Part shown: piece by piece, positions 1 through 64,000 of the stretch
How positions within the stretch are numbered: position 1 is the stretch's first letter
Layout: each line of letters begins with the position of its first letter
Assembly: GCA_016787645.1 (NCBI GenBank)
Contig: JAEUUF010000015.1
Span: 186,001 to 250,000 of the forward strand
From: Cyclobacteriaceae bacterium
Lineage (GTDB): Bacteria; Bacteroidota; Bacteroidia; Cytophagales; Cyclobacteriaceae
Reading direction: 5' to 3'
DNA length: 64,000 bases
The notes under the pieces: generated by a model
The model's input: only the letters and a program-made list of their open reading frames with translations
Told to the model about the DNA's origin: nothing
The model's database searches: none
Made by a program: the position numbers and the translations under genes

Positions 1-23
1 TTTTAGACTTCCTAACCACCCTC

Positions 24-2996
24 ATGAGACTCTTTTACATTGCTTTTCTTTCCCTTTTCGTTTATACTCTTTCTAGCGCGCAGGAACTTCCCTTCACTAT
101 CTGTGAGAATTGCTGGAACCCCGACTCCCTGGGCAATCACCGGGCGGTAATTACTGTCCCCTCGGCAGGCAAAACGGCGCTGGTCAAGATCGAATGGCGC
201 CGCCGCGACCAGAATCCTGAAAAGAAAATGATCCTGGTGACCGATGAGAAGGGTAAGCTGGTCTTGAATGTCGGCCGCGGTGCGGTGAACCGTGAATATG
301 GTGAGGTGTACTTTGAACCTGTCGCCGGCCCAGGGACCTATTACGTGTACTATCTGAAGTATTTTGTCAAAGGCCGTTCCAATTATCCAACGGTCATCTA
401 CCCCGAATACAAGGAAACGGCCTCACGGGAATGGGCCGCTCAAATGACCGTGAAGCCGGTCACTGCAACGGTTAAAGAATTCCAGAGTATTGACGCGCTC
501 AACAGTTTTTATCCCATGGAAGTGATCGCCACACAGGCAGCGACCAATGCATTGCGTGAAAAGAGCAGCGGTAAACCCTTCCTGGTGTTTCCGGAAGACC
601 GGATGTTCCCGGTGAAAATGCGTTCCGACTTGCCGCAGCGATGGATCCTCCGTGGACCTTCCGACACATTTGCAGGTACGGCTGACAAAGGCGAGAATTA
701 TTCTTTCCAGCTCGGCCTGTGGGCACACGCGGGCAAAGTTGAAGACATTACTGTTTCTTTTTCTGATCTCACCGGCTCATCCGAAATAATTACCGGCAAC
801 GCGCTATCGTGCCTCAACACAAAAGGAATTGGCTGGACGGGTCAGCCGTTCGACAAGGACCTTGATGTGGAAGCGGATCAGGTGCAACCGCTCTGGTGCC
901 TGCTTACCATCCCGGCCAACGCCGCGGAAGGAGAATACACAGGGACGGCAACGATTCATTCCGCGAAAGCTGAACCCGTCAATGTTACGATCAAGCTTAT
1001 CATCACCAGCAAGATGGCCACTAACGGTGGCGTGGACGAGCCGTGGAAGCAAACACGCCTGGCCTGGCTGAACTCGACGCTGGCCGCGAATGATGAGGTG
1101 ATCGCTCCTTACACACCCATCGGGCACAACCGCAATTCACTCAGTATTCTCGGCCGCAAGCTGGAAGTCGACGACAATGGACTGCCCAAGCAGATCATGA
1201 CGTACTTCTCGCCGTACATGACCAAACTGGATAATATCGGCAGACCCTTGTTGTCTTCCGGGTTTGACTTCCAGGTGGTGAAGTCCAACAAAATTCCGGT
1301 CAAGTGGATACATCCAAACAAGTTGACCATACACAAAGAATCTGATGGAGCCGCTAGCTGGACTTCGGTCAGCACAGCGGATGGACTTACGCTGGAGGTC
1401 ACAGGCCGACTGGAGTTTGATGGGTTTGTGATGTATACCATGAAGCTTACCGCCCAGCGCGACCTGCGGCTGGCAGACACTCGGATGCGCGTCCCGATCC
1501 GCAAGCCGTTTGCCAAATACATGATGGGGCTGGGGCAGAAGGGCGGCCTCCGGCCAAAACAGTCTAACTGGTCGTGGGATGTGGCTACCAAGAACCAGGA
1601 TGGCGCCTGGATCGGCGATGTGAATGGAGGAATGCAGTTTTCGCTGCGCGCGGAAAATTATTCGCGCCCGCTCAACACCAATTTCTATTTGCAGAAACCC
1701 CTCAACCTGCCACCTTCGTGGGGAAATGCTGGAAAGGGTGGTATCACCATTAACGAAGATGCCGTCACAGCAACACTCAATGCCTATAGCGGGGCACGAG
1801 AACTCAAAGAGGGAGAGTCACTCTACTATAACTTCACGCTGCTGCTTACTCCTTTCCACACGTTGGATACCGATTTCCAATGGAAAACACGCTTCTATCA
1901 CAAGTACAGCCCGGTGGACACCATTCTCAAACGTGGTGCTTCGGTGGTGAACATTCACCATGCCAATGACATTAACCCCTATATCAACTACCCGTTCTTG
2001 CGCGCCAAGGAGATGAAGGCGTACATCGACGAGGCGCACAGCAAGGGATTGAAGGTGAAGATCTACAACACCGTGCGTGAATTATCCAACCGAGCCTATG
2101 AGACACCGGTTATGCGAAGCCTCGGAACAGAGATCTACTCACCAGGACCAGGTGGAGGATTTTCGTGGCTGCAAGAGCACCTGGCTGATAACTATATCGC
2201 CGCCTGGTTTGTGCCTGAGCTGAAAGATGCGGCGGTCATCAACAGCGGGATGAGCCGTTGGCATAACTACTATGTAGAAGGGATGAGTTGGCTGGTGAAG
2301 AATGTCGGCATTGACGGGATCTACCTCGACGACGTCGCCTTCGACCGTACCACGATGAAGCGCATCCGTCGGGTACTTAAAAGCGAACGGGGACCGGGAA
2401 TCATCGACCTCCATTCGGCGAACCAATACAACAAGCGAGATGGCTTCAACAATAGCGCGAATCTTTACCTGGAGCATTTCCCTTACCTGAACCGCCTGTG
2501 GTTTGGTGAATACTTCGATTATGATTCCAAGCCCGACTTCTGGATGACGGAAGTGTCAGGAATACCCTTTGGTTTGATGGGCGAGATGCTTGAGAAGGGA
2601 GGCAATCCATGGCGGGGTATGGTGTATGGTATGACCAACCGTATGCCCTGGACTGAGAACAGCGACCCCAGCCATTTGTGGAAGGTGTGGGATGATTTTG
2701 GCATGAAAGGATCCGAGATGATTGGCTACTGGGTGGATAAAAACCCGGTGAAAACGGATAACCCGGAGGTGCTCGCGACCATCTATAAAAGGAATGACCG
2801 TGTCTTGGTGGCGGTGGCCAGTTGGGCGGCCAGCGATGTTAATGTCAAGCTTGTCATCGATTGGAAAGCACTCGGTCTGAAACCCACCACCGAAGCAAAC
2901 GCTCCGGAGATCAAAGACTTTCAACAGAAACAGCTGATCAACCTCGATGGCTTTGTTGTTCCGAAAGGAAAGGGGTTGCTGATGATTATCCGATGA
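24..2996 (+). CDS. Secreted glycosidase-like protein, DUF6067 (GH123-like) family
   Basis: The 990-aa product starts with a signal peptide (hydrophobic residues 2-17, then SSAQ), so it should be exported. The N-terminal third is beta-rich and the C-terminal half looks like a TIM-barrel glycosidase. That half holds a GIDGIYLDDVAFDR segment near residues 762-775, in which paired aspartates end a barrel strand, followed by an EHFPYLNRLWFGEYFDYD stretch. This layout is that of the DUF6067 proteins, which are annotated as glycoside-hydrolase-like and are common in Bacteroidota; the substrate is unknown. The last 80 residues look like a small beta-sandwich. It is followed, past a 42-bp palindrome, by another large secreted protein on the same strand, so the two may act together on a glycan (inference). 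Confidence 0.75.
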   Translation: MRLFYIAFLSLFVYTLSSAQELPFTICENCWNPDSLGNHRAVITVPSAGKTALVKIEWRRRDQNPEKKMILVTDEKGKLVLNVGRGAVNREYGEVYFEPVAGPGTYYVYYLKYFVKGRSNYPTVIYPEYKETASREWAAQMTVKPVTATVKEFQSIDALNSFYPMEVIATQAATNALREKSSGKPFLVFPEDRMFPVKMRSDLPQRWILRGPSDTFAGTADKGENYSFQLGLWAHAGKVEDITVSFSDLTGSSEIITGNALSCLNTKGIGWTGQPFDKDLDVEADQVQPLWCLLTIPANAAEGEYTGTATIHSAKAEPVNVTIKLIITSKMATNGGVDEPWKQTRLAWLNSTLAANDEVIAPYTPIGHNRNSLSILGRKLEVDDNGLPKQIMTYFSPYMTKLDNIGRPLLSSGFDFQVVKSNKIPVKWIHPNKLTIHKESDGAASWTSVSTADGLTLEVTGRLEFDGFVMYTMKLTAQRDLRLADTRMRVPIRKPFAKYMMGLGQKGGLRPKQSNWSWDVATKNQDGAWIGDVNGGMQFSLRAENYSRPLNTNFYLQKPLNLPPSWGNAGKGGITINEDAVTATLNAYSGARELKEGESLYYNFTLLLTPFHTLDTDFQWKTRFYHKYSPVDTILKRGASVVNIHHANDINPYINYPFLRAKEMKAYIDEAHSKGLKVKIYNTVRELSNRAYETPVMRSLGTEIYSPGPGGGFSWLQEHLADNYIAAWFVPELKDAAVINSGMSRWHNYYVEGMSWLVKNVGIDGIYLDDVAFDRTTMKRIRRVLKSERGPGIIDLHSANQYNKRDGFNNSANLYLEHFPYLNRLWFGEYFDYDSKPDFWMTEVSGIPFGLMGEMLEKGGNPWRGMVYGMTNRMPWTENSDPSHLWKVWDDFGMKGSEMIGYWVDKNPVKTDNPEVLATIYKRNDRVLVAVASWAASDVNVKLVIDWKALGLKPTTEANAPEIKDFQQKQLINLDGFVVPKGKGLLMIIR

Positions 2997-3019
2997 ATAC
3001 TTGCCCTGTGTTTATTGCT

Positions 3020-3061
3020 CCCCTTCCTTGCCCCGGCATTAATGCCGGGGCAAGGAAGGGG
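3020..3061. repeat. Perfect 42-bp palindrome between two secreted-protein genes
   Basis: The left 21 bases are exactly the reverse complement of the right 21, with the centre at GCATTAATGC. It starts 23 bases after the stop of the upstream gene and ends 17 bases before the next start. No T-run follows, so it is not a classic intrinsic terminator. As RNA it would form a very stable hairpin that could protect the upstream mRNA 3' end or terminate transcription. A dispersed REP-like or MITE-like element is the alternative. Confidence 0.85.
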
Positions 3062-3078
3062 GACATCTTTAACATGTC

Positions 3079-6000
3079 ATGTTTAAAACTCTCAAATTGA
3101 TGAAACCGACACTGACTCTCCTCGCGGTCCTTTGGATTTATACAGCCGGCGCACAATCTCCTGCCACGGTCAAGGAGTATGATAAAGTGTTCAAGACCTA
3201 TCCCTTCTCCGACCCCGACCCCGTAGCGCGAATGGGGCACATCTATCCCTATTTTCGTTTTGACGGCTACACAGACAAGGCGGTCGACAAGTCATGGAAG
3301 GTAGTGGAGTTGGAGAATGACTTCATCTCGGTGATGATTCTTCCGGAAATCGGCGGCAAGATCTGGGCAGCGACGGAGAAATCGACGGGCAAGTCATTTC
3401 TGTATTACAACCATGTAGTCAAGTTTCGCGATATCGCCATGCGCGGCCCCTGGACCAGCGGCGGCCTGGAAGCCAACTATGGCATCATCGGTCACACTCC
3501 CAATTGCGCCACACCGGTTGACTACACCATCCGCAAAGACCTTTTTGATGGAAGTGTGAGTTGCTTCATCGGCACACTCGATTTGCTTACGCAAACCTAC
3601 TGGACCATGGAAATCCGGCTTGAGAGTGATAAGGCGTATTTCACCACGCGTTCCTTTTGGAGCAACACCACGCCCATGGAGCAACCCTACTACACGTGGA
3701 TGAACGCCGGCATCAAGGCTGCGGGGAACCTGGAATTCATTTACCCGGGCACACGATACCTCGGCCACGATGGCAGCAACAAAGCCTGGCCGATCCATGA
3801 GGGAAATGGGAAGAACCTCTCTTTTTATGAGCAGAACAATTTCGGACCCTATAAGTCCTATCATGTGTTTGGTAAGTACACTAATTTTTTTGGTGGATTC
3901 TGGCATAAGGAAAACTTCGGCATGGGAAGATTCGCACCCCACGAAGACAAGGCCGGTAAGAAAATCTGGATCTGGGGTCTTTCGCAACAGGGAATGATTT
4001 GGGAAAACCTGCTGTCGGATACCGATGGGCAGTATGTGGAAGTCCAATCGGGACGGCTGTTTAATCAAACGGACCATACCAGCACGGCAACACCATTCAA
4101 GCACCGTGGCTTCATGCCCAATTCCACCGACACCTGGACCGAATACTGGTTCCCGGTAAAAGGGACACAAGGATTTGTTACGGCCAGCCCCGCCGGCGCC
4201 ATGAATGTAAGAATGCGCCAGGGTAGGGTACGGGTGGACATTTCTCCCTTGCAGGACCTGAAAGAAAAGCTGGTTATCAAACAAAGTGGCAAGGTGTTGC
4301 TCGACAAGGTGGTTGAATTGAAGACTTTGAAAACATTTGCCGATTCCATTGCTGCACCTTCGACAGATCCTGTGACAGTTGTATTAGGAGACAAGCTGCT
4401 GGAGTTCAATAGCGACCCCACTGACGGGGTTTTGTCACGCCCTGTGGAGTCGCCCAAGGATTTTGATTGGTCCAGCGTCCAGGGTCTTCACCTGGAAGGA
4501 AAAGAATTCATACGCGAGCGTGCCTATTTGAAAGCGGAAGAGAAGTTGCAGGAGTGCTTGGCCAAGGATTCCAACTACCTGCCCGCCCTCACCGATCTCG
4601 CCATGGTAAACTATTGTAATATGGATTACCCAAAGGCTATGTCCCTGCTCATGCGTGCCCTGAGCATTGATACCTATGATCCTTCTGCCAACTTCTATTA
4701 TGGCCTGACGTCCATTGCCTTGGGCAGGAGGACGGATGCACGTGACGGGTTTGATATCGCCGCGCAAGATCCCCGTTACCGGACAGCGGCGTACACGGAG
4801 TTGAGCCGGTTGGAATTGAAAGATGGTCGGTATGACCGGGCAATCGAGTACGCCGAGCTGGCACTACGGGAAAACCAGGTCAATGTGGAGGCGATGCAAC
4901 TGCTGGCGACAGCACACCGGTTGCGCCCTCATCGCCCTGACGCCATGGGGCAAGAGCGCGATTCGTTGTGGATCAGCCGATTGAAATTCATTAACCCATT
5001 GAACCACTTTGCTTGGTTTGAAAGTTATCTGCTGAGAGGAACACCCTCCGCGAAGAAGGCGTTCACCTCGGGAATCCGTAATGAATTGGCAGTAGAGACT
5101 TACCTCGAATTGGCCGCGTGGTATTACCGGGTTGGGCTGTTACAGGATGCGCAAAAGGTACTTGAACTTGCTCCAACGAATGTCGAGGTACTGTTCTGGC
5201 AAGCGTACCTGGAACAAAGACTTATAGGCTCATCTGACAAGGCACTGCAGCGCGCTATCGATGCTTCGGTGACTGGAGTATTTCCGTTCCGTCCTGAATC
5301 AGCCGATGTATTTGCCTGGGCAACGGGCGTTACCAATACTTGGAAAGCCAAGTACCTGCTGGGTTTGATCTACTGGAGTAAAAATCAAACCACCAGGGCA
5401 CGCGAGTTGTTTGCCGCTTGCGGGAACCGCCCGGAGTTTGCCCCGATGTATGCCGCACGGGCCGAGTTGATCAAGGAAACCACGTTACAGGATCTTCAGA
5501 AGGCAGCGGAACTAGATCCGAAGCAATGGCGGTATGGTAAGTTGCTGGTTCAGCATTACATCCTCGAAAAGAAGTTTGCCGAGGCACTCAAGACCGCACA
5601 GGAGTACGACCAGCGGATTCCAAATGATTTCAGGATAAGGTTACTCCTGGCCAAAGCATACCTGCTTAACAACAATTTCGTGGCGTGTAATGAGGTGTTA
5701 TCCAAGACGAATGTGCTGCCCTACGAAGGATCCACAGAAGGTCACGCGCTCTACCGCGAGGCTTGGCTGATGCAGGCCATTGACAAGATGGAGGCTAAAA
5801 AATACGCGGATGCCCTGACCATGATCGCCAGAGCGCGATTGTACCCGGCGAACCTGGGAGTAGGAAAGCCCTATGACGAGAACATCGATTCGAGGCCTGA
5901 GTATTTTCTTGAAGGCTTGTGCCAGGAAGGTCTCCGGAAATCCGACAAGGCTGCTAATGCCTGGATAGGAGTGACCAGCCAGGCAGCCGTTCCCGGCATC

Positions 6001-6207
6001 AACAATTTGGTGTCAGCCTGGGCCCTAAGAAAGCAGGGCAAGGCTTCGGAAGGGGAGAAATTGTTGGTCGACTGGACTAGCCAGCAACCAGGGAGTATCG
6101 CCAATTGGTGCCTTGAGGTCTATCGCGGCAAAGCGACGGCGTGGGAGTTTGGCCCGGAAGCCGATGGCTCGCGCATAGTTCAGGAGATGGTGATGCTGGT
6201 CAGGTAA
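3079..6207 (+). CDS. Secreted DUF5107 protein with C-terminal TPR repeats
   Basis: The 1042-aa product begins with a signal peptide ending near AGAQ (residue 26). A second in-frame ATG at 3100 gives an equally good signal peptide and may be the real start. Residues about 50-370 match the aromatic-rich DUF5107 domain (runs such as LPEIGGKIWAA and GFWHKENFGMG), which resembles carbohydrate-binding or aldose-epimerase-like beta-sandwich folds. From about residue 480 to the end there are many TPR-type helical pairs, for example around LPALTDLAMVNYCNMDYPKA. Such proteins are often found beside glycoside hydrolases in Bacteroidota, as here. A role in glycan binding or processing in the periplasm is inferred; no catalytic residues can be assigned. 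Confidence 0.75.
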   Translation: MFKTLKLMKPTLTLLAVLWIYTAGAQSPATVKEYDKVFKTYPFSDPDPVARMGHIYPYFRFDGYTDKAVDKSWKVVELENDFISVMILPEIGGKIWAATEKSTGKSFLYYNHVVKFRDIAMRGPWTSGGLEANYGIIGHTPNCATPVDYTIRKDLFDGSVSCFIGTLDLLTQTYWTMEIRLESDKAYFTTRSFWSNTTPMEQPYYTWMNAGIKAAGNLEFIYPGTRYLGHDGSNKAWPIHEGNGKNLSFYEQNNFGPYKSYHVFGKYTNFFGGFWHKENFGMGRFAPHEDKAGKKIWIWGLSQQGMIWENLLSDTDGQYVEVQSGRLFNQTDHTSTATPFKHRGFMPNSTDTWTEYWFPVKGTQGFVTASPAGAMNVRMRQGRVRVDISPLQDLKEKLVIKQSGKVLLDKVVELKTLKTFADSIAAPSTDPVTVVLGDKLLEFNSDPTDGVLSRPVESPKDFDWSSVQGLHLEGKEFIRERAYLKAEEKLQECLAKDSNYLPALTDLAMVNYCNMDYPKAMSLLMRALSIDTYDPSANFYYGLTSIALGRRTDARDGFDIAAQDPRYRTAAYTELSRLELKDGRYDRAIEYAELALRENQVNVEAMQLLATAHRLRPHRPDAMGQERDSLWISRLKFINPLNHFAWFESYLLRGTPSAKKAFTSGIRNELAVETYLELAAWYYRVGLLQDAQKVLELAPTNVEVLFWQAYLEQRLIGSSDKALQRAIDASVTGVFPFRPESADVFAWATGVTNTWKAKYLLGLIYWSKNQTTRARELFAACGNRPEFAPMYAARAELIKETTLQDLQKAAELDPKQWRYGKLLVQHYILEKKFAEALKTAQEYDQRIPNDFRIRLLLAKAYLLNNNFVACNEVLSKTNVLPYEGSTEGHALYREAWLMQAIDKMEAKKYADALTMIARARLYPANLGVGKPYDENIDSRPEYFLEGLCQEGLRKSDKAANAWIGVTSQAAVPGINNLVSAWALRKQGKASEGEKLLVDWTSQQPGSIANWCLEVYRGKATAWEFGPEADGSRIVQEMVMLVR

Positions 6208-6236
6208 TGGCCTAAAGCCTGGCCTCACCCCCCGGG

Positions 6237-6263
6237 CCCCCTCTCCGTATTACGGAGAGGGGG
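6237..6263. terminator. 13-bp-stem hairpin between convergent genes
   Basis: CCCCCTCTCCGTA and TACGGAGAGGGGG form a perfect 13-bp stem around a single T. It lies between the convergent DUF5107 gene (stop 6207) and the penicillin-acylase gene (stop 6276), so it can serve both directions. There is no clear T-tract. Short GC-rich hairpins like this, preceded by a CTCACCCCCC run, recur in many bacterial genomes as dispersed elements (from memory). Confidence 0.55.
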
Positions 6264-6275
6264 AGTCATAATCTG

Positions 6276-8669
6276 TTAGGGTTCCAGCAGAAGCTTCTTC
6301 GACGACGCAACGATCTCCTCACGGTTCATCATCATCTTCCTGGATTCTCCGTTCACATACATCTGCGCCTGGTCTTTGTAATGGGGGCTCATTACGTTGC
6401 CGGATTGCCCGGTTGGCGAAACGGTAACACCGTTTTCGATGTTGCTGAAGTCCATGATCTTCCGCAGCGCCGGTCCGCCGTTGGACATGAAAATGCCAGT
6501 GGTATCCAGGTCAAAGTGGAGGTTGTTGAGAACTTCAGCACCACCGGGCACGCCATAGGGTCCTATCGAGAAATACTTGTCCAACATCGCTACCGCTCCA
6601 AGAGGATGGGGATGTTTGAGTAGATGGAATTTTTCCCACTTCCAGCTATCAGGATCAGCGCCGCCATGCTGTTGGAGCAGGGCAAGGCTTTTTTCTGCGG
6701 CACGAAGAACAATATCCTGGCGAGTTTCCGTCTTGTCTTTGGTCTTCTTATCGTCCCACCACGGTGAGGATTCATTCGACACCAGGATCTCCCAGGTGTT
6801 CCTGGCGAGCGACGTACTATTGAAGGCATCGTAAGCTTCCCACCCCAGCTCATCAATCATGGCGGTGTACATGGTTTGGGATAACAGGTTGTAGTAAATG
6901 GAAGGCGCTGTATCAGAAATTTTGTGTTCACCGTTCCAGGCCTTCAACAAACTTGTCATAGCTGAAAACCGCGAGTCACCGGAAGTGATCAATACGTCTG
7001 CTAATACGTTTGCGATGTCTGCATGCATTCTTGACGTGATATCGAGGTTTACCTTTTTTACTTCATCGATCGTCCACAACTTGTCTTCGCTCAGCAGTTC
7101 TACGATTCGTCCTGCCCGCGACCTTGGGTAATAGTAGCCCGGATAATAGACACCATCCACGGTGTCCGGTTGGTTGTTGGCAGAATACACGAATCCCCAG
7201 GGCGGATTGATGGCATGCGGATTCTTTGAGAAGTCGTAGTACCCCAGGTGTTCATCTTTTCCGGATGCACCATCCAGAAAAAACTTAGAGTTGACATGTG
7301 CAGGGCGGATCGGCAGTCGTGCGGCGGCCCACCAGGCGATAGTGCCTTCGGTATCACCATACATCACATTCAGCCCCGGGCAGGTGAGCCTCGAGACAGC
7401 GCGTTCGAAGGCTGAGAAGCTGGCTGCGTGACTCAGGTCGTAGACGGACTGTAACGCGAAGTTCGTCTGATGATGCAGCTCCCACCAGAGTGCCACAGGC
7501 TCTGCGGAAGGTACTGCATCTTCCATGATGGAATTGAATAGCGGGCCATGACGGGAGCTTTTCACCGTCAGTGTGACATCTTGCTCACCCTTGACCTTGA
7601 TGATTTCCTCGCGCACCTTCAAGTCTTCCCATGCTTCACCGAAGCGCACCTGGTTGGGATTTTGAGGATTGAGTTCTTCGCGGAAGAAGTCCGTGTCGTC
7701 ATTTTCAAACATCGTGAGGCCCCATCCGCAGAACAAGTTGTTGCCGAGAAAGGCAAACGGCACGCCGGCCGCATGGTGGCCGTAGAAACGATGTCCTGGG
7801 TATTCCAGGTGTGCCTCATACCACACCGCCGGTTGGGAATAGCCCATGTGCGTATCATTTTCAAGAATGGGCTCGCCGTTGGCCGACCGCTCCCCGGAGA
7901 TCACCCAGCCATTGCTGCCAATCCATAAGGGGATGGGAAGCTTGTTCAGCGCCTCGCCAACGGCAGTAATCAATTTGTCATTCGAAGATTTCGCTTTGGC
8001 GCCGCGGTAACTTTTGATTCGTTCCGCATTCGCTGGGGTATTGACCGCCAGGTCTTTCAGGTAAGCATCACCCAATTCAGACTTAACCTTCTGGAGCATC
8101 GGGTCAACCTGGATCCCTTCGGCGAAGCCAAAGCCCATAAACCCGATGACACGATAAATGTCCGCAGGAACAAATTCCGTTTTCGGAATGCCGATGAGGG
8201 TGAACTCAATGGGTGTTTTGCCAGTGCGAATGTATTCATTGAGACCTTTCTGATAGGCGAGTGCCGCGCGCTGGTAGGCAGCGGTATCGGCACTGAGGAA
8301 TTTAGTGGCGTGTTCTTCGGCAAACTGGTTGATCCCGAGGGTGCGGAAGAGTTTATCCGTAGGTATAAGGTCTTTGCCCAGCACCTCGGCCAGTCGACCG
8401 GCAGCGGCCCGGCGTACAAGTTCCATCTGGAAAAGCCGGTCCTGGGCGTGAACATATCCCAGGGCTAAATAGGCGTCCTCTTCGCTGCCTGCGTAAATAT
8501 GAGGAACACCGTAGGAGTCATAATAGACTTCGACTTCCCCTTTCAATCCCTGGAGGGCAACAGTGCCTTCGTAGACAGGACCCGACCCATTGAGGTACAG
8601 GTAGCCCCCGGCAACAACGGCCACTACGAGAATCAGCAAAACGATTAGCGTTCTTTTGAGTATTTTCAT
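6276..8669 (-). CDS. Penicillin acylase family protein (Ntn hydrolase)
   Basis: The 797-aa product has an N-terminal hydrophobic segment (residues 6-26) that would act as signal or membrane anchor. GVPHIYA and AQDRLFQMELVRR in the alpha-chain region are typical of the penicillin/acyl-homoserine-lactone acylase family. The autoproteolytic site is GSNGWVISG, so Ser252 should become the N-terminal nucleophile of the beta chain; ENDTHMGYSQPAVWYEAHL follows as in the family. The enzyme cleaves an amide between an acyl or aryl group and an amine, outside the cytoplasm. Whether the substrate is a beta-lactam, an acyl-homoserine lactone or another amide cannot be read from sequence. It stands alone on its strand. 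Confidence 0.88.
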   Translation of the reverse strand: MKILKRTLIVLLILVVAVVAGGYLYLNGSGPVYEGTVALQGLKGEVEVYYDSYGVPHIYAGSEEDAYLALGYVHAQDRLFQMELVRRAAAGRLAEVLGKDLIPTDKLFRTLGINQFAEEHATKFLSADTAAYQRAALAYQKGLNEYIRTGKTPIEFTLIGIPKTEFVPADIYRVIGFMGFGFAEGIQVDPMLQKVKSELGDAYLKDLAVNTPANAERIKSYRGAKAKSSNDKLITAVGEALNKLPIPLWIGSNGWVISGERSANGEPILENDTHMGYSQPAVWYEAHLEYPGHRFYGHHAAGVPFAFLGNNLFCGWGLTMFENDDTDFFREELNPQNPNQVRFGEAWEDLKVREEIIKVKGEQDVTLTVKSSRHGPLFNSIMEDAVPSAEPVALWWELHHQTNFALQSVYDLSHAASFSAFERAVSRLTCPGLNVMYGDTEGTIAWWAAARLPIRPAHVNSKFFLDGASGKDEHLGYYDFSKNPHAINPPWGFVYSANNQPDTVDGVYYPGYYYPRSRAGRIVELLSEDKLWTIDEVKKVNLDITSRMHADIANVLADVLITSGDSRFSAMTSLLKAWNGEHKISDTAPSIYYNLLSQTMYTAMIDELGWEAYDAFNSTSLARNTWEILVSNESSPWWDDKKTKDKTETRQDIVLRAAEKSLALLQQHGGADPDSWKWEKFHLLKHPHPLGAVAMLDKYFSIGPYGVPGGAEVLNNLHFDLDTTGIFMSNGGPALRKIMDFSNIENGVTVSPTGQSGNVMSPHYKDQAQMYVNGESRKMMMNREEIVASSKKLLLEP

Positions 8670-8754
8670 GACAGAAAGTTAACAATTTCACTTACCCTTT
8701 GCTCTCCTCTTCACCCCCTGATCACCATTGCTTTCTCCATTTAGTAAACACCGC

Positions 8755-9429
8755 ATGTTTAGAGTGATTCTGCTGGTTCTTCTTATCCCTGCATTTGCAG
8801 CGGCCCAGAACAAGTATGGGCTCCAGACAACGGGCTTGGCCACTTACAAAGCCAGCCTGAAAATCACTCCTGAAAAGGAGTTGGTAAATCTCGCCAAGGT
8901 AGCGCCAGACCTTGTGTTGGAGATCGGCTATGCTACTGAGAAGAACTTTACAGGCAAGAAGATCTATACACTGGCGCGGGCCTATGTCCGGAAGCCGGTC
9001 GCGGCGGCGCTGATAAAAGCGCAGGCCGAATTCAGGAAGATGGGCTATGGCATTAAAGTCTATGATGCCTATCGGCCTTACAAGGCAACGGTGAAGTTCT
9101 ATGAAGAGTACCACGATACTACCTACGTGGCTTCACCCTACCGCGGGTCGCGCCATAATCGCGGTTGTGCGCTGGACATGACCATCATCGACCTCAAGAC
9201 TGGTAAAGAGCTACCGATGCCTACGCCGTGGGACGCCTTTGATACCCAGGCATGGCCTGCAGCCGTGGTCAGTGACCCGGTGATTCGAAAGAATCGCGAC
9301 CTGCTTATCGCCGTTATGGAGCGCAATGGCTTCACGGTGTATGAGCACGAGTGGTGGCACTTCGACTTCAACGGGTGGAAAAACTACGAGGTGATGGACA
9401 TAGATTTTGAAGAACTCGAAACGAACTAG
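8755..9429 (+). CDS. D-Ala-D-Ala dipeptidase, VanX/DdpX family (peptidase M15D)
   Basis: The 224-aa product starts at ATG 8755, which leaves a clean signal peptide (FRVILLVLLIPAFAAAQ); an upstream TTG at 8728 is less likely. The zinc and catalytic residues are visible: SRHNRGCALD (Ser132, His134, Asp141) and EWWHFDF (Glu199 to His202), the two signatures of the family. It hydrolyses D-alanyl-D-alanine, here probably in the periplasm, for peptidoglycan fragment recycling rather than vancomycin resistance, since no vanHA genes are near. A MazG-like gene starts 2 bases after its stop and an MFS gene 5 bases after that, so the three form an operon. Confidence 0.88.
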   Translation: MFRVILLVLLIPAFAAAQNKYGLQTTGLATYKASLKITPEKELVNLAKVAPDLVLEIGYATEKNFTGKKIYTLARAYVRKPVAAALIKAQAEFRKMGYGIKVYDAYRPYKATVKFYEEYHDTTYVASPYRGSRHNRGCALDMTIIDLKTGKELPMPTPWDAFDTQAWPAAVVSDPVIRKNRDLLIAVMERNGFTVYEHEWWHFDFNGWKNYEVMDIDFEELETN

Positions 9430-9430
9430 C

Positions 9431-9757
9431 ATGACGATCGAACAATCCCAACAGGAAGTGGACCGTTGGATCAAAACCCACGGAGTGCGGTATTTCAGTG
9501 AGCTGACCAACCTGGCTATTCTCACTGAAGAAGTGGGAGAGCTGGCCCGCATCATGGCGCGTCGTTACGGGGAGCAGTCGGAAAAGGAGTCTGACAAAAA
9601 CCTTGACCTGGGCGATGAGATGGCGGATGTCCTCTGGGTGTTGATCTGCCTGGCTAACCAAACGGGGGTGAACCTGACGGAAGCGTTTCATAAGAACCTG
9701 GAGAAGAAGACGAGGCGCGACAAGGACCGCCATCGCAATAACCCGAAATTGAAATAG
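9431..9757 (+). CDS. MazG-like nucleotide pyrophosphohydrolase
   Basis: A 108-aa protein from ATG 9431, one base after the stop codon of the dipeptidase gene. The MazG-type metal-binding helices are visible: LTEEVGELARIMARR near residues 29-43 and GDEMADVLWVLICLA in the second half. These acidic pairs bind Mg2+ for hydrolysis of nucleoside triphosphates or related nucleotides to monophosphate and pyrophosphate. The short single-domain form belongs to the dimeric MazG-like group, often annotated as house-cleaning enzymes. Position inside a dipeptidase-MFS operon does not define its substrate. Confidence 0.82.
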   Translation: MTIEQSQQEVDRWIKTHGVRYFSELTNLAILTEEVGELARIMARRYGEQSEKESDKNLDLGDEMADVLWVLICLANQTGVNLTEAFHKNLEKKTRRDKDRHRNNPKLK

Positions 9758-9762
9758 GGCAG

Positions 9763-10941
9763 ATGAAGCCTGTTCTCACGGTCATCGTCTTTGCTCAATT
9801 CCTGTGTACGACGCTGTGGTTTGTAGGCAACGCCGTCATGCCTGAAGTGGTCAGCGCTTTTGGATTGGGAGAGTTATTCTTTGCTCACCAAACGAGCGCG
9901 GTCCAGTTCGGATTTATTTCAGGTACGCTGGTTTTCGCGGTCCTTACCTTGGCCGACCGGTTTTCGCCGTCCAAAGTTTTTTTCTTTAGTGCCGTTGCGG
10001 CAGCGGCTTTTAACCTCGGTATACTCAGCGAGTCCAACTCAGGACTCAGCATCCTCGTACTGCGGTACATGACCGGATTTTTCCTCGCGGGTATTTACCC
10101 GGTGGGCATGAAGATAACTGCGGATTACTTTGACAAAGGCCTCGGGAAATCATTGGGCTTCCTCGTGGGAGCGCTGGTCCTGGGTACAGCTTTTCCGCAT
10201 CTCCTCCGAGGTTATTTGGTTCAGTATCCCTGGATGTACATTATTGCCACGGCTTCCGCATTGGCGCTGATCGGTGGTGTGCTCATGGTCTGGCTGGTAC
10301 CCGACGGCCCCTATCGAAAAACTACCGGTAAGATTGACCTTACCGTTTTCTTCCAGGTCTTTCATAGCAGGTCATTCCGGAGCGCGGCTTTCGGCTACTT
10401 CGGGCATATGTGGGAACTGTACACGTTCTGGGCTTTTGTGCCACTCATGTTGGGCACATACGCAAGCACCTCCGGAGCTGAATGGAATATTTCACTGCTC
10501 AGTTTTCTGATCATTGGCGTTGGCAGCCTGGCCTGCGTAGGTGCGGGTTACTTGTCGGCAGAGATCGGTGAGCGCACCACAGCCGTATGGGCTTTGGCTG
10601 CATCGGGTATTTGTTGCCTCGTATCGCCACTGATGTTTGGTATCGACTCACCCTCCATCTTCCTTGCTTTTCTTCTCTTTTGGGGCATTGCGGTGATCGC
10701 CGACTCGCCGATGTTTTCGACTCTCGTGGCCAAGAATACGCACCCGCATCAACGGGGTACCGCACTGACCCTGGTAAACAGCATCGGATTTTTCATCACC
10801 ATCTTGAGCATCCAGGCGTTGAGCTCGATAGCCAAGGACCTTTCCGTTCAATATTTGTTTCTCTGGCTCGCGCCGGGACCGGTACTGGGATTGATTGCCC
10901 TGGCTTTGGGGCGCAAGCATGCCCACGATCCTACACTTTGA
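9763..10941 (+). CDS. MFS transporter
   Basis: A 392-aa polytopic membrane protein with about twelve hydrophobic segments in two halves, the layout of the major facilitator superfamily. LRYMTGFFLAGIYPVGMKI resembles the conserved fourth/fifth helix region of MFS permeases. It begins 5 bases after the MazG-like gene and is the last gene of that operon. With a D-Ala-D-Ala dipeptidase upstream, uptake of amino acids or small peptides is one possibility, but the sequence does not set the substrate. It converges with a small gene whose stop lies one base away. Confidence 0.8.
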   Translation: MKPVLTVIVFAQFLCTTLWFVGNAVMPEVVSAFGLGELFFAHQTSAVQFGFISGTLVFAVLTLADRFSPSKVFFFSAVAAAAFNLGILSESNSGLSILVLRYMTGFFLAGIYPVGMKITADYFDKGLGKSLGFLVGALVLGTAFPHLLRGYLVQYPWMYIIATASALALIGGVLMVWLVPDGPYRKTTGKIDLTVFFQVFHSRSFRSAAFGYFGHMWELYTFWAFVPLMLGTYASTSGAEWNISLLSFLIIGVGSLACVGAGYLSAEIGERTTAVWALAASGICCLVSPLMFGIDSPSIFLAFLLFWGIAVIADSPMFSTLVAKNTHPHQRGTALTLVNSIGFFITILSIQALSSIAKDLSVQYLFLWLAPGPVLGLIALALGRKHAHDPTL

Positions 10942-10942
10942 T

Positions 10943-11296
10943 TCAATACTCCCGCTTGTTTCCTTTTGCATCGGTAAGAGTAAGTTTACCGCCGTCTTTT
11001 TTTGCCAATCCGTGGATGACGGGATTGGTGTCCTCGTCGAGGAAAACAAAACCGGAACCCTCCGCAGAGGCTCCCATCTTCACCCGAATGATTCCACATT
11101 CATCCCGTAGGCGAAAGACCACTTCGCCGCTTGGCTCCACCTCAATGGTTGCTCGCTCCTTGTTTTGGGCGTCCACCAGGTGGAACTCACGGACGGTGAT
11201 ACTATCGAATTTTTCATTGGTGGACTGTCCGGCAAGGAGAATCCACAGCAAGGCATTGGTGAGAATGACTCCAAGAACCATGTGATGAGGCTTCAT
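10943..11296 (-). CDS. Conserved hypothetical protein with one N-terminal membrane segment
   Basis: A 117-aa product that I do not recognise by name. Residues 5-22 form one hydrophobic segment (signal or anchor). The rest is a beta-rich, acidic region with short repeats of the type REFHLVDAQNKERATIE, GIIRVKMG and GSGFVFLDEDTNPV, which read like beta-hairpins of a small barrel or solenoid. It would sit in the periplasm. It converges with the MFS gene and is divergent from the amidohydrolase gene at 11406. The coding sequence looks real, but function is unknown. Confidence 0.6.
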   Translation of the reverse strand: MKPHHMVLGVILTNALLWILLAGQSTNEKFDSITVREFHLVDAQNKERATIEVEPSGEVVFRLRDECGIIRVKMGASAEGSGFVFLDEDTNPVIHGLAKKDGGKLTLTDAKGNKREY

Positions 11297-11405
11297 AACC
11301 AGTTGTTTTCTATAAATATACCATTGCCGTAAGGGTAATTCTCAAGCGCTATTCATTGCCATTTCTGCCTAAAAGATTGTCCTTTGCCTGCACTAACCTT
11401 AGCTT

Positions 11406-13046
11406 ATGAAGAACAACGTCCTCCTGCTTGTCGCCGTACTCCTGCTGGGAGCGTGCGCAAAACACCCTACTGCGGACACATTCATCCGCGGCAAGATCTG
11501 GACAGGCAACCCCGCCAAGCCATGGGCAGAAGCGATGGCCATCAAGGGAGACACCCTGGTGGCGGTCGGGAGCGGTCCGGAGGTCAGCCCATGGATTGGT
11601 GACAGCACCACGGTGATCGCCTTGCCAGCTGGCCAACTGGTGACCCCTGGGTTTATAGACACGCATACTCACTTCGTCGACGGCGGATTTCGACTTTCCT
11701 CCGTCCAACTCCGCGACGCAAAAACACGGGAGGAATTTGTCCAGCATATTGCGGACTATGCGAACACGGTGCCCGCCGGTACGTGGATCATGGGAGGAGA
11801 CTGGGATAACCAGAATTGGGGTGGCGAATTGCCCGAGCGCGGTTGGATCGATGCGGTGACACCCAACCACCCGGTTTGGATTAACCGCCTTGATGGCCAT
11901 ATGTCGCTGGCCAATTCGGCTGCACTGAAGGTGGCGGGCATTACGGACAAAGTGAAGGATGTTCCTGGTGGCGCGATCGAACGAAAGAACGGTCAGCTAA
12001 CCGGCGTATTCAAGGACAACGCCATGAGCTTAATTGATAGGGTGGTTCCGCCTGCCTCCGAAGTTCAGGAGGATCGAGCTCTTGATGCGGCGATGAACTA
12101 CGTTGCATCGAAGGGTGTTACCTCCGCCCACAATATGTCCGGCTACTGGCAGGCTTTCGAGCGGGCTCGTCAGCAAAACCGCCTGATCACCCGTATTTAT
12201 GCCGGTACCACGCTCGACAACTGGCGGAACCTCGACGCCAGGATCAAATCGCAGGGAAGGGGAGACGCATGGTTGCGGTTTGGCAACGTGAAGCAATTTG
12301 TGGATGGCTCGCTGGGATCGCATACGGCGGCATTCTTCAAACCCTTCGCAGATGCGCCAAATGATTCGGGGTTCTATTTGACACCTCCCGATGAACTTTA
12401 CCGGGGTATTAAGTCGGCCGACAGTGCAGGCCTGCACCTGATGGTACATGCCATCGGTGACAAGGGTATTCGTACGCTGCTGGATATTTATGAGCGGGTT
12501 CAGAAAGAGAACGGCCCGCGCGACCGTCGCTTCCGGATTGAACACCTTCAACACATTCATCCGGCCGATATCCCCAGGCTTAAGACCTTGGGTGTGATCG
12601 CCAGCATGCAGCCCTATCATGCCATTGACGACGGGCGTTTCGCGGAAAAATACCTTGGCTACGAACGGTGCAAGACTACCTATGCGTTCAAGTCATTGAT
12701 GGATGCCGGCGCCACCGTGGCGTTTGGCAGTGATTGGTTTGTTGCTCCCCCTACGCCCCTGGAAGGAATCTATGCTGCAGTCACCCGACGGACCCTCGAT
12801 GACAAGAACCCCGATGGCTGGGTTCCGGAACAAAAGATTACCGTTGAACAAGCATTGCAGGCCTACACCCTCAATGCTGCCTACGCTTCCTTCGAAGAAA
12901 AGATCAAAGGTTCCTTGGAGCCCGGGAAGTTGGCTGACTTTGTAATCCTGGAAAAGGATATCACAGCCATCGACCCGGTAGCTATCCGCGACGTGAAAGT
13001 TCTTCGGACGGTGGTAGGAGGAAAAGTGGTCTACGTAATGAAGTGA
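11406..13046 (+). CDS. Amidohydrolase lipoprotein, YtcJ-like family
   Basis: The 546-aa product starts with a lipoprotein signal: a hydrophobic stretch ending LLLGAC, so Cys17 should be lipidated. GFIDTHTHF near residue 90 is the metal-binding HxH motif of the amidohydrolase superfamily. HAIGDKG, FRIEHLQHIHPAD and AFGSDWFVAPPTPL supply the later histidines and the catalytic aspartate. The C-terminal GSLEPGKLADFVILEKD closes the composite beta-sandwich. The family hydrolyses C-N bonds in amides or related compounds; the substrate here is not known. It would be anchored to the envelope. The gene stands alone and converges with comB. Confidence 0.88.
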   Translation: MKNNVLLLVAVLLLGACAKHPTADTFIRGKIWTGNPAKPWAEAMAIKGDTLVAVGSGPEVSPWIGDSTTVIALPAGQLVTPGFIDTHTHFVDGGFRLSSVQLRDAKTREEFVQHIADYANTVPAGTWIMGGDWDNQNWGGELPERGWIDAVTPNHPVWINRLDGHMSLANSAALKVAGITDKVKDVPGGAIERKNGQLTGVFKDNAMSLIDRVVPPASEVQEDRALDAAMNYVASKGVTSAHNMSGYWQAFERARQQNRLITRIYAGTTLDNWRNLDARIKSQGRGDAWLRFGNVKQFVDGSLGSHTAAFFKPFADAPNDSGFYLTPPDELYRGIKSADSAGLHLMVHAIGDKGIRTLLDIYERVQKENGPRDRRFRIEHLQHIHPADIPRLKTLGVIASMQPYHAIDDGRFAEKYLGYERCKTTYAFKSLMDAGATVAFGSDWFVAPPTPLEGIYAAVTRRTLDDKNPDGWVPEQKITVEQALQAYTLNAAYASFEEKIKGSLEPGKLADFVILEKDITAIDPVAIRDVKVLRTVVGGKVVYVMK

Positions 13047-13058
13047 CCGTGGGTAACC

Positions 13059-13763
13059 CTAGATGAGGGTGAGCACTCCTTGTTTTAGCTTGGGCAGGAC
13101 GTCGTACTGATCGATCGTCAGACAGTATTCAATATCCTTGTGAATATCGAGCTTGTCGAGTCGCTTGACATGGGATGAGTTTTTCAGGTACGTGACCATG
13201 TCATCCTTGGCGTCATTGTACAGCTGTTGTGCAATCAGCGGAGCATCACAGTCAGGTTCGATGTGATTGCGCAACCGGTCAATGACGGCCCCGGCGAAGA
13301 GCGTGTCTTCCAGGTTGACTTTCCCTTTCCAGCCGGCACACACGATCAGCACGTTATTTTCTCCGAAGAGCAAGTATTTCACCACCGTCGACAGGTTGAG
13401 AAAGGATCCAATGATTACTTTGTGTGCCTCCTTGGATTTTTCGATGGCTTGTGTGCCATTGGTAGTAGTGAAGGCGATGCGTTTGTGTCGGATGTCGGGC
13501 CCCATGTACTCATATGGAGAATTTCCTTTATCGAACCCTTCTACTTTTTTCCCATCACGCTCCCCGGAAATAATGAAACCTTTGTGACGCATCATGCGGC
13601 AGGTATTGAGGTCTGCCACAGGTGTAATGGTTTCTATCCCATGGGCAAATGCCGTCACCATGCATGAAGTGGCCCGGAGGATGTCCACAACAACAACCGT
13701 GCGATCCCTCACCTTGTACAGGTGCATAAGTTCAGGGCTGAGGCAGACGTCGATCGTTTTCAT
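13059..13763 (-). CDS. comB: 2-phosphosulfolactate phosphatase
   Basis: From the ATG at 13763 the product has 234 aa and begins KTIDVCLSPELM; a longer reading up to 13820 would run into the transposase gene and adds no family sequence. VVVVDILRATS, SGERDGKKVEGFDKGNSP and TTTNGTQAI are the conserved blocks of the ComB family, with DILRATS binding Mg2+. The enzyme dephosphorylates 2-phosphosulfolactate, a step of coenzyme M synthesis in archaea; in Bacteroidota it is thought to serve sulfolactate or sulfonate metabolism. No other gene of that route is adjacent. Confidence 0.85.
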   Translation of the reverse strand: MKTIDVCLSPELMHLYKVRDRTVVVVDILRATSCMVTAFAHGIETITPVADLNTCRMMRHKGFIISGERDGKKVEGFDKGNSPYEYMGPDIRHKRIAFTTTNGTQAIEKSKEAHKVIIGSFLNLSTVVKYLLFGENNVLIVCAGWKGKVNLEDTLFAGAVIDRLRNHIEPDCDAPLIAQQLYNDAKDDMVTYLKNSSHVKRLDKLDIHKDIEYCLTIDQYDVLPKLKQGVLTLI

Positions 13764-13806
13764 GGGCCCCAAAGGTGGCGAATCGGAGGCGGTTTGGCAA
13801 TGGGGG

Positions 13807-14235
13807 TTAGCCTGGTACAACCCCCAATTCCTTAATCATCTCTGTATACTCCTGCATGAATGTTTTGTTTTTATGGTGACTTTCTTGATGATCAATATAG
13901 TGGCTCACCGAGGGTAAATCAGATTCACTTATAGAGGCAGCAAAATATTCATCCTGCCAGCTAAATCTTTCCGAAATGAGGTTTTCCTTATTAATCCAAT
14001 AAGAGGATTCCCCTTTGATCAGTTGAATGACTTTTGAAATAGGCAGGTCATTAGGCAGTCGAAATAAAACGTGTGTGTGATCGAAGTATCCATTGATGCG
14101 GTCAATGAGTATTCCTTTCCTTAGGGAGTTTGCTTTGATATGATCAAACACAACCTGCCTCACAGGTTGAATGAGATATGGCCTTCTTTGTTCAGTTGAC
14201 CAAACAGCATGAATCCAGACCTTTAGATAGGGCAT
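13807..14235 (-). CDS. REP-associated tyrosine transposase (IS200/IS605 Y1 family)
   Basis: A 142-aa protein from ATG 14235, beginning with PYLKVWIHAVWST, the usual N-terminus of this family; a start at 14292 would add 19 unrelated residues. YFDHTHVLFRL carries the paired histidines of the HUH site. SHYIDHQESHH near the C-terminus carries the catalytic tyrosine and following helix. Such single-strand nickases recognise hairpins at their element ends. Here the gene is followed upstream (14323-14474) by four palindromes in mirrored order, as expected for a RAYT and its REP pair rather than a complete insertion sequence. The 43-base gap to comB holds nothing special. Confidence 0.85.
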   Translation of the reverse strand: MPYLKVWIHAVWSTEQRRPYLIQPVRQVVFDHIKANSLRKGILIDRINGYFDHTHVLFRLPNDLPISKVIQLIKGESSYWINKENLISERFSWQDEYFAASISESDLPSVSHYIDHQESHHKNKTFMQEYTEMIKELGVVPG

Positions 14236-14357
14236 AGCGTTAACTATTGGATTCAAATTTCGCGCTAAACTGATAGCCCTGCTAAAATTCATTTGCAGGT
14301 TTTCATGATGATTTCTGGAATTGGGCTAAAGCCCGGTTGGTGACAAGTGTCATTTAT

Positions 14358-14377
14358 CCACGCCCTGAAGGGCGTGG
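14358..14377 (+). repeat. REP-like hairpin, left copy
   Basis: CCACGCCCTGAAGGGCGTGG: a 9-bp stem around GA. It is the exact reverse complement of 14418-14437, and the flanks also agree partly (AT before and C after in matching orientation). Confidence 0.8.
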
Positions 14378-14417
14378 CAATAGGTAATATTCATGTTTTG
14401 TTGGGTTGAGAATATAG

Positions 14418-14437
14418 CCACGCCCTTCAGGGCGTGG
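14418..14437 (-). repeat. REP-like hairpin, right (inverted) copy
   Basis: CCACGCCCTTCAGGGCGTGG, the exact reverse complement of the copy at 14358-14377, 40 bases away. Together they make a potential long cruciform. Confidence 0.8.
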
Positions 14438-14491
14438 ATCTTGAGTTCTGAAAAGATATTTGGACTTCAGTCCATCACTCAATCATGGCGA

Positions 14492-15580
14492 TCAATCCTG
14501 AATCAACGGCAACTTATGCACTTTGGCTTTCAGCAATTTTCCGCGCACATCCACGAAGATTTCTGAACCTGCTGCTGAAAATGCAGTGGTCACATAACCC
14601 AGCCCAATCCCAATCCCCAGCATGGGTGACATGGTGCCCGAGGTTACTTTGCCAATTTCGTTTCCTGTTGCATCGCGGAGGATGTAATCGTGGCGGGGAA
14701 TACCCTTATCCACCATGCGGAAACCAACCAGCTTACGCTTCACACCGGATTCTTTTTGCGCCTTGAGGTTCGCGCTGTTGGTAAACTCCTTGGTGAATTT
14801 CGTAATCCAGCCCAATCCTGCTTCCAGCGGCGAAGTGGTGTCGTCAATATCGTTGCCATACAGGCAGAAGCCCATCTCCAGCCGCAGTGTGTCGCGGGCA
14901 CCGAGACCGATGGGTTTGATGTTCTCTTCCTTGCCGGCCTCAAAAATGGCGTTCCAGGTCTTTTCTGCAGACGACTTGCTGACGTAAATCTCAAAACCTC
15001 CGGCACCCGTGTAGCCGGTGTTGCTGATGATGACTTCCGCTACACCCGCGAAGGTGCCAATGGCGAAATGGTAATACGGAATATCTGCGAGGCTAACCGC
15101 CGTGAGTTTCTGAAGTACGCTCGCCGCTTTAGGTCCTTGCACGGCAAACAAACAAATGTCTTCGGAGATATTCTTCATCTCGGCGCCCTTGGTATTAAAG
15201 CGCGAGATCCAGTTCCAGTCCTTGTCGATATTGGAGGCGTTAACGACAACGAGGTAATCGTTTTCTTTCTTCTTGTAAATGATGAGGTCGTCCACGATTC
15301 CGCCGGTTTCATTAGGCAGGCAGGAATATTGGGCCTGGCCATCCACCAGCTTGCTGGCATCGTTGCTGGTTACCCGTTGGATGAGGTCCAACGCTTGCGG
15401 GCCGCGGATGGTGAATTCGCCCATGTGGGAGACGTCAAAAACACCAACTCCTTTGCGGACCGTCATATGCTCCTCGATATCGGAACTGTAACGGACGGGC
15501 ATCAGGTAACCGGCGAAGGGTACCATTTTGCCACCTAATCTTTCATGAAGAGATTCGAGGGGAATGTGTTTGACTTCCAT
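14492..15580 (-). CDS. gcvT: Aminomethyltransferase (glycine cleavage T-protein)
   Basis: A 362-aa product, the normal length of T-protein. [25 protein letters not shown] and [16 protein letters not shown] are family blocks; the last includes the folate-binding region, and the C-terminal part (GMSP-like [16 protein letters not shown]) is the T-protein C-domain. It transfers the methylene carbon from aminomethyl-lipoyl H-protein to tetrahydrofolate and releases ammonia. The H and P proteins are not in this window. A TACCTTTG box sits 21 bases upstream of the start codon. Its 3' end adjoins the REP palindromes. Confidence 0.95.
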
Positions 15581-15600
15581 ACGCAGGGGAATTGGGTGCG

Positions 15601-15608
15601 CAAAGGTA
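15601..15608 (-). promoter_or_regulatory. Candidate Bacteroidota -7 element for gcvT
   Basis: On the minus strand this reads TACCTTTG, matching the phylum -7 consensus TAnnTTTG, and is followed by GCGCACCC. It lies 21 bases before the gcvT start codon, which would give a short leader. No convincing TTG -33 element is seen at 19-21 bases. Confidence 0.4.
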
Positions 15609-15619
15609 AAGAATACCCC

Positions 15620-18601
15620 TCATTGAAGGAGCAGGCCGGAAAGCTGATTTTCGGTGACATATTTCCTAAACGCTTCGGCGGAGATCAGGCCCTGTAAGGT
15701 TTGCAGGGCATCAGCGGCATATTGATCAAAGCCCCTTGCCAGGGCTACCGGGACGTACGCCTTCAGAATCTTAACCGACTTTGGATTCACTTGTAGCGCT
15801 TCTGACAAGATATGGTAGGACTGACGGACATCGCCGAGAAAGAACTTGGAGGCAGTGACTATCCCATCATCGAAATACCAGTTGTTCCGGGCAAGCCACT
15901 CAAACCGCTGACGGGCAACGTTGGTATCACCAGCGGTCCAATACTTCAGGCCTTCGTAGTAGATTCGTTCACTTTCACGGTAAGGCCCGAAGAGAATACC
16001 CTGGTCAATAATTTTATATAGTTCATCAATACGTCCCTGGGCGGCGAGGAGCTGCAGTTCGAAGTATTTCACCTCGGCAAACAGTTCCGTGTCGCGAAGG
16101 TGTAATCCCTGCAAGTGCCCATATTGCCGGGCAGCGAGGATGGTTTCATCAATCGTGAAATATCGGCGTGCCCGATTCAAGAAGGCCTTGGCTCGCAAGT
16201 CTTCATCCTTGATCTGACCGGCGAGCCGGTTAAAAAGGGTTGAGTCAGACAGGGGAATGCGATATAGCGTGTAGTAGAGTTTCTCTGTTTCTGTGAGATC
16301 GTTGAACCAGGCTGCCGGTGCACCGAGTACTCGCTTCATACTTTCGGCCCGTGCCCGCAGCGTGGTGTCCTGGCGATGACTGATCGTATCCCAGGCTACG
16401 ATGGCTTCGTCAATGCGTCCTTCTTCGGCGAGACACACAGCGTTAGCGAGCGAAGCGGGTGTGAAATTGTGGTTAAGCGCATAAAGGAAATAGCTGATCG
16501 CCACATCGTGTTTGCCCTGGTCCATCGCCATGAGGCCGAGGATGTAGTTGTTGGCACCTTCCTGGGTGCCAAGAAATACGGCTTCTTGCATCAACTGAAC
16601 AGCCCGATTCACCTGGCCGGCGGCATAGCAGGCTTTTGCGGCGGCGGGTAAAATCATGTGCCGGAAGGGAAGGTTGTACGGCTTCCTAGCGAGCAGCACG
16701 CAGGATGAAATGTAACTGGTATCAATACGGTTGGTTTGATTGGTAAGGAAGTTGGCAACCCAGGAGGCGGAAAAAAGATCGAAGACCGAATCTGCAGGAA
16801 GTTCAACTGTCGCCTCTATCGGGCGCCCGAGGTGATTGGCAAATGCCAGCGCATTGCTCTTCACCGCGATGACGCTGCCCTCAGTTTCCAGCAAGCTTGA
16901 GTCAGATCGGTCGGGTGACAGGGACTTTGCCTTCAAACCGAGCAGGTTCAACCGGGCGGTATTCCGTGTCCGGGTATCTGACTCCGCTTTTCGGAAGTAG
17001 TAACTGGCTGAGTCGACCATCCCTACCCTGGAATAAGCAAGGCCAAGGTTATTGAGGATTACGCCACTTTGAGGGAATTTCTTTTTTGCTTTCCGCAACA
17101 GCATGATTTCCTCATAGGCATTTCCCGATAGCAGGTAGAGGTGATCAGTATTGAGAAAGGTAAATTCAGTAGGCTGAAAGCGGTTGGCGTCGACGGAATA
17201 GTTGAGCTGCTTGGAAAAGTTTCCATTGAAGCTCTCCAATTCGGCGAGGGCGGTGGAGGCGTGCTGGTTGTAGGTGGAATAGATGTGAGCCCGCTGGTAG
17301 TAGGTCAGTGATTTGGCTTCAGACTCACCCGCATACAGATCGCCGAGCGCAGTGTAATACCCGGAAGTAAAGTGATTAATGTGGGCCATCCAATTGTTGT
17401 AGAATACCAGGGCCAGCGTAAAGACAAGCCCGGCAAACCGGTAGGTGAAATACGGCATCACCGTCGGTTTGTAAAGGACTTTTGGCACGGACAGGTTTTT
17501 CTCAAACACGCCCAGGAAGTTGGAGATCACATACAATAGAAACATCATTCCATAGCCGATGTGTGCGTAGAGTGTGAGATCGCTCAATGAAAGCAACACC
17601 ACATCGTTGGCGGTGGCCATGAGGTACGCATAGGTAGCCATAGACAGTGTGGCAAAGGCGAGGATAAAGGTTACCAGCAGTACATCACTACCGAGGAGCG
17701 ATTCATAAACGGGTGCGCGTTGTCGTATGGTCCAAACCGTAAGAAGAGCAGAGACGGCCAGCAGAACAAACGACGGTACGGCATAGTCCCAATCCATCCA
17801 GGCAATGCGGTTGAGGTATGCCAGCCACAGGTTTAGCAGGTAGATGATTGATATGAAAATGAACTGTCGTAACCCGTGTGTTTTTGAACTGGAGATAGCC
17901 AGCGATACAAATGAGGCTACCACCTGGTGTGCGATCAGGATGATGAAGACTACCACAAGTACGAGGGCAGATGGTATTGTATTGACCGCCAGCAACCGCA
18001 GTGGATGACTGGCTTCAGCAGCCCAAACAACAAAAAAGCCGGTAACTGCGCCGATGAACAGGAATACTACGACGCGTTCGTCGAGTCGGGCGAAAGTGCG
18101 AAAAAACTGGTAATAGAAAAGGAGACCGAAGTACAGGGCAATTACCGGTAATCCGGCATAGCGACTATCGAAACCAAAAAGAAGCAAAGCATCCCACCGA
18201 AAAGTCGACAACAAGAATGCGGTGATCATGGTGCCGACATAAAACCAGAACCGCGGCAAGGTGGAAACAATGGATAGCAGGACGGTGAGACAAAGACTGT
18301 ATAGCAAGAAGTATCCGTCGAGGGCAACCTGATTCAGTTGCAACGGATTGCCCATCCATCGTTCGAAGACAATGTAGTTTTCGCCACTGATCGTGAACTC
18401 GAGGTTGCCCCGCTCAAACGCATAGAGTGGAAGCCCCTGCGTTTGAAGTTCCTGGAGTTGTTGCCAGGTGAATACGGGCCACGGGTAGACGAAGAATAGA
18501 AGGACGGCCACTAGCATAGCCGCGAAGAAAATAATGCTTAGAAGATTGGGCAGGTTCCGGTCGGCACGTGGCCACGAAACATCATTGAAAAAAGGAGTCA
18601 T
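15620..18601 (-). CDS. Large polytopic membrane protein with C-terminal TPR domain, unknown function
   Basis: A 993-aa protein I cannot name. The first about 420 residues contain roughly ten hydrophobic segments (for example LLSIIFFAAMLVAVLLFF and FIFISIIYLLNLWLAYL), so it lies in the inner membrane. The remaining about 570 residues are helical and TPR-like, including SGVILNNLGLAYSRVGMVD near the middle and VNRAVQLMQEAVFLGTQEG later. This layout recalls O-antigen-ligase-like or oligosaccharyltransferase-like membrane proteins with TPR tails, but no catalytic motif is recognised. It is 14 bases downstream of gatC and so probably co-transcribed with plsC-gatC. Confidence 0.7.
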   Translation of the reverse strand: MTPFFNDVSWPRADRNLPNLLSIIFFAAMLVAVLLFFVYPWPVFTWQQLQELQTQGLPLYAFERGNLEFTISGENYIVFERWMGNPLQLNQVALDGYFLLYSLCLTVLLSIVSTLPRFWFYVGTMITAFLLSTFRWDALLLFGFDSRYAGLPVIALYFGLLFYYQFFRTFARLDERVVVFLFIGAVTGFFVVWAAEASHPLRLLAVNTIPSALVLVVVFIILIAHQVVASFVSLAISSSKTHGLRQFIFISIIYLLNLWLAYLNRIAWMDWDYAVPSFVLLAVSALLTVWTIRQRAPVYESLLGSDVLLVTFILAFATLSMATYAYLMATANDVVLLSLSDLTLYAHIGYGMMFLLYVISNFLGVFEKNLSVPKVLYKPTVMPYFTYRFAGLVFTLALVFYNNWMAHINHFTSGYYTALGDLYAGESEAKSLTYYQRAHIYSTYNQHASTALAELESFNGNFSKQLNYSVDANRFQPTEFTFLNTDHLYLLSGNAYEEIMLLRKAKKKFPQSGVILNNLGLAYSRVGMVDSASYYFRKAESDTRTRNTARLNLLGLKAKSLSPDRSDSSLLETEGSVIAVKSNALAFANHLGRPIEATVELPADSVFDLFSASWVANFLTNQTNRIDTSYISSCVLLARKPYNLPFRHMILPAAAKACYAAGQVNRAVQLMQEAVFLGTQEGANNYILGLMAMDQGKHDVAISYFLYALNHNFTPASLANAVCLAEEGRIDEAIVAWDTISHRQDTTLRARAESMKRVLGAPAAWFNDLTETEKLYYTLYRIPLSDSTLFNRLAGQIKDEDLRAKAFLNRARRYFTIDETILAARQYGHLQGLHLRDTELFAEVKYFELQLLAAQGRIDELYKIIDQGILFGPYRESERIYYEGLKYWTAGDTNVARQRFEWLARNNWYFDDGIVTASKFFLGDVRQSYHILSEALQVNPKSVKILKAYVPVALARGFDQYAADALQTLQGLISAEAFRKYVTENQLSGLLLQ

Positions 18602-18615
18602 CGGCGGTTGCCAGG

Positions 18616-18903
18616 TCAGTCGATTACCTTGGGAACGAGGAAGTGCGTTTCATTGTGCCGCGGCGCACGCGCGAGGGCCTCTTCCCGCGAAAGGGTTACC
18701 GCGGGAACATCGGCACGGAAAATATTGACTTCCTGGCTCATGGTCGTCAAGGGTTCCACGCCTTCCGTGTTCACTTCACGGAGTTGCTCCACCCAGGTCA
18801 CTATTTCTGTCATGTCCGCCATCATTCGCCCGGCCTCCGCATCGTCAAAATGGAGTCGCGCGAGGTGAGCGATTTTATCCAGCGTTTCCCGGTTTATTTC
18901 CAT
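18616..18903 (-). CDS. gatC: Asp-tRNA(Asn)/Glu-tRNA(Gln) amidotransferase subunit C
   Basis: A 95-aa protein of the usual GatC size. IAHLARLHF, MTEIVTWVEQLREVNTEGVEP and the C-terminal HFLVPKVID are conserved GatC blocks. GatC holds together the GatA and GatB subunits that amidate misacylated Glu-tRNA(Gln) or Asp-tRNA(Asn). gatA and gatB are not in this window. Its start codon lies inside plsC: the two reading frames overlap by 29 bases, which points to translational coupling. Confidence 0.93.
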   Translation of the reverse strand: MEINRETLDKIAHLARLHFDDAEAGRMMADMTEIVTWVEQLREVNTEGVEPLTTMSQEVNIFRADVPAVTLSREEALARAPRHNETHFLVPKVID

Positions 18904-19618
18904 GTGCCTTCAGCTCGTTGTCAATTACAGTATACACCCGGTCCATCAGCTGGTTCATGTCCGCCAGGGTCATGCCGGCGGTGGAGACAGGTTCGTGAAA
19001 GATTACCTCCACCACACCGAGCCTGACCAGGAATTCGTGTGGAGGCAAAATTATCCAATTGTTGGGTATGGTGACGGGAACAATTGGGATTTGTTTCTCA
19101 ATGGCCAGCCGGAATGGACCCTCCTTGAACGGCGCCAACTCCGGAGGATAGGCAGAAAAAATTCCTCCTTCCGGGTAGATCACGATGCTTTTGCCTTCAT
19201 CAAGCGCCTGGCCCGATTTCACATACGTGCTGTACTTGCTGCGGAGGCGGGAGCGATCTACGGTAATATGCAGACGGCTGTACATCCAGCCGAACACCGG
19301 GATGTTCTCCATGCTGCTCTTGCCCACAAAAATGCTGTCGATCGGGTTGAGCCCCATCGTCGGAATGTCGAGGTAAGAAAAGTGGTTGGGACAGAAGATA
19401 TAACTGCGCAATGGATTCAGGGGTGCCCGCACCTTCACGCGATAGCCAAGAAAGCAAAACAGCAATGTTCCCTTTGCCCAGATCCGATTTAGTTTGCCAG
19501 TCCAATGATGGAGTTTCGGGTAATAAATAGGAACAAGAAAAAAGGGCAGCAAAACGGCAAAACACAGCATGAAGCCAAGCAGACCCCAGATGGTGTGAAT
19601 TCTTCGGAGGAACTTCAT
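18875..19618 (-). CDS. plsC: 1-acyl-sn-glycerol-3-phosphate acyltransferase
   Basis: The 247-aa product has an N-terminal membrane segment (LLGFMLCFAVLLPFFLVPI), then the acyltransferase motifs: NHFSYLD (the HX4D catalytic motif; family consensus NHxSxxD), VGKSSMENIPVFGWM, and YPEGGIFS (glycerophosphate binding). It acylates lysophosphatidic acid to phosphatidic acid at the inner membrane in phospholipid synthesis. Length is normal. The gene overlaps gatC by 29 bases and starts 28 bases downstream of the M24 peptidase gene. Confidence 0.88.
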   Translation of the reverse strand: MKFLRRIHTIWGLLGFMLCFAVLLPFFLVPIYYPKLHHWTGKLNRIWAKGTLLFCFLGYRVKVRAPLNPLRSYIFCPNHFSYLDIPTMGLNPIDSIFVGKSSMENIPVFGWMYSRLHITVDRSRLRSKYSTYVKSGQALDEGKSIVIYPEGGIFSAYPPELAPFKEGPFRLAIEKQIPIVPVTIPNNWIILPPHEFLVRLGVVEVIFHEPVSTAGMTLADMNQLMDRVYTVIDNELKAHGNKPGNAG

Positions 19619-19646
19619 GGATGCGTGCCGTCCCGGGCCGGTAAGT

Positions 19647-20975
19647 TTATTTCGCGTTGGCGATCTGTCTTGGAATAAGAATCAATTCGCGTTGGCGGCC
19701 GTCGATGTATCGGAAACCGTTCGCATCAAAGAAGCCGTCCTCTTCCAGTTGAATGCGTATTTCTTTCTTCCATTCGGCGATCGGGACCGAGCAGTTTAAC
19801 TCAATGGAATAGGCGGTATTCAAATGCATGGGGTAATCACCTGTGTGAGGAACCCCACCTTGCATGTCCCACATTCCGATCGTGGTTCCTGAAGCATGAC
19901 CGTGCAGGCCGATGGGGTGCGTGTAAATGGAAGGGGTGATGCCATTGTCAATCGCTTGCTTGCGCGCATCTGCCAGAATCTGGTTGCCGGTCTTACCTTC
20001 TTTGAAGTTGCCGGTCAGGTAATCTTGCAGGGTGTTGTCCTTCGCGAAAGCTTCTTGCAGGTACTTGGGTGCTTCCGTTTCACCGGTGCGCAAAATGTAC
20101 GCGTGTTGCTGGGTGTCGGTATTGAGCCGGAGATAGGTGATGCCGAAGTCCACGTGCAGCAAGTCGCCCGGTAAAATCACCAGCGGTTGCGGGCGCTTCG
20201 AGGTGATGGCCTCTGGTTCATTGCGCTGAATGGAAACCGAAGTGTGAAACCAGGTATCCAGTTTTAGCTCTTTGATTTTTTCACGATACCACCACACGAC
20301 ATCTTCCGTTGTGGTTACGCCGGGCTGGATTACTTTGTCGGAGAACCCCTCCGCGATGATTTGATGCGCAATGCGGCAGATTTGTTGATAGAGAACCATT
20401 TCCTTATCCGTCCGGCTTTCCAGCCAGCTTACCGAGAGCTTCTCCGCGGTAGTAACATTTCCTTTAAATTCTTTCGGAAGCACCCGCATGAGGTTGTCGT
20501 AATCATTGGCGGTCAAACCATCGGCATGGCCGTAGTGTTCCGCTTTGTTGATCCCGATCTTCTTCGGCTTGCGGTCAGCGATAATTTTTCCCAGCTGAGC
20601 CCACTGATCTGGGTTGGCGTCCGGGTCCCAGGCCCGTTTGAATACCTTGCCCACATCATAACGGGCAACCGCGAGGTATTCCACTTCCTGCCCCGGGCCT
20701 TTGTCGAAGACAAGAAGCATGGTAGTTCGGCGAGCGGCCAGCCACGTGGCCGGGAGCATAGTTTTGAGAACAGGATCTTCGTTGTTCTCGCGCGAAATCA
20801 ATACCCACATATCAAATCCTTCGCGGCGCATCAGGGAAGGCAAGAGTTGCCGAAGGCGGTCTTCCAGGATTTCATCAATCACTTTGGCCTGCTCCCGTTG
20901 ACTAAGGATCACGGGGTACTGGGCTCGGCTCGTAAATAAGGAAAGTGAAAGGGCGAGGGTGAAAAGGAACTTCAT
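19647..20975 (-). CDS. Secreted M24-family aminopeptidase (Xaa-Pro peptidase-like)
   Basis: The 442-aa product has a signal peptide (FLFTLALSLSLFTSRAQ). The C-terminal half is a pita-bread metallopeptidase with all five expected ligands: the aspartates in HVDFGI and LNTDTQQH, the histidine in PIGLHGHASG, and the glutamates in YSIELN and IQLEED. The N-terminal half is the creatinase/prolidase-like domain. The family removes N-terminal residues next to proline; export suggests periplasmic peptide degradation. A TAACTTTG box lies just before it, overlapping the stop of the thioesterase gene. Confidence 0.88.
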   Translation of the reverse strand: MKFLFTLALSLSLFTSRAQYPVILSQREQAKVIDEILEDRLRQLLPSLMRREGFDMWVLISRENNEDPVLKTMLPATWLAARRTTMLLVFDKGPGQEVEYLAVARYDVGKVFKRAWDPDANPDQWAQLGKIIADRKPKKIGINKAEHYGHADGLTANDYDNLMRVLPKEFKGNVTTAEKLSVSWLESRTDKEMVLYQQICRIAHQIIAEGFSDKVIQPGVTTTEDVVWWYREKIKELKLDTWFHTSVSIQRNEPEAITSKRPQPLVILPGDLLHVDFGITYLRLNTDTQQHAYILRTGETEAPKYLQEAFAKDNTLQDYLTGNFKEGKTGNQILADARKQAIDNGITPSIYTHPIGLHGHASGTTIGMWDMQGGVPHTGDYPMHLNTAYSIELNCSVPIAEWKKEIRIQLEEDGFFDANGFRYIDGRQRELILIPRQIANAK

Positions 20976-20996
20976 AAGGCAAGGTGAGGGTTAGAT

Positions 20997-21004
20997 CAAA
21001 GTTA
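20997..21004 (-). promoter_or_regulatory. Candidate -7 element for the M24 peptidase gene
   Basis: Reads TAACTTTG on the minus strand, matching TAnnTTTG, 22 bases before the start codon at 20975. It overlaps the stop codon of the upstream thioesterase gene. No clear -33 element. Confidence 0.35.
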
Positions 21005-21556
21005 TTTCCAGGCGAGGATGCAGCGCTCATCTTTTAGTAATTCGGCCGCCCTGGCCATGTCAATATGAGAACGGGCATCCGACATCTGTTCTTTCATCGC
21101 CGTTTTGATTTTGCGGGCGTTTACCGTTTCAATAAAGCGTTTGACATCCTCCTTGGTTTCCAGGATCAGCTTGGGAACGACCATCGGCTTTTCGTGGTCA
21201 TCTTTCGCCACCATAGTGAAGAAAGAGGAATTGGTGTGCTTCACAGCATTCGTCTTCACATTCAGCGCCTCCACCCGGATACCGACTACGAGGGAGGTCC
21301 TTCCCACATAATTGACAGAAGCGTGCATGGAGACCAGCTCGCCAACTTCTACGGGTTCCAGGAATTCAACATTATCCACAGAAACGGTCACGCAGTAACT
21401 CCCGGCGTGCTTGGTGGCGCAGGCATAGGCCACCTTGTCCATGAGTGAAAGCAAGATGCCTCCGTGAATCTTACCTCCGAAATTGGCATACGAGGGGACC
21501 ATCAGTTCCGTGATGGTCGTCTGGGAATGACGGACGGGACGGGCAAGTTCGGTCAT
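21002..21556 (-). CDS. Acyl-CoA thioesterase, hotdog fold
   Basis: A 184-aa protein. ANFGGKIHGGILLSLMDKVA is the conserved hotdog helix region of the YciA/BFIT-type acyl-CoA thioesterases, followed by VDNVEFLEPVEVGE and VGRTSLVVGIRVEA. It hydrolyses acyl-CoA to free fatty acid and CoA in the cytoplasm. The C-terminal 40 residues are an added charged helical region. It lies 50 bases downstream of the MATE gene and 26 bases upstream of the M24 gene. Confidence 0.88.
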   Translation of the reverse strand: MTELARPVRHSQTTITELMVPSYANFGGKIHGGILLSLMDKVAYACATKHAGSYCVTVSVDNVEFLEPVEVGELVSMHASVNYVGRTSLVVGIRVEALNVKTNAVKHTNSSFFTMVAKDDHEKPMVVPKLILETKEDVKRFIETVNARKIKTAMKEQMSDARSHIDMARAAELLKDERCILAWK

Positions 21557-21606
21557 GGTTCAGGGTGGGTGAAGGTACGCCTTGCCATCGAAATAAAGCA
21601 ACTGCG

Positions 21607-22947
21607 TTACAGGGGCTTTCGCGAAAGGTAATTGAAGCGCCAAACCATGGCGGCAGCGGTCAGCGTAAGGCCAAGCAATAGGCCCGACCATATTCCCAAG
21701 GCACCAAAACCCAGGGGAAAGGCAAATAAGTAGCCCAAAGGCAAAGCAATGATCCAATAGGCCACAAAGATCAGGAGCGAGGGCAACTTTACATCTTGTA
21801 GTCCGCGAAGGGCTCCGGCGCAAACTACTTGCATTCCATCCGATAGTTGGAAGAATCCGGCAATAACCATCAATGGAGCCGCAATAGAGATGACGGTAGG
21901 ATCATTGATGTAAAGGCTTGGCAGAAAATTCTTTCCGGTGATGAAAGCGATTGCCCACAACAACATGATCCCGATGCCCAGGCCGATGAGGGTGAATCCC
22001 GCTCTTCGTACGGCGATGCCGTCGCGGCGCCCCAGGAAAGTTCCGACGCGGATGGTTGCCGCCGCTCCAAGTCCTGAGGTGGTCATGTAACTCACCGTGG
22101 CCAGGTTGATGGCAATTTGGTGTGCGGCGAGGGTATTGGCCCCCAGCCAACCCATCATGATCGCAGAAAATCCAAAGGCAGCGGCCTCGAAAATGAATTG
22201 TGCCCCGGCCGGCAGCCCGATGTGCAACATTCGGTTGATCAGCTCACGGGAGTAATTGCCGAAAGCAAGGCCATGACGGTAAGCGACGAAGGAGCGATTG
22301 AAGTAAACATACGAGCCCATCCAAACGGCCATGACCACCCGCGCAATGAAGGTCGCCCAACCCGCGCCGAGCAATCCCATCTCAGGGAAAATCCAAATAC
22401 CATAGATGAGTACATAGTTGAGTACAATGTTGACCAGGTTACTCACGATCATGATCACCATCGCCATACGAGTCTTGTGAAGACCTTCCGCAAATTGCCG
22501 GAAAGTTTGAAAGACCATCGTGGGAATGATGGAGTACGTGATAACAAGAAGGTAAGGAATGGCCAGCTCTACCACGTCCGCGGGCTGTCCGATGTGATGG
22601 AGAACATCTTGTCCAACCAGGACGAGGGCAACCAACAGAAAGGCAGTAACGAGATTGATGATTATCCCGTGCCTCAAGGCGTTCATGATGCGATCGTTGT
22701 CTTCAGCACCCGCAGCTTCAGCGACGAGCGGGGTGATGGCGTAGGACACACCGATGCCAAAGAAGAGCAGTACGCCAAAGAAACTGTTGGCCAGCGATGA
22801 GGCGGCCAACGGCACCGCGCCGGTCCACCCGATCATGACGCTATCGGCCACGCCCGTCATCACCTGTCCCAGCATGCTGATCATGACCGGGTAGGCGAGG
22901 AGGAAGCTGGTACGGGCTTCGGCGCGATAGGACGAGAGGCTTGCCAC
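21607..22947 (-). CDS. MATE family efflux transporter
   Basis: The 446-aa protein has twelve predicted membrane segments in two related halves, typical of NorM-type MATE transporters. The first helix region TSFLLAYPVMISMLGQVMTG and the GWTGAVPLAASSLANS stretch are family features, as is GLGAAATIRVGTFLGRRDG in the second half. It would export cationic drugs or metabolites using a Na+ or H+ gradient. The start ATG at 22947 is in good agreement with the family N-terminus. Confidence 0.9.
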   Translation of the reverse strand: MASLSSYRAEARTSFLLAYPVMISMLGQVMTGVADSVMIGWTGAVPLAASSLANSFFGVLLFFGIGVSYAITPLVAEAAGAEDNDRIMNALRHGIIINLVTAFLLVALVLVGQDVLHHIGQPADVVELAIPYLLVITYSIIPTMVFQTFRQFAEGLHKTRMAMVIMIVSNLVNIVLNYVLIYGIWIFPEMGLLGAGWATFIARVVMAVWMGSYVYFNRSFVAYRHGLAFGNYSRELINRMLHIGLPAGAQFIFEAAAFGFSAIMMGWLGANTLAAHQIAINLATVSYMTTSGLGAAATIRVGTFLGRRDGIAVRRAGFTLIGLGIGIMLLWAIAFITGKNFLPSLYINDPTVISIAAPLMVIAGFFQLSDGMQVVCAGALRGLQDVKLPSLLIFVAYWIIALPLGYLFAFPLGFGALGIWSGLLLGLTLTAAAMVWRFNYLSRKPL

Positions 22948-23001
22948 TGGGTGCTTGGCGCTGGGTTTGGGGAAGGTAAGTTACAAGTTGCAGCGTTTTG
23001 G

Positions 23002-23583
23002 CTATCGGTTGGCAAGATGCACAGCTACCCGCAACAACCCAATTACACTCATGCTGTCCGTGATTTTGCCGGTTAGCACCATCTCAAGTGCATCTTTGAA
23101 TGGGAGCTTCATGACTTTCAGGTCTGCTTCCGTCTCTTCAAGGGCATTTTTTCCGGCAGTCAGATCTTCCGCCAGGTAGATAAATCCTTCTTCGTCCGTT
23201 ACCGAGTTGGACAGGTGGACACGATGGAGAAGGGTCCACCGGCTTGCCGAGAATCCGGTCTCCTCCTGCAGTTCACGCTTGGCCGACGCGAGGGGGTCGA
23301 GATCCAGTGCGCCTCCGCCTTCGGGAATCTCCCAACTCCACTCGTTGAGGGTGTAGCGGAACTGGCCAACGAGGTAGGTGTTGCCTTCAGCGTCCATCGG
23401 GACAATACCGATGGCTTTGTTCTTGAAATGAACCTTCCCATAAATTCCGGGCTTGCCCGAGGGGTTGATCACCTGATGTTCCGAAAGGCTGATCCAGTGG
23501 TTATCATAAACCTCCCGGCTCGATAGGGTCGTCCAGGGATTATTTTTTGGATTGTCCACAGTTTCTGGGTTATTGAAAAACAA
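23002..23583 (-). CDS. NUDIX hydrolase (ADP-ribose pyrophosphatase-like)
   Basis: The product has up to 193 aa. The NUDIX box runs from [16 protein letters not shown] to LQEETGF, with the REXXEE glutamates that bind Mg2+. [19 protein letters not shown] before it is typical of ADP-sugar pyrophosphatases. No ATG is available near the N-terminus: the start is the TTG at 23583 or the GTG at 23559, the latter closer to family length. It cleaves a nucleoside diphosphate linked to another group, such as ADP-ribose. It diverges from rnhB with about 50 bases between. Confidence 0.85.
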
Positions 23584-23633
23584 AAAACGACATAATCATC
23601 GAACTTTGCTCCCAATGGTTAAACGGTCTGCCC

Positions 23634-24239
23634 GTGCTTAAATCCTCCTATACGCATGACATGGTCGAGGCGGGCTGCGATGAAGCAGGACGGGGTTGCC
23701 TGGCAGGACCCGTAGTAGCGGCGGCGGTAATCCTCCCCAAGTCGTATCGGCACCCGTTGCTCAATGATTCCAAGCAACTCACCCATGAGGAGCGTCTGGA
23801 GGTACGGGAGGATATCCTTCGTGATGCGCTGGCGTGGGGTGTGGCGGAAGCAAGCCACACGGAAATCGACGATATCAATATTCTCAACGCTTCATACAAG
23901 GCCATGCACCGGGCAGTGGAAAAACTGGCCCTTCGTCCCGAGATGCTGCTCATCGACGGGAACCGGTTCCGGCCTGCGCTTGACCTTCCTTATCAATGTA
24001 TCGTGAAAGGAGACGCATTGTATTTCTCCATCGCGGCTGCCTCGGTGCTGGCCAAAACGCATCGCGATGCGCTTATGGAGCAATTGGCGCTTGAATGTCC
24101 TGGGTATGGCTGGGAGCATAACAAGGGCTACCCGACCCCGGAGCACCGCGATGGCATTCGCGCCCTGGGCATTAGCCCCTACCATCGTAAGACCTTCCAA
24201 CTATTACCCAGCCAACTGGAATTATTTGACCAGGACTGA
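23634..24239 (+). CDS. rnhB: Ribonuclease HII
   Basis: A 201-aa protein with a GTG start at 23634. [19 protein letters not shown] carries the first catalytic pair (Asp16, Glu17); LLIDGN supplies the next aspartate, and [14 protein letters not shown] with [14 protein letters not shown] are the RNase HII signatures. It nicks RNA in RNA-DNA hybrids, including single ribonucleotides in DNA. Length is normal. It is followed after 67 bases by the NRDE gene; that gap contains an imperfect AT-rich direct repeat. Confidence 0.95.
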
Positions 24240-24261
24240 TTGTTACCAAGGCTCTCCCAAT

Positions 24262-24298
24262 CTTTAACCTTAAACTTTGAACCTTGTACTTTGAACTT
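24262..24298. repeat. Imperfect AT-rich short direct repeat
   Basis: The rnhB-NRDE gap contains successive ACTTTGAACCTTGT and ACTTTGAACTTTTT units. Nothing else is seen in the 67-base gap. It may be a slipped-strand repeat or a remnant of a dispersed AT-rich family. Confidence 0.4.
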
Positions 24299-24306
24299 TT
24301 TGCCTG

Positions 24307-25071
24307 ATGTGCCTGATCTTCTTTTCCGTTAATCACCATCCCCGGTATAGACTGGTTATCGCGGGCAATCGGGATGAATTTTATAAGCGAAAAACCGCCC
24401 CAGCTGATTTCTGGCCGGAGGCGCCTCATGTATTGGCTGGCAGAGACCTGGAAGCCAACGGCACTTGGCTTGGTATCTCGCGCAAAGGACAGGTTAGCTT
24501 GCTTACCAATTTCCGAGATCCGAAGAATATAAATCCGGCGGCACCCTCCCGGGGACACCTGGTTTCGGACTTTCTGTTGGGTGATGCCGATGGAATGGAC
24601 TATATCCACAAGGTGGAGCAGATCGGCAACCGCTACAATGGATTTAACCTTATCGCAGGAACACCGGGCAGCCTGTGGTACTATTCAAACTACGGTTCGG
24701 GTGTGCAACAGGTACCCGTGGGTATCCATGGGTTGAGTAATCACTTGATTAATACGCCCTGGCCAAAAGTCGTGAACGGCAAGAAACAGTTCGAGGCCCA
24801 CCTGAATGCCAACACCATTGAACCGGAACAACTGCTGGACTTTCTATATGATGATCGCGTTGCTTCGGATGATCAGCTTCCGGATACCGGCGTTGGCCTT
24901 GAGCGTGAGCGCATGCTTTCTTCCATGTTCATTAAAAGCCCGGAATATGGTTCACGATCTTCCACGGTTATCCTCGTAGACCACAACAATCATGTTCAGT
25001 TTGTCGAACGTGTTTATGACCTGGCTACCTTTGCGCACACCACACGGTCGTTTGAATTTGATGTGGATTGA
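24307..25071 (+). CDS. NRDE (TANGO2-like) family protein
   Basis: A 254-aa protein beginning MCLIFF, with Cys2 placed as in the TANGO2 family, which shows an Ntn-hydrolase-like layout. GNRDEFY at residues 20-26 is the diagnostic NRDE motif, followed by WPEAPHVLAGRDLEANGTW and LLTNFRDP. YGSRSSTVILVD near the end is also conserved. The family is cytoplasmic; its biochemical role in bacteria is not settled (the eukaryotic homologue is tied to heme or lipid handling). An alpha/beta hydrolase gene starts 10 bases downstream. Confidence 0.88.
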   Translation: MCLIFFSVNHHPRYRLVIAGNRDEFYKRKTAPADFWPEAPHVLAGRDLEANGTWLGISRKGQVSLLTNFRDPKNINPAAPSRGHLVSDFLLGDADGMDYIHKVEQIGNRYNGFNLIAGTPGSLWYYSNYGSGVQQVPVGIHGLSNHLINTPWPKVVNGKKQFEAHLNANTIEPEQLLDFLYDDRVASDDQLPDTGVGLERERMLSSMFIKSPEYGSRSSTVILVDHNNHVQFVERVYDLATFAHTTRSFEFDVD

Positions 25072-25081
25072 ATAGCGCGGT

Positions 25082-25942
25082 ATGAAGCAAAAGAAACAAA
25101 GGAACGTCCCACTGTTGTTGCGTATCGTCAGGTTCCTTTTTCCGGTCCTTGAGCGTGTTGCCCCATTTATGGCCGACCGGATCTTCCGGATGGTTTTCTA
25201 TGTTCCGCTTCGCTACCCGTTCCCCGAAAAAGAACAAGAGGTGGCAAATCAAGGCAACGAGTTTTCTCTTTCAGTAGGAGAAAAAACCATACGGGGTCGG
25301 CAATGGGGCGATCCTGCCAGACCGTACATCTTCCTGGTACACGGCTGGGCAGGTCGGGCCACTCAGTTCAGGAAATTTATTCCGCCATTGCTGGAAAAGG
25401 GTTACTCCATCATTGGCCCCGATGGACCTGCTCATGGCCGCTCGGAAGGCAGAGTTACTTCCATACCGGAGTTCCACGAGATGTTTAAGTCGATCTTTCA
25501 GAAATTTGGTGAACCGGCGGGCATCATCACGCATTCCTTCGGGGGTGCGGCCATGCTCTATTCGGCGATGAATGGGCTGCCAGTACGGAAACTGGTAAAC
25601 ATCGCCAGTCCTTCTATCGGCGACGAAATTTTGAAGACCTTCCTTCGTGCCATCAACGGCTCGTGGTCATCGGCCGAGCGTTTCAAAAAGTATGTCATAC
25701 GCAGGACGGGCAAACCCTTCGAGGAATTCACCGCGTGCTATGCCGTCCAGCACCTTCCGGCTCCGATCGATTTGCTGGTGATCAACGACACCGAAGACAC
25801 CGATGTGGTATTCCGCAGCGCTGAGGAGCTGCTGAAAGTGTATCCGTCGGCGACACTTTACAAGACCACCGGCCTGGGTCATACCCGGATTCTTAAAGAT
25901 GAGCAGGTGATTGCCCGGACCATCGAGTTCATTAGCCGTTGA
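25082..25942 (+). CDS. Alpha/beta hydrolase
   Basis: A 286-aa protein. FLVHGWAGRATQF is the oxyanion-hole HG region; ITHSFGG holds the nucleophile Ser152. A late aspartate pair in INDTEDTDV and the histidine of GLGHTRIL complete the triad. The first about 40 residues are basic and hydrophobic and may touch the membrane. The family includes esterases, lipases and thioesterases; substrate unknown. It is likely co-transcribed with the NRDE gene (10-base gap). Confidence 0.82.
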   Translation: MKQKKQRNVPLLLRIVRFLFPVLERVAPFMADRIFRMVFYVPLRYPFPEKEQEVANQGNEFSLSVGEKTIRGRQWGDPARPYIFLVHGWAGRATQFRKFIPPLLEKGYSIIGPDGPAHGRSEGRVTSIPEFHEMFKSIFQKFGEPAGIITHSFGGAAMLYSAMNGLPVRKLVNIASPSIGDEILKTFLRAINGSWSSAERFKKYVIRRTGKPFEEFTACYAVQHLPAPIDLLVINDTEDTDVVFRSAEELLKVYPSATLYKTTGLGHTRILKDEQVIARTIEFISR

Positions 25943-25996
25943 GGTAACTTCTTGCCGACCATAGCGTCCTGAGACTGAGTGATCCTGGAATTATTG

Positions 25997-26004
25997 TACC
26001 TTTG
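25997..26004 (+). promoter_or_regulatory. Candidate -7 element for the ABC ATPase gene
   Basis: TACCTTTG, a match to TAnnTTTG, in the 156-base gap between the hydrolase and the ABC ATPase gene. It would give a leader of about 85 bases. No good -33 TTG is seen. Nothing else is recognised in the gap. Confidence 0.4.
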
Positions 26005-26098
26005 GCCCCTTCAGAAGGCCTTATTTTGAGATTTTAACAGAAAAAGTGAAACTCTGGGGCCATTCATGAGTTGAAGGTTAAAGATCGCAAGCAACAGC

Positions 26099-26830
26099 AT
26101 GGACATGGGCAAAATCATTGAAACCCACGATATCACGAAGGTTTACAAAATGGGCGACAACATTGTCAATGCCCTCCAGGGAGTTTCCATTTCCATCAAC
26201 CGAGGTGAGTACGTGGCCTTTATGGGGCCTTCGGGTTCGGGAAAGTCAACCTTGATGAATATTGTAGGTTGCCTCGATTCACCTACCAGCGGCACCTATA
26301 TCCTCAACAACCAGGTCGTTAGTGAGATGACGGAGAACGAGTTGGCGACCGTTCGCAACAAGGAAATTGGCTTTGTCTTCCAGACGTTCAACCTTTTGCC
26401 TCGAGCCACGGCACTTGAGAATGTGGCGTTACCGCTGATCTATGCGGGATATAAGAAAGACGAGCGCAACGAGATGGCGATGGCCGCCCTGGAGAGTGTC
26501 AGCCTGGCCGACCGGCATCACCACAAGCCAAACGAACTCTCCGGAGGCCAGCGGCAGCGTGTGGCCATTGCGCGGGCCTTGGTGAACAATCCGTCGATCA
26601 TCCTGGCTGATGAACCCACCGGTAACCTGGATTCCAAGACATCGCACAGCATCATGGCCCTGTTCCAGGAATTGCATGACAAAGGCAACACCATCATCAT
26701 GGTGACGCACGAGGACGACATCGCCCACTATTCTCACCGGATCATTCGCCTTCGTGACGGACTCGTGGAATGGGACCGCCCGAATGACAAAATCACACGA
26801 CACGCCGCGGATGCGGTCGCTGCTCACTGA
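26099..26830 (+). CDS. ABC transporter ATP-binding protein (MacB/LolD type)
   Basis: A 243-aa nucleotide-binding subunit. GPSGSGKS (residues 43-50) is Walker [18 protein letters not shown] is the signature, and [11 protein letters not shown] is Walker B with the D-loop. [19 protein letters not shown] and [18 protein letters not shown] match the MacB/LolD/FtsE group that powers permeases of the FtsX/MacB type. No permease gene is next to it: a beta-barrel gene follows. It is thus an orphan ATPase, and its partner must be encoded elsewhere. Confidence 0.92.
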
Positions 26831-26879
26831 GCATTCCCTGGTAGCTTTCAGAACCCGTTTTTTCGTAGCTTCGTAAGCT

Positions 26880-27632
26880 ATGAAGCCGAACGCAGCATTG
26901 ATCGTCCTGATTCTGCTTTCGTCCTATGGTTACGGACAGACCGAAGCCAGCTTAAGCCGATCAAAGACCTTCGTGGGATTCTATTTTTCCGGCAACCAAT
27001 CGTGGATGACAATCAACGGTGGGAATAATTCTTCAGCCGTGTTTTCTAAAGAGGCAGGCTTTGGTTTTAATACCGGATTCACACTGATTCATGAACTTTC
27101 CTCCCGGTTTTCCATTGAATCGTCCCTGGGATATGTTCGTGAGACAAACCAGAATAGTTTTCAATGGGTTAGTGTTAGTGGCGACCCTAACGCAGTTGTC
27201 TCTTATTCGGATTGGAGAAATTCATTCACCTGGCTGGAGTTGCCTGTAATTGTCAACTTTACTCTTTGGCGAAAAGGAACTCAATCGCTTTTTGTGGGTG
27301 GTGGACTTTCCACGCGCCGCCTGCTCAGCTCTGTGCTTGAAATTTCTACCCTGATGGGCAATGGCTTCATGGTGGCTTCATCCCGAACCGACATGGTGAA
27401 TGAATGGAACTTCTTCCCGACTGTTCAGGCCGGCGCCCATTTTAATATTTCAGACCAAAGTCGCCTAACGGTTGCAGTCTCCTACCAGCGAAGCATTACT
27501 AAATTGTTCAAGACTACAAACGCGCCAACCGGGGCGGTGTCACAATATGGAGATGCTGATTTCACCCAAAACGCCCTTAACCTGACTGTTGCTTATACGG
27601 TCAACTGGGATTCATTACGAAACCGCCAATAG
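26880..27632 (+). CDS. Outer-membrane beta-barrel protein
   Basis: A 250-aa product with a signal peptide (ALIVLILLSSYGYGQ). The rest is made of alternating hydrophobic strands with aromatic ends (for example TFVGFYFSGNQSWMTI, WLELPVIVNFTLW, LTVAVSYQRSI, LNLTVAYTVNW), the pattern of the small porin-family barrels of Bacteroidota. It probably lies in the outer membrane with 8-10 strands. Function unknown. It is 49 bases after the ABC ATPase gene. Confidence 0.75.
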   Translation: MKPNAALIVLILLSSYGYGQTEASLSRSKTFVGFYFSGNQSWMTINGGNNSSAVFSKEAGFGFNTGFTLIHELSSRFSIESSLGYVRETNQNSFQWVSVSGDPNAVVSYSDWRNSFTWLELPVIVNFTLWRKGTQSLFVGGGLSTRRLLSSVLEISTLMGNGFMVASSRTDMVNEWNFFPTVQAGAHFNISDQSRLTVAVSYQRSITKLFKTTNAPTGAVSQYGDADFTQNALNLTVAYTVNWDSLRNRQ

Positions 27633-27639
27633 AGCCATC

Positions 27640-28188
27640 ATGAAGATCTACACAAAAACCGGTGACGAAGGAACAACCGCATTATTTGGCGGAAAGCGTG
27701 TGCTGAAATCTGATCTCCGAATTGACACGTATGGCACAGTGGATGAACTCAACTCGTGGGTAGGTGTACTGCGCGACCAGGAAGTGAACCGCAGTAGACA
27801 AACAGAGCTCGTTGAAATACAGGACCGTCTTTTTACCATTGGATCCATCCTGGCCGTCGAACCCGGCAATACCAAAGTGAAAGTGCCAGCCCTTGCCCCG
27901 GAGGATGTGGTCTTCCTTGAGCAGCGCATCGATGCGATGGAGGAAAAACTGGAACCCATGAAAGTTTTTGTCCTCCCCGGAGGGCACCCATCGGTTTCAT
28001 TTGGCCACGTCACCCGCACGGTCTGCCGACGTGCCGAGCGGCTGGTGATCGCCCTCCATCAGCAGGAGCCTATAGACCCCTTGGTGGTACAATATCTGAA
28101 CCGCCTTTCCGACTATTTTTTTGTGCTGTGCCGAACCATGACGGCCGAGCTGAAAGCCCCAGAAACGCCCTGGAAGCCCCGGATGTGA
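27640..28188 (+). CDS. Cob(I)alamin adenosyltransferase, PduO type
   Basis: A 182-aa protein from ATG 27640, 7 bases after the barrel gene's stop; an in-frame extension to 27589 overlaps that gene and is unlikely. KIYTKTGDEGTTALFGGKRV is the ATP-binding N-terminus of the PduO family. DTYGTVDELNSWVG, FVLPGGHPSVSF and TRTVCRRAERL with YLNRLSDYFFVLCR are the other conserved blocks. It transfers the adenosyl group from ATP to cob(I)alamin, giving coenzyme B12. Nothing else of corrinoid metabolism is in this window. Confidence 0.93.
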   Translation: MKIYTKTGDEGTTALFGGKRVLKSDLRIDTYGTVDELNSWVGVLRDQEVNRSRQTELVEIQDRLFTIGSILAVEPGNTKVKVPALAPEDVVFLEQRIDAMEEKLEPMKVFVLPGGHPSVSFGHVTRTVCRRAERLVIALHQQEPIDPLVVQYLNRLSDYFFVLCRTMTAELKAPETPWKPRM

Positions 28189-28227
28189 TCTGAAATGTCC
28201 TCAGGATCAATGTGTTATTAGCCCACC

Positions 28228-28261
28228 GTTAGAAATTCTTCGAAAACCAAAAATTCCTAAC
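28228..28261. repeat. Inverted repeat upstream of ilvE
   Basis: GTTAGAAATT and AATTCCTAAC pair at 9 of 10 positions around a 14-base loop, in the 132-base gap after the adenosyltransferase gene. It could end the upstream transcript or regulate ilvE; there is no T-tract. Confidence 0.35.
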
Positions 28262-28320
28262 ATCCGTTAGCCGTCCTATCGGAATAAATTTATCTTGCCG
28301 CCAATTAACTAACCCGGGTC

Positions 28321-29385
28321 ATGGTTGAAACGCTGGATATCAAGATTACCAAAGTGGCCTCCTCCAGGCTCGCGCAGGTTGATTTCAACAACATACCGTT
28401 CGGCAAAGTGTATGCCGACCATATGTTTATCGCCGATTACCGAAAGGGCGACTGGGGACATTTTCGTGTGGTGCCCTATGGCCACATCCAAGTGAGTCCG
28501 GCCACGCCTGCTTTACATTATGGTCAATCCATCTTTGAAGGGTTGAAGGCCTACAAGAATGACCGAAATGAGGCGCTCGTGTTTCGTCCGCTCGACAATT
28601 GGAAGCGGATGAACATTTCTGCCGACCGCCTCTGCATGCCCTACTTGCCAGAAGATATTTTCATGGAAGGTATGGAAACGCTGATCCGAATGGATCGCAA
28701 CTGGATCCCGACTACCCTGGGAAGTTCGCTCTATATCCGTCCCTTTATGTTCTCCGCGGAGGAATACATCGGAATACGGCCGTCGCTGGATTTTACTTTT
28801 ATGATCATCAACTCCCCGGTTGGACCTTATTATTCCACACCGGTGCGGGTGAAGATTGAGACAAAATACACCCGGGCCATTGAGGGGGGCACCGGCTTTG
28901 CGAAGACCGGTGGGAATTATGCCGGTTCACTCTATCCAGCTAAACTGGCGCAGGAACAAGGGTATCATCAGCTCATCTGGACTGACGGCAAGGAGCACAA
29001 ATACGTGGAAGAATCGGGCACCATGAACTTGATGTTTGTCATGGACGACGTTGTGGTGACCCCCGAATTGGGCGACACAATCCTCCGGGGGATCACCCGT
29101 GACAGTGTGCTTGCGCTTGCCCGTCAATGGGGCTTGAAAGTGGAGGAAAGAAAGGTCACGGTAAAAGAACTGGTCGATGGCCTGAAGTCAGGCCGGGTGA
29201 CCGAAGCCTTCGGCGCAGGAACGGCAGCCACCATCGCCCACATCGAACTCATTGGGTATGAAGGCAAGAACTATTTTCTGCCTCCCGTCGAAACGCGTAG
29301 ATTCTCCAACCGCGTGCTGGAAGAATTGGACGGCATCAAACACGGCACCCGCCCGGACACCATGGGATGGATTCATACCATCTGA
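28321..29385 (+). CDS. ilvE: Branched-chain amino acid aminotransferase (first copy)
   Basis: A 354-aa class IV PLP-dependent aminotransferase. HYGQSIFEGLKAYK, SLYIRPFMF and GGTGFAKTGGNYAGS are family blocks; Lys195 in the last should bind pyridoxal phosphate. EESGTMNLMFV and TEAFGAGTAATIAHI follow as in BCATs. It converts leucine, isoleucine and valine to their 2-oxo acids and back. A second gene of the same family and length (60928-61998, about half the residues identical by eye) is in the window, with the same Lys195. The two may differ in substrate range or regulation. Confidence 0.92.
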   Translation: MVETLDIKITKVASSRLAQVDFNNIPFGKVYADHMFIADYRKGDWGHFRVVPYGHIQVSPATPALHYGQSIFEGLKAYKNDRNEALVFRPLDNWKRMNISADRLCMPYLPEDIFMEGMETLIRMDRNWIPTTLGSSLYIRPFMFSAEEYIGIRPSLDFTFMIINSPVGPYYSTPVRVKIETKYTRAIEGGTGFAKTGGNYAGSLYPAKLAQEQGYHQLIWTDGKEHKYVEESGTMNLMFVMDDVVVTPELGDTILRGITRDSVLALARQWGLKVEERKVTVKELVDGLKSGRVTEAFGAGTAATIAHIELIGYEGKNYFLPPVETRRFSNRVLEELDGIKHGTRPDTMGWIHTI

Positions 29386-29481
29386 CCATGGTCATTCTTT
29401 AAACGGGAACCAAGGTATTCCGACGGCTCAACTTTGGGCTTTAATCTTTAGACTTTAGGCCGCGATCACCGAAATTCGGGC

Positions 29482-29982
29482 ATGCGCCTGTGGCCCATCC
29501 TTCTGTTCCTCGTCGTCAATTCTTTTGCGCAAAAGCAACTGGTACTTCTCAAGAACGGGAAACCGGTTGGGCGATTTACCGAAGGCGAGTACATCCATTT
29601 CATCATGAAAGATGGCAGCAACCGCGAGGGAAAGATTGTGGAGTTGATGGAGTTCTCGGTGATTACCTCGAACGATACGGTTCAGTTCAACAAGATTCAC
29701 AAGATTGGGATTCCAAAAGGCCAGCGCAGAGGCATCGCACCGCTCTTCGGTGGATTGTTGTTGGGGGCAGGCGTTACATACCTCACCATCGACCTGGTCA
29801 ACAGCGCCTTGGGGTACAATACTTCCGGGGTTGACCAGGATGTGGTGAAAGCTTCGGCGGTGATGATCAGTGTAGGAAGCATCCTTTTCTTCATTCGCCC
29901 TAAATATCGCCGTGTCAATGAAGGTACTTTCCTCCGGACGGTGGACTATAAATCGAAGTTCTATAAAAGCCCCTATGGCTAG
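29482..29982 (+). CDS. Hypothetical exported protein with C-terminal membrane segments
   Basis: A 166-aa protein I cannot name. Residues 1-17 look like a signal peptide ending at SFAQ. Residues about 20-75 form a small beta-rich domain (KNGKPVGRF, IHFIMKDGS, VITSND) like a short SH3 or Sm-type barrel. Two hydrophobic segments follow: IAPLFGGLLLGAGVTYLTID and AVMISVGSILFFI. It stands between ilvE and prfB. A repeat end (30001-30040) lies just after it. Confidence 0.6.
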   Translation: MRLWPILLFLVVNSFAQKQLVLLKNGKPVGRFTEGEYIHFIMKDGSNREGKIVELMEFSVITSNDTVQFNKIHKIGIPKGQRRGIAPLFGGLLLGAGVTYLTIDLVNSALGYNTSGVDQDVVKASAVMISVGSILFFIRPKYRRVNEGTFLRTVDYKSKFYKSPYG

Positions 29983-30000
29983 CTCACAAAAATTGACGTT

Positions 30001-30040
30001 CGATATTCGTCATTCAACATTGAATATTTAAAAACGCTGC
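30001..30040. repeat. Solo right-end repeat of the four-helix-bundle cassette family
   Basis: This stretch upstream of prfB aligns with 39009-39047, the right end of the tandem cassette, at about three-quarters identity by eye, ending in the shared CGCTGC. A related TTGACGTT precedes it. It is an isolated copy with no gene between repeats. Confidence 0.55.
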
Positions 30041-30072
30041 TGGGAAGTGTCCGGCTGGTCCTCAGAAAATGT

Positions 30073-30080
30073 TACCTTTG
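30073..30080 (+). promoter_or_regulatory. Candidate -7 element for prfB
   Basis: TACCTTTG, matching TAnnTTTG, followed by CCCC, 16 bases before the prfB ATG. It would give a very short leader. The -33 position has no clear TTG. Confidence 0.45.
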
Positions 30081-30096
30081 CCCCTCAAACTTTTTT

Positions 30097-31195
30097 ATGA
30101 CAACCGACCAATTGAAAGACGTGAAGGCCAGAGTGGCTGCCTTGAGGAGGTATCTTTGACTACGATCGCAAACGCGTAGAAATCGAAGACGAAGAGCGGA
30201 TTACGCAACAGGCTGACTTCTGGAACAACTCCCGGCAGGCCGAAGCAATCCTTAAAAATATCCGGGCCAAGAAAGTCTGGACGGATGCCTATGAAGCGTT
30301 GAGCAAGCAGGTCGATGACCTGGAGGTACTCAATGAATTTCATGAGGCCGGCGACGTATCGGAAGAGGAGCTCGATAAGGAATACACCAAGACCGCCAAA
30401 TCTGTCGAAGAACTCGAATTCAAAAAAATGCTGAGCAAGGAGGAAGACCAACTCAGCGCGATGATCGAGATAAACCCCGGCGCGGGCGGAACCGAAAGCC
30501 AGGACTGGGCCGACATGCTTCACCGCATGTATATCATGTGGGGCGAAAAGAACGGATACAAAGTCCGCGAGGTTGACTACCAGGCCGGCGATGTAGCCGG
30601 AATAAAATCCGCAACCATAGAGATTGAGGGTCCATTTGCCTATGGCAAGCTGAAGTCTGAAACGGGCGTACACCGATTGGTGCGTATCTCGCCATTTGAT
30701 TCCAATGCCCGCCGCCATACTTCCTTTGCGTCGGTGTTTGTGTATCCCGAAGTGGACGATACCATCAATATCGAACTCAACCCCGCTGATATTGAGATGC
30801 AAACTTCACGTTCCGGCGGTGCCGGCGGACAGAATGTGAATAAGGTGGAGACCAAGGTGCAGCTTACTCATAAACCTACGGGTATCGTGATCGTGTGCCA
30901 GGTGGAACGCTCCCAGCATGCCAACCGCGAAAAGGCCATGCAGATGCTGCGATCAAAACTCTACCAGATGGAAATGGAAAAGCGCAATGCGGCCCGGGAC
31001 AAGATTGAAGCCGGCAAGATGAAGATCGATTTCGGATCCCAGATCCGGAACTATGTCCTTCATCCATACAAGTTGGTTAAAGATGCCCGCACCGGAGTCG
31101 AGCGAACCGATGCGCAGAATGTCCTTGACGGAGACCTCGACGACTTCATAAAGGCCTACCTGCTGGGCGCTCAGGAATCGGCGATTCAGAAGTAA
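30097..31195 (+). CDS. prfB: Peptide chain release factor 2 (programmed +1 frameshift)
   Basis: Translation starts at ATG 30097 and reads 20 codons to an in-frame TGA at 30157-30159, then must shift +1 to continue from GAC at 30158. The full product is then 365 aa, the normal RF2 length. [15 protein letters not shown] carries the SPF motif that reads UGA/UAA, and [14 protein letters not shown] carries the GGQ (about residues 243-245) that triggers peptide release. RF2 recognises UGA, so low RF2 favours the shift: autoregulation. A reader that ignores the shift would wrongly begin this gene near 30299. Confidence 0.96.
30145..30160 (+). promoter_or_regulatory. RF2 programmed +1 frameshift site
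   Basis: AGG AGG TAT CTT TGA C: a Shine-Dalgarno-like AGGAGG, the slippery CTT, and the UGA stop followed by C, at the same codons as in other prfB genes. This is striking because Bacteroidota genes mostly lack Shine-Dalgarno sequences, so the ribosome still responds to one internally. Confidence 0.95.
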
Positions 31196-31293
31196 TTCGT
31201 TAATTCGATGGTTCGTTGATTTGATGATGAATTGGAGAATGTATAGGTTCCGAAACTGATTGCTGCATACTGATTACCGCTCACCGGTTAGAC

Positions 31294-32475
31294 GTGCTCT
31301 CCACCTCCATTTACACCCGTCCGTTCTGGCTGCTCTGTACGAGTTCGCTGCTTTTCTTTGCGAGCTTTAATATGATTGTACCGGAACTTCCGTCGTTCCT
31401 TACTTCTTTGGGCGGGGCGGAGTATAAAGGATTGATTATCGCGTTGTTTACTGTAACCGCGTTGATCTCACGCCCCTTCAGCGGGAAGCTGGCCGACCGG
31501 ATTGGTCGCAAGCCTGTCATCATGGTGGGTTCCCTGGTATGTTTTGTTTGCAGCATGATGTACCCGTGGCTCACCACGGTATTCGGTTTCATGTTCCTAC
31601 GCCTGCTGCACGGTTTCTCCACGGGCTTTACGCCTACTGGACAAACCGCCTATATCAGTGACATCATACCTGCTGAGCGAAGAGGAGAGGCCATGGGACT
31701 GTTGGGAACAGCAGGAACCCTGGGTATGGCGGGTGGTCCTGCTTTAGGCGGATGGCTATCGACGTTATTCTCCCTCGATGTTATGTTCTATTGCTCCTCC
31801 TTCTTCGCTATCATCTCATCATTGATTGTATTCTCGATCAAGGAAACAGTAAGAGAAAAGCATCCCGTCTCGTTGAAGTTGCTCAAAATTGAAAAGAAGG
31901 ACCTCTTTGAGCCCCGTGTCCTGGCGCCATGCCTGGTTATGGGACTTTGTGCCTATGCGTATGGGAATCTTTTCACCATCATGCCGGACTTTGGAACGCT
32001 GTTAGGCATTCATAACAAAGGATTGTTGTTTACCTATTTCACGGTCGCTTCTTTTATGATTCGCCTCATTGGAGGCAAGGCCTCCGACCGCTTCGGTCGT
32101 GTGAAAGTTCTTCGGATTTCCACAGCCCTCATGACGCTTTCCATGGTATGGATTGGGCTGGCGGACACCAAACTAATGCTCATCATCGGGGCTTCCATGT
32201 ATGGCCTGGCACAAGGCGCAACATCGCCAACCCTGCTGGCCTGGGCAGCCGATCTGAGTGATCCGGAGAACAAGGGCAGGGGGGTGGCCTCACTGTACAT
32301 TTTCATGGAGTTTGGCATCGGAATCGGCGCTTTTCTTTCAGGTCTTATCTATGCGAATGAGACCCCGATGATTATCGTTACCTTCCTGATCAGTGGCGCA
32401 CTGAGTGGCATTGCCTTTCTCTACTTGTTGTGGGTGCGCCGGAAAGTGGTGGAACCCGGATTTAGGGCTGCGTAA
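31294..32475 (+). CDS. MFS transporter
   Basis: A 393-aa permease with about twelve membrane segments. GKLADRIGRKPVIMVG is the MFS loop 2-3 motif, and SDRFGRVKVLRIS repeats it in the second half; MLLHGFSTG-like LRLLHGFSTGFTPTGQTAYI marks helices 4-5. The start is GTG at 31294, since the next ATG lies inside the first helix. It resembles drug/metabolite efflux or sugar-efflux members; substrate unknown. Confidence 0.85.
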   Translation: MLSTSIYTRPFWLLCTSSLLFFASFNMIVPELPSFLTSLGGAEYKGLIIALFTVTALISRPFSGKLADRIGRKPVIMVGSLVCFVCSMMYPWLTTVFGFMFLRLLHGFSTGFTPTGQTAYISDIIPAERRGEAMGLLGTAGTLGMAGGPALGGWLSTLFSLDVMFYCSSFFAIISSLIVFSIKETVREKHPVSLKLLKIEKKDLFEPRVLAPCLVMGLCAYAYGNLFTIMPDFGTLLGIHNKGLLFTYFTVASFMIRLIGGKASDRFGRVKVLRISTALMTLSMVWIGLADTKLMLIIGASMYGLAQGATSPTLLAWAADLSDPENKGRGVASLYIFMEFGIGIGAFLSGLIYANETPMIIVTFLISGALSGIAFLYLLWVRRKVVEPGFRAA

Positions 32476-32566
32476 GAGGAACATCACCTTTTATAGCGAT
32501 GGTCTAATGTGCTGATAAGATTTCAGCGCAATCCCTATATTTAAGAGCCGTTTTGAGGAAACCCGA

Positions 32567-33256
32567 ATGAAACGAACCAATCTTTTTCTCGCGCTCTTTG
32601 TGGTGGTCAGCATTGGTGAATTGTTGGCGGTATCAATGGGCTGGGCTGAAGTCCATATCGTCTGCAAGTCATTGATCATGCTGAGCCTTATCGGCTATTA
32701 TCTCGGCGAAGTGCCGAAGCGTAACAGTCATTTTCTCCGCGCCATGTTCTTCTGCTGGGCTGGAGATGTTTTGCTGTTGAAGCAGTCGGATGACGAATTG
32801 TATTTTATCCTTGGCCTGGTGGCGTTCCTTATTGGCCATTCCCTCTACATTTTGGCATACCGCCAGTTGCGGTGGAAAGAAACCGCTGCTGGACTATTAA
32901 TGACCCAGAAGATTCGCGCCGGTTTCCCAGTGGCCTTGGCCGGTACCGGGCTGATCGTCGTGTTGTTTCCGAAACTGGGAGGACTGACCATCCCGGTGAT
33001 CGTATACGCCATTGTACTTATGGTCATGGTGATGACTTCATTCTTTCGGTTTGGTCGCACTTCCGGTGAAAGCTTTTGGTTCCTCGCGATTGGCGCCATA
33101 TTGTTCATGACTTCGGACGCTATCCTCGCCATCAACAAGTTTCACACTGCCTTTGCGATGGCCGGTCCGCTAATTATGCTCACGTACGTCCTCGCGCAAT
33201 ATTTGATTGTGGAGGGAGGAATACGACATTCTATTCCATTGAAGCCGACTGCATGA
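32567..33256 (+). CDS. Lysoplasmalogenase-like membrane protein, YhhN/TMEM86 family
   Basis: A 229-aa protein with about eight membrane segments. VCKSLIMLSLIGYY, FFCWAGDVLLL and AIGAILFMTSDAILAINKF are the conserved blocks of the YhhN family; the aspartates in AGDVLL and TSDAIL lie in membrane helices and are thought to be catalytic. Vertebrate members hydrolyse the vinyl-ether bond of lysoplasmalogen; the bacterial role is less clear. The stop codon overlaps the start of the next gene (ATGA), indicating coupling. Confidence 0.88.
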   Translation: MKRTNLFLALFVVVSIGELLAVSMGWAEVHIVCKSLIMLSLIGYYLGEVPKRNSHFLRAMFFCWAGDVLLLKQSDDELYFILGLVAFLIGHSLYILAYRQLRWKETAAGLLMTQKIRAGFPVALAGTGLIVVLFPKLGGLTIPVIVYAIVLMVMVMTSFFRFGRTSGESFWFLAIGAILFMTSDAILAINKFHTAFAMAGPLIMLTYVLAQYLIVEGGIRHSIPLKPTA

Positions 33257-34380
33257 TGACGTTGCGTTCAAGTTTCAGTTCTTTTCTCTTGGTCATAGTG
33301 ATTATGCTGGCCTTTCAGATCAACGGCCAGGCACAAAGCTATATCGAGACCGATTCATCCAAATCTACGGGCGGCAAGATTTTGTTCAGCACGGAGCGGG
33401 ATAATAATGCCTTTATCAAACTAAAGCTGAAAACCGGAACGGTTACCTACACCCCTGAACAGCTGACCGGGTATGGCGTGATCGGGAAGTCTTCCTATGT
33501 AGCAAAGACCATCCTGGTGAATGGGACCGAACGAAAGGTTTTCCTTAACAAACGCGTAAACGGAACCTTGTCGCTCTATTCTTACCGATCCCGCGATTTT
33601 GATGCTTTCTTCCTCGAAGCCAAGGACAAGAACCTTATTCCACTCTTGGACGACGGACAGGAAGGGTACAGGACATTGCTGTCCAGCTACCTGGATAGCT
33701 GTGCCCACGCGGCAAGAAATGTTAAGTGGGTACGGTATAGGCCCAGTTCCCTGACGAGACTCCTTACTCAGTTCAACTCGTGTTCTTCCAAACCATTTCC
33801 GCGCCTGAAACTGGGCGCAGTGGTGGGATATGGGACCTCAAACGTATTCATGGGCCCTGATTACTTTGGGCCCATCAGTTCCTATAACTGGAAGACCGAT
33901 TATTCCAGTTTTGTAGTGGGAGTTACCGGTGATTTTCCGATCAACAGCGGTTATGTTTCCCTTCATACGGATGTTTTGTTATCCCGCAGTCAATTCAACA
34001 CCGTGAGTCAAAGTGGAGCCGTGGTGACCGACATTGTATATAATTCCTCGTCGATCGATGTCCCGGTCCTTGTGCGATACCGATTGCCAACTCCTGGATG
34101 GAGGCCCTTTGTCAATGCGGGGCTGCAGGCTTCTTTTAACCTGAATACGAAAGGAAATATCTATACCTCCACGTTTGACCAGGATGTCGTTACCACCTCC
34201 ACTACGGAGGTTAAGATTTTACCAGGACTTACCTGGGGAGTTGCCGCGGGCCTCGGGATCGAATATGATTTACTTTCCAGGAATGCCGTATTCGTGGAGT
34301 TGCGACTGGCGAGGGCATATGGCGGCAGTGACTCGCTTCAAAAAGACCAGGTTTTAATTTTAACTGGATTTACTTTTTAG
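33253..34380 (+). CDS. Outer-membrane beta-barrel protein
   Basis: A 375-aa product from ATG 33253, which overlaps the upstream stop by four bases; a second ATG follows immediately. A signal peptide (FLLVIVIMLAFQINGQAQ) is seen. Residues about 25-190 are a mixed domain (GKILFSTERDNN, LTGYGVIGKSSY), and the rest is a barrel: RLKLGAVVGYGTSNVF, FVVGVTGDFPI, VPVLVRYRLPTPGW, AVFVELRLARAYGG. It likely sits in the outer membrane. A kelch lipoprotein gene follows 2 bases after its stop, so the two form a unit. Confidence 0.72.
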   Translation: MMTLRSSFSSFLLVIVIMLAFQINGQAQSYIETDSSKSTGGKILFSTERDNNAFIKLKLKTGTVTYTPEQLTGYGVIGKSSYVAKTILVNGTERKVFLNKRVNGTLSLYSYRSRDFDAFFLEAKDKNLIPLLDDGQEGYRTLLSSYLDSCAHAARNVKWVRYRPSSLTRLLTQFNSCSSKPFPRLKLGAVVGYGTSNVFMGPDYFGPISSYNWKTDYSSFVVGVTGDFPINSGYVSLHTDVLLSRSQFNTVSQSGAVVTDIVYNSSSIDVPVLVRYRLPTPGWRPFVNAGLQASFNLNTKGNIYTSTFDQDVVTTSTTEVKILPGLTWGVAAGLGIEYDLLSRNAVFVELRLARAYGGSDSLQKDQVLILTGFTF

Positions 34381-34382
34381 GT

Positions 34383-35903
34383 ATGCGTGCTGGAATAATT
34401 ATTTTGATGATTGCGTGTGGTATAACCGTGGGTTGCGCGGATTTGACGTTGAAGTCAAAGTCTTACCCATTTTTGATTACCAAGCCGGTCGAGGTGTCTC
34501 CTGAAGGAGCAATACTCTCCGCTGAGGTACTGGATGTGGGTACTGCGCCCGTAACCAGCTTTGGATTCATGTTGAATGATACCGAAGTGTTCAAACTAGT
34601 GAATGCGATCAAATTGAACCAGTCGTTTGCGGCGGGTGCGTATTCAGTCAAGGTATCTACCGGGCTGGAAGCCGGCAAGACATATTACATGAAACCCTTT
34701 GCCCAAACGGCGGATCATGTAGTGTTCGGAGACCTGATCAAGTTTGAGGCGCAGGGCAGTTTGCCTCCAAAAATCCTTTCATTTTCTCCGGCGGAAGGAC
34801 CGATTGGGTCACGCGTTGAAATCAGGTTGAATAACCTGGGCCTGCCGGGAACTTTGGGAGCAAGGGCAAAAGTGTATTTCGGAAACGCTCTGGCGAAAGT
34901 TGACTCAGTGGCTGAGGGAGTTCTTTATGTTCCTGTGCCAGTCGTCACTCAAGGCGGACCAGTACCCATCAAGGTGGAGATCGCCGGCATGCAGGATACC
35001 GCAAATGGTCAGTTCGACATCTGGTTTCCCTGGACTCAATTAGCGGACTTCCCCGGAACCTACATGGCGGTGATTAGCAGCTTTGTTGCCAACGATAAAC
35101 TTTACGTTCTGGGTGGCTTGAGGACAAACCCGTGGCAGGTGATGAACGAGTTTTGGGTGTATGATCCCGCTATAAATCAGTGGCAGCAAAAAGCCCCATT
35201 CCCGGGTACGGCCCGTTACGGTGCGGTGTCTTTTTCGTGCAACAACAAAGGATACTACGGCCTTGGACGGACGGAAACACAGAATTTGAACGACTTGTGG
35301 GAATACGATCCGGCTACATCGAATTGGACGAGGAAGGCGGATTTTCCCGCACAGAGCACAGATTACCCCGCATCCTTCGAAATTCAAAACAAAGGGTATG
35401 TCGATATGCAGTACCCTGTCAATTACACGACCTTCGGCGAAGTTTGGGAGTATGATCCGCAGTTAAACCAATGGACTCAGGTGCTGGATGCTCCAACAAC
35501 TCCCATATATAAAGTCATGTCAAGCGCCACAGCGAATTTTGGATGCGTGGCGTTAGGCAGTGCGACGAGCTTCTACAAATTTGACCCGCTGGCAAATACC
35601 TGGACCCAGTTGTGGAACCAATCGCCTTTTGTACACTGGCAAAGCCCCATTGGGTGCCTGGTCAATGAGAACATTTATATAGGATTAGGAACCAATCAAT
35701 ACAGCACACCCATTGCCGATTTTTGGAATTACAACATAGCGCAGAGCTCATGGACGCAGATGCACCCATGTCCGAAAGCATTCGTACCCATGGTCCACGA
35801 GACGATTGGCAACAAAGCCTATTTCGGATACGGGTATGTCGGGATGTATGATAACCAGTCTTTGGGCAGACTATTTTACGTCTTTGATCCAGCAAAGAAT
35901 TAG
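34383..35903 (+). CDS. Kelch-repeat lipoprotein with IPT/TIG domain
   Basis: The 506-aa product has a lipoprotein signal ending ITVGC, so Cys18 should be lipidated. Residues about 30-130 form a fibronectin-like domain, about 130-215 an IPT/TIG domain (PKILSFSPAEGPIGSRVEI is typical), and from about 220 on a kelch propeller with repeated blades such as LYVLGG, NEFWVYDPAINQWQQ and NDLWEYDPATSNWTR. It should be anchored to the outer membrane and bind a partner or glycan. It follows the barrel gene by 2 bases, which suggests a surface complex (inference). It ends 62 bases from the convergent GIN gene. Confidence 0.82.
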   Translation: MRAGIIILMIACGITVGCADLTLKSKSYPFLITKPVEVSPEGAILSAEVLDVGTAPVTSFGFMLNDTEVFKLVNAIKLNQSFAAGAYSVKVSTGLEAGKTYYMKPFAQTADHVVFGDLIKFEAQGSLPPKILSFSPAEGPIGSRVEIRLNNLGLPGTLGARAKVYFGNALAKVDSVAEGVLYVPVPVVTQGGPVPIKVEIAGMQDTANGQFDIWFPWTQLADFPGTYMAVISSFVANDKLYVLGGLRTNPWQVMNEFWVYDPAINQWQQKAPFPGTARYGAVSFSCNNKGYYGLGRTETQNLNDLWEYDPATSNWTRKADFPAQSTDYPASFEIQNKGYVDMQYPVNYTTFGEVWEYDPQLNQWTQVLDAPTTPIYKVMSSATANFGCVALGSATSFYKFDPLANTWTQLWNQSPFVHWQSPIGCLVNENIYIGLGTNQYSTPIADFWNYNIAQSSWTQMHPCPKAFVPMVHETIGNKAYFGYGYVGMYDNQSLGRLFYVFDPAKN

Positions 35904-35965
35904 ACGTTCAACGCACGTGGCGGGATACTTGAGTGCCCACCAGCGCTGAAATCAACTGCCAACCC

Positions 35966-36778
35966 CTATCGCTTTCTGACGTGCCCGCTTCCCGATGAGT
36001 GACTGTTCACCCGCTTCGGGTCGCCGGTGTACGTCACACTTCCGCTGCCGCTGATCGTAGCATCCAGCTCTTCTTTGACACTGACCTCAGCGTCACCTGA
36101 ACCGGAAATGCGTATGGTGCACTTCTCCGCGGCCAGGTCACTGGCGGCCACACGGCCTGAACCACTGATTCCGATTTTGACTTCCTGCGCAGTGCCCTGC
36201 GATTGAATCCTGCCGGACCCGGATACCCCGAAATCGGCTGTGCCTTTGAAAGAGGCAGAAACATAAACTTTGCCGGAGCCGCTCACATCACTATCAAAAT
36301 TGTTACAGCTGCCCTTGAGGTCCATATCGCCAGAGCCGGAAACATCGGCTTCCACATTGCCAGTGGCATTGAACGCTAGGCGCATCGATCCGGAACCGCT
36401 CACGCTAAGGTCGAGGTCGTTCACATTGATCTTTTCTTCACATAGCAAATCACCAGAACCGGAAACGCTTACACCCGTGATTGTTGGAACGGTAATGTAA
36501 ATCGTCACCTTGTCACTGTCCTTCCAGCCCCAGTCGTTCCAGCGGTTTTCCTTGCCTATGATTAGACGGTCGCCACTTACTTCCGTCTCAATCTCCTTCA
36601 ACAGGTCCTGGGGACCCTCTAATTCAACCTTCTGCGGGCTGCCCTGCTTCAGGTAGAGTTTTCCCGGCACACGATAAGCGATACGGGTGAAACTTGACAA
36701 ATCGCGGGTTTCACGCTTCTGGGCTTCGGCCAGGCTGAAAATGGCGACAAACGCAAGGAGTAAGACGGCGGTTTTCAT
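35966..36778 (-). CDS. GIN domain (DUF2807) exported protein
   Basis: A 270-aa protein from ATG 36778, with a signal peptide (AVLLLAFVAIFSLAEAQ). From about residue 100 on, the motif [VI]SGSG recurs nine times at roughly 18-20 residue spacing (for example VSGSGDLL, VSGSGKVY, ISGSGRVA), each beginning a turn of a right-handed beta-helix. This is the GIN or DUF2807 auto-transporter-adhesin-like domain of Bacteroidota. Function is unknown; surface adhesion is a common guess. A start at 37045 would add a long non-signal stretch and is rejected. Confidence 0.85.
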   Translation of the reverse strand: MKTAVLLLAFVAIFSLAEAQKRETRDLSSFTRIAYRVPGKLYLKQGSPQKVELEGPQDLLKEIETEVSGDRLIIGKENRWNDWGWKDSDKVTIYITVPTITGVSVSGSGDLLCEEKINVNDLDLSVSGSGSMRLAFNATGNVEADVSGSGDMDLKGSCNNFDSDVSGSGKVYVSASFKGTADFGVSGSGRIQSQGTAQEVKIGISGSGRVAASDLAAEKCTIRISGSGDAEVSVKEELDATISGSGSVTYTGDPKRVNSHSSGSGHVRKR

Positions 36779-36925
36779 GGTCAGGTGTGTTATACAGCCT
36801 AAAGGACGCGCCCCGGCGATAAAGGTTGCTTGGGCCGGGACGTTTTTTCTGGTGGCAAATAAGTCGCCGCACATGAAATTGAGTGAAATTGGTAAATCGT
36901 CACCGGATGTTTGATATTTCATTTC

Positions 36926-37552
36926 ATGCCTGTCTATTCCTATAACACTATCCGGGAACCCGCCGAAGGCTATTTTAAGGACAGCGGCAGCCGCTTCCTT
37001 GCTTTTGCCTTCCCGGTAATTTCGGAGGCTGAAGTGAAGAACCAACTCCAGGCCCTACGCAAAAAGTATTTCGATGCCCGCCACCAAGGCTATGCATACA
37101 TCCTGGGCCCGGACCAAAAGACCTGGCGGGCATTCGATGATGGTGAGCCCAACCATTCCACCGGCGACCCGATCCTGGGCCAAATCAAATCCCGTAAGCT
37201 TACCAATGTACTCGTGGTTGTGGTTCGATATTTCGGGGGCACCAAACTAGGCGTAAGTGGGTTGATCGCGGCATACCGGGCAGCGGCTGATGACGCTCTG
37301 TCTCATGCCGTAATCGTTGCGAGAGATGTGATCACCACGCTGAACCTGGAGTTTGATTTTTCGGCGACGCCGTCGGTTATGAAACTGATCAAGGATTACC
37401 AGGTGACCATCCTGGAGCAGGCATTTACCGACAAGGCGTTGATGAAGCTGGAAGTCAAGCTCAAAGTGGAAGAGCAGGTGAAGGAGCGGGTTGCGCTCCT
37501 GAAGGCTATGGGGTCACCTATTGAGATTTCTCCGGGGCTTGAACGTCATTGA
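36926..37552 (+). CDS. YigZ/IMPACT family protein
   Basis: A 208-aa protein from ATG 36926 (the TTG at 36911 is not needed). FDARHQGYAYILG, FDDGEPNHSTGDPILGQI and VRYFGGTKLGVSGLI are the conserved blocks of the YigZ/IMPACT fold; the GTKLG region resembles ribosomal-protein S5-type folds. A C-terminal YigZ domain follows. The eukaryotic homologue IMPACT inhibits Gcn2; the bacterial function is not settled. It starts 147 bases from the divergent GIN gene. Confidence 0.9.
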   Translation: MPVYSYNTIREPAEGYFKDSGSRFLAFAFPVISEAEVKNQLQALRKKYFDARHQGYAYILGPDQKTWRAFDDGEPNHSTGDPILGQIKSRKLTNVLVVVVRYFGGTKLGVSGLIAAYRAAADDALSHAVIVARDVITTLNLEFDFSATPSVMKLIKDYQVTILEQAFTDKALMKLEVKLKVEEQVKERVALLKAMGSPIEISPGLERH

Positions 37553-37633
37553 TATACCGCAAAGTTGCTGAGACACAAAGTGGCGCGGCTGATTATCCAA
37601 TGAAATTCCTAATTTGTGAATTCGTTACAAGCT

Positions 37634-38869
37634 ATGTCTAAGCGAAGTCCTGCTGTATTCTTCATTTTTATTACCCTGCTGATCGACGTGACGGGTTTTG
37701 GCATCATCATTCCGGTAATGCCAAAACTGGTAATGACCTTGTTGGGCGAGGGCGCAACCCTGAGTATGGCTGCCACCTATGGCGGTTGGCTGATTTCTTC
37801 CTATGCGATCACCCAATTCTTCTGTGCACCCATTGTGGGTGGACTCAGCGATCAATATGGACGGCGTCCGGTGTTGCTCGGCTCTTTGTTCGGATTTGGG
37901 GTGGACTACCTCTTCCTGGTCTTCGCACCTTCCATTGGATGGCTGTTTATCGGGCGCATCGTGGCTGGAGCCATGGGAGCCAGCTTCACCACAGCCGGAG
38001 CTTATATCGCCGACATCAGCACAACCGAAAATCGCGCGCAGAATTTTGGTGTGGTGGGCGCAGCGTTTGGCTTGGGATTTATCATAGGGCCAATGATCGG
38101 CGGCCTGCTTGGTGATCTTGGGCCGCGGGTGCCGTTCATGGTGGCAGGGAGCCTTACGATGATTAACTGGCTCTACGGATACTTCATTCTGCCGGAATCG
38201 TTGAAACCTGAAAATCGGCGGCCGTTCAGTTGGGGTCGTGCCAATCCGATTGGTACGCTGACGAGCTTGTGGCAGTATCCGGTCATTGCGGGGATGTTGG
38301 TCGCACTTACCTTCCTGTATGTGGCGGTGCACGCCGTACAGAGCAACTGGTCGTATTATACCATGGAAAAATTCGGCTGGGGCCCAAAAGAGATAGGAAT
38401 CTCACTCGCTGTGATTGGTTTCACTTTCGCCCTGGTGCAAGGTGTGTTCATTCGGAAGATTATTCCCGCATTGGGTCAGCGACGCAGCGTCTATTTTGGA
38501 CTGGGATTCTATGCCGCTGGCTTTTTGCTGTATGCGATTTCGACACAAGGTTGGATGATGTATGCTTTTACAATTGTGTATTGCATGGGCGGAATCGCCG
38601 GCCCGGCTATGCAAGGCATTATGTCGGGCGTGGTGCCCTCCAATGCGCAGGGTGAATTGCAGGGAGGATTCACGAGCCTCATGAGCCTGACGGCAATCTT
38701 CGGCCCGCCCCTGATGAACAATCTTTTCTCCTTCTGCACCCGCCCCGGAGGTCCCATCTACCTGCCCAGTGCTGCCATGCTGCTGGGCTCCTTTCTGACC
38801 ATCATCTGCGTGATCCTCGCGCGCCAGACGCTGAAGAAGTATGTAAAGGAGGAGGGAAAAGGGAGTTGA
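37634..38869 (+). CDS. Tet-like MFS transporter
   Basis: A 411-aa permease from ATG 37634 (a GTG at 37616 would add six residues). LIDVTGFGIIIPVMPKL is the TetA-type first helix, GGLSDQYGRRPVLLGSLFGFGVDYL the loop 2-3 motif, and GAAFGLGFIIGPMIGGLLGD the drug-antiporter motif C. The group includes tetracycline/H+ antiporters, but many members act on other compounds, so resistance should not be assumed. About twelve helices. It is followed by the cassette repeats. Confidence 0.88.
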   Translation: MSKRSPAVFFIFITLLIDVTGFGIIIPVMPKLVMTLLGEGATLSMAATYGGWLISSYAITQFFCAPIVGGLSDQYGRRPVLLGSLFGFGVDYLFLVFAPSIGWLFIGRIVAGAMGASFTTAGAYIADISTTENRAQNFGVVGAAFGLGFIIGPMIGGLLGDLGPRVPFMVAGSLTMINWLYGYFILPESLKPENRRPFSWGRANPIGTLTSLWQYPVIAGMLVALTFLYVAVHAVQSNWSYYTMEKFGWGPKEIGISLAVIGFTFALVQGVFIRKIIPALGQRRSVYFGLGFYAAGFLLYAISTQGWMMYAFTIVYCMGGIAGPAMQGIMSGVVPSNAQGELQGGFTSLMSLTAIFGPPLMNNLFSFCTRPGGPIYLPSAAMLLGSFLTIICVILARQTLKKYVKEEGKGS

Positions 38870-38893
38870 CCAGTGTTTCCTTAGGTGTGGAGT

Positions 38894-38937
38894 GAATATT
38901 GAATATCGAACGCTGAATTTCGAATTTCAAAGTGCCA
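38894..38937. repeat. Left-end repeat, unit 1
   Basis: A 44-base AT-rich repeat with core GAATATCGAACGCTGAATTT; it differs from 39063-39106 at four positions by eye. Confidence 0.85.
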
Positions 38938-38991
38938 TCCAACTCTAGCGTTCCTTATTCTGCTTCTGAGCCTTTGTTTTTCCTTAACACT

Positions 38992-39062
38992 ACTTCATTA
39001 TTCAACATTCGACGTTCAATATTTGATATTTAATCCGCTGCGAACCGAGGACTCGAGGTGTC
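38992..39062. repeat. Right-end repeat, unit 1
   Basis: Aligns with 39650-39722 over about 73 bases with about 18 differences and one gap. Its inner part is roughly the reverse complement of the left end, about 24 of 32 positions, so the pair resembles terminal inverted repeats. Confidence 0.7.
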
Positions 39063-39106
39063 TAATATCGAATATCGAACGCTGAATTTCGAATGTCAAA
39101 GTACCA
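39063..39106. repeat. Left-end repeat, unit 2
   Basis: A 44-base copy of the left end, starting at the junction with unit 1 and ending 17 bases before the four-helix-bundle stop codon. Confidence 0.85.
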
Positions 39107-39122
39107 GTGATACGGAGGCTCC

Positions 39123-39521
39123 TTAAACAACATCAGAGCCTTGGCTGTTCCTTTGAGTGGTCTTCAGGCTGGCGACAAAGATCGCAGTTAGTTCCCTGGT
39201 CTCGGAGACTATGCCGGAGTCTTTCAAAAGCATTTTTCGCTCCAGAATCCTCAGATTAATGGAGCTTTCCCGAAGTTCTTTCGTAATCACTTTAAGCTTA
39301 TGCGTAAAATCCTTACGAGATTCGGCGCCCTGGGCCTCACCGTAATTAAGCGCTGGCGACGTTCCTGAACGCAACAATTGTCTTCCCAAATGATTGCCTA
39401 CCATAGTATCGGGGAGCAGCTCAACTACGTCAATAATTCGCAATGAGTAATTGATCAACCTTTCTTCAAGGTCATACTTCGGACCTGGTTTTGTCATGGG
39501 CTTTGCAGGCTTGATCTTCAA
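39123..39521 (-). CDS. Four-helix-bundle protein (23S rRNA intervening-sequence protein family)
   Basis: A protein of 132 aa, or 124 aa from the ATG at 39497. YDLEERLINYSLRIIDVVE, GRQLLRSGTSPALNYGEA and ESRKDFTHKLKVITKELRE are the conserved helices of the S23/IVP family of four-helix bundles. Members were first seen inside rRNA intervening sequences; free-standing ones have no known function, and the related Avd protein assists diversity-generating retroelements. No reverse transcriptase or rRNA is near. The gene sits between AT-rich end repeats that make it look like a cassette. Confidence 0.85.
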   Translation of the reverse strand: MKIKPAKPMTKPGPKYDLEERLINYSLRIIDVVELLPDTMVGNHLGRQLLRSGTSPALNYGEAQGAESRKDFTHKLKVITKELRESSINLRILERKMLLKDSGIVSETRELTAIFVASLKTTQRNSQGSDVV

Positions 39522-39649
39522 ACCTAAGCGCGAAAATATTTGATGTCAATCCGGAAACAGGGACGAAAAAGGCTGGGAATTCATGAAACGCAGACCTCTA
39601 CAATTCAGGATTGCCCTTAATCACAGGAGCTACATAAGGTGTTTGCCCC

Positions 39650-39722
39650 ACTTCATCATTTGAAATTTGGTGTTTGATATTCGATATTTCAACCTGCTGC
39701 AAACCCAGGATTTAGGGTGTCT
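39650..39722. repeat. Right-end repeat, unit 2
   Basis: Aligns with 38992-39062. Its last eleven bases form the final codons and the TAA stop of the exonuclease gene on the minus strand. Confidence 0.7.
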
Positions 39723-40317
39723 CATCCCACATCAACGACACCTTCAGCGCTTCGTACATCCGCAGGCATACCCAGGCATCGGTGGCCGCATAGCTGATTT
39801 GCTTTTCGTCCAGTTTGGGGGCTTCCCAGTTGCTGGTCTGGGCACTTTTGGAGATTCGAAAACCCAGAATCAGGGCGGTCAATTTTTTCACACCTTCTAC
39901 TTCAAATCCGGCTGCTTTGGTGAGCATCGTTAGCTCGAGGAATCCTTTTGGCGTGAATTTCTTCAACCACTGCAGGGCCTTGATGTCATCACGGATAGCG
40001 ACCCCGATTTTGAGAATGGCTTCATTTTCAAAGAAGGCCTTCATATCCGGGGTAAGCCCAGTGGCATTCAGGCGAAAGAGAAAAACCTTGTGTGGTATGG
40101 CCAGTTGCAGGATGGCTACCTTGTTGCGCTGGCCCCGGACGAACACCGGCTTAGTTTCTGTGTCGAACCCGACGTACTCATGGGCATTAATCTCGTGAAA
40201 GGCCGCCCGCACTTTCGTTGGATCGGAAATAACCACTACTTCGCCTTCATAAGCGCCGAGTGGCAGCTCATTCAGCTCCTCGTTGGTAATGTTCTTGCTG
40301 AAGTCCGGCCGATTCAT
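39712..40317 (-). CDS. 3'-5' exonuclease, DEDDy family
   Basis: A 201-aa protein with the exonuclease motifs: YVGFDTETKP (Exo I, Asp and Glu), LKIGVAIRDDI (Exo II region) and ISYAATDAWVCLRMYE (Exo III with Tyr and Asp). It is a stand-alone RNase D/WRN-type domain that degrades RNA or DNA from the 3' end in the cytoplasm. Its C-terminal residues DETP and stop lie inside a cassette end repeat, so the original tail may have been replaced. Its start overlaps the stop of the next upstream gene by four bases. Confidence 0.88.
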   Translation of the reverse strand: MNRPDFSKNITNEELNELPLGAYEGEVVVISDPTKVRAAFHEINAHEYVGFDTETKPVFVRGQRNKVAILQLAIPHKVFLFRLNATGLTPDMKAFFENEAILKIGVAIRDDIKALQWLKKFTPKGFLELTMLTKAAGFEVEGVKKLTALILGFRISKSAQTSNWEAPKLDEKQISYAATDAWVCLRMYEALKVSLMWDETP

Positions 40318-41438
40318 TTCGTCTCTACCCGGTAGATCACCCCGCGGTCATTGAGATAGTTGAGCATGAACTTGAAATGCTCCGCCGAAGCACCAAGGTA
40401 TTCGGGTGGAGAAACACCTTTATGATGGTACAAGCCATCCATAACCAGGTGAGCAGCTGCCGTGCACGTATAGCCCGTGGTGCGGGCCATGGAAAGGTTC
40501 CCGTCACTGTCGGTGTGATCGAGCAAGTTGTACTCGTACGTCACATTTTTGCCGTTCTCGATCCCGGTCATACGGATCCGCATCACCGTAAACTCTTTTT
40601 CGCCGGGTTTGAGTTTCCATTTGGGGAAAAGAAGCTTAGCGGTCACGTCGATGGGCCGTATCTTCATGCCCTTGACCTCGATGGGATCGTAAGAAAAGAA
40701 ACCGGTTTCGCGAAGTACGCGGAGGTACTCAATGCATCCAGGGTAGCGAAGTGTCTTCTCAATCATGTTCGGAATATGGCTCATCGTTTTGATGAGCGAG
40801 CGCAACCCGTCCGAGTTCCAGGATTCCAGCGTTCCCACTTCAGGGAATGAAATCAGTTCAGGATCGGAGAGTGCTTCTTTCACGACCACGCTGCTATTCT
40901 GAACATAGCGCGCCGGACGGATATACTCTTCAATCACATCAATCGGAGAAAAGACCGCCTTGTACTCGTAGGGCCACTCACGCACTACGGGTAAGCCCCC
41001 CACCAGGCACTCATAATGGGTGATCTTCATTTTCTTGTCATGGTATCCGAGGATTACGTTTCCCATGCCGGGCGCTACACCGCAGTCCGTCACGATGGTA
41101 ACTCCTTTGGCTTTCGCCAGTTCGTCGAGCCCGAACGGATCCTCGGGGAAGAACGAGATATCAACCATGTTCTTGCCGGCCTCAATGACCGCCTTGACCG
41201 TCTCATATCCCATAAAACCCGGTACCGCCCCGATAACGAGATCAAAAGGTGCAACGAGTGCCTTCAACGATTTAGTATCGCTCAAGTCAACCCGCTGGGT
41301 TGCCACCCCGGATTTCTTGACTTCGGCCAGCGCGGCTTCGCTAATGTCTACCGAAGTCACCTCAAATGATTTGGCGAGGTCTATCGCCATGGTCTTGCCC
41401 ACCAAACCCGCACCCAATACAACCACTTTCTTCTTCAT
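40314..41438 (-). CDS. Saccharopine dehydrogenase-like protein
   Basis: A 374-aa protein starting with a Rossmann fold: VVVLGAGLVGKTMAIDLA, then an acidic residue at the end of the second strand (VTSVDIS). FDLVIGAVPGFMGYETVKAVIEAGKNMVDISFF and TDCGVAPGMGNVILGY are blocks of the saccharopine-dehydrogenase/lysine-ketoglutarate-reductase family. It would oxidise or reduce a C-N bond in lysine-type metabolism with NAD(P); other members reduce different imino acids. It is coupled to the exonuclease gene by a four-base overlap. Confidence 0.85.
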   Translation of the reverse strand: MKKKVVVLGAGLVGKTMAIDLAKSFEVTSVDISEAALAEVKKSGVATQRVDLSDTKSLKALVAPFDLVIGAVPGFMGYETVKAVIEAGKNMVDISFFPEDPFGLDELAKAKGVTIVTDCGVAPGMGNVILGYHDKKMKITHYECLVGGLPVVREWPYEYKAVFSPIDVIEEYIRPARYVQNSSVVVKEALSDPELISFPEVGTLESWNSDGLRSLIKTMSHIPNMIEKTLRYPGCIEYLRVLRETGFFSYDPIEVKGMKIRPIDVTAKLLFPKWKLKPGEKEFTVMRIRMTGIENGKNVTYEYNLLDHTDSDGNLSMARTTGYTCTAAAHLVMDGLYHHKGVSPPEYLGASAEHFKFMLNYLNDRGVIYRVETK

Positions 41439-41514
41439 AGAACTGCCATTATTTTATCTACCTTCAACTTAATACCTTTTCCTAACGTCGATACTTTAAC
41501 ACCCTGACCTGTAT

Positions 41515-42024
41515 ATGTTTGAAGCCGCGAAGATACTTGAAAAAGCGAAACGCTCAGCGTTTTGGCTTTGGGTTCTGAATCAGGCGCACCCTCGCCGTGT
41601 TCCGTTTAACCTGCCACACAAATTTGAAATTGTGGGGTTGTCTGATCAGCACCTGAAGGCACGCATTCCTTACCGGCGCAGCAACCTTAACCACATTCGG
41701 GGATTGCATGCCTGTGCCCTGGCCACCCTCTCTGAATTTGCTACTGGCTTTCTTTTGTTGTCCCGGCTGGACGGCACCAAGTACCGCATGATTATGCAGC
41801 GCATTGAGATGGATTACCACTACCAGGGAAAAATGGATGCCTTCGCAGAATTTGCTGTTACCGATGAATGGCTTCATGCTTCGATACTCGGCCCGCTACA
41901 ATCCGCTGAATCCGTGGTAGTGCCTTGCGTGGTCAAGATCCATGACGCGAAGGGTAACCACCTTACCACGGGAAAGGTGTTCTGGCAGTTCAAGAATTGG
42001 TCAAGTGTAAAGACAAAGACTTGA
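41515..42024 (+). CDS. DUF4442 hotdog-fold protein
   Basis: A 169-aa protein. RIPYRRSNLNHIRGLHACALATLSEFATG is the characteristic DUF4442 region, akin to hotdog thioesterases, where the helix packs into the sheet. It may act on acyl-CoA or acyl-ACP, or may have lost activity. It is the first gene of a plus-strand group with Mpo1-like, GNAT-like and GT2 genes. It diverges from the saccharopine-dehydrogenase gene. Confidence 0.78.
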   Translation: MFEAAKILEKAKRSAFWLWVLNQAHPRRVPFNLPHKFEIVGLSDQHLKARIPYRRSNLNHIRGLHACALATLSEFATGFLLLSRLDGTKYRMIMQRIEMDYHYQGKMDAFAEFAVTDEWLHASILGPLQSAESVVVPCVVKIHDAKGNHLTTGKVFWQFKNWSSVKTKT

Positions 42025-42054
42025 GGTTTATGGTGTTTTGAGTAATTTCACTTC

Positions 42055-42543
42055 ATGATGGAAACCACAATGCGCAAGATTGATCAACTCCTCGCGGAAT
42101 ATGGCGAGAGTCATCAGAATTCAACCAACAAAGCCATTCATTGGATTTGTGTTCCGTTGATATTCTTCAGTGTACTTGGGCTGTTCGCCTCAATCCCAGC
42201 CGGTCCGGTGCAATACTTATTGGGGGATAATCCCTATGCGCACTGGGCAACGGTTTTTGTGATCCTCGGCCTGGCTTATTATGTCACGCTCTCGATTCCG
42301 CTTGCCTTCGGGATGATGCTTTTCAGTGCAATGTGCTTGTACTTCATCAACGTGATTACTTCCCAGGGCTGGACCTTGTGGGTGGTTTGCCTGACCATTT
42401 TCGTCCTCGCATGGATCGGTCAATTCTACGGGCACAAAGTGGAAGGCAAGAAACCTTCTTTCCTCAAGGACCTTCAGTTCCTGCTGATTGGACCTGCCTG
42501 GCTGATGCACTTTGTATTCAAACGAATGGGAATCCCATACTGA
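42055..42543 (+). CDS. Mpo1-like (DUF962) membrane protein
   Basis: A 162-aa protein with four membrane segments. YGESHQNSTNKAIHWICVPLI at the start and GQFYGHKVEGKKPSFLKDL near the end carry the conserved histidines of the DUF962/Mpo1 family. Yeast Mpo1 is an Fe2+-dependent dioxygenase that alpha-oxidises 2-hydroxy fatty acids; a similar lipid role is possible here. The next gene begins directly after its stop codon. Confidence 0.88.
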   Translation: MMETTMRKIDQLLAEYGESHQNSTNKAIHWICVPLIFFSVLGLFASIPAGPVQYLLGDNPYAHWATVFVILGLAYYVTLSIPLAFGMMLFSAMCLYFINVITSQGWTLWVVCLTIFVLAWIGQFYGHKVEGKKPSFLKDLQFLLIGPAWLMHFVFKRMGIPY

Positions 42544-43479
42544 TTGGAGACAGGCTATAGCGTTACAACAGAATTACCCCCCGGGTACTCGCCGGATTTT
42601 GATTTCTTCTTGTTCGGCGAATCCCGACACCTCGCGCTTCAATCGCCCGAGTGGCTGCGTTTTTACCTCCTGAGGAAACCAAGCCAGAAAATCATGGCCC
42701 AAGTGGCCTTTCACGTGAGCGATCATGTGGCCCGGTCGCCACTCCGCGCCCCGTTTGGTTCTTTCCTGTTTTCTGATCGCGCGGCTCCCCAGGGACTTTA
42801 TGATTTTGTGCACCAGGTGGAACGGCAATTGAGTAAGCGGGGAGTCTCCATTGTAACCCTGACCGAACCCCCATCCGTGTACCGGACGAAGGGCGCGTTG
42901 CTTCACACCATCCTCCTCAACCAGGGTTACCGCATCTCCAATGCTGAACTGAGTTCCTGCATCCGCATCGACCGGTTGGACTTCGAGGAGAAGATTGAAG
43001 CCTGGGAAAAGCGCAAAATCAAACAGGCAAAGCAGAAAGGAGTGGTTGTTCGCATACTGCCGATTGATCAGCTGGCCTTGGTTTATCAATTTATCCAGAA
43101 ATGCCGTGAACAACGATCGCATACCTTGAGTATGACCTTGCCTGAACTCGAGGCCACGGCCAGGCCTTATCAGCACGAGTTTGTTCTATCGGGGGCATTC
43201 CTGCATAAAGAAATGGTAGCGGCTTCCATTGCCATCCGGGTTCACCCCAACATTCTTTACAATTTTTACAGCGGTCACCTTAAAAAACACGATTCGTTCA
43301 GCCCCATGGTGATGCTGCTCGGTGGATTGTACCGCTATTGCGAAAAGCAAAACATCCAGCTTCTCGACCTGGGAACTTCGTCCCTCCATGGGCAGCCCAA
43401 CTTCACCTTGTTGGACTTCAAGCTTCGGCTCGGAGCAGAACCATCGATCAAACTCAGTTTCGAAAAGCAACTCGGCTGA
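42544..43479 (+). CDS. GNAT/FemAB-like acyltransferase
   Basis: A 311-aa protein read from TTG 42544, directly after the Mpo1 stop; the next in-frame ATG is about 50 residues on and would remove part of the fold. It resembles the two-domain FemAB/GNAT-like proteins that act in polysaccharide or peptide modification: WEKRKIKQAKQKGVVVRIL, SGAFLHKEMVAASIAIRV and NFYSGHLKKHDSFSPMVML are recognisable regions. Acceptor and donor are unknown. Its stop overlaps the start of the glycosyltransferase gene, so the two are coupled. Confidence 0.65.
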   Translation: METGYSVTTELPPGYSPDFDFFLFGESRHLALQSPEWLRFYLLRKPSQKIMAQVAFHVSDHVARSPLRAPFGSFLFSDRAAPQGLYDFVHQVERQLSKRGVSIVTLTEPPSVYRTKGALLHTILLNQGYRISNAELSSCIRIDRLDFEEKIEAWEKRKIKQAKQKGVVVRILPIDQLALVYQFIQKCREQRSHTLSMTLPELEATARPYQHEFVLSGAFLHKEMVAASIAIRVHPNILYNFYSGHLKKHDSFSPMVMLLGGLYRYCEKQNIQLLDLGTSSLHGQPNFTLLDFKLRLGAEPSIKLSFEKQLG

Positions 43480-44321
43480 TGGAGCCCCGTGTTTCTGTCA
43501 TCTGCCTGTGCTTCAACCATGCGCGGTTTGTCTGCGAGTCGTTGGATTCCGTCATTCATCAAACTTATCCACAAGTCGAATTGATTGTGGTGGACGATGC
43601 CAGTAGCGATAATAGCGTGGCTGTAATTCGGGAATGGCTTCTTCAGCATGATGGAGTGGAATTCCTTACGATCAACGAGAATGTGGGTAATTGCCAGGCA
43701 TTTAACATGGGACTGAGGCGGGCTACCGGAAAATACATCATTGACCTCTCCGGGGATGATCGACTAACGCCGTCGCGGGTTGAACGAGGCGTATCCTTCA
43801 TGGAAATGCATCCGGAAGTGGGTGTACAATTTTCAGACGCCGAGCTGATCGACGAAGCGGGCAAACGCCTCGGCTTTCATTCGGATCGCTTTCCTCACGC
43901 CACCATCCCGCAAGGCGAAGTGTTCCGCGAAGTGCTTTCGCGCTATTTCATCAACAGTCCTACCATGATGATCCGCAAAAGTTTGTTCGATGAATTAGGG
44001 GGTTACGATGAATCACTCGCTTACGAGGATTTTGACTTTTGGGTCCGTTCCTCGCAAAGAACACAATACGCCTACCTTCCCGAACCGCTCGTGCAGCGAC
44101 GCGTGGTGACTGCCTCCATGGGAAAAAGACAATATGCCCCTAACAGTGCTCAACAATGGTCTACGCTCAAAGTCTGTCGCAAAGCGTTAGCGTTGTGTCG
44201 CGACAGAGAGGACCGCTTGGCATTAAGAAAGAGGACAGGATTTGAGTTCAGGCAGGCGCTGCGCACAGGCAATTTCTCACTGGCATGGCAATATGTCGGC
44301 CTTTGGCGGGAAATCAGATGA
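43479..44321 (+). CDS. Family 2 glycosyltransferase
   Basis: A 280-aa protein from ATG 43479, overlapping the GNAT stop by one base. RVSVICLCFNHARFVCESLDSV, IVVDDASSDNSV and DLSGDDRLTP are the nucleotide-sugar binding and DxD-type motifs of the GT2 fold. YDESLAYEDFDFWVR is the ED-containing region near the catalytic base. It transfers a sugar from a nucleotide donor, probably to a surface glycan; the acceptor is unknown. It converges with rsgA, 2 bases apart. Confidence 0.88.
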   Translation: MEPRVSVICLCFNHARFVCESLDSVIHQTYPQVELIVVDDASSDNSVAVIREWLLQHDGVEFLTINENVGNCQAFNMGLRRATGKYIIDLSGDDRLTPSRVERGVSFMEMHPEVGVQFSDAELIDEAGKRLGFHSDRFPHATIPQGEVFREVLSRYFINSPTMMIRKSLFDELGGYDESLAYEDFDFWVRSSQRTQYAYLPEPLVQRRVVTASMGKRQYAPNSAQQWSTLKVCRKALALCRDREDRLALRKRTGFEFRQALRTGNFSLAWQYVGLWREIR

Positions 44322-44323
44322 GC

Positions 44324-45241
44324 TTACTTCCGATTGTCTTTCCCGGTCACCATGTTCACGTAACTGTCATACCGGGAGAGATAGATACGGCCGTCTTCCA
44401 CTGCCTGGCGCACGGCACAGCCAGGTTCGGTGAGATGCAGGCAGCGGGACCCAAATTTGCAGTCGAGCCGCAACTCTCGCATTTCCGGGAAGTAATCAGA
44501 GATTTCCTGGGAGGTCATTTCTGACAGACCCCATTCTTTTACGCCGGGAGTGTCAATCACAAAGGTCTTGGAATCAATGTGGAACATCTCCGCAAAGGTT
44601 GTGGTATGTGTTCCTTTTTGTGTGGCATCGGAAACTTCGCGCACCGCCTGCTTAAGGTGAGGAAAAAGACGGTTGAGCAGGGTTGATTTTCCAACGCCGG
44701 AGTGGCCGGCGATCAGCGTGGTTTTGTTGCGGAGGAGTTCACGGACCGATTCGAGGGACTCGTCTGCCTTGGCCGAGATGAACTCAGTGGCAACGCCCAC
44801 GGCACTGTACAGGTTTTGAAGTTGGTCCACTTCGTTCCGTTCCTCCTCCGAAAGCAGGTCTTTCTTGTTGAATACGATCACCTGCGCGATCCGAAAGGCT
44901 TCTGCGCTGACCAGGAAGCGGTCGATAAAACCGGTGGAGGTCCGCGGGTGTTTCAGTGTGGCAATCAGCAGCACCTGGTCGACGTTGGCGGCCAGCACAT
45001 GGGTGTGTCCCGTCTTCTTGACCGATTGGCGAAGGATATGATTGTCGCGTGGTTTTACCTCAGTAATTGATGCGTCCTTGTTGTCGATGATCAACTCTAC
45101 GACGTCCCCCACGGCAACCGGATTGGATTCCTTGACTTCTTCCAGCCTGAGTTTCCCCTGAAGCCGGCAAAGATAAACTTGCCTGTCTTCGCCCAGCACT
45201 TCGTACCAGGACCCTGTCGACTTCATCACACGCCCTTCCAT
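44324..45241 (-). CDS. rsgA: Small ribosomal subunit GTPase RsgA
   Basis: A 305-aa protein with an N-terminal OB domain, then the circularly permuted GTPase order: G4 NKKD (residues 125-128), G1 GHSGVGKST (179-187), G3 DTPG. The C-terminal zinc knuckle CKFGSRCLHLTEPGC has the C-x5-C-x-H-x5-C pattern. RsgA aids late maturation of the 30S subunit. It overlaps the 3' end of waaA by 16 bases, so the two are coupled. Confidence 0.95.
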   Translation of the reverse strand: MEGRVMKSTGSWYEVLGEDRQVYLCRLQGKLRLEEVKESNPVAVGDVVELIIDNKDASITEVKPRDNHILRQSVKKTGHTHVLAANVDQVLLIATLKHPRTSTGFIDRFLVSAEAFRIAQVIVFNKKDLLSEEERNEVDQLQNLYSAVGVATEFISAKADESLESVRELLRNKTTLIAGHSGVGKSTLLNRLFPHLKQAVREVSDATQKGTHTTTFAEMFHIDSKTFVIDTPGVKEWGLSEMTSQEISDYFPEMRELRLDCKFGSRCLHLTEPGCAVRQAVEDGRIYLSRYDSYVNMVTGKDNRK

Positions 45242-46494
45242 GATTGAAGAATTTTATTGAGGTAGTCCATAATCACGCGTGTGGCGCCAAGGTTCGAAGC
45301 AACATACGCTCGCGTGACGGCAACGGCATGCTGGTATTTTTCTTTGTCCACGGTCAATTGCTCGTAAGCCGCGGTTAATTCAGGAGTATTGGCAACGGCA
45401 AATGCGCCACCTTTCGCGACCAGGTCTACCGCCTCCTGGTATTTGTCGTAAGGCGCATTGCTACCAAAGAAGACGGGAATTCCATAGCAGGCTGCCTCAA
45501 GCGTATTGTGCAAGCCTTCCTTGTAGCCACCGCCAACAAACGCGTACTCTCCATAGCGATACAGTTGAGCCAGAAGTCCGATCGTATCGACGATGAGCAA
45601 ATCGGCATCCAGGGCCAACTGCTCGGAGGTCTTTGTATAGCGAACCGATTTCCCGTTGAAGCCTCCTTCGATGGCTTGCATAAATGATTCACTGATCTCA
45701 TGGGGAGCGACGATGAAACGGAGGGAGCCGCGCTGTGCGTTCATGAAGGGCAGCAACACAGCCATGTCATCGGGCCATGCGCTGCCAATGACCATGACCC
45801 TATGGCCGCTTTTGAAACCCCGGGCAACACTGTTTTCCCCGGATTGCGTTACAATTTCGTTCACCCGATCAAATCGGGTGTCACCGGCCACGCTGGCCGC
45901 CGTGATGCCGATGGATTTCAGCAACTTCAGTGATTCATTATTCTGGACGAAGAAATAGGTAAAGTTTCGAAGGATGGCGCGGAAGATGAATCCCTGTGGC
46001 TTGAAGTAGACATGGGTGGGGCGGAAGATGGCGGAAATGGAAATGAGCGGGATTTTATTTGTTCGCAAAGCACGGCTGTAGTAAAACCAGAACTCATACT
46101 TCACAAAGACAGCGAAGGCAGGTCGAACTTCCGTAACAAACCACCTGGCGTTCGATGCCGTGTCCCAGGGCAGATAAAAGATGTAATCAGCACCCGTATA
46201 GTTCTTCCTGACTTCATATCCGGACGGAGAGAAAAATGTAAGGAGGATCTTTACGTTCGGATGCGATGATTTTAGTGCTTCCATTACAGGCCGACCCTGT
46301 TCGAATTCGCCCAGGGAAGAACAGTGAAACCAGGCGAGGGGATGATTTTCCCGAAGGGGAAAAGTCTGCTGCAAGCGATCTGTCTGCTGAATACGCCCTT
46401 CCCGGAATGCTTTTGCTTTTGGATGCACCAAGGAAGCCAGCCAATAAGCGGCACGGACAAATCCAATTCCTGCGTTGTAAAGAAGTAACCCCAT
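45226..46494 (-). CDS. waaA: 3-deoxy-D-manno-octulosonic acid transferase
   Basis: A 422-aa GT30 enzyme. FHCSSLGEFEQGRPVMEAL is the family's N-terminal acceptor region, with the conserved glutamate, and FFSPSGYEVRKNYTGAD follows; the C-terminal FVGGGYKEGLHNTLEAACYG binds CMP-Kdo. It adds Kdo to lipid A precursor at the inner membrane, so the organism makes a Kdo-containing LPS. Length is normal. It precedes rsgA in the same operon. Confidence 0.94.
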   Translation of the reverse strand: MGLLLYNAGIGFVRAAYWLASLVHPKAKAFREGRIQQTDRLQQTFPLRENHPLAWFHCSSLGEFEQGRPVMEALKSSHPNVKILLTFFSPSGYEVRKNYTGADYIFYLPWDTASNARWFVTEVRPAFAVFVKYEFWFYYSRALRTNKIPLISISAIFRPTHVYFKPQGFIFRAILRNFTYFFVQNNESLKLLKSIGITAASVAGDTRFDRVNEIVTQSGENSVARGFKSGHRVMVIGSAWPDDMAVLLPFMNAQRGSLRFIVAPHEISESFMQAIEGGFNGKSVRYTKTSEQLALDADLLIVDTIGLLAQLYRYGEYAFVGGGYKEGLHNTLEAACYGIPVFFGSNAPYDKYQEAVDLVAKGGAFAVANTPELTAAYEQLTVDKEKYQHAVAVTRAYVASNLGATRVIMDYLNKILQSWKGV

Positions 46495-46733
46495 TGAAAA
46501 GTTCCGTTAAGATAGGGGATGCTATTGGATTGAAGGAGAAATGAAGGGTTCAGTTATTAAAGCACTGTGTGGCGAATCAAGTTGGCAGTTACCTTGATTT
46601 GATCGGCTGTATCTATACTTGCCAGAAAATATGACAAGTGAGGCTGAGGGCATGGGCGTTATCCGGAATTCAGCCCCCTGTCGCTTGAGCTGGAAAAAGC
46701 ATATCTTGCGGTATCACCAAACCTGTTTGTAGC

Positions 46734-47735
46734 ATGAAACGAATCGTTCTATTACTTTTTGCCTCCCTCTCCTTCGGCGTAGCTAATGCCCAGGGTGACT
46801 TGGACCAACTGCTGAAGGGCAGTCAGGCGGATGCCAATTACCTGGCGCAGGGATACCTGGAGCCAGTATTAAACGCTATCGGAAGCGGCCTTAACCAGGG
46901 GTGGTACAACACCGCAGCTAACCACAAGAAATTTGGTTTTGACTTGACACTTTCAGTGAGTTCAATTCAATTTCCATCCGAAGATTCCTATTATAAAGTG
47001 GATAATTCAAAGTTGCAGACAATTAGAGTTGTGTCTCCAGCTGATGGGAATGTTCCTACACTGGTTGGCCCAAAGACGGCCCCCACCTATGAGTATATGG
47101 CCAATGGCGTACCCACGGGTTCCACCTTCCAGGGTCCCGAAGGAACCGACCTCAAGAATGAGATTCCGCTGGGCGGCTTACCGGTACCCACCCTTAACCT
47201 TGGCATTGGGTTGCTTTGGAATACTGACCTGAAGCTAAGATATGGCTCGGCAAATCCTTCCGGCGGCACCAAAATCAATCTGTTTGGGTTTGCCATTCAA
47301 CATGACATCAAGCAGCATATACCCGGCTTGAAAGAACTTCCCTTCGATCTTTCTGCTTTGTTTGGTTACACTACGTTCAATACCGAAGTCGCATTCGATC
47401 CTACCAATAATCCGAGCCAAATCGGAAAAAGTGACTTTACGGCTACAACCATCCAGGCTTTGGTTGGGAAGAAGTTTTCGGTGCTTAGCCTTTATGGTTC
47501 CATAGGTTATAATTTCTCCAGTGGAACATTCAAAGCATTGGGAACTTATGACACGGGAGCACCGCCCCCGGCAAACCCACAAATGACTGACCCCGTGAGC
47601 ATTTCATCCAGTGTCAATGGACCAAGGGCAACCGTAGGAGCCCGCCTGAAACTGGCCGTCTTCACCTTGCATGGTGACTACACCTTCCAGCGTTACAATA
47701 CCATCACCCTCGGCTTTGGTATCAGCGTACGATAA
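46734..47735 (+). CDS. DUF6588 outer-membrane protein
   Basis: A 333-aa product with a signal peptide (IVLLLFASLSFGVANAQ). DLDQLLKGSQADANYLAQGYL is the characteristic start of mature DUF6588 proteins, followed by a barrel: FGFDLTLSVSSIQF, PTLNLGIGLLWNTDLKL, LFGFAIQHDIKQ, LSLYGSIGYNFS, and a final ITLGFGISVR with the terminal aromatic or Arg-rich strand. It lies in the outer membrane; function unknown. The 239-base gap before it holds no recognised feature beyond an 18-codon open frame. A terminator hairpin follows. Confidence 0.85.
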   Translation: MKRIVLLLFASLSFGVANAQGDLDQLLKGSQADANYLAQGYLEPVLNAIGSGLNQGWYNTAANHKKFGFDLTLSVSSIQFPSEDSYYKVDNSKLQTIRVVSPADGNVPTLVGPKTAPTYEYMANGVPTGSTFQGPEGTDLKNEIPLGGLPVPTLNLGIGLLWNTDLKLRYGSANPSGGTKINLFGFAIQHDIKQHIPGLKELPFDLSALFGYTTFNTEVAFDPTNNPSQIGKSDFTATTIQALVGKKFSVLSLYGSIGYNFSSGTFKALGTYDTGAPPPANPQMTDPVSISSSVNGPRATVGARLKLAVFTLHGDYTFQRYNTITLGFGISVR

Positions 47736-47759
47736 TTGAATTTGGATCGGAAGATCCCA

Positions 47760-47796
47760 GAAAGCCTTCGTTACTTCCCCTGGAACGAAGGCTTTC
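47760..47796 (+). terminator. Rho-independent terminator after the DUF6588 gene
   Basis: GAAAGCCTTCGTT and AACGAAGGCTTTC form a perfect 13-bp stem around an 11-base loop, followed by GCTTTT. It begins 25 bases after the stop codon and overlaps the last codons of the convergent enoyl-CoA hydratase gene. Confidence 0.65.
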
Positions 47797-48544
47797 GCTT
47801 TTCTATGAAGGCCTGCATGCCTTCTTTTTGGTCGGCGCTGGCAAAAGTGAGGTAGAAGTTCTTCCGCTCAAACATAAGCCCTTCATCCAGGAGAGTCTCA
47901 AATGACCGGTTCACCGCCTCCTTCGCGAGTTGAACAGCAATAGGAGACTGCTGCGCGATTTCTTTCGCGAGAGCAATGGCTTCAGCCAGATAGAATTCGA
48001 CGGGCACGACCTTGTTTACCAAGCCGTAAAAGTGAGCCTCCTCCGCGGAAAGGAAACGTCCTGTAAGAATAAGCTCCATTGCTTTGGCCTTTCCGAGGGC
48101 CTTCGTCAGTCGTTGCGTACCTCCTGCCCCAGGGATAGTGCCGATTTTTATTTCCGGCTGACCGAATTTTGCTGTCTCTGAAGCGATAATCATATCGCAG
48201 GTCATGGCAAATTCACAACCACCACCCAACGCAAAACCAGATACAGCGGCGATGATGGGCTTCTTGGTTTTGCGGATCTGGTCCCAGGTGCTGAACTGGT
48301 CCAACACCAGCATGTCAATCGCACTCTTGTCAGCCATCTGTTTGATGTCGGCGCCGGCCGCGAAGGCCTGGGCATTACCCGTGATAATGATTACACGAAC
48401 ATCATCCTTGCGGTCCAGTTCCTGCAGCGCATCTCTAACCTCCTGCATCAGCTGTGGGTTGAGGGCATTCAGCTCCTTGGGGCGGTTTAATTCGATCAGG
48501 GCGATGAGTGGCGCTACTTGTGGGTTGACTTTGATCAGTTCCAT
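47771..48544 (-). CDS. Enoyl-CoA hydratase/isomerase family protein
   Basis: A 257-aa crotonase-fold protein. IITGNAQAFAAGADIKQM gives the oxyanion-hole region, ALGGGCEFAMTCD the first catalytic glutamate, and FGQPEIKIGTIPGAGGTQRL the second, so both glutamates expected in true hydratases are present. It adds water to trans-2-enoyl-CoA in fatty-acid beta-oxidation or a related route. It diverges from the phosphatase gene, with a TAGCTTTG box 17 bases before its start. Confidence 0.9.
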   Translation of the reverse strand: MELIKVNPQVAPLIALIELNRPKELNALNPQLMQEVRDALQELDRKDDVRVIIITGNAQAFAAGADIKQMADKSAIDMLVLDQFSTWDQIRKTKKPIIAAVSGFALGGGCEFAMTCDMIIASETAKFGQPEIKIGTIPGAGGTQRLTKALGKAKAMELILTGRFLSAEEAHFYGLVNKVVPVEFYLAEAIALAKEIAQQSPIAVQLAKEAVNRSFETLLDEGLMFERKNFYLTFASADQKEGMQAFIEKRKPSFQGK

Positions 48545-48560
48545 GATTCAGGATTTGCAG

Positions 48561-48568
48561 CAAAGCTA
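48561..48568 (-). promoter_or_regulatory. Candidate -7 element for the enoyl-CoA hydratase gene
   Basis: TAGCTTTG on the minus strand, matching TAnnTTTG, 17 bases before the start codon. No -33 TTG at the usual spacing. Confidence 0.4.
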
Positions 48569-48587
48569 AGAGAAAATCGGCCTCCCG

Positions 48588-48617
48588 TTGAGGTCAGGAT
48601 GACGTTTGCTATTTTTG
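48588..48617 (+). promoter_or_regulatory. Candidate promoter of the LMW-PTP gene
   Basis: TTG (48588-48590), a 19-base spacer, then TATTTTTG (48610-48617): the best full -33/-7 match to the Bacteroidota consensus in the window. The start codon is 16 bases further on. It faces the promoter of the divergent hydratase gene. Confidence 0.5.
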
Positions 48618-48633
48618 CACTTTTCCTGCCCGC

Positions 48634-49101
48634 ATGCGTGTACTTTTTGTTTGCCTCGGAAATATTTGTCGCTCGCCCCTGGCCGAAGCGCTGTTTGTCC
48701 ACAAAATTGCTTCGCTCGGTCTTCATGACCGTATCCAGGCCGACTCCTGTGGTACCAGTAATTACAATATCGGCAACGGACCTGATCCCCGGACGCTGAA
48801 GAATGCCCTTCGCAATGGAGTAAGCATGGATCACACTGCGCGTCAAATTTCGGTCACTGATTTTGACGAGTTTGACCATATACTCGTCATGGATAAACAA
48901 AACCTAAGGAATACGCTGGCGGTGGCTGACAACCGGCATCACTCCAAGATCACACTGATGCGGTCGTTCGACCCCATGGGGCCCGGCGAAGTGCCGGATC
49001 CTTATTATGGTGGTGAAAAGGATTTTCAAGAGGTGTTTGAAATCCTCGAGCGCTCGGTGGAAGGTTTTCTGCAGGAAATTCTCCGCGAAAGAAAGTACTA
49101 A
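48634..49101 (+). CDS. Low-molecular-weight protein tyrosine phosphatase
   Basis: A 155-aa protein. CLGNICRS near the N-terminus is the C-x5-R P-loop (Cys7, Arg13), and VPDPYYGGEKDF contains the catalytic aspartate. It dephosphorylates phosphotyrosine in the cytoplasm; such enzymes often control exopolysaccharide kinases, though none is adjacent here. Its stop codon overlaps that of the convergent aspartate kinase gene. Confidence 0.93.
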   Translation: MRVLFVCLGNICRSPLAEALFVHKIASLGLHDRIQADSCGTSNYNIGNGPDPRTLKNALRNGVSMDHTARQISVTDFDEFDHILVMDKQNLRNTLAVADNRHHSKITLMRSFDPMGPGEVPDPYYGGEKDFQEVFEILERSVEGFLQEILRERKY

Positions 49102-50354
49102 ACTTTCACCAGCACTTGCAGGGTGGATCGTGAGGTCTGTTCCAGGACAACACCGGCCTGCCGGCTGTATTGCTGATACGTATCCTCATCGTAGTTCTTT
49201 ACCGTAATGAGCGTGAGACCGGTGTTATAGTATACCTGGAAGTTTTCCGCCAGCTCCTCAATCAGGCTGAGGACCTTGTCCTCCCGGAAATCGACACAGA
49301 AGGAGAAGGAGATGGCTGAATTTTGCATCACGTTGATCTTCAGGTTCTGTTTGGAAACAGCGTGAAGAATCTGGCTAAGCTGCTGTTCGTCGATAAAGGT
49401 GTAGTCCGTAACGCCGCAGGAGATCAGGCACTGGTTGTCTTTAAAGACAATCAACGGTGGGAGCCGCCCCACTTTTGTTTCGTGGATGCGCGTGCCCTCC
49501 AGGGAAGGGTCATCGAAGTTTTTTACAAGCAGCGGTATGCCGCGGTTCGCCAGTGGCTTGATGGTCTTGGGGTGGATCACGGAAGCGCCGTAGTAGGTCA
49601 TCTCGGCTGCCTCGCGAAAAGGTAATTCATGAAAGGGTTTGGCACCTGGTATACGTTTGGGATCAGCATTCATCACGCCAGGCACGTCTTTCCAGATGGT
49701 CACGCTCGCCGCACCCAGGCAAGAACCAAAGATGGCTGCGGAATAATCAGATCCCTCACGCCCCAGCGTGGTCGTGAACCCGTCAGGGGTTACACCGATG
49801 AATCCTTGAGTAACAATGAAGCTCTTTTCGAGAATTGGCGTCAGTTCCTGGGTCTTCTTGTACGTAGCTTCCCAATCCACCTTGCCTTCCCGGTAGGTGT
49901 TGTCGGTGAGTATGTATTTTCGGGCATCCACCCAAATGGCCGGTAAACCTTCCTGTTGGAGGTGGGCCGCGACAATCCGTGTTGAGATAAGTTCACCCCT
50001 TGAGACTACCTGATCGTAAAGTTGATCCAGGACAAGCCCCTTTGTCATTCGTGAGGGTAGTTCGGCAAATTCCTTATTGATTTCATTCCAGATCGGATGC
50101 CCTTCCGCAAAGAGATCCTTCATGATGCCCGCATGATAATCTTGGATAGCTTGAATTTCACCGGTGAAGTCTTTACCGGCTTGGTAGGCACTGACCACAC
50201 GTTCCAGGGCATTCGTGGTTTTTCCCATGGCGGACACAACCACCAGCAGCGGTGTTTCACGGTAGAGTCGGATGATTGACGCCACGTTACGGATGGCATC
50301 CGCATTACGCACTGATGCGCCGCCGAACTTAAAGACGTGGATGGGATTTTTCAT
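49098..50354 (-). CDS. lysC: Aspartate kinase
   Basis: A 418-aa monofunctional kinase from ATG 50354; a longer reading to 50426 adds 24 residues that overlap the divergent fbp region and lack family sequence. VFKFGGASVRNADAIRN binds ATP and LGREGSDYSAAIFGSCLGA binds aspartate; two ACT domains follow from about residue 290. It phosphorylates aspartate, the first step toward lysine, threonine and methionine, usually with feedback inhibition through the ACT domains. It diverges from fbp with 77 bases between starts. Confidence 0.92.
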   Translation of the reverse strand: MKNPIHVFKFGGASVRNADAIRNVASIIRLYRETPLLVVVSAMGKTTNALERVVSAYQAGKDFTGEIQAIQDYHAGIMKDLFAEGHPIWNEINKEFAELPSRMTKGLVLDQLYDQVVSRGELISTRIVAAHLQQEGLPAIWVDARKYILTDNTYREGKVDWEATYKKTQELTPILEKSFIVTQGFIGVTPDGFTTTLGREGSDYSAAIFGSCLGAASVTIWKDVPGVMNADPKRIPGAKPFHELPFREAAEMTYYGASVIHPKTIKPLANRGIPLLVKNFDDPSLEGTRIHETKVGRLPPLIVFKDNQCLISCGVTDYTFIDEQQLSQILHAVSKQNLKINVMQNSAISFSFCVDFREDKVLSLIEELAENFQVYYNTGLTLITVKNYDEDTYQQYSRQAGVVLEQTSRSTLQVLVKV

Positions 50355-50431
50355 ACGGGAAGCGGTGACCGGATGGGGATTCTCTGTAACTTGGGATGCG
50401 GGAATATTTCCCTGCGAATTACTCATTTTTT

Positions 50432-51421
50432 ATGGAAGAATCCCGAATTGCCCAACCCATTGGTATTGCGCTTGACCGGTTTATCAAGAATAACCAGGAG
50501 CAATTTCAATACGCCAGCGGCGAATTGTCCCAGCTGTTGCGCGACATCGCGCTGGCCTCCAAAGTGGTAAACCGGGAAATCAACAAAGCAGGCCTCATAG
50601 ACATTATGGGTGCCATGGGTTCCCAAAACTCCGGGGGTGAGAACCAACAGAAGCTCGACGTACTGGCCAACATTCGTTTTACGCGAGCATTGTCCAAAGG
50701 AGGGGAGGCTTGCGCTTTGATTTCGGAGGAGACAGAATCATACGTGGACCTCAACAATGACGGCAAATATGTCATTGCGATAGATCCCCTGGACGGTTCG
50801 TCCAACATTGATGTGAACGTTTCCATCGGCACGATCTTCTCCATTTACCGAAGGATCAGCCCGGTTGGTACGCCGATTCAGCCGGAGGACATACTGCAAA
50901 AGGGTACAGACCAGGTGGCGGCCGGCTACATTCTCTATGGATCATCGACCATGCTCGTGTACACCACCGGTCATGGTGTGAATGGGTTTACTTATGAATC
51001 GACCCTCGGTGAATATTTTCTCTCCCACGCTGACCTTCGAATGCCACCAGACGGCAAGATTTTCTCCATCAATGAGGGGCAATCACTTTCATTTGCCCCC
51101 GGTGTAGCGAAGTACCTTGACTATTGCAAACAGAATGGTTTTACAGCGCGGTACATCGGCTCCCTGGTAGCCGACTTTCACCGCAACATGCTGAAGGGGG
51201 GTATTTATATCTACCCCGCTACTGCAAAAGACAAGAACGGCAAGTTGCGCCTGATGTACGAATGCAATGCATTGGCATTTATTGCGGAACAAGCTGGCGG
51301 CCTTGCCACGGATGGGAAGAATCGAATAATGGAGATCAAACCAAGCACACTGCACCAGCGTGTGCCATTTTACGTGGGTTCCAGGATGATGGTGGAGAAG
51401 GCCGGTTCCTTCCTGAATTAG
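50432..51421 (+). CDS. fbp: Fructose-1,6-bisphosphatase, class I
   Basis: A 329-aa enzyme from ATG 50432 (an in-frame ATG at 50396 overlaps the kinase leader and is less likely). SEETE and [21 protein letters not shown] are the metal-binding motifs, [20 protein letters not shown] is the sugar-phosphate site, and [16 protein letters not shown] follows. It removes the 1-phosphate in gluconeogenesis, in the cytoplasm. It converges with the DUF5606 gene 7 bases away. Confidence 0.95.
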
Positions 51422-51428
51422 GCGAAGT

Positions 51429-51839
51429 CTACTTGGCGGGTTCCGGGGTGAGAATTTCAGGAGCCGCTTTCCGAATCACCTCAAACCATTTCACCAGTTT
51501 CTTGATGTCCGAAACGTACACCCGTTCCTCATCGTATTCGGGAAGAACCGATTTTAGAAAAGCTCTTAATTCGGCAGGATCTGAATTCGAATCGATTCCG
51601 AGTTCTCCAGGAAATTCCTTGTGAATCTTTTTAAGCACATCCCCCAGCGCGGTGGTGCCGTCCTTGGTACGTGTATAAATCGAAATCTCGTCCAGCAAGG
51701 ATAATTTCAGATTTGGATTGGCGACCAATCTCGTCTTCGGGTCTTCAAGGGATTCAAGGATCATACCGGCTTTCCCTGGTTTTAACACCTTGAACAGGCC
51801 GCCTTTTCCGGAAATGCTTGCGAGATCTTTCAGTTCCAT
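51429..51839 (-). CDS. DUF5606 family protein
   Basis: A 136-aa protein from ATG 51839, beginning ELKDLASISGKGGLFKVL, the usual N-terminus of DUF5606 proteins, which are restricted to Bacteroidota. LKLSLLDEISIYT and VLPEYDEERVYVSDIKKLVKWF follow. The fold may be a small beta-barrel plus helices; function unknown. A TACTTTTG box lies 22 bases upstream of the start codon. Confidence 0.82.
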   Translation of the reverse strand: MELKDLASISGKGGLFKVLKPGKAGMILESLEDPKTRLVANPNLKLSLLDEISIYTRTKDGTTALGDVLKKIHKEFPGELGIDSNSDPAELRAFLKSVLPEYDEERVYVSDIKKLVKWFEVIRKAAPEILTPEPAK

Positions 51840-51860
51840 AGTCCGTTGGTTATGCGCGGG

Positions 51861-51868
51861 CAAAAGTA
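51861..51868 (-). promoter_or_regulatory. Candidate -7 element for the DUF5606 gene
   Basis: TACTTTTG on the minus strand, followed by CCCGCG, 22 bases before the start codon at 51839. Confidence 0.4.
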
Positions 51869-51872
51869 AGCA

Positions 51873-52469
51873 TTAATCAGATTTCAAGAGGCTATCAATG
51901 TACCCGATCAGTTCGTCGCGGCCGCGTTTATCTTCTGCTGAAGTCACAAAGACCGGAGGAAGTTCCTCCCAGGTTCCTTCCAGCTTCTTTTTCCAAAGGG
52001 CAACCGTCTTGGTCAGTTCATTCCGCGAAATCTTATCGGCCTTGGTAAATACCATAGCAAACGGAATCTGTTGGGTGCCCATCCATTGTATGAAATCCAG
52101 GTCAATCCGCTGGGGCTCAAGTCGGGAATCCAGGAGCACGAAAGTGGTAATCAGGTTCGTGCGTTTTTTCAGGTAGGTCTCAATCATCGGTCCCCACGCA
52201 AAACTTTTCGACCGGCTAACGCTGGCATACCCATAACCCGGCAGGTCCACCAGGTACCAGGCGTCATTGATGACAAAATGGTTGATCGTTTGGGTCTTTC
52301 CTGGTGCAGATGAAGTCTTGGCCAGGTTTCGCCGATTAACGAGGAGATTGATGAGCGATGACTTGCCTACATTCGAACGGCCAATAAAGGCGAATTCGGG
52401 CTTGTGAGGCGGCGGGCAAGCGGAAGGGTTAGTATTGCTGACAACAAAGTCAGCGGTCTTGATGTTCAT
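51873..52469 (-). CDS. engB: Ribosome biogenesis GTPase EngB (YsxC/YihA)
   Basis: A 198-aa protein from the ATG at 52469, beginning NIKTADFVVSNTN as in related EngB proteins (upstream ATGs at 52478 and 52493 are alternatives). GRSNVGKSSLINLL is G1, VDLPGYGYASVS is G3, and FTKADKISR is G4. EngB acts in 50S subunit assembly. It diverges from ubiE. Confidence 0.94.
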   Translation of the reverse strand: MNIKTADFVVSNTNPSACPPPHKPEFAFIGRSNVGKSSLINLLVNRRNLAKTSSAPGKTQTINHFVINDAWYLVDLPGYGYASVSRSKSFAWGPMIETYLKKRTNLITTFVLLDSRLEPQRIDLDFIQWMGTQQIPFAMVFTKADKISRNELTKTVALWKKKLEGTWEELPPVFVTSAEDKRGRDELIGYIDSLLKSD

Positions 52470-52586
52470 GGAATGCATTGCAATATTACCCATAAGATCC
52501 CTTTTATTATACAGGGCTGGACGTTATCGAATGGGTTGTCGGGCAAAAGTTGTAAATCGGGGTTCAGTTACTATAGAAAATACTGC

Positions 52587-53312
52587 ATGGGAGTCGTTGT
52601 ACCGTATAAAGAAGATCCAGGGGCAAAAAAACAGCAAGTGGCCCGGATGTTTGACAGCATCAGTGGCCGCTATGATTTCCTCAATCACTTTCTCAGCCTG
52701 GGGATTGATATCGCCTGGCGGAAAAAGGCCATCCGGCTCTTACGGGATATTCAGCCAAAGCAGATCCTTGATGTGGCTACGGGCACCGGCGACTTTGCCA
52801 TCGAAGCGCTGGCCCTTAATCCCGAGCGTGTCATCGGTGTAGATATTTCCGAAGGCATGCTGGAGGTGGGTCGAAAGAAGATTCGGGAGCGCAAGTTGGA
52901 CGCAAGAATTGAACTACGGTCGGGTGACTCAGAGAAACTTCCGTTTGAAGACAATTTTTTTGACGCCGTCATCGTTGCTTTTGGAGTACGAAATTTTGAG
53001 AACCTTGAACTCGGCCTGGGTGAGATGTTGAGGGTACTCAAGCCGGGTGGCCGGGTGGTCATCCTGGAATTCTCCAAGCCGTCAAAATTCCCGATGAAGC
53101 AGTTGTACAACGTGTATTTTACCGCCATCTTGCCAATCGTAGGCCGCTGGATTTCAAGGGACTCATCCGCGTACCGCTACCTCCCTGAATCAGTCAAGGC
53201 TTTTCCCGATGGAACCGATTTTATTAACGTGCTTTCCGGCCTGGGTTATAAGCATCCGCAATGCGAGCCACTTACTTTCGGAATAAGTTCACTGTACTGG
53301 GCATCCAAGTAG
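52587..53312 (+). CDS. ubiE: Demethylmenaquinone methyltransferase
   Basis: A 241-aa SAM-dependent methyltransferase from ATG 52587. RYDFLNHFLSLGIDIAWRKKA and ILDVATGTGDFAIEA (motif I) are typical, as is FDAVIVAFGVRNFENL. In Bacteroidota, which use menaquinone, it does the last step of menaquinone synthesis. The next gene, porT, begins 52 bases before this gene ends, in another frame. Confidence 0.95.
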   Translation: MGVVVPYKEDPGAKKQQVARMFDSISGRYDFLNHFLSLGIDIAWRKKAIRLLRDIQPKQILDVATGTGDFAIEALALNPERVIGVDISEGMLEVGRKKIRERKLDARIELRSGDSEKLPFEDNFFDAVIVAFGVRNFENLELGLGEMLRVLKPGGRVVILEFSKPSKFPMKQLYNVYFTAILPIVGRWISRDSSAYRYLPESVKAFPDGTDFINVLSGLGYKHPQCEPLTFGISSLYWASK

Positions 53313-53989
53313 CTTCACTGCTGCTAATGACCTTCGCTGCGGAGGCGCAACACTACAAGTGGGCGCCGCGCAACAATCCTGAGTTTGACCGCAGGAAGTT
53401 CAGCTATGGTTTCATGATCGGCCTACACACGTCGATGTATGAAGTGAGCTATTCGGACCAGTTTGTCACGCAGAAGTTTGACACCGTCCACTCGGTGCAA
53501 GGTAGTTTTACGGGTGGTTTTTCCCTGGGTTTCCTCGTCAACCTCCGCCTGAATGAGTTCCTCGACCTCCGGGTATTACCCAAAGCCGGGTTTTATAATC
53601 ACAAGCTTACCTATTACTTCACCGACAAGACCAGCCGTACCCAACGCATAGAGACGACTATGGTCGAGTTACCCTTCTTGCTGAAATATAAATCGATGCG
53701 GCGCGGAAATGTACGGATGTACATGGTCGGCGGATTCACGCCGGGCATCGAAGCTTCGGGGAAAAACGATGCGGAGGCTACCACCGAAAGCATCGACATC
53801 AAGCGGTTTAACCTTACGCTGGATGCGGGGATTGGATTTGATTTTTATTTCCCGCTCTTCAAGCTTTCACAGGAAATTCGATTCTCCCGTGGCATCGTCA
53901 ATATGCTGGGTTCGGAGAACAGTATCTACAATCAACCGCTGAAAGGCATCACCACGAATACCATTTCGGTTTATTTTATTTTCCAATAA
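53261..53989 (+). CDS. porT: PorT-like outer-membrane protein (type IX secretion)
   Basis: A 242-aa protein with a signal peptide (VASLLLMTFAAEAQ). Strand-like segments such as FMIGLHTSMYEVSYSD, GFSLGFLVNLRLNEFLDLRVL and NTISVYFIFQ form an outer-membrane barrel of the PorT family. PorT is needed for the type IX secretion system of Bacteroidota, and a neighbouring ubiE is common, which supports the call. Start at 53261 lies within ubiE; the 52-base overlap suggests coupling. The next gene overlaps its stop by one base. Confidence 0.8.
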   Translation: MRATYFRNKFTVLGIQVASLLLMTFAAEAQHYKWAPRNNPEFDRRKFSYGFMIGLHTSMYEVSYSDQFVTQKFDTVHSVQGSFTGGFSLGFLVNLRLNEFLDLRVLPKAGFYNHKLTYYFTDKTSRTQRIETTMVELPFLLKYKSMRRGNVRMYMVGGFTPGIEASGKNDAEATTESIDIKRFNLTLDAGIGFDFYFPLFKLSQEIRFSRGIVNMLGSENSIYNQPLKGITTNTISVYFIFQ

Positions 53990-54747
53990 TGGCAAAACGC
54001 ATTGCATTGATCACAGGTGCTACCGCAGGCATCGGCGAGGCCATCGCGCGACTGCTGGCCGCGCATGATTTCAAGCTTATTCTTTGTGGTCGTCGCGCCG
54101 ACCGTCTGCAACGGCTCAGCGAAGAACTTTCCCATAAAACTGAGGTACAAACTCTAGTGTTCGACGTGCGTCGCCGGAAAGAGGTGTCCGATGCACTACA
54201 GTCATTGAAAGGCCAGTGGCAAAAAGTGGATGTGTTGATCAATAACGCCGGGGGCGCTCACGGCCTCGACCCCATCCAGTCGGGTAACGTTGACGATTGG
54301 GAAGCCATGATTGATGCCAATGTAAAGGGATTACTCTATGTGTCGCGGGAAATACTTCCCGGAATGGTCGAGCGCAAATCGGGACATGTGATCAACATTG
54401 GGTCCATAGCCGGCCGGGAAGTGTATGCCGGAGGGAACGTTTATTGTGCCAGTAAATTTGCTGTGGATGCATTGAGCCGGGGCATGCGCATTGACTTGAA
54501 CGCCGCCGGGGTAAAGGTCACCCAGGTCAACCCAGGCCTCGTGGAGACGGAATTTTCGAAGGTACGATTCAAGGGCGACGAAGCACGTGCCGCTGCCCCC
54601 TACCACGGACTTCAGCCTCTCCGCGGGGAGGACATAGCCGACTTGATCCTCTTTGCGCTCACCCGTCCACCGCACGTAGTAGTGGCCGATTTGGTTGTCT
54701 TTCCCGTTGCGCAAGCCAGCGCCACCGTGGTCAAACGGGAGTCCTGA
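53989..54747 (+). CDS. SDR family oxidoreductase
   Basis: A 252-aa short-chain dehydrogenase: LITGATAGIGEAIA binds the cofactor, LINNAGG is the central motif, INIGSIAG gives the catalytic serine and YCASK the Tyr and Lys. The basic LCGRRADR after the second strand suggests NADPH. It resembles YdfG-type serine/3-hydroxy-acid dehydrogenases. The true substrate is unknown. It overlaps porT by one base and may share its mRNA. Confidence 0.92.
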   Translation: MAKRIALITGATAGIGEAIARLLAAHDFKLILCGRRADRLQRLSEELSHKTEVQTLVFDVRRRKEVSDALQSLKGQWQKVDVLINNAGGAHGLDPIQSGNVDDWEAMIDANVKGLLYVSREILPGMVERKSGHVINIGSIAGREVYAGGNVYCASKFAVDALSRGMRIDLNAAGVKVTQVNPGLVETEFSKVRFKGDEARAAAPYHGLQPLRGEDIADLILFALTRPPHVVVADLVVFPVAQASATVVKRES

Positions 54748-54831
54748 ACATTATTCCAGGGTTAACATGACTTAACACATTGTTAATGTCATGTCTTTTT
54801 GCAAAACTTATGCTTCATAAACCTCAACCCT

Positions 54832-55611
54832 ATGGGCATCAAGAAAATGCTGAGGAGTTTTTCCCTCATTATCAACTACAAGACTTACCTGCTAACCGCC
54901 ATGTCGGTACTGTGCAGTTACCTCTGCTTTAGGTTCGGGCTGACCGCCAAATTCCCGGACATGTTGGTCGGTGTGGCTATCGTTTTCCCCGTGGTTTTCT
55001 CCATCGGGTCCGCGTATACCCGTCGGGAGACCGCCTTGCAGCGGTGGGCCGATTTCCGTGGACATGCGATTGCCATTTATTACGCCACCCGCGACTGGCC
55101 TTCCGACAAAAACAATGATCTGCCCGAGCGCACCCGTGCCGTGACCATGGAAATGGTTCAGCGGACGAAAGAGATGCTGATGTCCAGCAAGGAGTCGTGG
55201 GAAAACAAGGAAGAGGAATTCTATAAACTCTTTTCCAAGCTTTCTGAAATCACGATGGAAATGCGCAAGTACGGCGTGCAGAGCGGCGAGATTTCCCGGG
55301 TAAGCCAATACGTCAGCAAGATGGTGATCGCCTTTGATAACCTGAAGATCATCTTCCAGTATCGCACACCGATCACATTAAGGACCTACAGCAAAGTGTT
55401 CATCTATGTGTTCCCGATTGTCTATGGCCCGTACTTTGCCAGTACATTCCATGACTTCTCGGCCAGCCTGGAGTATGTCATGCCGATCCTGTATAGCTTC
55501 ATCCTGGTCAGCCTGGACAATATCCAGGATCACCTGGAAGACCCGTTCGATCAGGTTGGCGAAGATGATGTAAACATAGACGCCAACGAGACAATTCGAC
55601 TCCTGGTCTAG
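54832..55611 (+). CDS. Bestrophin-like membrane protein
   Basis: A 259-aa protein from ATG 54832. Two hydrophobic hairpins (ALLTAMSVLCSYLCFRFG-like TYLLTAMSVLCSYLCF and MLVGVAIVFPVVFSIGSAY; later VFIYVFPIVYGPYF and MPILYSFILVSL) frame a helical charged middle region. The ending HLEDPFDQVGEDD resembles the conserved acidic cluster of bestrophin-type anion channels. The fit is partial, so a channel role is a guess. It converges with aspS. Confidence 0.55.
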   Translation: MGIKKMLRSFSLIINYKTYLLTAMSVLCSYLCFRFGLTAKFPDMLVGVAIVFPVVFSIGSAYTRRETALQRWADFRGHAIAIYYATRDWPSDKNNDLPERTRAVTMEMVQRTKEMLMSSKESWENKEEEFYKLFSKLSEITMEMRKYGVQSGEISRVSQYVSKMVIAFDNLKIIFQYRTPITLRTYSKVFIYVFPIVYGPYFASTFHDFSASLEYVMPILYSFILVSLDNIQDHLEDPFDQVGEDDVNIDANETIRLLV

Positions 55612-55625
55612 CTACCGCTGAGGAT

Positions 55626-57383
55626 TTACTTCTTCTCCTCCACGACAGCAATTCCTAATTCCCGGAGTTGATCAGGGGAGATCGTTGACGGTGTGTCAAT
55701 CATGGTATCACGCCCGGCATTGTTCTTGGGAAAGGCAATGAAGTCCCGGATACTGTCCACCCCGCCAAAGAGGGAACAAAGGCGGTCGAAACCGAACGCA
55801 ATTCCTCCGTGCGGAGGAGCACCGAATTCGAAGGCCTCCATGAGGAAACCAAACTGCTTCTTTGCCTCTTCGTCCGTGAAGCCGAGTTTCTTAAACATCA
55901 ATTGTTGTGTGGGGCGATCATGAATGCGTATGGAACCGCCACCAACTTCGGTGCCATTGATCACCATGTCATAGGCATTGGCCCGTACTTTACCAGGGTC
56001 GCTGTCGAGCAGGTGCAGATCTTCCCGCTTGGGTGATGTAAAAGGATGGTGCATGGCGTTGAAGCGGTTCGCTTCAGAATCCCATTCCAGCAGCGGGAAA
56101 TCAATTACCCACAATGCTGAAAAAGTATTCTTGTCGCGCAAGCCGAGCTGCGTTCCCAACAAAAGACGAAGCTCACTTAGCGCTTTTCGAGTGCTGTCGG
56201 CAGGTCCGGCAAGAACCAGTATGAGATCTCCGGGTTGGGCATTGAATGCTTCTGCCCATTTCTTTAGCTCTTGTTCGTTGTAGAATTTGTCTACACTTGA
56301 CTTGAGGCTTCCGCCGGCCTCATAACGGGCCCAGACCAATCCCTTGGCACCTATCTGGGGGCGCTTGACATATTCGGTCAGCTCATCAATTTGTTTGCGC
56401 GTGTACGTGGCCGCTCCGGTAGCGCAAATACCGACTACAAGTTCTGCACCATCAAATACCTGGAAGCCCTTGCCTTGCACCAGGGAGGTGAGGTCAGTGA
56501 ACTTCATTCCGAAGCGTGTATCCGGCTTGTCGGATCCATAGTTCGCCATAGCGTCGGCATAGGTCATGTGGGGCAAGGAAGGAAGATCAATGCCCTTTAC
56601 CGTCCTAAACAAGTGGCGGATCAATCCTTCAAAGGTGCTGAGGATATCCTCCCGGGTAACGAAAGCCATTTCACAGTCGATCTGGGTAAACTCAGGCTGT
56701 CGGTCAGCGCGGAGGTCTTCGTCACGAAAGCATTTCACGATCTGGTAATACCGATCAAACCCGGAAACCATCAGCAGCTGTTTGAAGGTCTGGGGTGATT
56801 GGGGCAGCGCATAGAACTCACCGTGGTTGATGCGTGAGGGCACTACAAAATCGCGGGCGCCTTCCGGGGTGGACTTGATCAGCACGGGTGTCTCCACCTC
56901 GATAAAATTGAGGCTGTCAAGATACGTGCGTGTCTGCTGGGCCATTTTGTGGCGCAGTTGAAGACTTTCCCGCACCGGGGTGCGCCGCAAATCGAGGTAG
57001 CGGTATTTCATGCGTAAATCGTCACCGCCGTCGGTGTCTTCTTCAATTGTGAAAGGAGGAAGTTTTGAGGGATTCAAAACTTCCAGTGTCTCCACGCGGA
57101 TTTCGATGTCGCCCGTGGGCATCTTGTCGTTCTTGGATTGGCGTTCAACTACCTTGCCGGTAGCTTTCACTACAAACTCACGGCCTAATTGACGTACAGC
57201 TTCAATGAGTTTCGGATCCGATTTGCCCTCTTCCAGGAAGAGTTGCGTGATGCCGTACCGGTCGCGCAAGTCTACCCATACGAGGCTGCCTTTGTCCCTC
57301 AGGCGCTGTACCCAGCCGGTCAGGGTAACCTGCTGCTGAACGTCCTTTATCCGCAATTCACCGCACGTATGAGTCCGAAGCAT
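55626..57383 (-). CDS. aspS: Aspartate--tRNA ligase
   Basis: A 585-aa class II synthetase of bacterial type. The N-terminal OB domain ([20 protein letters not shown]) binds the anticodon; [22 protein letters not shown] and [19 protein letters not shown] (motif 2) form the active site, [16 protein letters not shown] is motif 3, and the GAD insertion lies between. Length is normal. It charges tRNA(Asp), and may also mischarge tRNA(Asn) for GatCAB, whose GatC subunit is in this window. Confidence 0.97.
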
Positions 57384-57400
57384 TTTGAAATTGATTAATT

Positions 57401-57994
57401 TTGGGCGTGCAAGTTAATAAAACCACCCTGATAACATCACGTACGCTGGTGAAAACGACGGCCCTGTTGCTGTTGTTCTTCCTGACTTCTCTCGCGCCGG
57501 TAAAATGGGTCAAGAGCCGTCTCGCGGATGGCGTTACGGTTTCAGTGCCTGAACAACTTACCCCGATGACGCCGGAGGATATGGCTCAGCGATTCCCGTC
57601 CGTACGGGCTCCCTTGGGGGCGTTTACCAACGCAGACCGGGTAACCGATTTCAGTATTAATATCAGCGCCACCAACTGGCCGGATGCCGATGTCGAACTG
57701 GCTCAAAAATTCTTTAAGGCCAGTCTCCAGAATTTGTATGACCGGGTAGATATGATAAGTGAAGGAATCCAGCCCATTCACAAAAAGAAGTTCATCTACT
57801 TTGAGTTTGAATCCCGGATCAGTGGTGACCGTCGTCGGGAGGGATTGAGCGATCCTGTGCTCAAGTACACCTACATCCAATACCTCGTGCAAAAGAACCG
57901 TACCCTGGTATTTACATTCTCCTGCCCGAAAGACCTGCAGGTGGAGTGGCAACCTGTTGCACGTGAAATGATGAAACGCATCCGGGTAAACTGA
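57401..57994 (+). CDS. Hypothetical exported protein with non-ATG start
   Basis: A protein of about 195 aa that I do not recognise. TTG 57401 and GTG 57407 are the only starts that keep the hydrophobic segment ([15 protein letters not shown]), so it is exported or anchored. The mature part has an [20 protein letters not shown] region and ends with [20 protein letters not shown], as in small secreted stress-type proteins. A TAATTTTG box at 57396-57403 overlaps the TTG, so GTG 57407 with almost no leader is possible. Confidence 0.6.
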
Positions 57995-58011
57995 CTGCAG
58001 AATTTGATCGG

Positions 58012-58458
58012 ATGAGCGCCCCAACGGATGAGCATTTTATGCGAGAGGCCCTCAAGGAAGCCAATAAGGCCTTCGAGGAAGGGGAGATTCCGGTAGGTGC
58101 CGTGGTGGTTTGTCAGAACAAGATCATAGCCCGGGCACACAACCAGGTTGAGCGGCTGAATGACGCCACCGCGCATGCAGAGATGATTGCAATTACTGCG
58201 GCAGCCAATTTCCTCGGATCAAAATACCTCGACGAATGCACGCTGTATGTCACCCTTGAACCGTGTCCGATGTGTGCCGGCGCCCTGCACTGGTCACAAT
58301 TGCAGCGTCTCGTTTTTGGCGCAGAAGATGTGCAGCGTGGCTACCAGCTGGTGAAGTCACCCTTACTTCACCCCCGTACTGAGGTTCGCAAGGGAATTGA
58401 GGCCGAACCCGGTAAGGCACTCCTGGAGCAATTCTTTAGAAACCTCCGGGAAAAGTAG
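58012..58458 (+). CDS. tadA: tRNA-specific adenosine deaminase
   Basis: A 148-aa zinc deaminase: HAEM (His55, Glu57) and PCPMC (Cys85, Cys88) are the active-site motifs, with LEPCPMCAGALHWSQLQRLVFG typical of TadA. It converts A34 of tRNA(Arg) to inosine. It starts 17 bases after the previous gene and is followed after 12 bases by the DUF3127 gene. Confidence 0.92.
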   Translation: MSAPTDEHFMREALKEANKAFEEGEIPVGAVVVCQNKIIARAHNQVERLNDATAHAEMIAITAAANFLGSKYLDECTLYVTLEPCPMCAGALHWSQLQRLVFGAEDVQRGYQLVKSPLLHPRTEVRKGIEAEPGKALLEQFFRNLREK

Positions 58459-58470
58459 TAACCTTGTGCC

Positions 58471-58827
58471 ATGAGCATGGAATTAAAAGGAAAAGTAATT
58501 CAATTGCTGCCGCAGCAATCGGGCATGGGCAAAAAAGGTCCGTGGAAAAAGCAGGAATTCATTGTAGAGACGCAGGCACAATATCCAAAGAAAGTGTGCC
58601 TCAGCATCTGGGGCGATAAGATCGATCAGTTCGGTGTGTCGGTAGGAGACCAGGTGAATGTCTCGGTCGACCTTGAGAGTCGCGAGTACAATGGTCGTTG
58701 GTACACCGAGGCTCGAGCCTGGAAACTTGAAAAGTCAGGTAGCGCAACCGCTGCTGCCGACCCGATCGGGGATGAACCCTTTACTGCAGGAAATGGAAAT
58801 GCTTCGGCGGATGACCTGCCGTTCTGA
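58471..58827 (+). CDS. DUF3127 protein with SSB-like acidic tail
   Basis: A 118-aa protein. ELKGKVIQLLPQQSGMGKKG and FIVETQAQYPKKVCLSIWGDK are the conserved DUF3127 region, predicted to form an OB fold. The C-terminus is a glycine/alanine/asparagine-rich linker ending in DDLPF, like the protein-binding tip (DDxPF) of single-stranded-DNA-binding proteins. It may therefore bind ssDNA or interact with SSB partners (inference). It converges with a small hypothetical gene. Confidence 0.85.
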   Translation: MSMELKGKVIQLLPQQSGMGKKGPWKKQEFIVETQAQYPKKVCLSIWGDKIDQFGVSVGDQVNVSVDLESREYNGRWYTEARAWKLEKSGSATAAADPIGDEPFTAGNGNASADDLPF

Positions 58828-58847
58828 GAAGCCCGGAAGTCGCTTGA

Positions 58848-59069
58848 TTACGCTTTGACTTTCTTCTTACCCTCTTCTACCACACGCTTGCCGTTCTCAT
58901 GTCTTCCAAGGATAATAACATCCTTGGTGGTTTCGTATTGCTTGGCGGCCTGAAGCATGGCCTGCTCGGTGTCCCGGATGATGATCGTGCCGGTCTTGGC
59001 GCCCTTGTTGCGGATTTCGATATAGTAACCGTCTTTTTTCTTTTTCGGAAGGATCGGAGGTCTGCCCAT
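58848..59069 (-). CDS. Small basic hypothetical protein
   Basis: A 73-aa, lysine-rich protein: GRPPILPKKKKDGYYIEIRN, then TIIIRDTEQAMLQAAKQYETT and DVIILGRHENGKRVVEEGKKK. No known domain is recognised; basic character suggests nucleic-acid or ribosome contact. Coding potential looks real, with a clear ATG. A TATCTTTG box lies 114 bases upstream. Confidence 0.65.
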   Translation of the reverse strand: MGRPPILPKKKKDGYYIEIRNKGAKTGTIIIRDTEQAMLQAAKQYETTKDVIILGRHENGKRVVEEGKKKVKA

Positions 59070-59182
59070 GTAGTATTGAATTTATGATTTAGGGATGCTG
59101 TTCACCTGTATAAACCCAATTGCCTGGAATTAGGTTCGCCACCAAAACCCGCTTTTTTGGCCTCAAACGGACATTGGGTGCG

Positions 59183-59190
59183 CAAAGATA
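59183..59190 (-). promoter_or_regulatory. Candidate -7 element for the 73-aa gene
   Basis: TATCTTTG on the minus strand, followed by GCGCACCCAAT, the same 11 bases that follow the gcvT box (15601). It would give a leader of about 105 bases. The 169-base gap around it holds nothing else recognised. Confidence 0.3.
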
Positions 59191-59238
59191 ATGCTTTTCC
59201 CGAGGAGGTCCTTCTCGGTTGGCGCTCCTGAGAATGGC

Positions 59239-59883
59239 TTATGATTTCAGGTAGGCGGGAACAGCCACTCCGGGCTTAAGCGCCGGATCTGCAATTAGTG
59301 CGCCGCGGACAAGTGACAGGGGTTGCACACCTGCCCAGACATCCATAGAATAGTCTTCTTCATCGTCCTTGGGGGGCCCGGATCTCACCTTGGCTGAAAC
59401 TTCCTCGATAAGAAATGAAAGCACCATCGTGGCCTTCCACTCGTTGTCAGTAGGCTTGCGCACATCATCCCATCGACCCGGGCAAACCTTGTTGGTGAAG
59501 ACCTCGAGCGCGGCATACGCTTCATCCGGTTCGCTTACCAGTTCCGGCCGGCTAAATAGTACGACCGACCGGTAGTTGACAGAATGATGAAATGCCGATC
59601 GGGCCAGTACCAGGCCATCGATAAGCGTCACCCCGATGCATACCGGGAGTTTTTTACCAGCCAGCAATCTCATGTAGTGACTGCCCACCGATCCATGGAT
59701 GTAGAGCTTGTTGCCGATTCGACAAAACCCTGTTGGAATCTGAAACGATTGCCCCTCATCACTCCACGACAGCGTACAGTACAAGGCTTCATCCAAAATC
59801 GAGTAGATGGTATCCTGGTCATACGTCCCTCGCTTGGGAAGTCGCGTGATGGTGGTCTTGTCGGTTTTCTTGAATTCGGTCAT
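59239..59883 (-). CDS. Pyridoxamine 5'-phosphate oxidase-like flavin-binding protein
   Basis: A 214-aa protein of the FMN-binding split-barrel type. TRLPKRGTYDQDTIYSILDE, FQIPTGFCRIGNKLYIHGS, and FHHSVNYRSVVLFSRP are blocks of the flavin-nucleotide-binding family akin to Nim-type proteins. Members bind FMN or related cofactors; the reaction is unknown, and nitroimidazole resistance should not be assumed. It is 33 bases downstream of the dehydrogenase gene. Confidence 0.85.
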   Translation of the reverse strand: MTEFKKTDKTTITRLPKRGTYDQDTIYSILDEALYCTLSWSDEGQSFQIPTGFCRIGNKLYIHGSVGSHYMRLLAGKKLPVCIGVTLIDGLVLARSAFHHSVNYRSVVLFSRPELVSEPDEAYAALEVFTNKVCPGRWDDVRKPTDNEWKATMVLSFLIEEVSAKVRSGPPKDDEEDYSMDVWAGVQPLSLVRGALIADPALKPGVAVPAYLKS

Positions 59884-59916
59884 GGCGGGATGGAATTGAG
59901 TGGAAGTAAACTACAC

Positions 59917-60915
59917 CTACAGGCGAATGACAATCTTGCCAAAATGATCCGGCGATTGCATCCGTGCAAAGGCCTCGTTGATTTGGTCCAACTTGAATAC
60001 GGAATCAATCACCGGCTTCAGTTTACGACTTTCGATGAAGTCGATCATGGACAAAAATTCATCCCGTGTGCCCATGGTGCTGCCGAAGATGGAAAGCTGT
60101 TTCCAATAAAGCAGCCGAGTGGGGATGTTGGTAATGACACCCGCGGTTCGGCCAAAATTTACCAGGCGTCCTCCCGGCAAGGCGATTTCAATGAGCTTGG
60201 CAAATCCGTCTCCGCCAGCACTGTCAATGATAATATCAAACCCACCAGTGGCTTTCGCGGCTTGCTCGGCCCAGTCGCCTTGGTGATAGTTGAATCCGCC
60301 GACCGCACCCAGGGAAACAGCTTGTTGAATCTTTTGGTCGGACCCGGAAGTGACGTACACCCTTGCGCCGTAAGCTACTGCATAAGTCAGTGCCCACAAC
60401 GCCGCCCCGCCGCCAATACCGGTTATCAGGACCTTTTCCTTCGCACGCAGTCTGGCTTTCGTGAACAAGGCACGGTAAGCAGTTAGGCCTGATAGTGGCA
60501 CTGCGGCGCACTCTTCAACTGAGAGGCCTTCGGGTCGTTCAAAAATGTATTTCTTGGAGATGGCGATAAACTCACCGAAAGTACCGTTGTCCGGGAAGCC
60601 CAGGATCTTGAAGTTGTCGCCCTGCACGATCGGATTCGCGCCCCACTCCAGGCTTGGATTGATGATTACTTCCATGCCGATCATTAGCGGATCGGCGTCT
60701 TCTCCCACATCCGTAACTGTTCCGACTCCATCGGAGCCGAGGATAACCCCTTCGGGTCGGCTCACCTGCTCTTGCTCTTCCTGAATCCAAAGGTCGCGGT
60801 GATTCAGCGCTGCAGCATTCAGCTTGATCAGTACCTGGTCTTTGACTGGCTTGGGTTTGACAAACTCACCTACCTGGAGGGGTAAGCCGGAACCTTTGAA
60901 AATAGCCGCTTTCAT
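59917..60915 (-). CDS. Zinc-type alcohol dehydrogenase / quinone oxidoreductase family protein
   Basis: A 332-aa medium-chain reductase. AAALNHRDLWIQEEQ and ILGSDGVGTVTDVG are the N-terminal catalytic-domain blocks, and VLITGIGGGAALWALTYAVA is the Rossmann motif. It lacks the cysteine cluster of the structural zinc site, so it is closer to the quinone-reductase type. Substrate unknown. It starts 12 bases after the second ilvE and is likely in the same operon. Confidence 0.88.
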   Translation of the reverse strand: MKAAIFKGSGLPLQVGEFVKPKPVKDQVLIKLNAAALNHRDLWIQEEQEQVSRPEGVILGSDGVGTVTDVGEDADPLMIGMEVIINPSLEWGANPIVQGDNFKILGFPDNGTFGEFIAISKKYIFERPEGLSVEECAAVPLSGLTAYRALFTKARLRAKEKVLITGIGGGAALWALTYAVAYGARVYVTSGSDQKIQQAVSLGAVGGFNYHQGDWAEQAAKATGGFDIIIDSAGGDGFAKLIEIALPGGRLVNFGRTAGVITNIPTRLLYWKQLSIFGSTMGTRDEFLSMIDFIESRKLKPVIDSVFKLDQINEAFARMQSPDHFGKIVIRL

Positions 60916-60927
60916 GCCGCGGAAAGA

Positions 60928-61998
60928 CTACCCCCGCACAATGTGGTTCCAGCCGTAGCGATCTGGTTCGGCACCGGTACGGATTTGCAATAGTCTCTTC
61001 TTGATGCGCTGTTGAATGCTGTTGGCATCCACCGGAGGGAAGGGGTAATCTATACCACGAATGTTGATCATGGCAATCGGGGCGACGACGGCCGCCGTAC
61101 CGCATCCAAACGCTTCCGTAAGGGTCTTGCTCTTGAATCCGTCTTCCAGGTCATCAATGCTGATTCGCTTCTCTTCCACAGTAAGTCCTTCCTCACGTGC
61201 AATGGTGATGATGGAGTCACGGGTAATGCCATCCAGAATAGCCGTATTGAGTTTGGGGGTAATCAGCTTCCCATTCATGACGAACATCACATTCATCATG
61301 CCCACTTCATCGATGTACTTGTGCTCCTTGTGATCAGTCCACAAAACCTGGTCAAATCCTTCTTTCTTGGCCAGCTGTGTGGGATAGAACGCACCACCGT
61401 AATTGCCAGCACATTTGGCAAAACCAGTACCACCTTCCGCGGTGCGGGTATAATGTCCTTCGACTTTGAGACGGAACGGCTTGTTATAGTAAGGGCCCAC
61501 CGGGCTGGTCATGACCACGAACTTGTAAAAATCGGACACTTTCACACCTAATCGCGACTCGCTGGCGAAGACGACCGGACGTATGTACAGGGACGCACCT
61601 TCTGAGCGAGGCACCCACTCTTTATCCAGTTCCACCAGTGCGTGCAGGGACTGGATGAATAAATCATACGGGATTTCCGGCATGCACATCCGATCCAGTG
61701 ACTTAATCAGGCGTTCATGATGCTTTTGGGGACGAAAGATATTGATGTTGCCGTCCACCATGCGGAACGCTTTCATGCCTTCGAAAATAGCCTGACCGTA
61801 ATGCAACGCGAGGATGGCCGGGGTCATTTTTAGTTCCCCAAAAGGAAGGATATGTGGTTCGGACCACTCTCCCTTGGCCCAGTCAGCCATGACCATATGA
61901 TCCGATATATACTTTCCGAATTCAAGGTTATTGAAATCGGTTTCCTTCAATCGTGAATGCGTGGTTTTTTGAATAGCGATAGCAGGCGCAGTAGTCAT
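60928..61998 (-). CDS. ilvE: Branched-chain amino acid aminotransferase (second copy)
   Basis: A 356-aa class IV aminotransferase. LHYGQAIFEGMKAF, SLYIRPVVFASESRLG and GGTGFAKCAGNYGGAFYP (Lys195 binds PLP) are conserved, as is TEAFGCGTAAVVAPI. It is related to the first copy at 28321 by about half its residues, so they are old paralogues or of different origin. Its start overlaps the stop of the DinB gene by four bases. Confidence 0.92.
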   Translation of the reverse strand: MTTAPAIAIQKTTHSRLKETDFNNLEFGKYISDHMVMADWAKGEWSEPHILPFGELKMTPAILALHYGQAIFEGMKAFRMVDGNINIFRPQKHHERLIKSLDRMCMPEIPYDLFIQSLHALVELDKEWVPRSEGASLYIRPVVFASESRLGVKVSDFYKFVVMTSPVGPYYNKPFRLKVEGHYTRTAEGGTGFAKCAGNYGGAFYPTQLAKKEGFDQVLWTDHKEHKYIDEVGMMNVMFVMNGKLITPKLNTAILDGITRDSIITIAREEGLTVEEKRISIDDLEDGFKSKTLTEAFGCGTAAVVAPIAMINIRGIDYPFPPVDANSIQQRIKKRLLQIRTGAEPDRYGWNHIVRG

Positions 61999-62509
61999 GA
62001 TCTGGAAGTTTTTGTCAAGGTAGTTATTATTTCATTTATTTTGACCAGGTGATGGTCGTCGTGCTCGGCGTCAAACCAGGCAAGGTCCACCGGTGTCATC
62101 AATACCTTCAGGCGCGGGTGAACTGAGGATTTTTGGAGTGATTTTGCGTCGAGTGAACGGTAGGTTTCCAGGTTTTTGTTTCGTTCTTCTTTAAAATGCG
62201 AGAGAACTTTGGCTATAGGCCAAGGGTTGTAATCCCTCGGCTCAAATACCGCGGGCGACATCGTCGGAATTCCTTCCAGCATTTCCCGGATCCGCAGGTT
62301 GGCAACAGCGTCCACTTCCGAAAGATGCCCGATGTGTTGTTTTATGGACCACTTTCCATCCACCGGGTTGACAACAGAACGTCGTCCAGGTCTTTCACTT
62401 TGGCCTCGATACGGACCGCCGTGCCGTCCAGGCGCTCCAGGAAGAAGGGAAGTAGTTCTGGGGCATACCCGAACGTCATGTTGCGGTCAAACCAGCGCAG
62501 TGTATTCAT
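61995..62509 (-). pseudogene. DinB-family gene broken by a frameshift
   Basis: Two frames together give a full-length DinB-like protein (about 170 aa). The N-terminal frame starts at ATG 62509 (NTLRWFDRNMTFGYAPELLP) and ends at a stop at 62342. The C-terminal frame, from about 62363 to 61995, reads DGKWSIKQHIGHLSEVDAV and later WFDAEHDDHHLVKINEI, with the family's histidines. The frames would join near codon 45-48 with the loss of one base. Either the gene is inactive or there is a sequence error. DinB_2 proteins bind metal and are often of unknown role. Confidence 0.75.
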
Positions 62510-62514
62510 AAAAA

Positions 62515-62892
62515 TTAGAAAGCGGTTAATAGACCCGGATTCAGGAAGGGTTCTTTTCTCCGGAGGAATCCTCCATCAACAATAAAGAGTCTGGCGCCGC
62601 CTTTTGTAGTACTCCGATGGGAGGAGGCGCCGTCAGTAACCTGGTACGACATGCCTGCCGACAGGTGAACAGTGGTGCCGTCCTTCAGTTCAGTGTCCAA
62701 TTCACCTTCAAGACAAAGCAGAATGTGACCCAGGGTACACCAATGATCTGCCTTGTAGTTGGCGGAATACTCAACCAGGCGAACCCGGAGGTCACCATAC
62801 TGCCGCGTACGGTTTAGCGCGAAGCCAGTTTCGCCTGGTGTGCGGGTGGCCGGAAGATTGTTCCAGTCCGTGATATGAAAGGGAATATGCAT
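62515..62892 (-). CDS. DHCW-motif cupin protein
   Basis: A 125-aa protein. YSANYKADHWCTLGHILLCL carries the DHWC signature (DHCW family) and a metal-binding cupin histidine, then LEGELDTELKDGTTVHLSAGMSY continues the cupin barrel. Function unknown; such small cupins may bind metals or sugars. It lies between the EamA transporter (stop 62895) and the DinB gene (start 62509), with short gaps, in one operon. Confidence 0.85.
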   Translation of the reverse strand: MHIPFHITDWNNLPATRTPGETGFALNRTRQYGDLRVRLVEYSANYKADHWCTLGHILLCLEGELDTELKDGTTVHLSAGMSYQVTDGASSHRSTTKGGARLFIVDGGFLRRKEPFLNPGLLTAF

Positions 62893-62894
62893 GA

Positions 62895-63827
62895 TTACTG
62901 CTTGGAAAGTTGAGTCCGAAGAAAATTGCGGATCTGGTATCCTCGGTTGACAATGTAGATTCCGGCCAGCGTGACCAAAATGCCAATGCCAATGCGAACA
63001 TTAAGTCGTTCCTGAAGCAGGAGGGCCCCCAGGACGACCGCGACGATCGGGTTGATGTAGGCGTATAACGAAACCAGGGTCATCGGAAGTTTCTTGATGG
63101 CATAGGAGTAGCAGGCATATGCAGCTACGGATCCAAAAAGAATGAGATAGACCAGGGCGAAGATCATGTCCCCGTTGGAGGTGACGGTGCTGTAGTCATC
63201 AAACAGGAAGCTCATGGGGATGAGGAAAATTCCGCCAAACAACATTTGCAGCCCCGCGGCAAGGAAAGGATCAGTGGATTGTGTCTTGCGCTTCACCCAC
63301 ACCGTTCCGAACGCCCAGCAAATGTTGCCCGCGAAGGTCGTGAAGATGCCAAGGGTGTAACTGGGTTGTGAAAAGTCGGCGACATGTTCACCGAAGATCA
63401 GCACAATGCCAGCCAGGCCAACCACCAGTCCCAGAACCACAGGGAAGGCGGGGGTGTCGTCTGATGAAATGGCGAAGTTGATGAGCATGACCCAGATGGG
63501 CATAACCGAACAAATGATGGCGGCAAGTCCGCTTGACACATACATCTCCGACCAACCCACAATCCCGACTCCAAAGGTGCAGAGCAGCAGCCCACTGACG
63601 GCCTGTTGTCTTATTATTTTTCCAGTTGGAAACTGAAACTTGCCGATGGCTGCCAGTAACGCCAGCAGGATTGGACCTGCACAGAGAAAGCGGATGGCGG
63701 AGAAAAGGAAGGGAGGAAACTGGGTCACGCCCACCCGAAGGGCAAGGTAGGTGGTGCCCCAGATAATGCATACCGCTCCCAGGGCGAGGTAGGCCAACAG
63801 ATTGCTCTTGGTGTTCACGTTAGTCAT
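62895..63827 (-). CDS. EamA/DMT-family transporter
   Basis: A 310-aa protein with ten membrane segments in two EamA repeats. GAVCIIWGTTYLALRVGVTQFPPF is the typical first repeat start, and GNICWAFGTVWVKR the second. The drug/metabolite transporter superfamily exports amino acids, sugars or other metabolites; the substrate here is unknown. It is upstream of the cupin gene by 2 bases and so in the same operon. Confidence 0.88.
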   Translation of the reverse strand: MTNVNTKSNLLAYLALGAVCIIWGTTYLALRVGVTQFPPFLFSAIRFLCAGPILLALLAAIGKFQFPTGKIIRQQAVSGLLLCTFGVGIVGWSEMYVSSGLAAIICSVMPIWVMLINFAISSDDTPAFPVVLGLVVGLAGIVLIFGEHVADFSQPSYTLGIFTTFAGNICWAFGTVWVKRKTQSTDPFLAAGLQMLFGGIFLIPMSFLFDDYSTVTSNGDMIFALVYLILFGSVAAYACYSYAIKKLPMTLVSLYAYINPIVAVVLGALLLQERLNVRIGIGILVTLAGIYIVNRGYQIRNFLRTQLSKQ

Positions 63828-63852
63828 GGCAAGTTCGCGAATAAATCAATGG

Positions 63853-63960
63853 TCAATAAATGGAAAGTACAGTCAATTTCAGGGTGATCAATAAGGCACA
63901 AACGAGTATCCCCAGGATCAGGACCAACTTTCTTCGATGATTTTTGAGAATCGTATTCAT
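63853..63960 (-). CDS. Possible 35-aa membrane peptide
   Basis: An open frame from ATG 63960 encoding NTILKNHRRKLVLILGILVC and then a hydrophobic stretch ending SIY. It has a basic N-terminus and one membrane segment, like a small membrane protein. It lies 25 bases before the EamA gene on the same strand. Length is too short for codon statistics to help; real translation is uncertain. Confidence 0.35.
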   Translation of the reverse strand: MNTILKNHRRKLVLILGILVCALLITLKLTVLSIY

Positions 63961-64000
63961 GGTTGATCAGTTTAGTTCAACGCAAATCCAAGTGTAGCAA

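Follow-up and report, generated by a model that had tools for sequence, protein, structure and literature searches.

The window analyzed here is a stretch of 64,000 nt from a Cyclobacteriaceae genome (GenBank assembly GCA_016787645.1, contig JAEUUF010000015.1, positions 186,001 to 250,000 of the forward strand). At 38894..39722, with an MFS gene on one side and an exonuclease gene on the other and not within a 23S rRNA gene, it contains two tandem units with related ends, which are termed arms here. The features, in window coordinates, are as follows:

38894..38937, + strand: left arm of unit 1, a degenerate array of a word of about 7 nt, inverted to 39000-39023
38952..38985, - strand: unit 1 remnant of the 3' end of an S23 gene
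39000..39033, + strand: right arm of unit 1, read in the sequence and inverted to the unit 1 left arm
39037..39063, no strand: 27-nt flank copy after unit 1
39064..39106, + strand: left arm of unit 2, an array of a word of about 7 nt, from alignment with the unit 1 left arm
39123..39521, - strand: S23/four-helix-bundle gene of unit 2 (TIGR02436, PF05635, AlphaFold model and PDB fold matches)
39650..39688, + strand: right arm of unit 2, inverted to the unit 2 left arm
39696..39722, no strand: 27-nt flank copy after unit 2, of which the last 11 nt overlap the 3' end of the exonuclease gene
39712-40317, - strand: exonuclease gene

Alignment of the two units gives 93% identity over 43 nt between the left ends (38895-38937 and 39064-39106) and a weaker match, 73% over 30 nt, between the right ends (39001-39030 and 39652-39681). 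Within each unit the ends form an inverted pair, 38895-38918 with 39000-39023 in unit 1 (83% complementary over 24 nt) and 39064-39102 with 39650-39688 in unit 2 (79% over 39 nt). The unit 1 interior (38952-38985) is identical to the 3' end of the S23 gene (39120-39153) at 25 of 34 positions, a match reached by 0/1000 shuffles when compared with this 3' end and by 2/1000 when compared with the whole unit 2 interior. These results bear out the original prediction of two tandem units with common ends, one holding an S23-type gene and the other a 3' remnant of such a gene, here of about 34 nt. The flank copies to the right of the units agree at 21 of 27 positions (0/1000 shuffles reach this), but a third copy to the left of unit 1, considered as a target duplication, is unsupported, as 216/1000 shuffles match it. 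The AT-rich ends consist of degenerate repeats of a GAATATC-like heptamer; by eye, the left arm is spelled GAATATC-GAACGCT-GAATTTC-GAATTTC, with a degenerate 7-nt period. Chance AT-richness as the source of the arms is ruled out by shuffles and by cross-locus controls. We consider it more likely than not that both units are copies of one small mobile cassette, arranged in tandem, of which unit 2 is intact and unit 1 carries an internal deletion.

The S23 ORF encodes 132 amino acids from a TTG start, or 124 from an ATG start. The protein matches TIGR02436 (E 7.7e-16) and scores 32.8 bits against PF05635, just below the cut-off of 33.8; PF05635 is its sole Pfam match at E 0.001, with neither PF22296 (Avd) nor a nuclease domain found at this level. 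As no nuclease domain was found, any cutting or copying step must come from elsewhere. The AlphaFold model has four long helices (mean pLDDT 89.9), and its nearest PDB folds are the S23-family entries 2rld and 2gsc, with a weak structural match to the Avd structure 4dwl (E 0.28). When the S23 protein of another locus (L021) was used as a sequence query, 2rld and 2gsc were both listed with five chains, which fits the pentameric state of this family. S23/four-helix-bundle genes give up to 15 matches per genome, and we know of no settled function for those that are free-standing. A tblastn search of phages with one S23 protein as query gave no S23 match. The closest relative of the window protein (L319) is 62% identical, and its arms are very similar by eye. 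Beside this relative (L319:1100-2200), a dxr-like gene seems, by eye, to have a duplicated 5' end; between the dxr-like copies lie a truncated second S23 tail and a right arm, in a pattern that resembles the tandem-with-deletion arrangement of the window.

The genome of the window contains seven PF05635 matches, all of which (7/7) lie between inverted arrays of a 7-, 8- or 9-nt word, with own-locus arm scores of 35-92. Each locus has its own word, on which the left and right arms agree and which differs from the words of the other loci; what the loci have in common is therefore their period, their polarity and the inverted arrangement. The original prediction had assumed fixed terminal repeats common to the family, an assumption that seven cassettes with seven different words contradict, and fixed transposon ends are rejected on the same ground. 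A search of the genome with the window end recovers the sequence elsewhere, as had been anticipated, but not the expected association with S23 genes: judged by coordinates, no PF05635 gene lies near the other sites among the matches listed. At three intergenic loci of this genome (L006, L008 and L010), several array words stand adjacent to one another, with GGGGTCA-, GCCTTCA- and GAATATC-like sequences.

Arms of this kind recur widely beside S23 genes, in loci that were chosen among the best-scoring matches and not at random. In a first set of 65 S23 loci from this genome, its relatives and the phylum, three of them cut by contig ends, 32 lie above the 99th percentile of scores for cross-locus pairs, compared with 0/130 pairs of control segments; no locus among the 65 scores higher than the cross-locus maximum of 489, a value due to homologous loci. 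An arm score of at least 30 is reached by 20 of 40 further Bacteroidota S23 loci, the other 20 falling below this cut. Local control genes reach it in 5/389 cases, those flanked by intergenic sequence on both sides in 2/76, and mismatched cross-locus pairs in 29/1560. Of the five control genes that reach the cut, one (L139:5200-5420) has in its left flank, by eye, an apparent S23 gene start, and may be a broken cassette miscounted as a control. Sequence flanking S23 genes shows raised autocorrelation at lags 7, 14 and 28, at which controls are negative; at lag 21 the autocorrelation is raised in both, to 0.034 in S23 flanks and 0.019 in controls. This and later analyses kept 102 of 105 loci, setting aside the three cut by contig ends, and a gene was obtained from 99 of those kept.

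The same layout is found on plasmids and in other phyla. All 12 plasmid S23 loci read, from 36 plasmid records with S23 matches and with no separate control set, have arms (scores 31-63), several of them nearly perfect. In a scan of named genomes that covered at least 80 S23 loci, 54 of 80 score at least 30, against 66/1816 mismatched pairs, and 26 of 80 lie below the cut; the 54 loci, grouped from record titles, span about 15 phyla. An archaeal locus (L205) scores 29, just below the cut. On an Azospirillum plasmid (L167), the S23 locus is inside an LSU rRNA gene and has arms of 7-8 nt like those of other cassettes; when 190 S23 loci were compared with its rRNA flanks, the only match was L167 itself. 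In Coxiella, the 23S rRNA intervening sequence (IVS) contains GACAGAT heptamer repeats upstream of S23 (PMC4990558), which is independent support for arms beside S23 genes.

Polarity was assessed on the left-arm strand, with the right arm reverse-complemented, in the 176 of 190 loci that have recurring dinucleotides. In 148 of these 176 loci, AG recurs with the period at least three times, and AG outnumbers CT in 140 whereas CT outnumbers AG in 11. G exceeds C in 94% of aligned left arms (n = 103). By eye, the S23 subfamily of the window seems to use GAAT/GATT instead of AG.

Comparison of filled and empty sites indicates that the S23 gene and its arms insert together as a unit, being present or absent together between intact genes. 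For the window site, 29 congener loci were fetched, 11 of which held both the MFS and the exonuclease genes; in all 11 the two genes are adjacent and cassette-free, and related genomes thus do have the empty sites that the original prediction presupposed. In a Nostoc plasmid operon, cassette A lies between genes 2 and 3 in L164, L257 and L258 and is absent from L251-L254, in which these genes are 3 nt apart. A second cassette, B, which has a different S23 and a different word, separates gene 3 from gene 4 in L253; it is absent from L251 and L252, where the stop and start overlap, as well as from L254 and L164. At the filled Nostoc sites, the stop of the neighbouring gene and the start of the next are both preserved. 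A site beside a TraM-domain gene is filled in L158 and L250 and empty in L248 and L256, and L249 (1234-1493) has there a gene-less inverted pair of heptamer arrays where its relatives carry an S23 cassette. A site between nrdB and nrdA is filled in L157 and empty in L255. This pattern of presence and absence suggests that the cassettes are actively mobile.

Target duplications at these junctions are 3-6 nt at best, at two Nostoc junctions, and are ambiguous, merging with the arm ends; no clear duplication is seen at an insert within a Nostoc S23 gene (L258; see below), and the flank repeat of the window is 27 nt. An ordinary transposon with terminal inverted repeats (TIR), paired with a MITE, having conserved ends and mobilized by a transposase encoded elsewhere, would explain the inverted ends, the internal-deletion copy and the empty sites. 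We regard this as very improbable, because each of the seven S23 loci in the genome has a different arm word and no constant target duplication could be made out at the junctions read. As with MITEs and their autonomous partners, gene-less copies do occur beside gene-bearing ones; unlike those of MITEs, the ends of the cassette are conserved only between the two tandem units of the window and not between loci, and the cassette encodes only S23 and no transposase.

Gene-less derivatives were found both within cassettes and apart from them. In L258 (956-1520), the S23 gene is interrupted by a 182-nt gene-less inverted array, the word of which is the same as that of the host cassette. A query made of this insert and about 85 nt of the gene matches 43 plasmid records at 96 places; among the matches listed, from which 18 of the 43 records are absent, 24 besides the source record cover the insert part. 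The idea of a repeat-bounded cassette family in the original prediction therefore stands, in that gene and ends insert together and gene-less derivatives such as the 182-nt element exist. In a 400-kb sample of the window genome, in which no S23 gene was detected, there are 31 gene-free arrays, of which 28, at the cut used, have no inverted partner within 1.5 kb. These are thus mostly single arrays rather than MITE-like pairs, and the MITE-like relation that had been proposed applies to some gene-less copies but not to most arrays. In L264 (1220-2175), an inverted pair of heptamer arrays surrounds an ordinary non-S23 ORF of 262 aa; arms are therefore not exclusive to S23.

The gene-free arrays resemble the S23 arms of their own genome (similarity 0.262) more than sets of seven random foreign arms (0.151, sd 0.009; 0/300 draws reach the own-genome value), a difference that may include base composition, which was left uncontrolled. 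In a census of 20-kb samples, arrays occur in 0/18 S23-free and 7/19 S23-rich genomes (p = 0.0027); this census was looser and confined to non-coding sequence, with a threshold chosen after the result of a first, stricter census, in which S23-rich and S23-free genomes were not separated (p = 0.087), and both ignore lineage. Two stretches under 5 kb were left uncounted, and one S23-rich stretch (L310) holds an S23 gene itself and adds no array. A 20-kb stretch (L272; G000:C25:220001-240000) contains ten heptamer arrays, far above the average of the sample from the window genome.

The abundance of gene-free arrays, 31 in 400 kb and 28 of them unpaired, together with the pair that encloses a non-S23 ORF, could be taken to mean that heptamer arrays spread on their own by slippage or conversion and that S23 genes land in or between them by chance. 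This is improbable in our judgement. The empty alleles at the four plasmid junctions are free of arrays by eye, except for L249, which also disfavours pre-existing arrays as landing sites; moreover, arms match within a locus far better than across loci, and the occurrence of arrays in S23-rich but not S23-free genomes, at the looser cut, points in the same direction.

The S23 protein and the word of its arms vary together. Similarity between S23 proteins and 5-mer similarity between their arms are correlated (rho 0.186) across 190 loci, in 17,374 pairs with non-homologous flanks; this value is reached in 0/500 permutations (mean 0.003, sd 0.040, maximum 0.135), whereas control sequence 500-900 nt away gives a correlation with S23 protein similarity of 0.060. 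The 581 pairs with homologous flanks were dropped. Phylogeny is only partly removed from the correlation. Similar proteins (0.74) of a Bacteroidota locus (L139) and of the cyanobacterium Aulosira (L162) have the word GTCAGAA in common. In the S23 subfamily of the window, the test is not significant (0.240 vs 0.205, p = 0.08; 23 loci); 25 of the 30 fetched loci were used as input, leaving out L318 (the window locus), L336, L337, L341 and L344; two of these 25, L339 and L346, were excluded because of their short length. The correlation suggests that S23 probably reads its arms.

The reading that we prefer, and hold to be somewhat better than an even chance, is that of a mobile cassette related to rRNA IVSs, in which an S23 gene lies within inverted arrays of a 7-9 nt word and S23 recognizes that word. 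It draws on the observed architecture, the recurrence of this architecture in numerous phyla and within one 23S rRNA gene, the joint presence or absence of gene and arms, the gene-less derivatives and the correlation of protein with word. S23 would probably form a ring of four-helix bundles, as in its solved relatives, and would recognize the word, which usually carries an AG per period, both in its own arms and in copies without a gene, thereby acting in trans as the recognition factor of the element. The two arms might fold back on each other, so that the insertion could stay silent; in rRNA, the loop is cut out by RNase III, as the literature describes. Strand cutting or copying could be provided by host replication or repair, or, by analogy with Avd, by a reverse transcriptase borrowed in trans.

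Folding of the arms might also be all that is needed. If arms are kept for pairing in the transcript, which would render the insertion harmless through RNase III excision or masking, S23 could be a passenger that does not bind them. The inverted layout is accounted for in this way; one 23S rRNA IVS carries the same kind of arms, in the RNA fold predicted for the window element the two arms are paired with each other at its base, and the ends of the Coxiella IVS form a 28-bp stem that is cut by RNase III (PMC4990558). Such an explanation, which we consider unlikely, leaves unexplained the link from S23 protein similarity to the word, the skew in polarity (140 vs 11) and the likeness of gene-free single arrays to the S23 words of their own genome, and the fold of the whole window element has a z of -1.16, with 2 of 20 shuffles folding equally well. 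Pairing at the RNA level and recognition by S23 may both be true together.

The proposed cassette can be compared with three known systems besides MITEs. Like the IVSs of 23S rRNA, it has an S23 ORF in a loop between inverted complementary ends that are able to form a stem, and the Azospirillum IVS has 7-8 nt arms of the cassette kind; unlike them, the window cassette lies between protein genes, and such cassettes occur in several copies per genome with different words. The Coxiella S23 is reported to be probably unexpressed (PMC4990558), which counts against the reading that we prefer.

The Avd proteins of diversity-generating retroelements (DGRs) are the closest S23 relatives with a known role. 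Avd serves its reverse transcriptase (PMC10053308), and this DGR accessory protein (PF22296) has its fold family in common with the window S23, according to the weak 4dwl match. The two differ in that arms are absent (0/8; scores 17-22) from the eight Avd-like loci with the highest-scoring Avd matches among those long enough to score (L349-L351 and L353-L357), and a reverse transcriptase gene adjoins in seven. These were from a set of 30 loci, of which L348, L352 and L358 were too short; the remaining 19 scored loci are weaker Avd matches, and many have arms. A motif search had found no reverse transcriptase beside the Avd-like genes, before Pfam identified RVT_1 in neighbouring ORFs at 7/8 of the best loci, with one ORF tested per locus. 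The ORF tested at L354 is an ABC transporter, and L354 is therefore not established as a DGR.

The short tandem heptamers of cyanobacteria, Xanthomonas and Beggiatoaceae are likewise 7 nt long, mostly intergenic and in part arranged as inverted pairs, but these published arrays are not tied to a gene (PMC4692102; PMC4679880), and the word S23 is absent from the main texts of both reports. In Xanthomonas, two genomes contain 70 and 75 inverted heptamer pairs, for which the text of the report describes no general link to mobile elements (PMC4692102). Within the portions of the open-access literature covered, no reported link of free-standing S23 genes to heptamer arrays was found, and heptamers beside an S23 ORF were found noted only for Coxiella (PMC4990558).

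More tentatively, and with less than even confidence, these cassettes might be domain-wide minimal mobile elements, in which an S23 ring reads a co-evolving 7-9 nt word and the arrays are the mobile ends; rRNA IVSs would be copies that landed in rRNA, and the orphan heptamers of cyanobacteria, Xanthomonas and Bacteroidota would be gene-less offspring or footprints. To our knowledge, rRNA IVSs have no agreed origin, and the heptamer repeats of cyanobacteria and other bacteria have no agreed source. A single element class, if real, would unite these two with the S23 genes, and each could be tested by binding or mobility assays. Ends with a fixed period and polarity but a free sequence would be an unusual terminus for a mobile element.

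On two cyanobacterial plasmids (L156 and L163), cas6 and cas4 have an S23 cassette between them, and a figure legend in a CRISPR survey includes a 23S rRNA IVP domain (PMC10910872).
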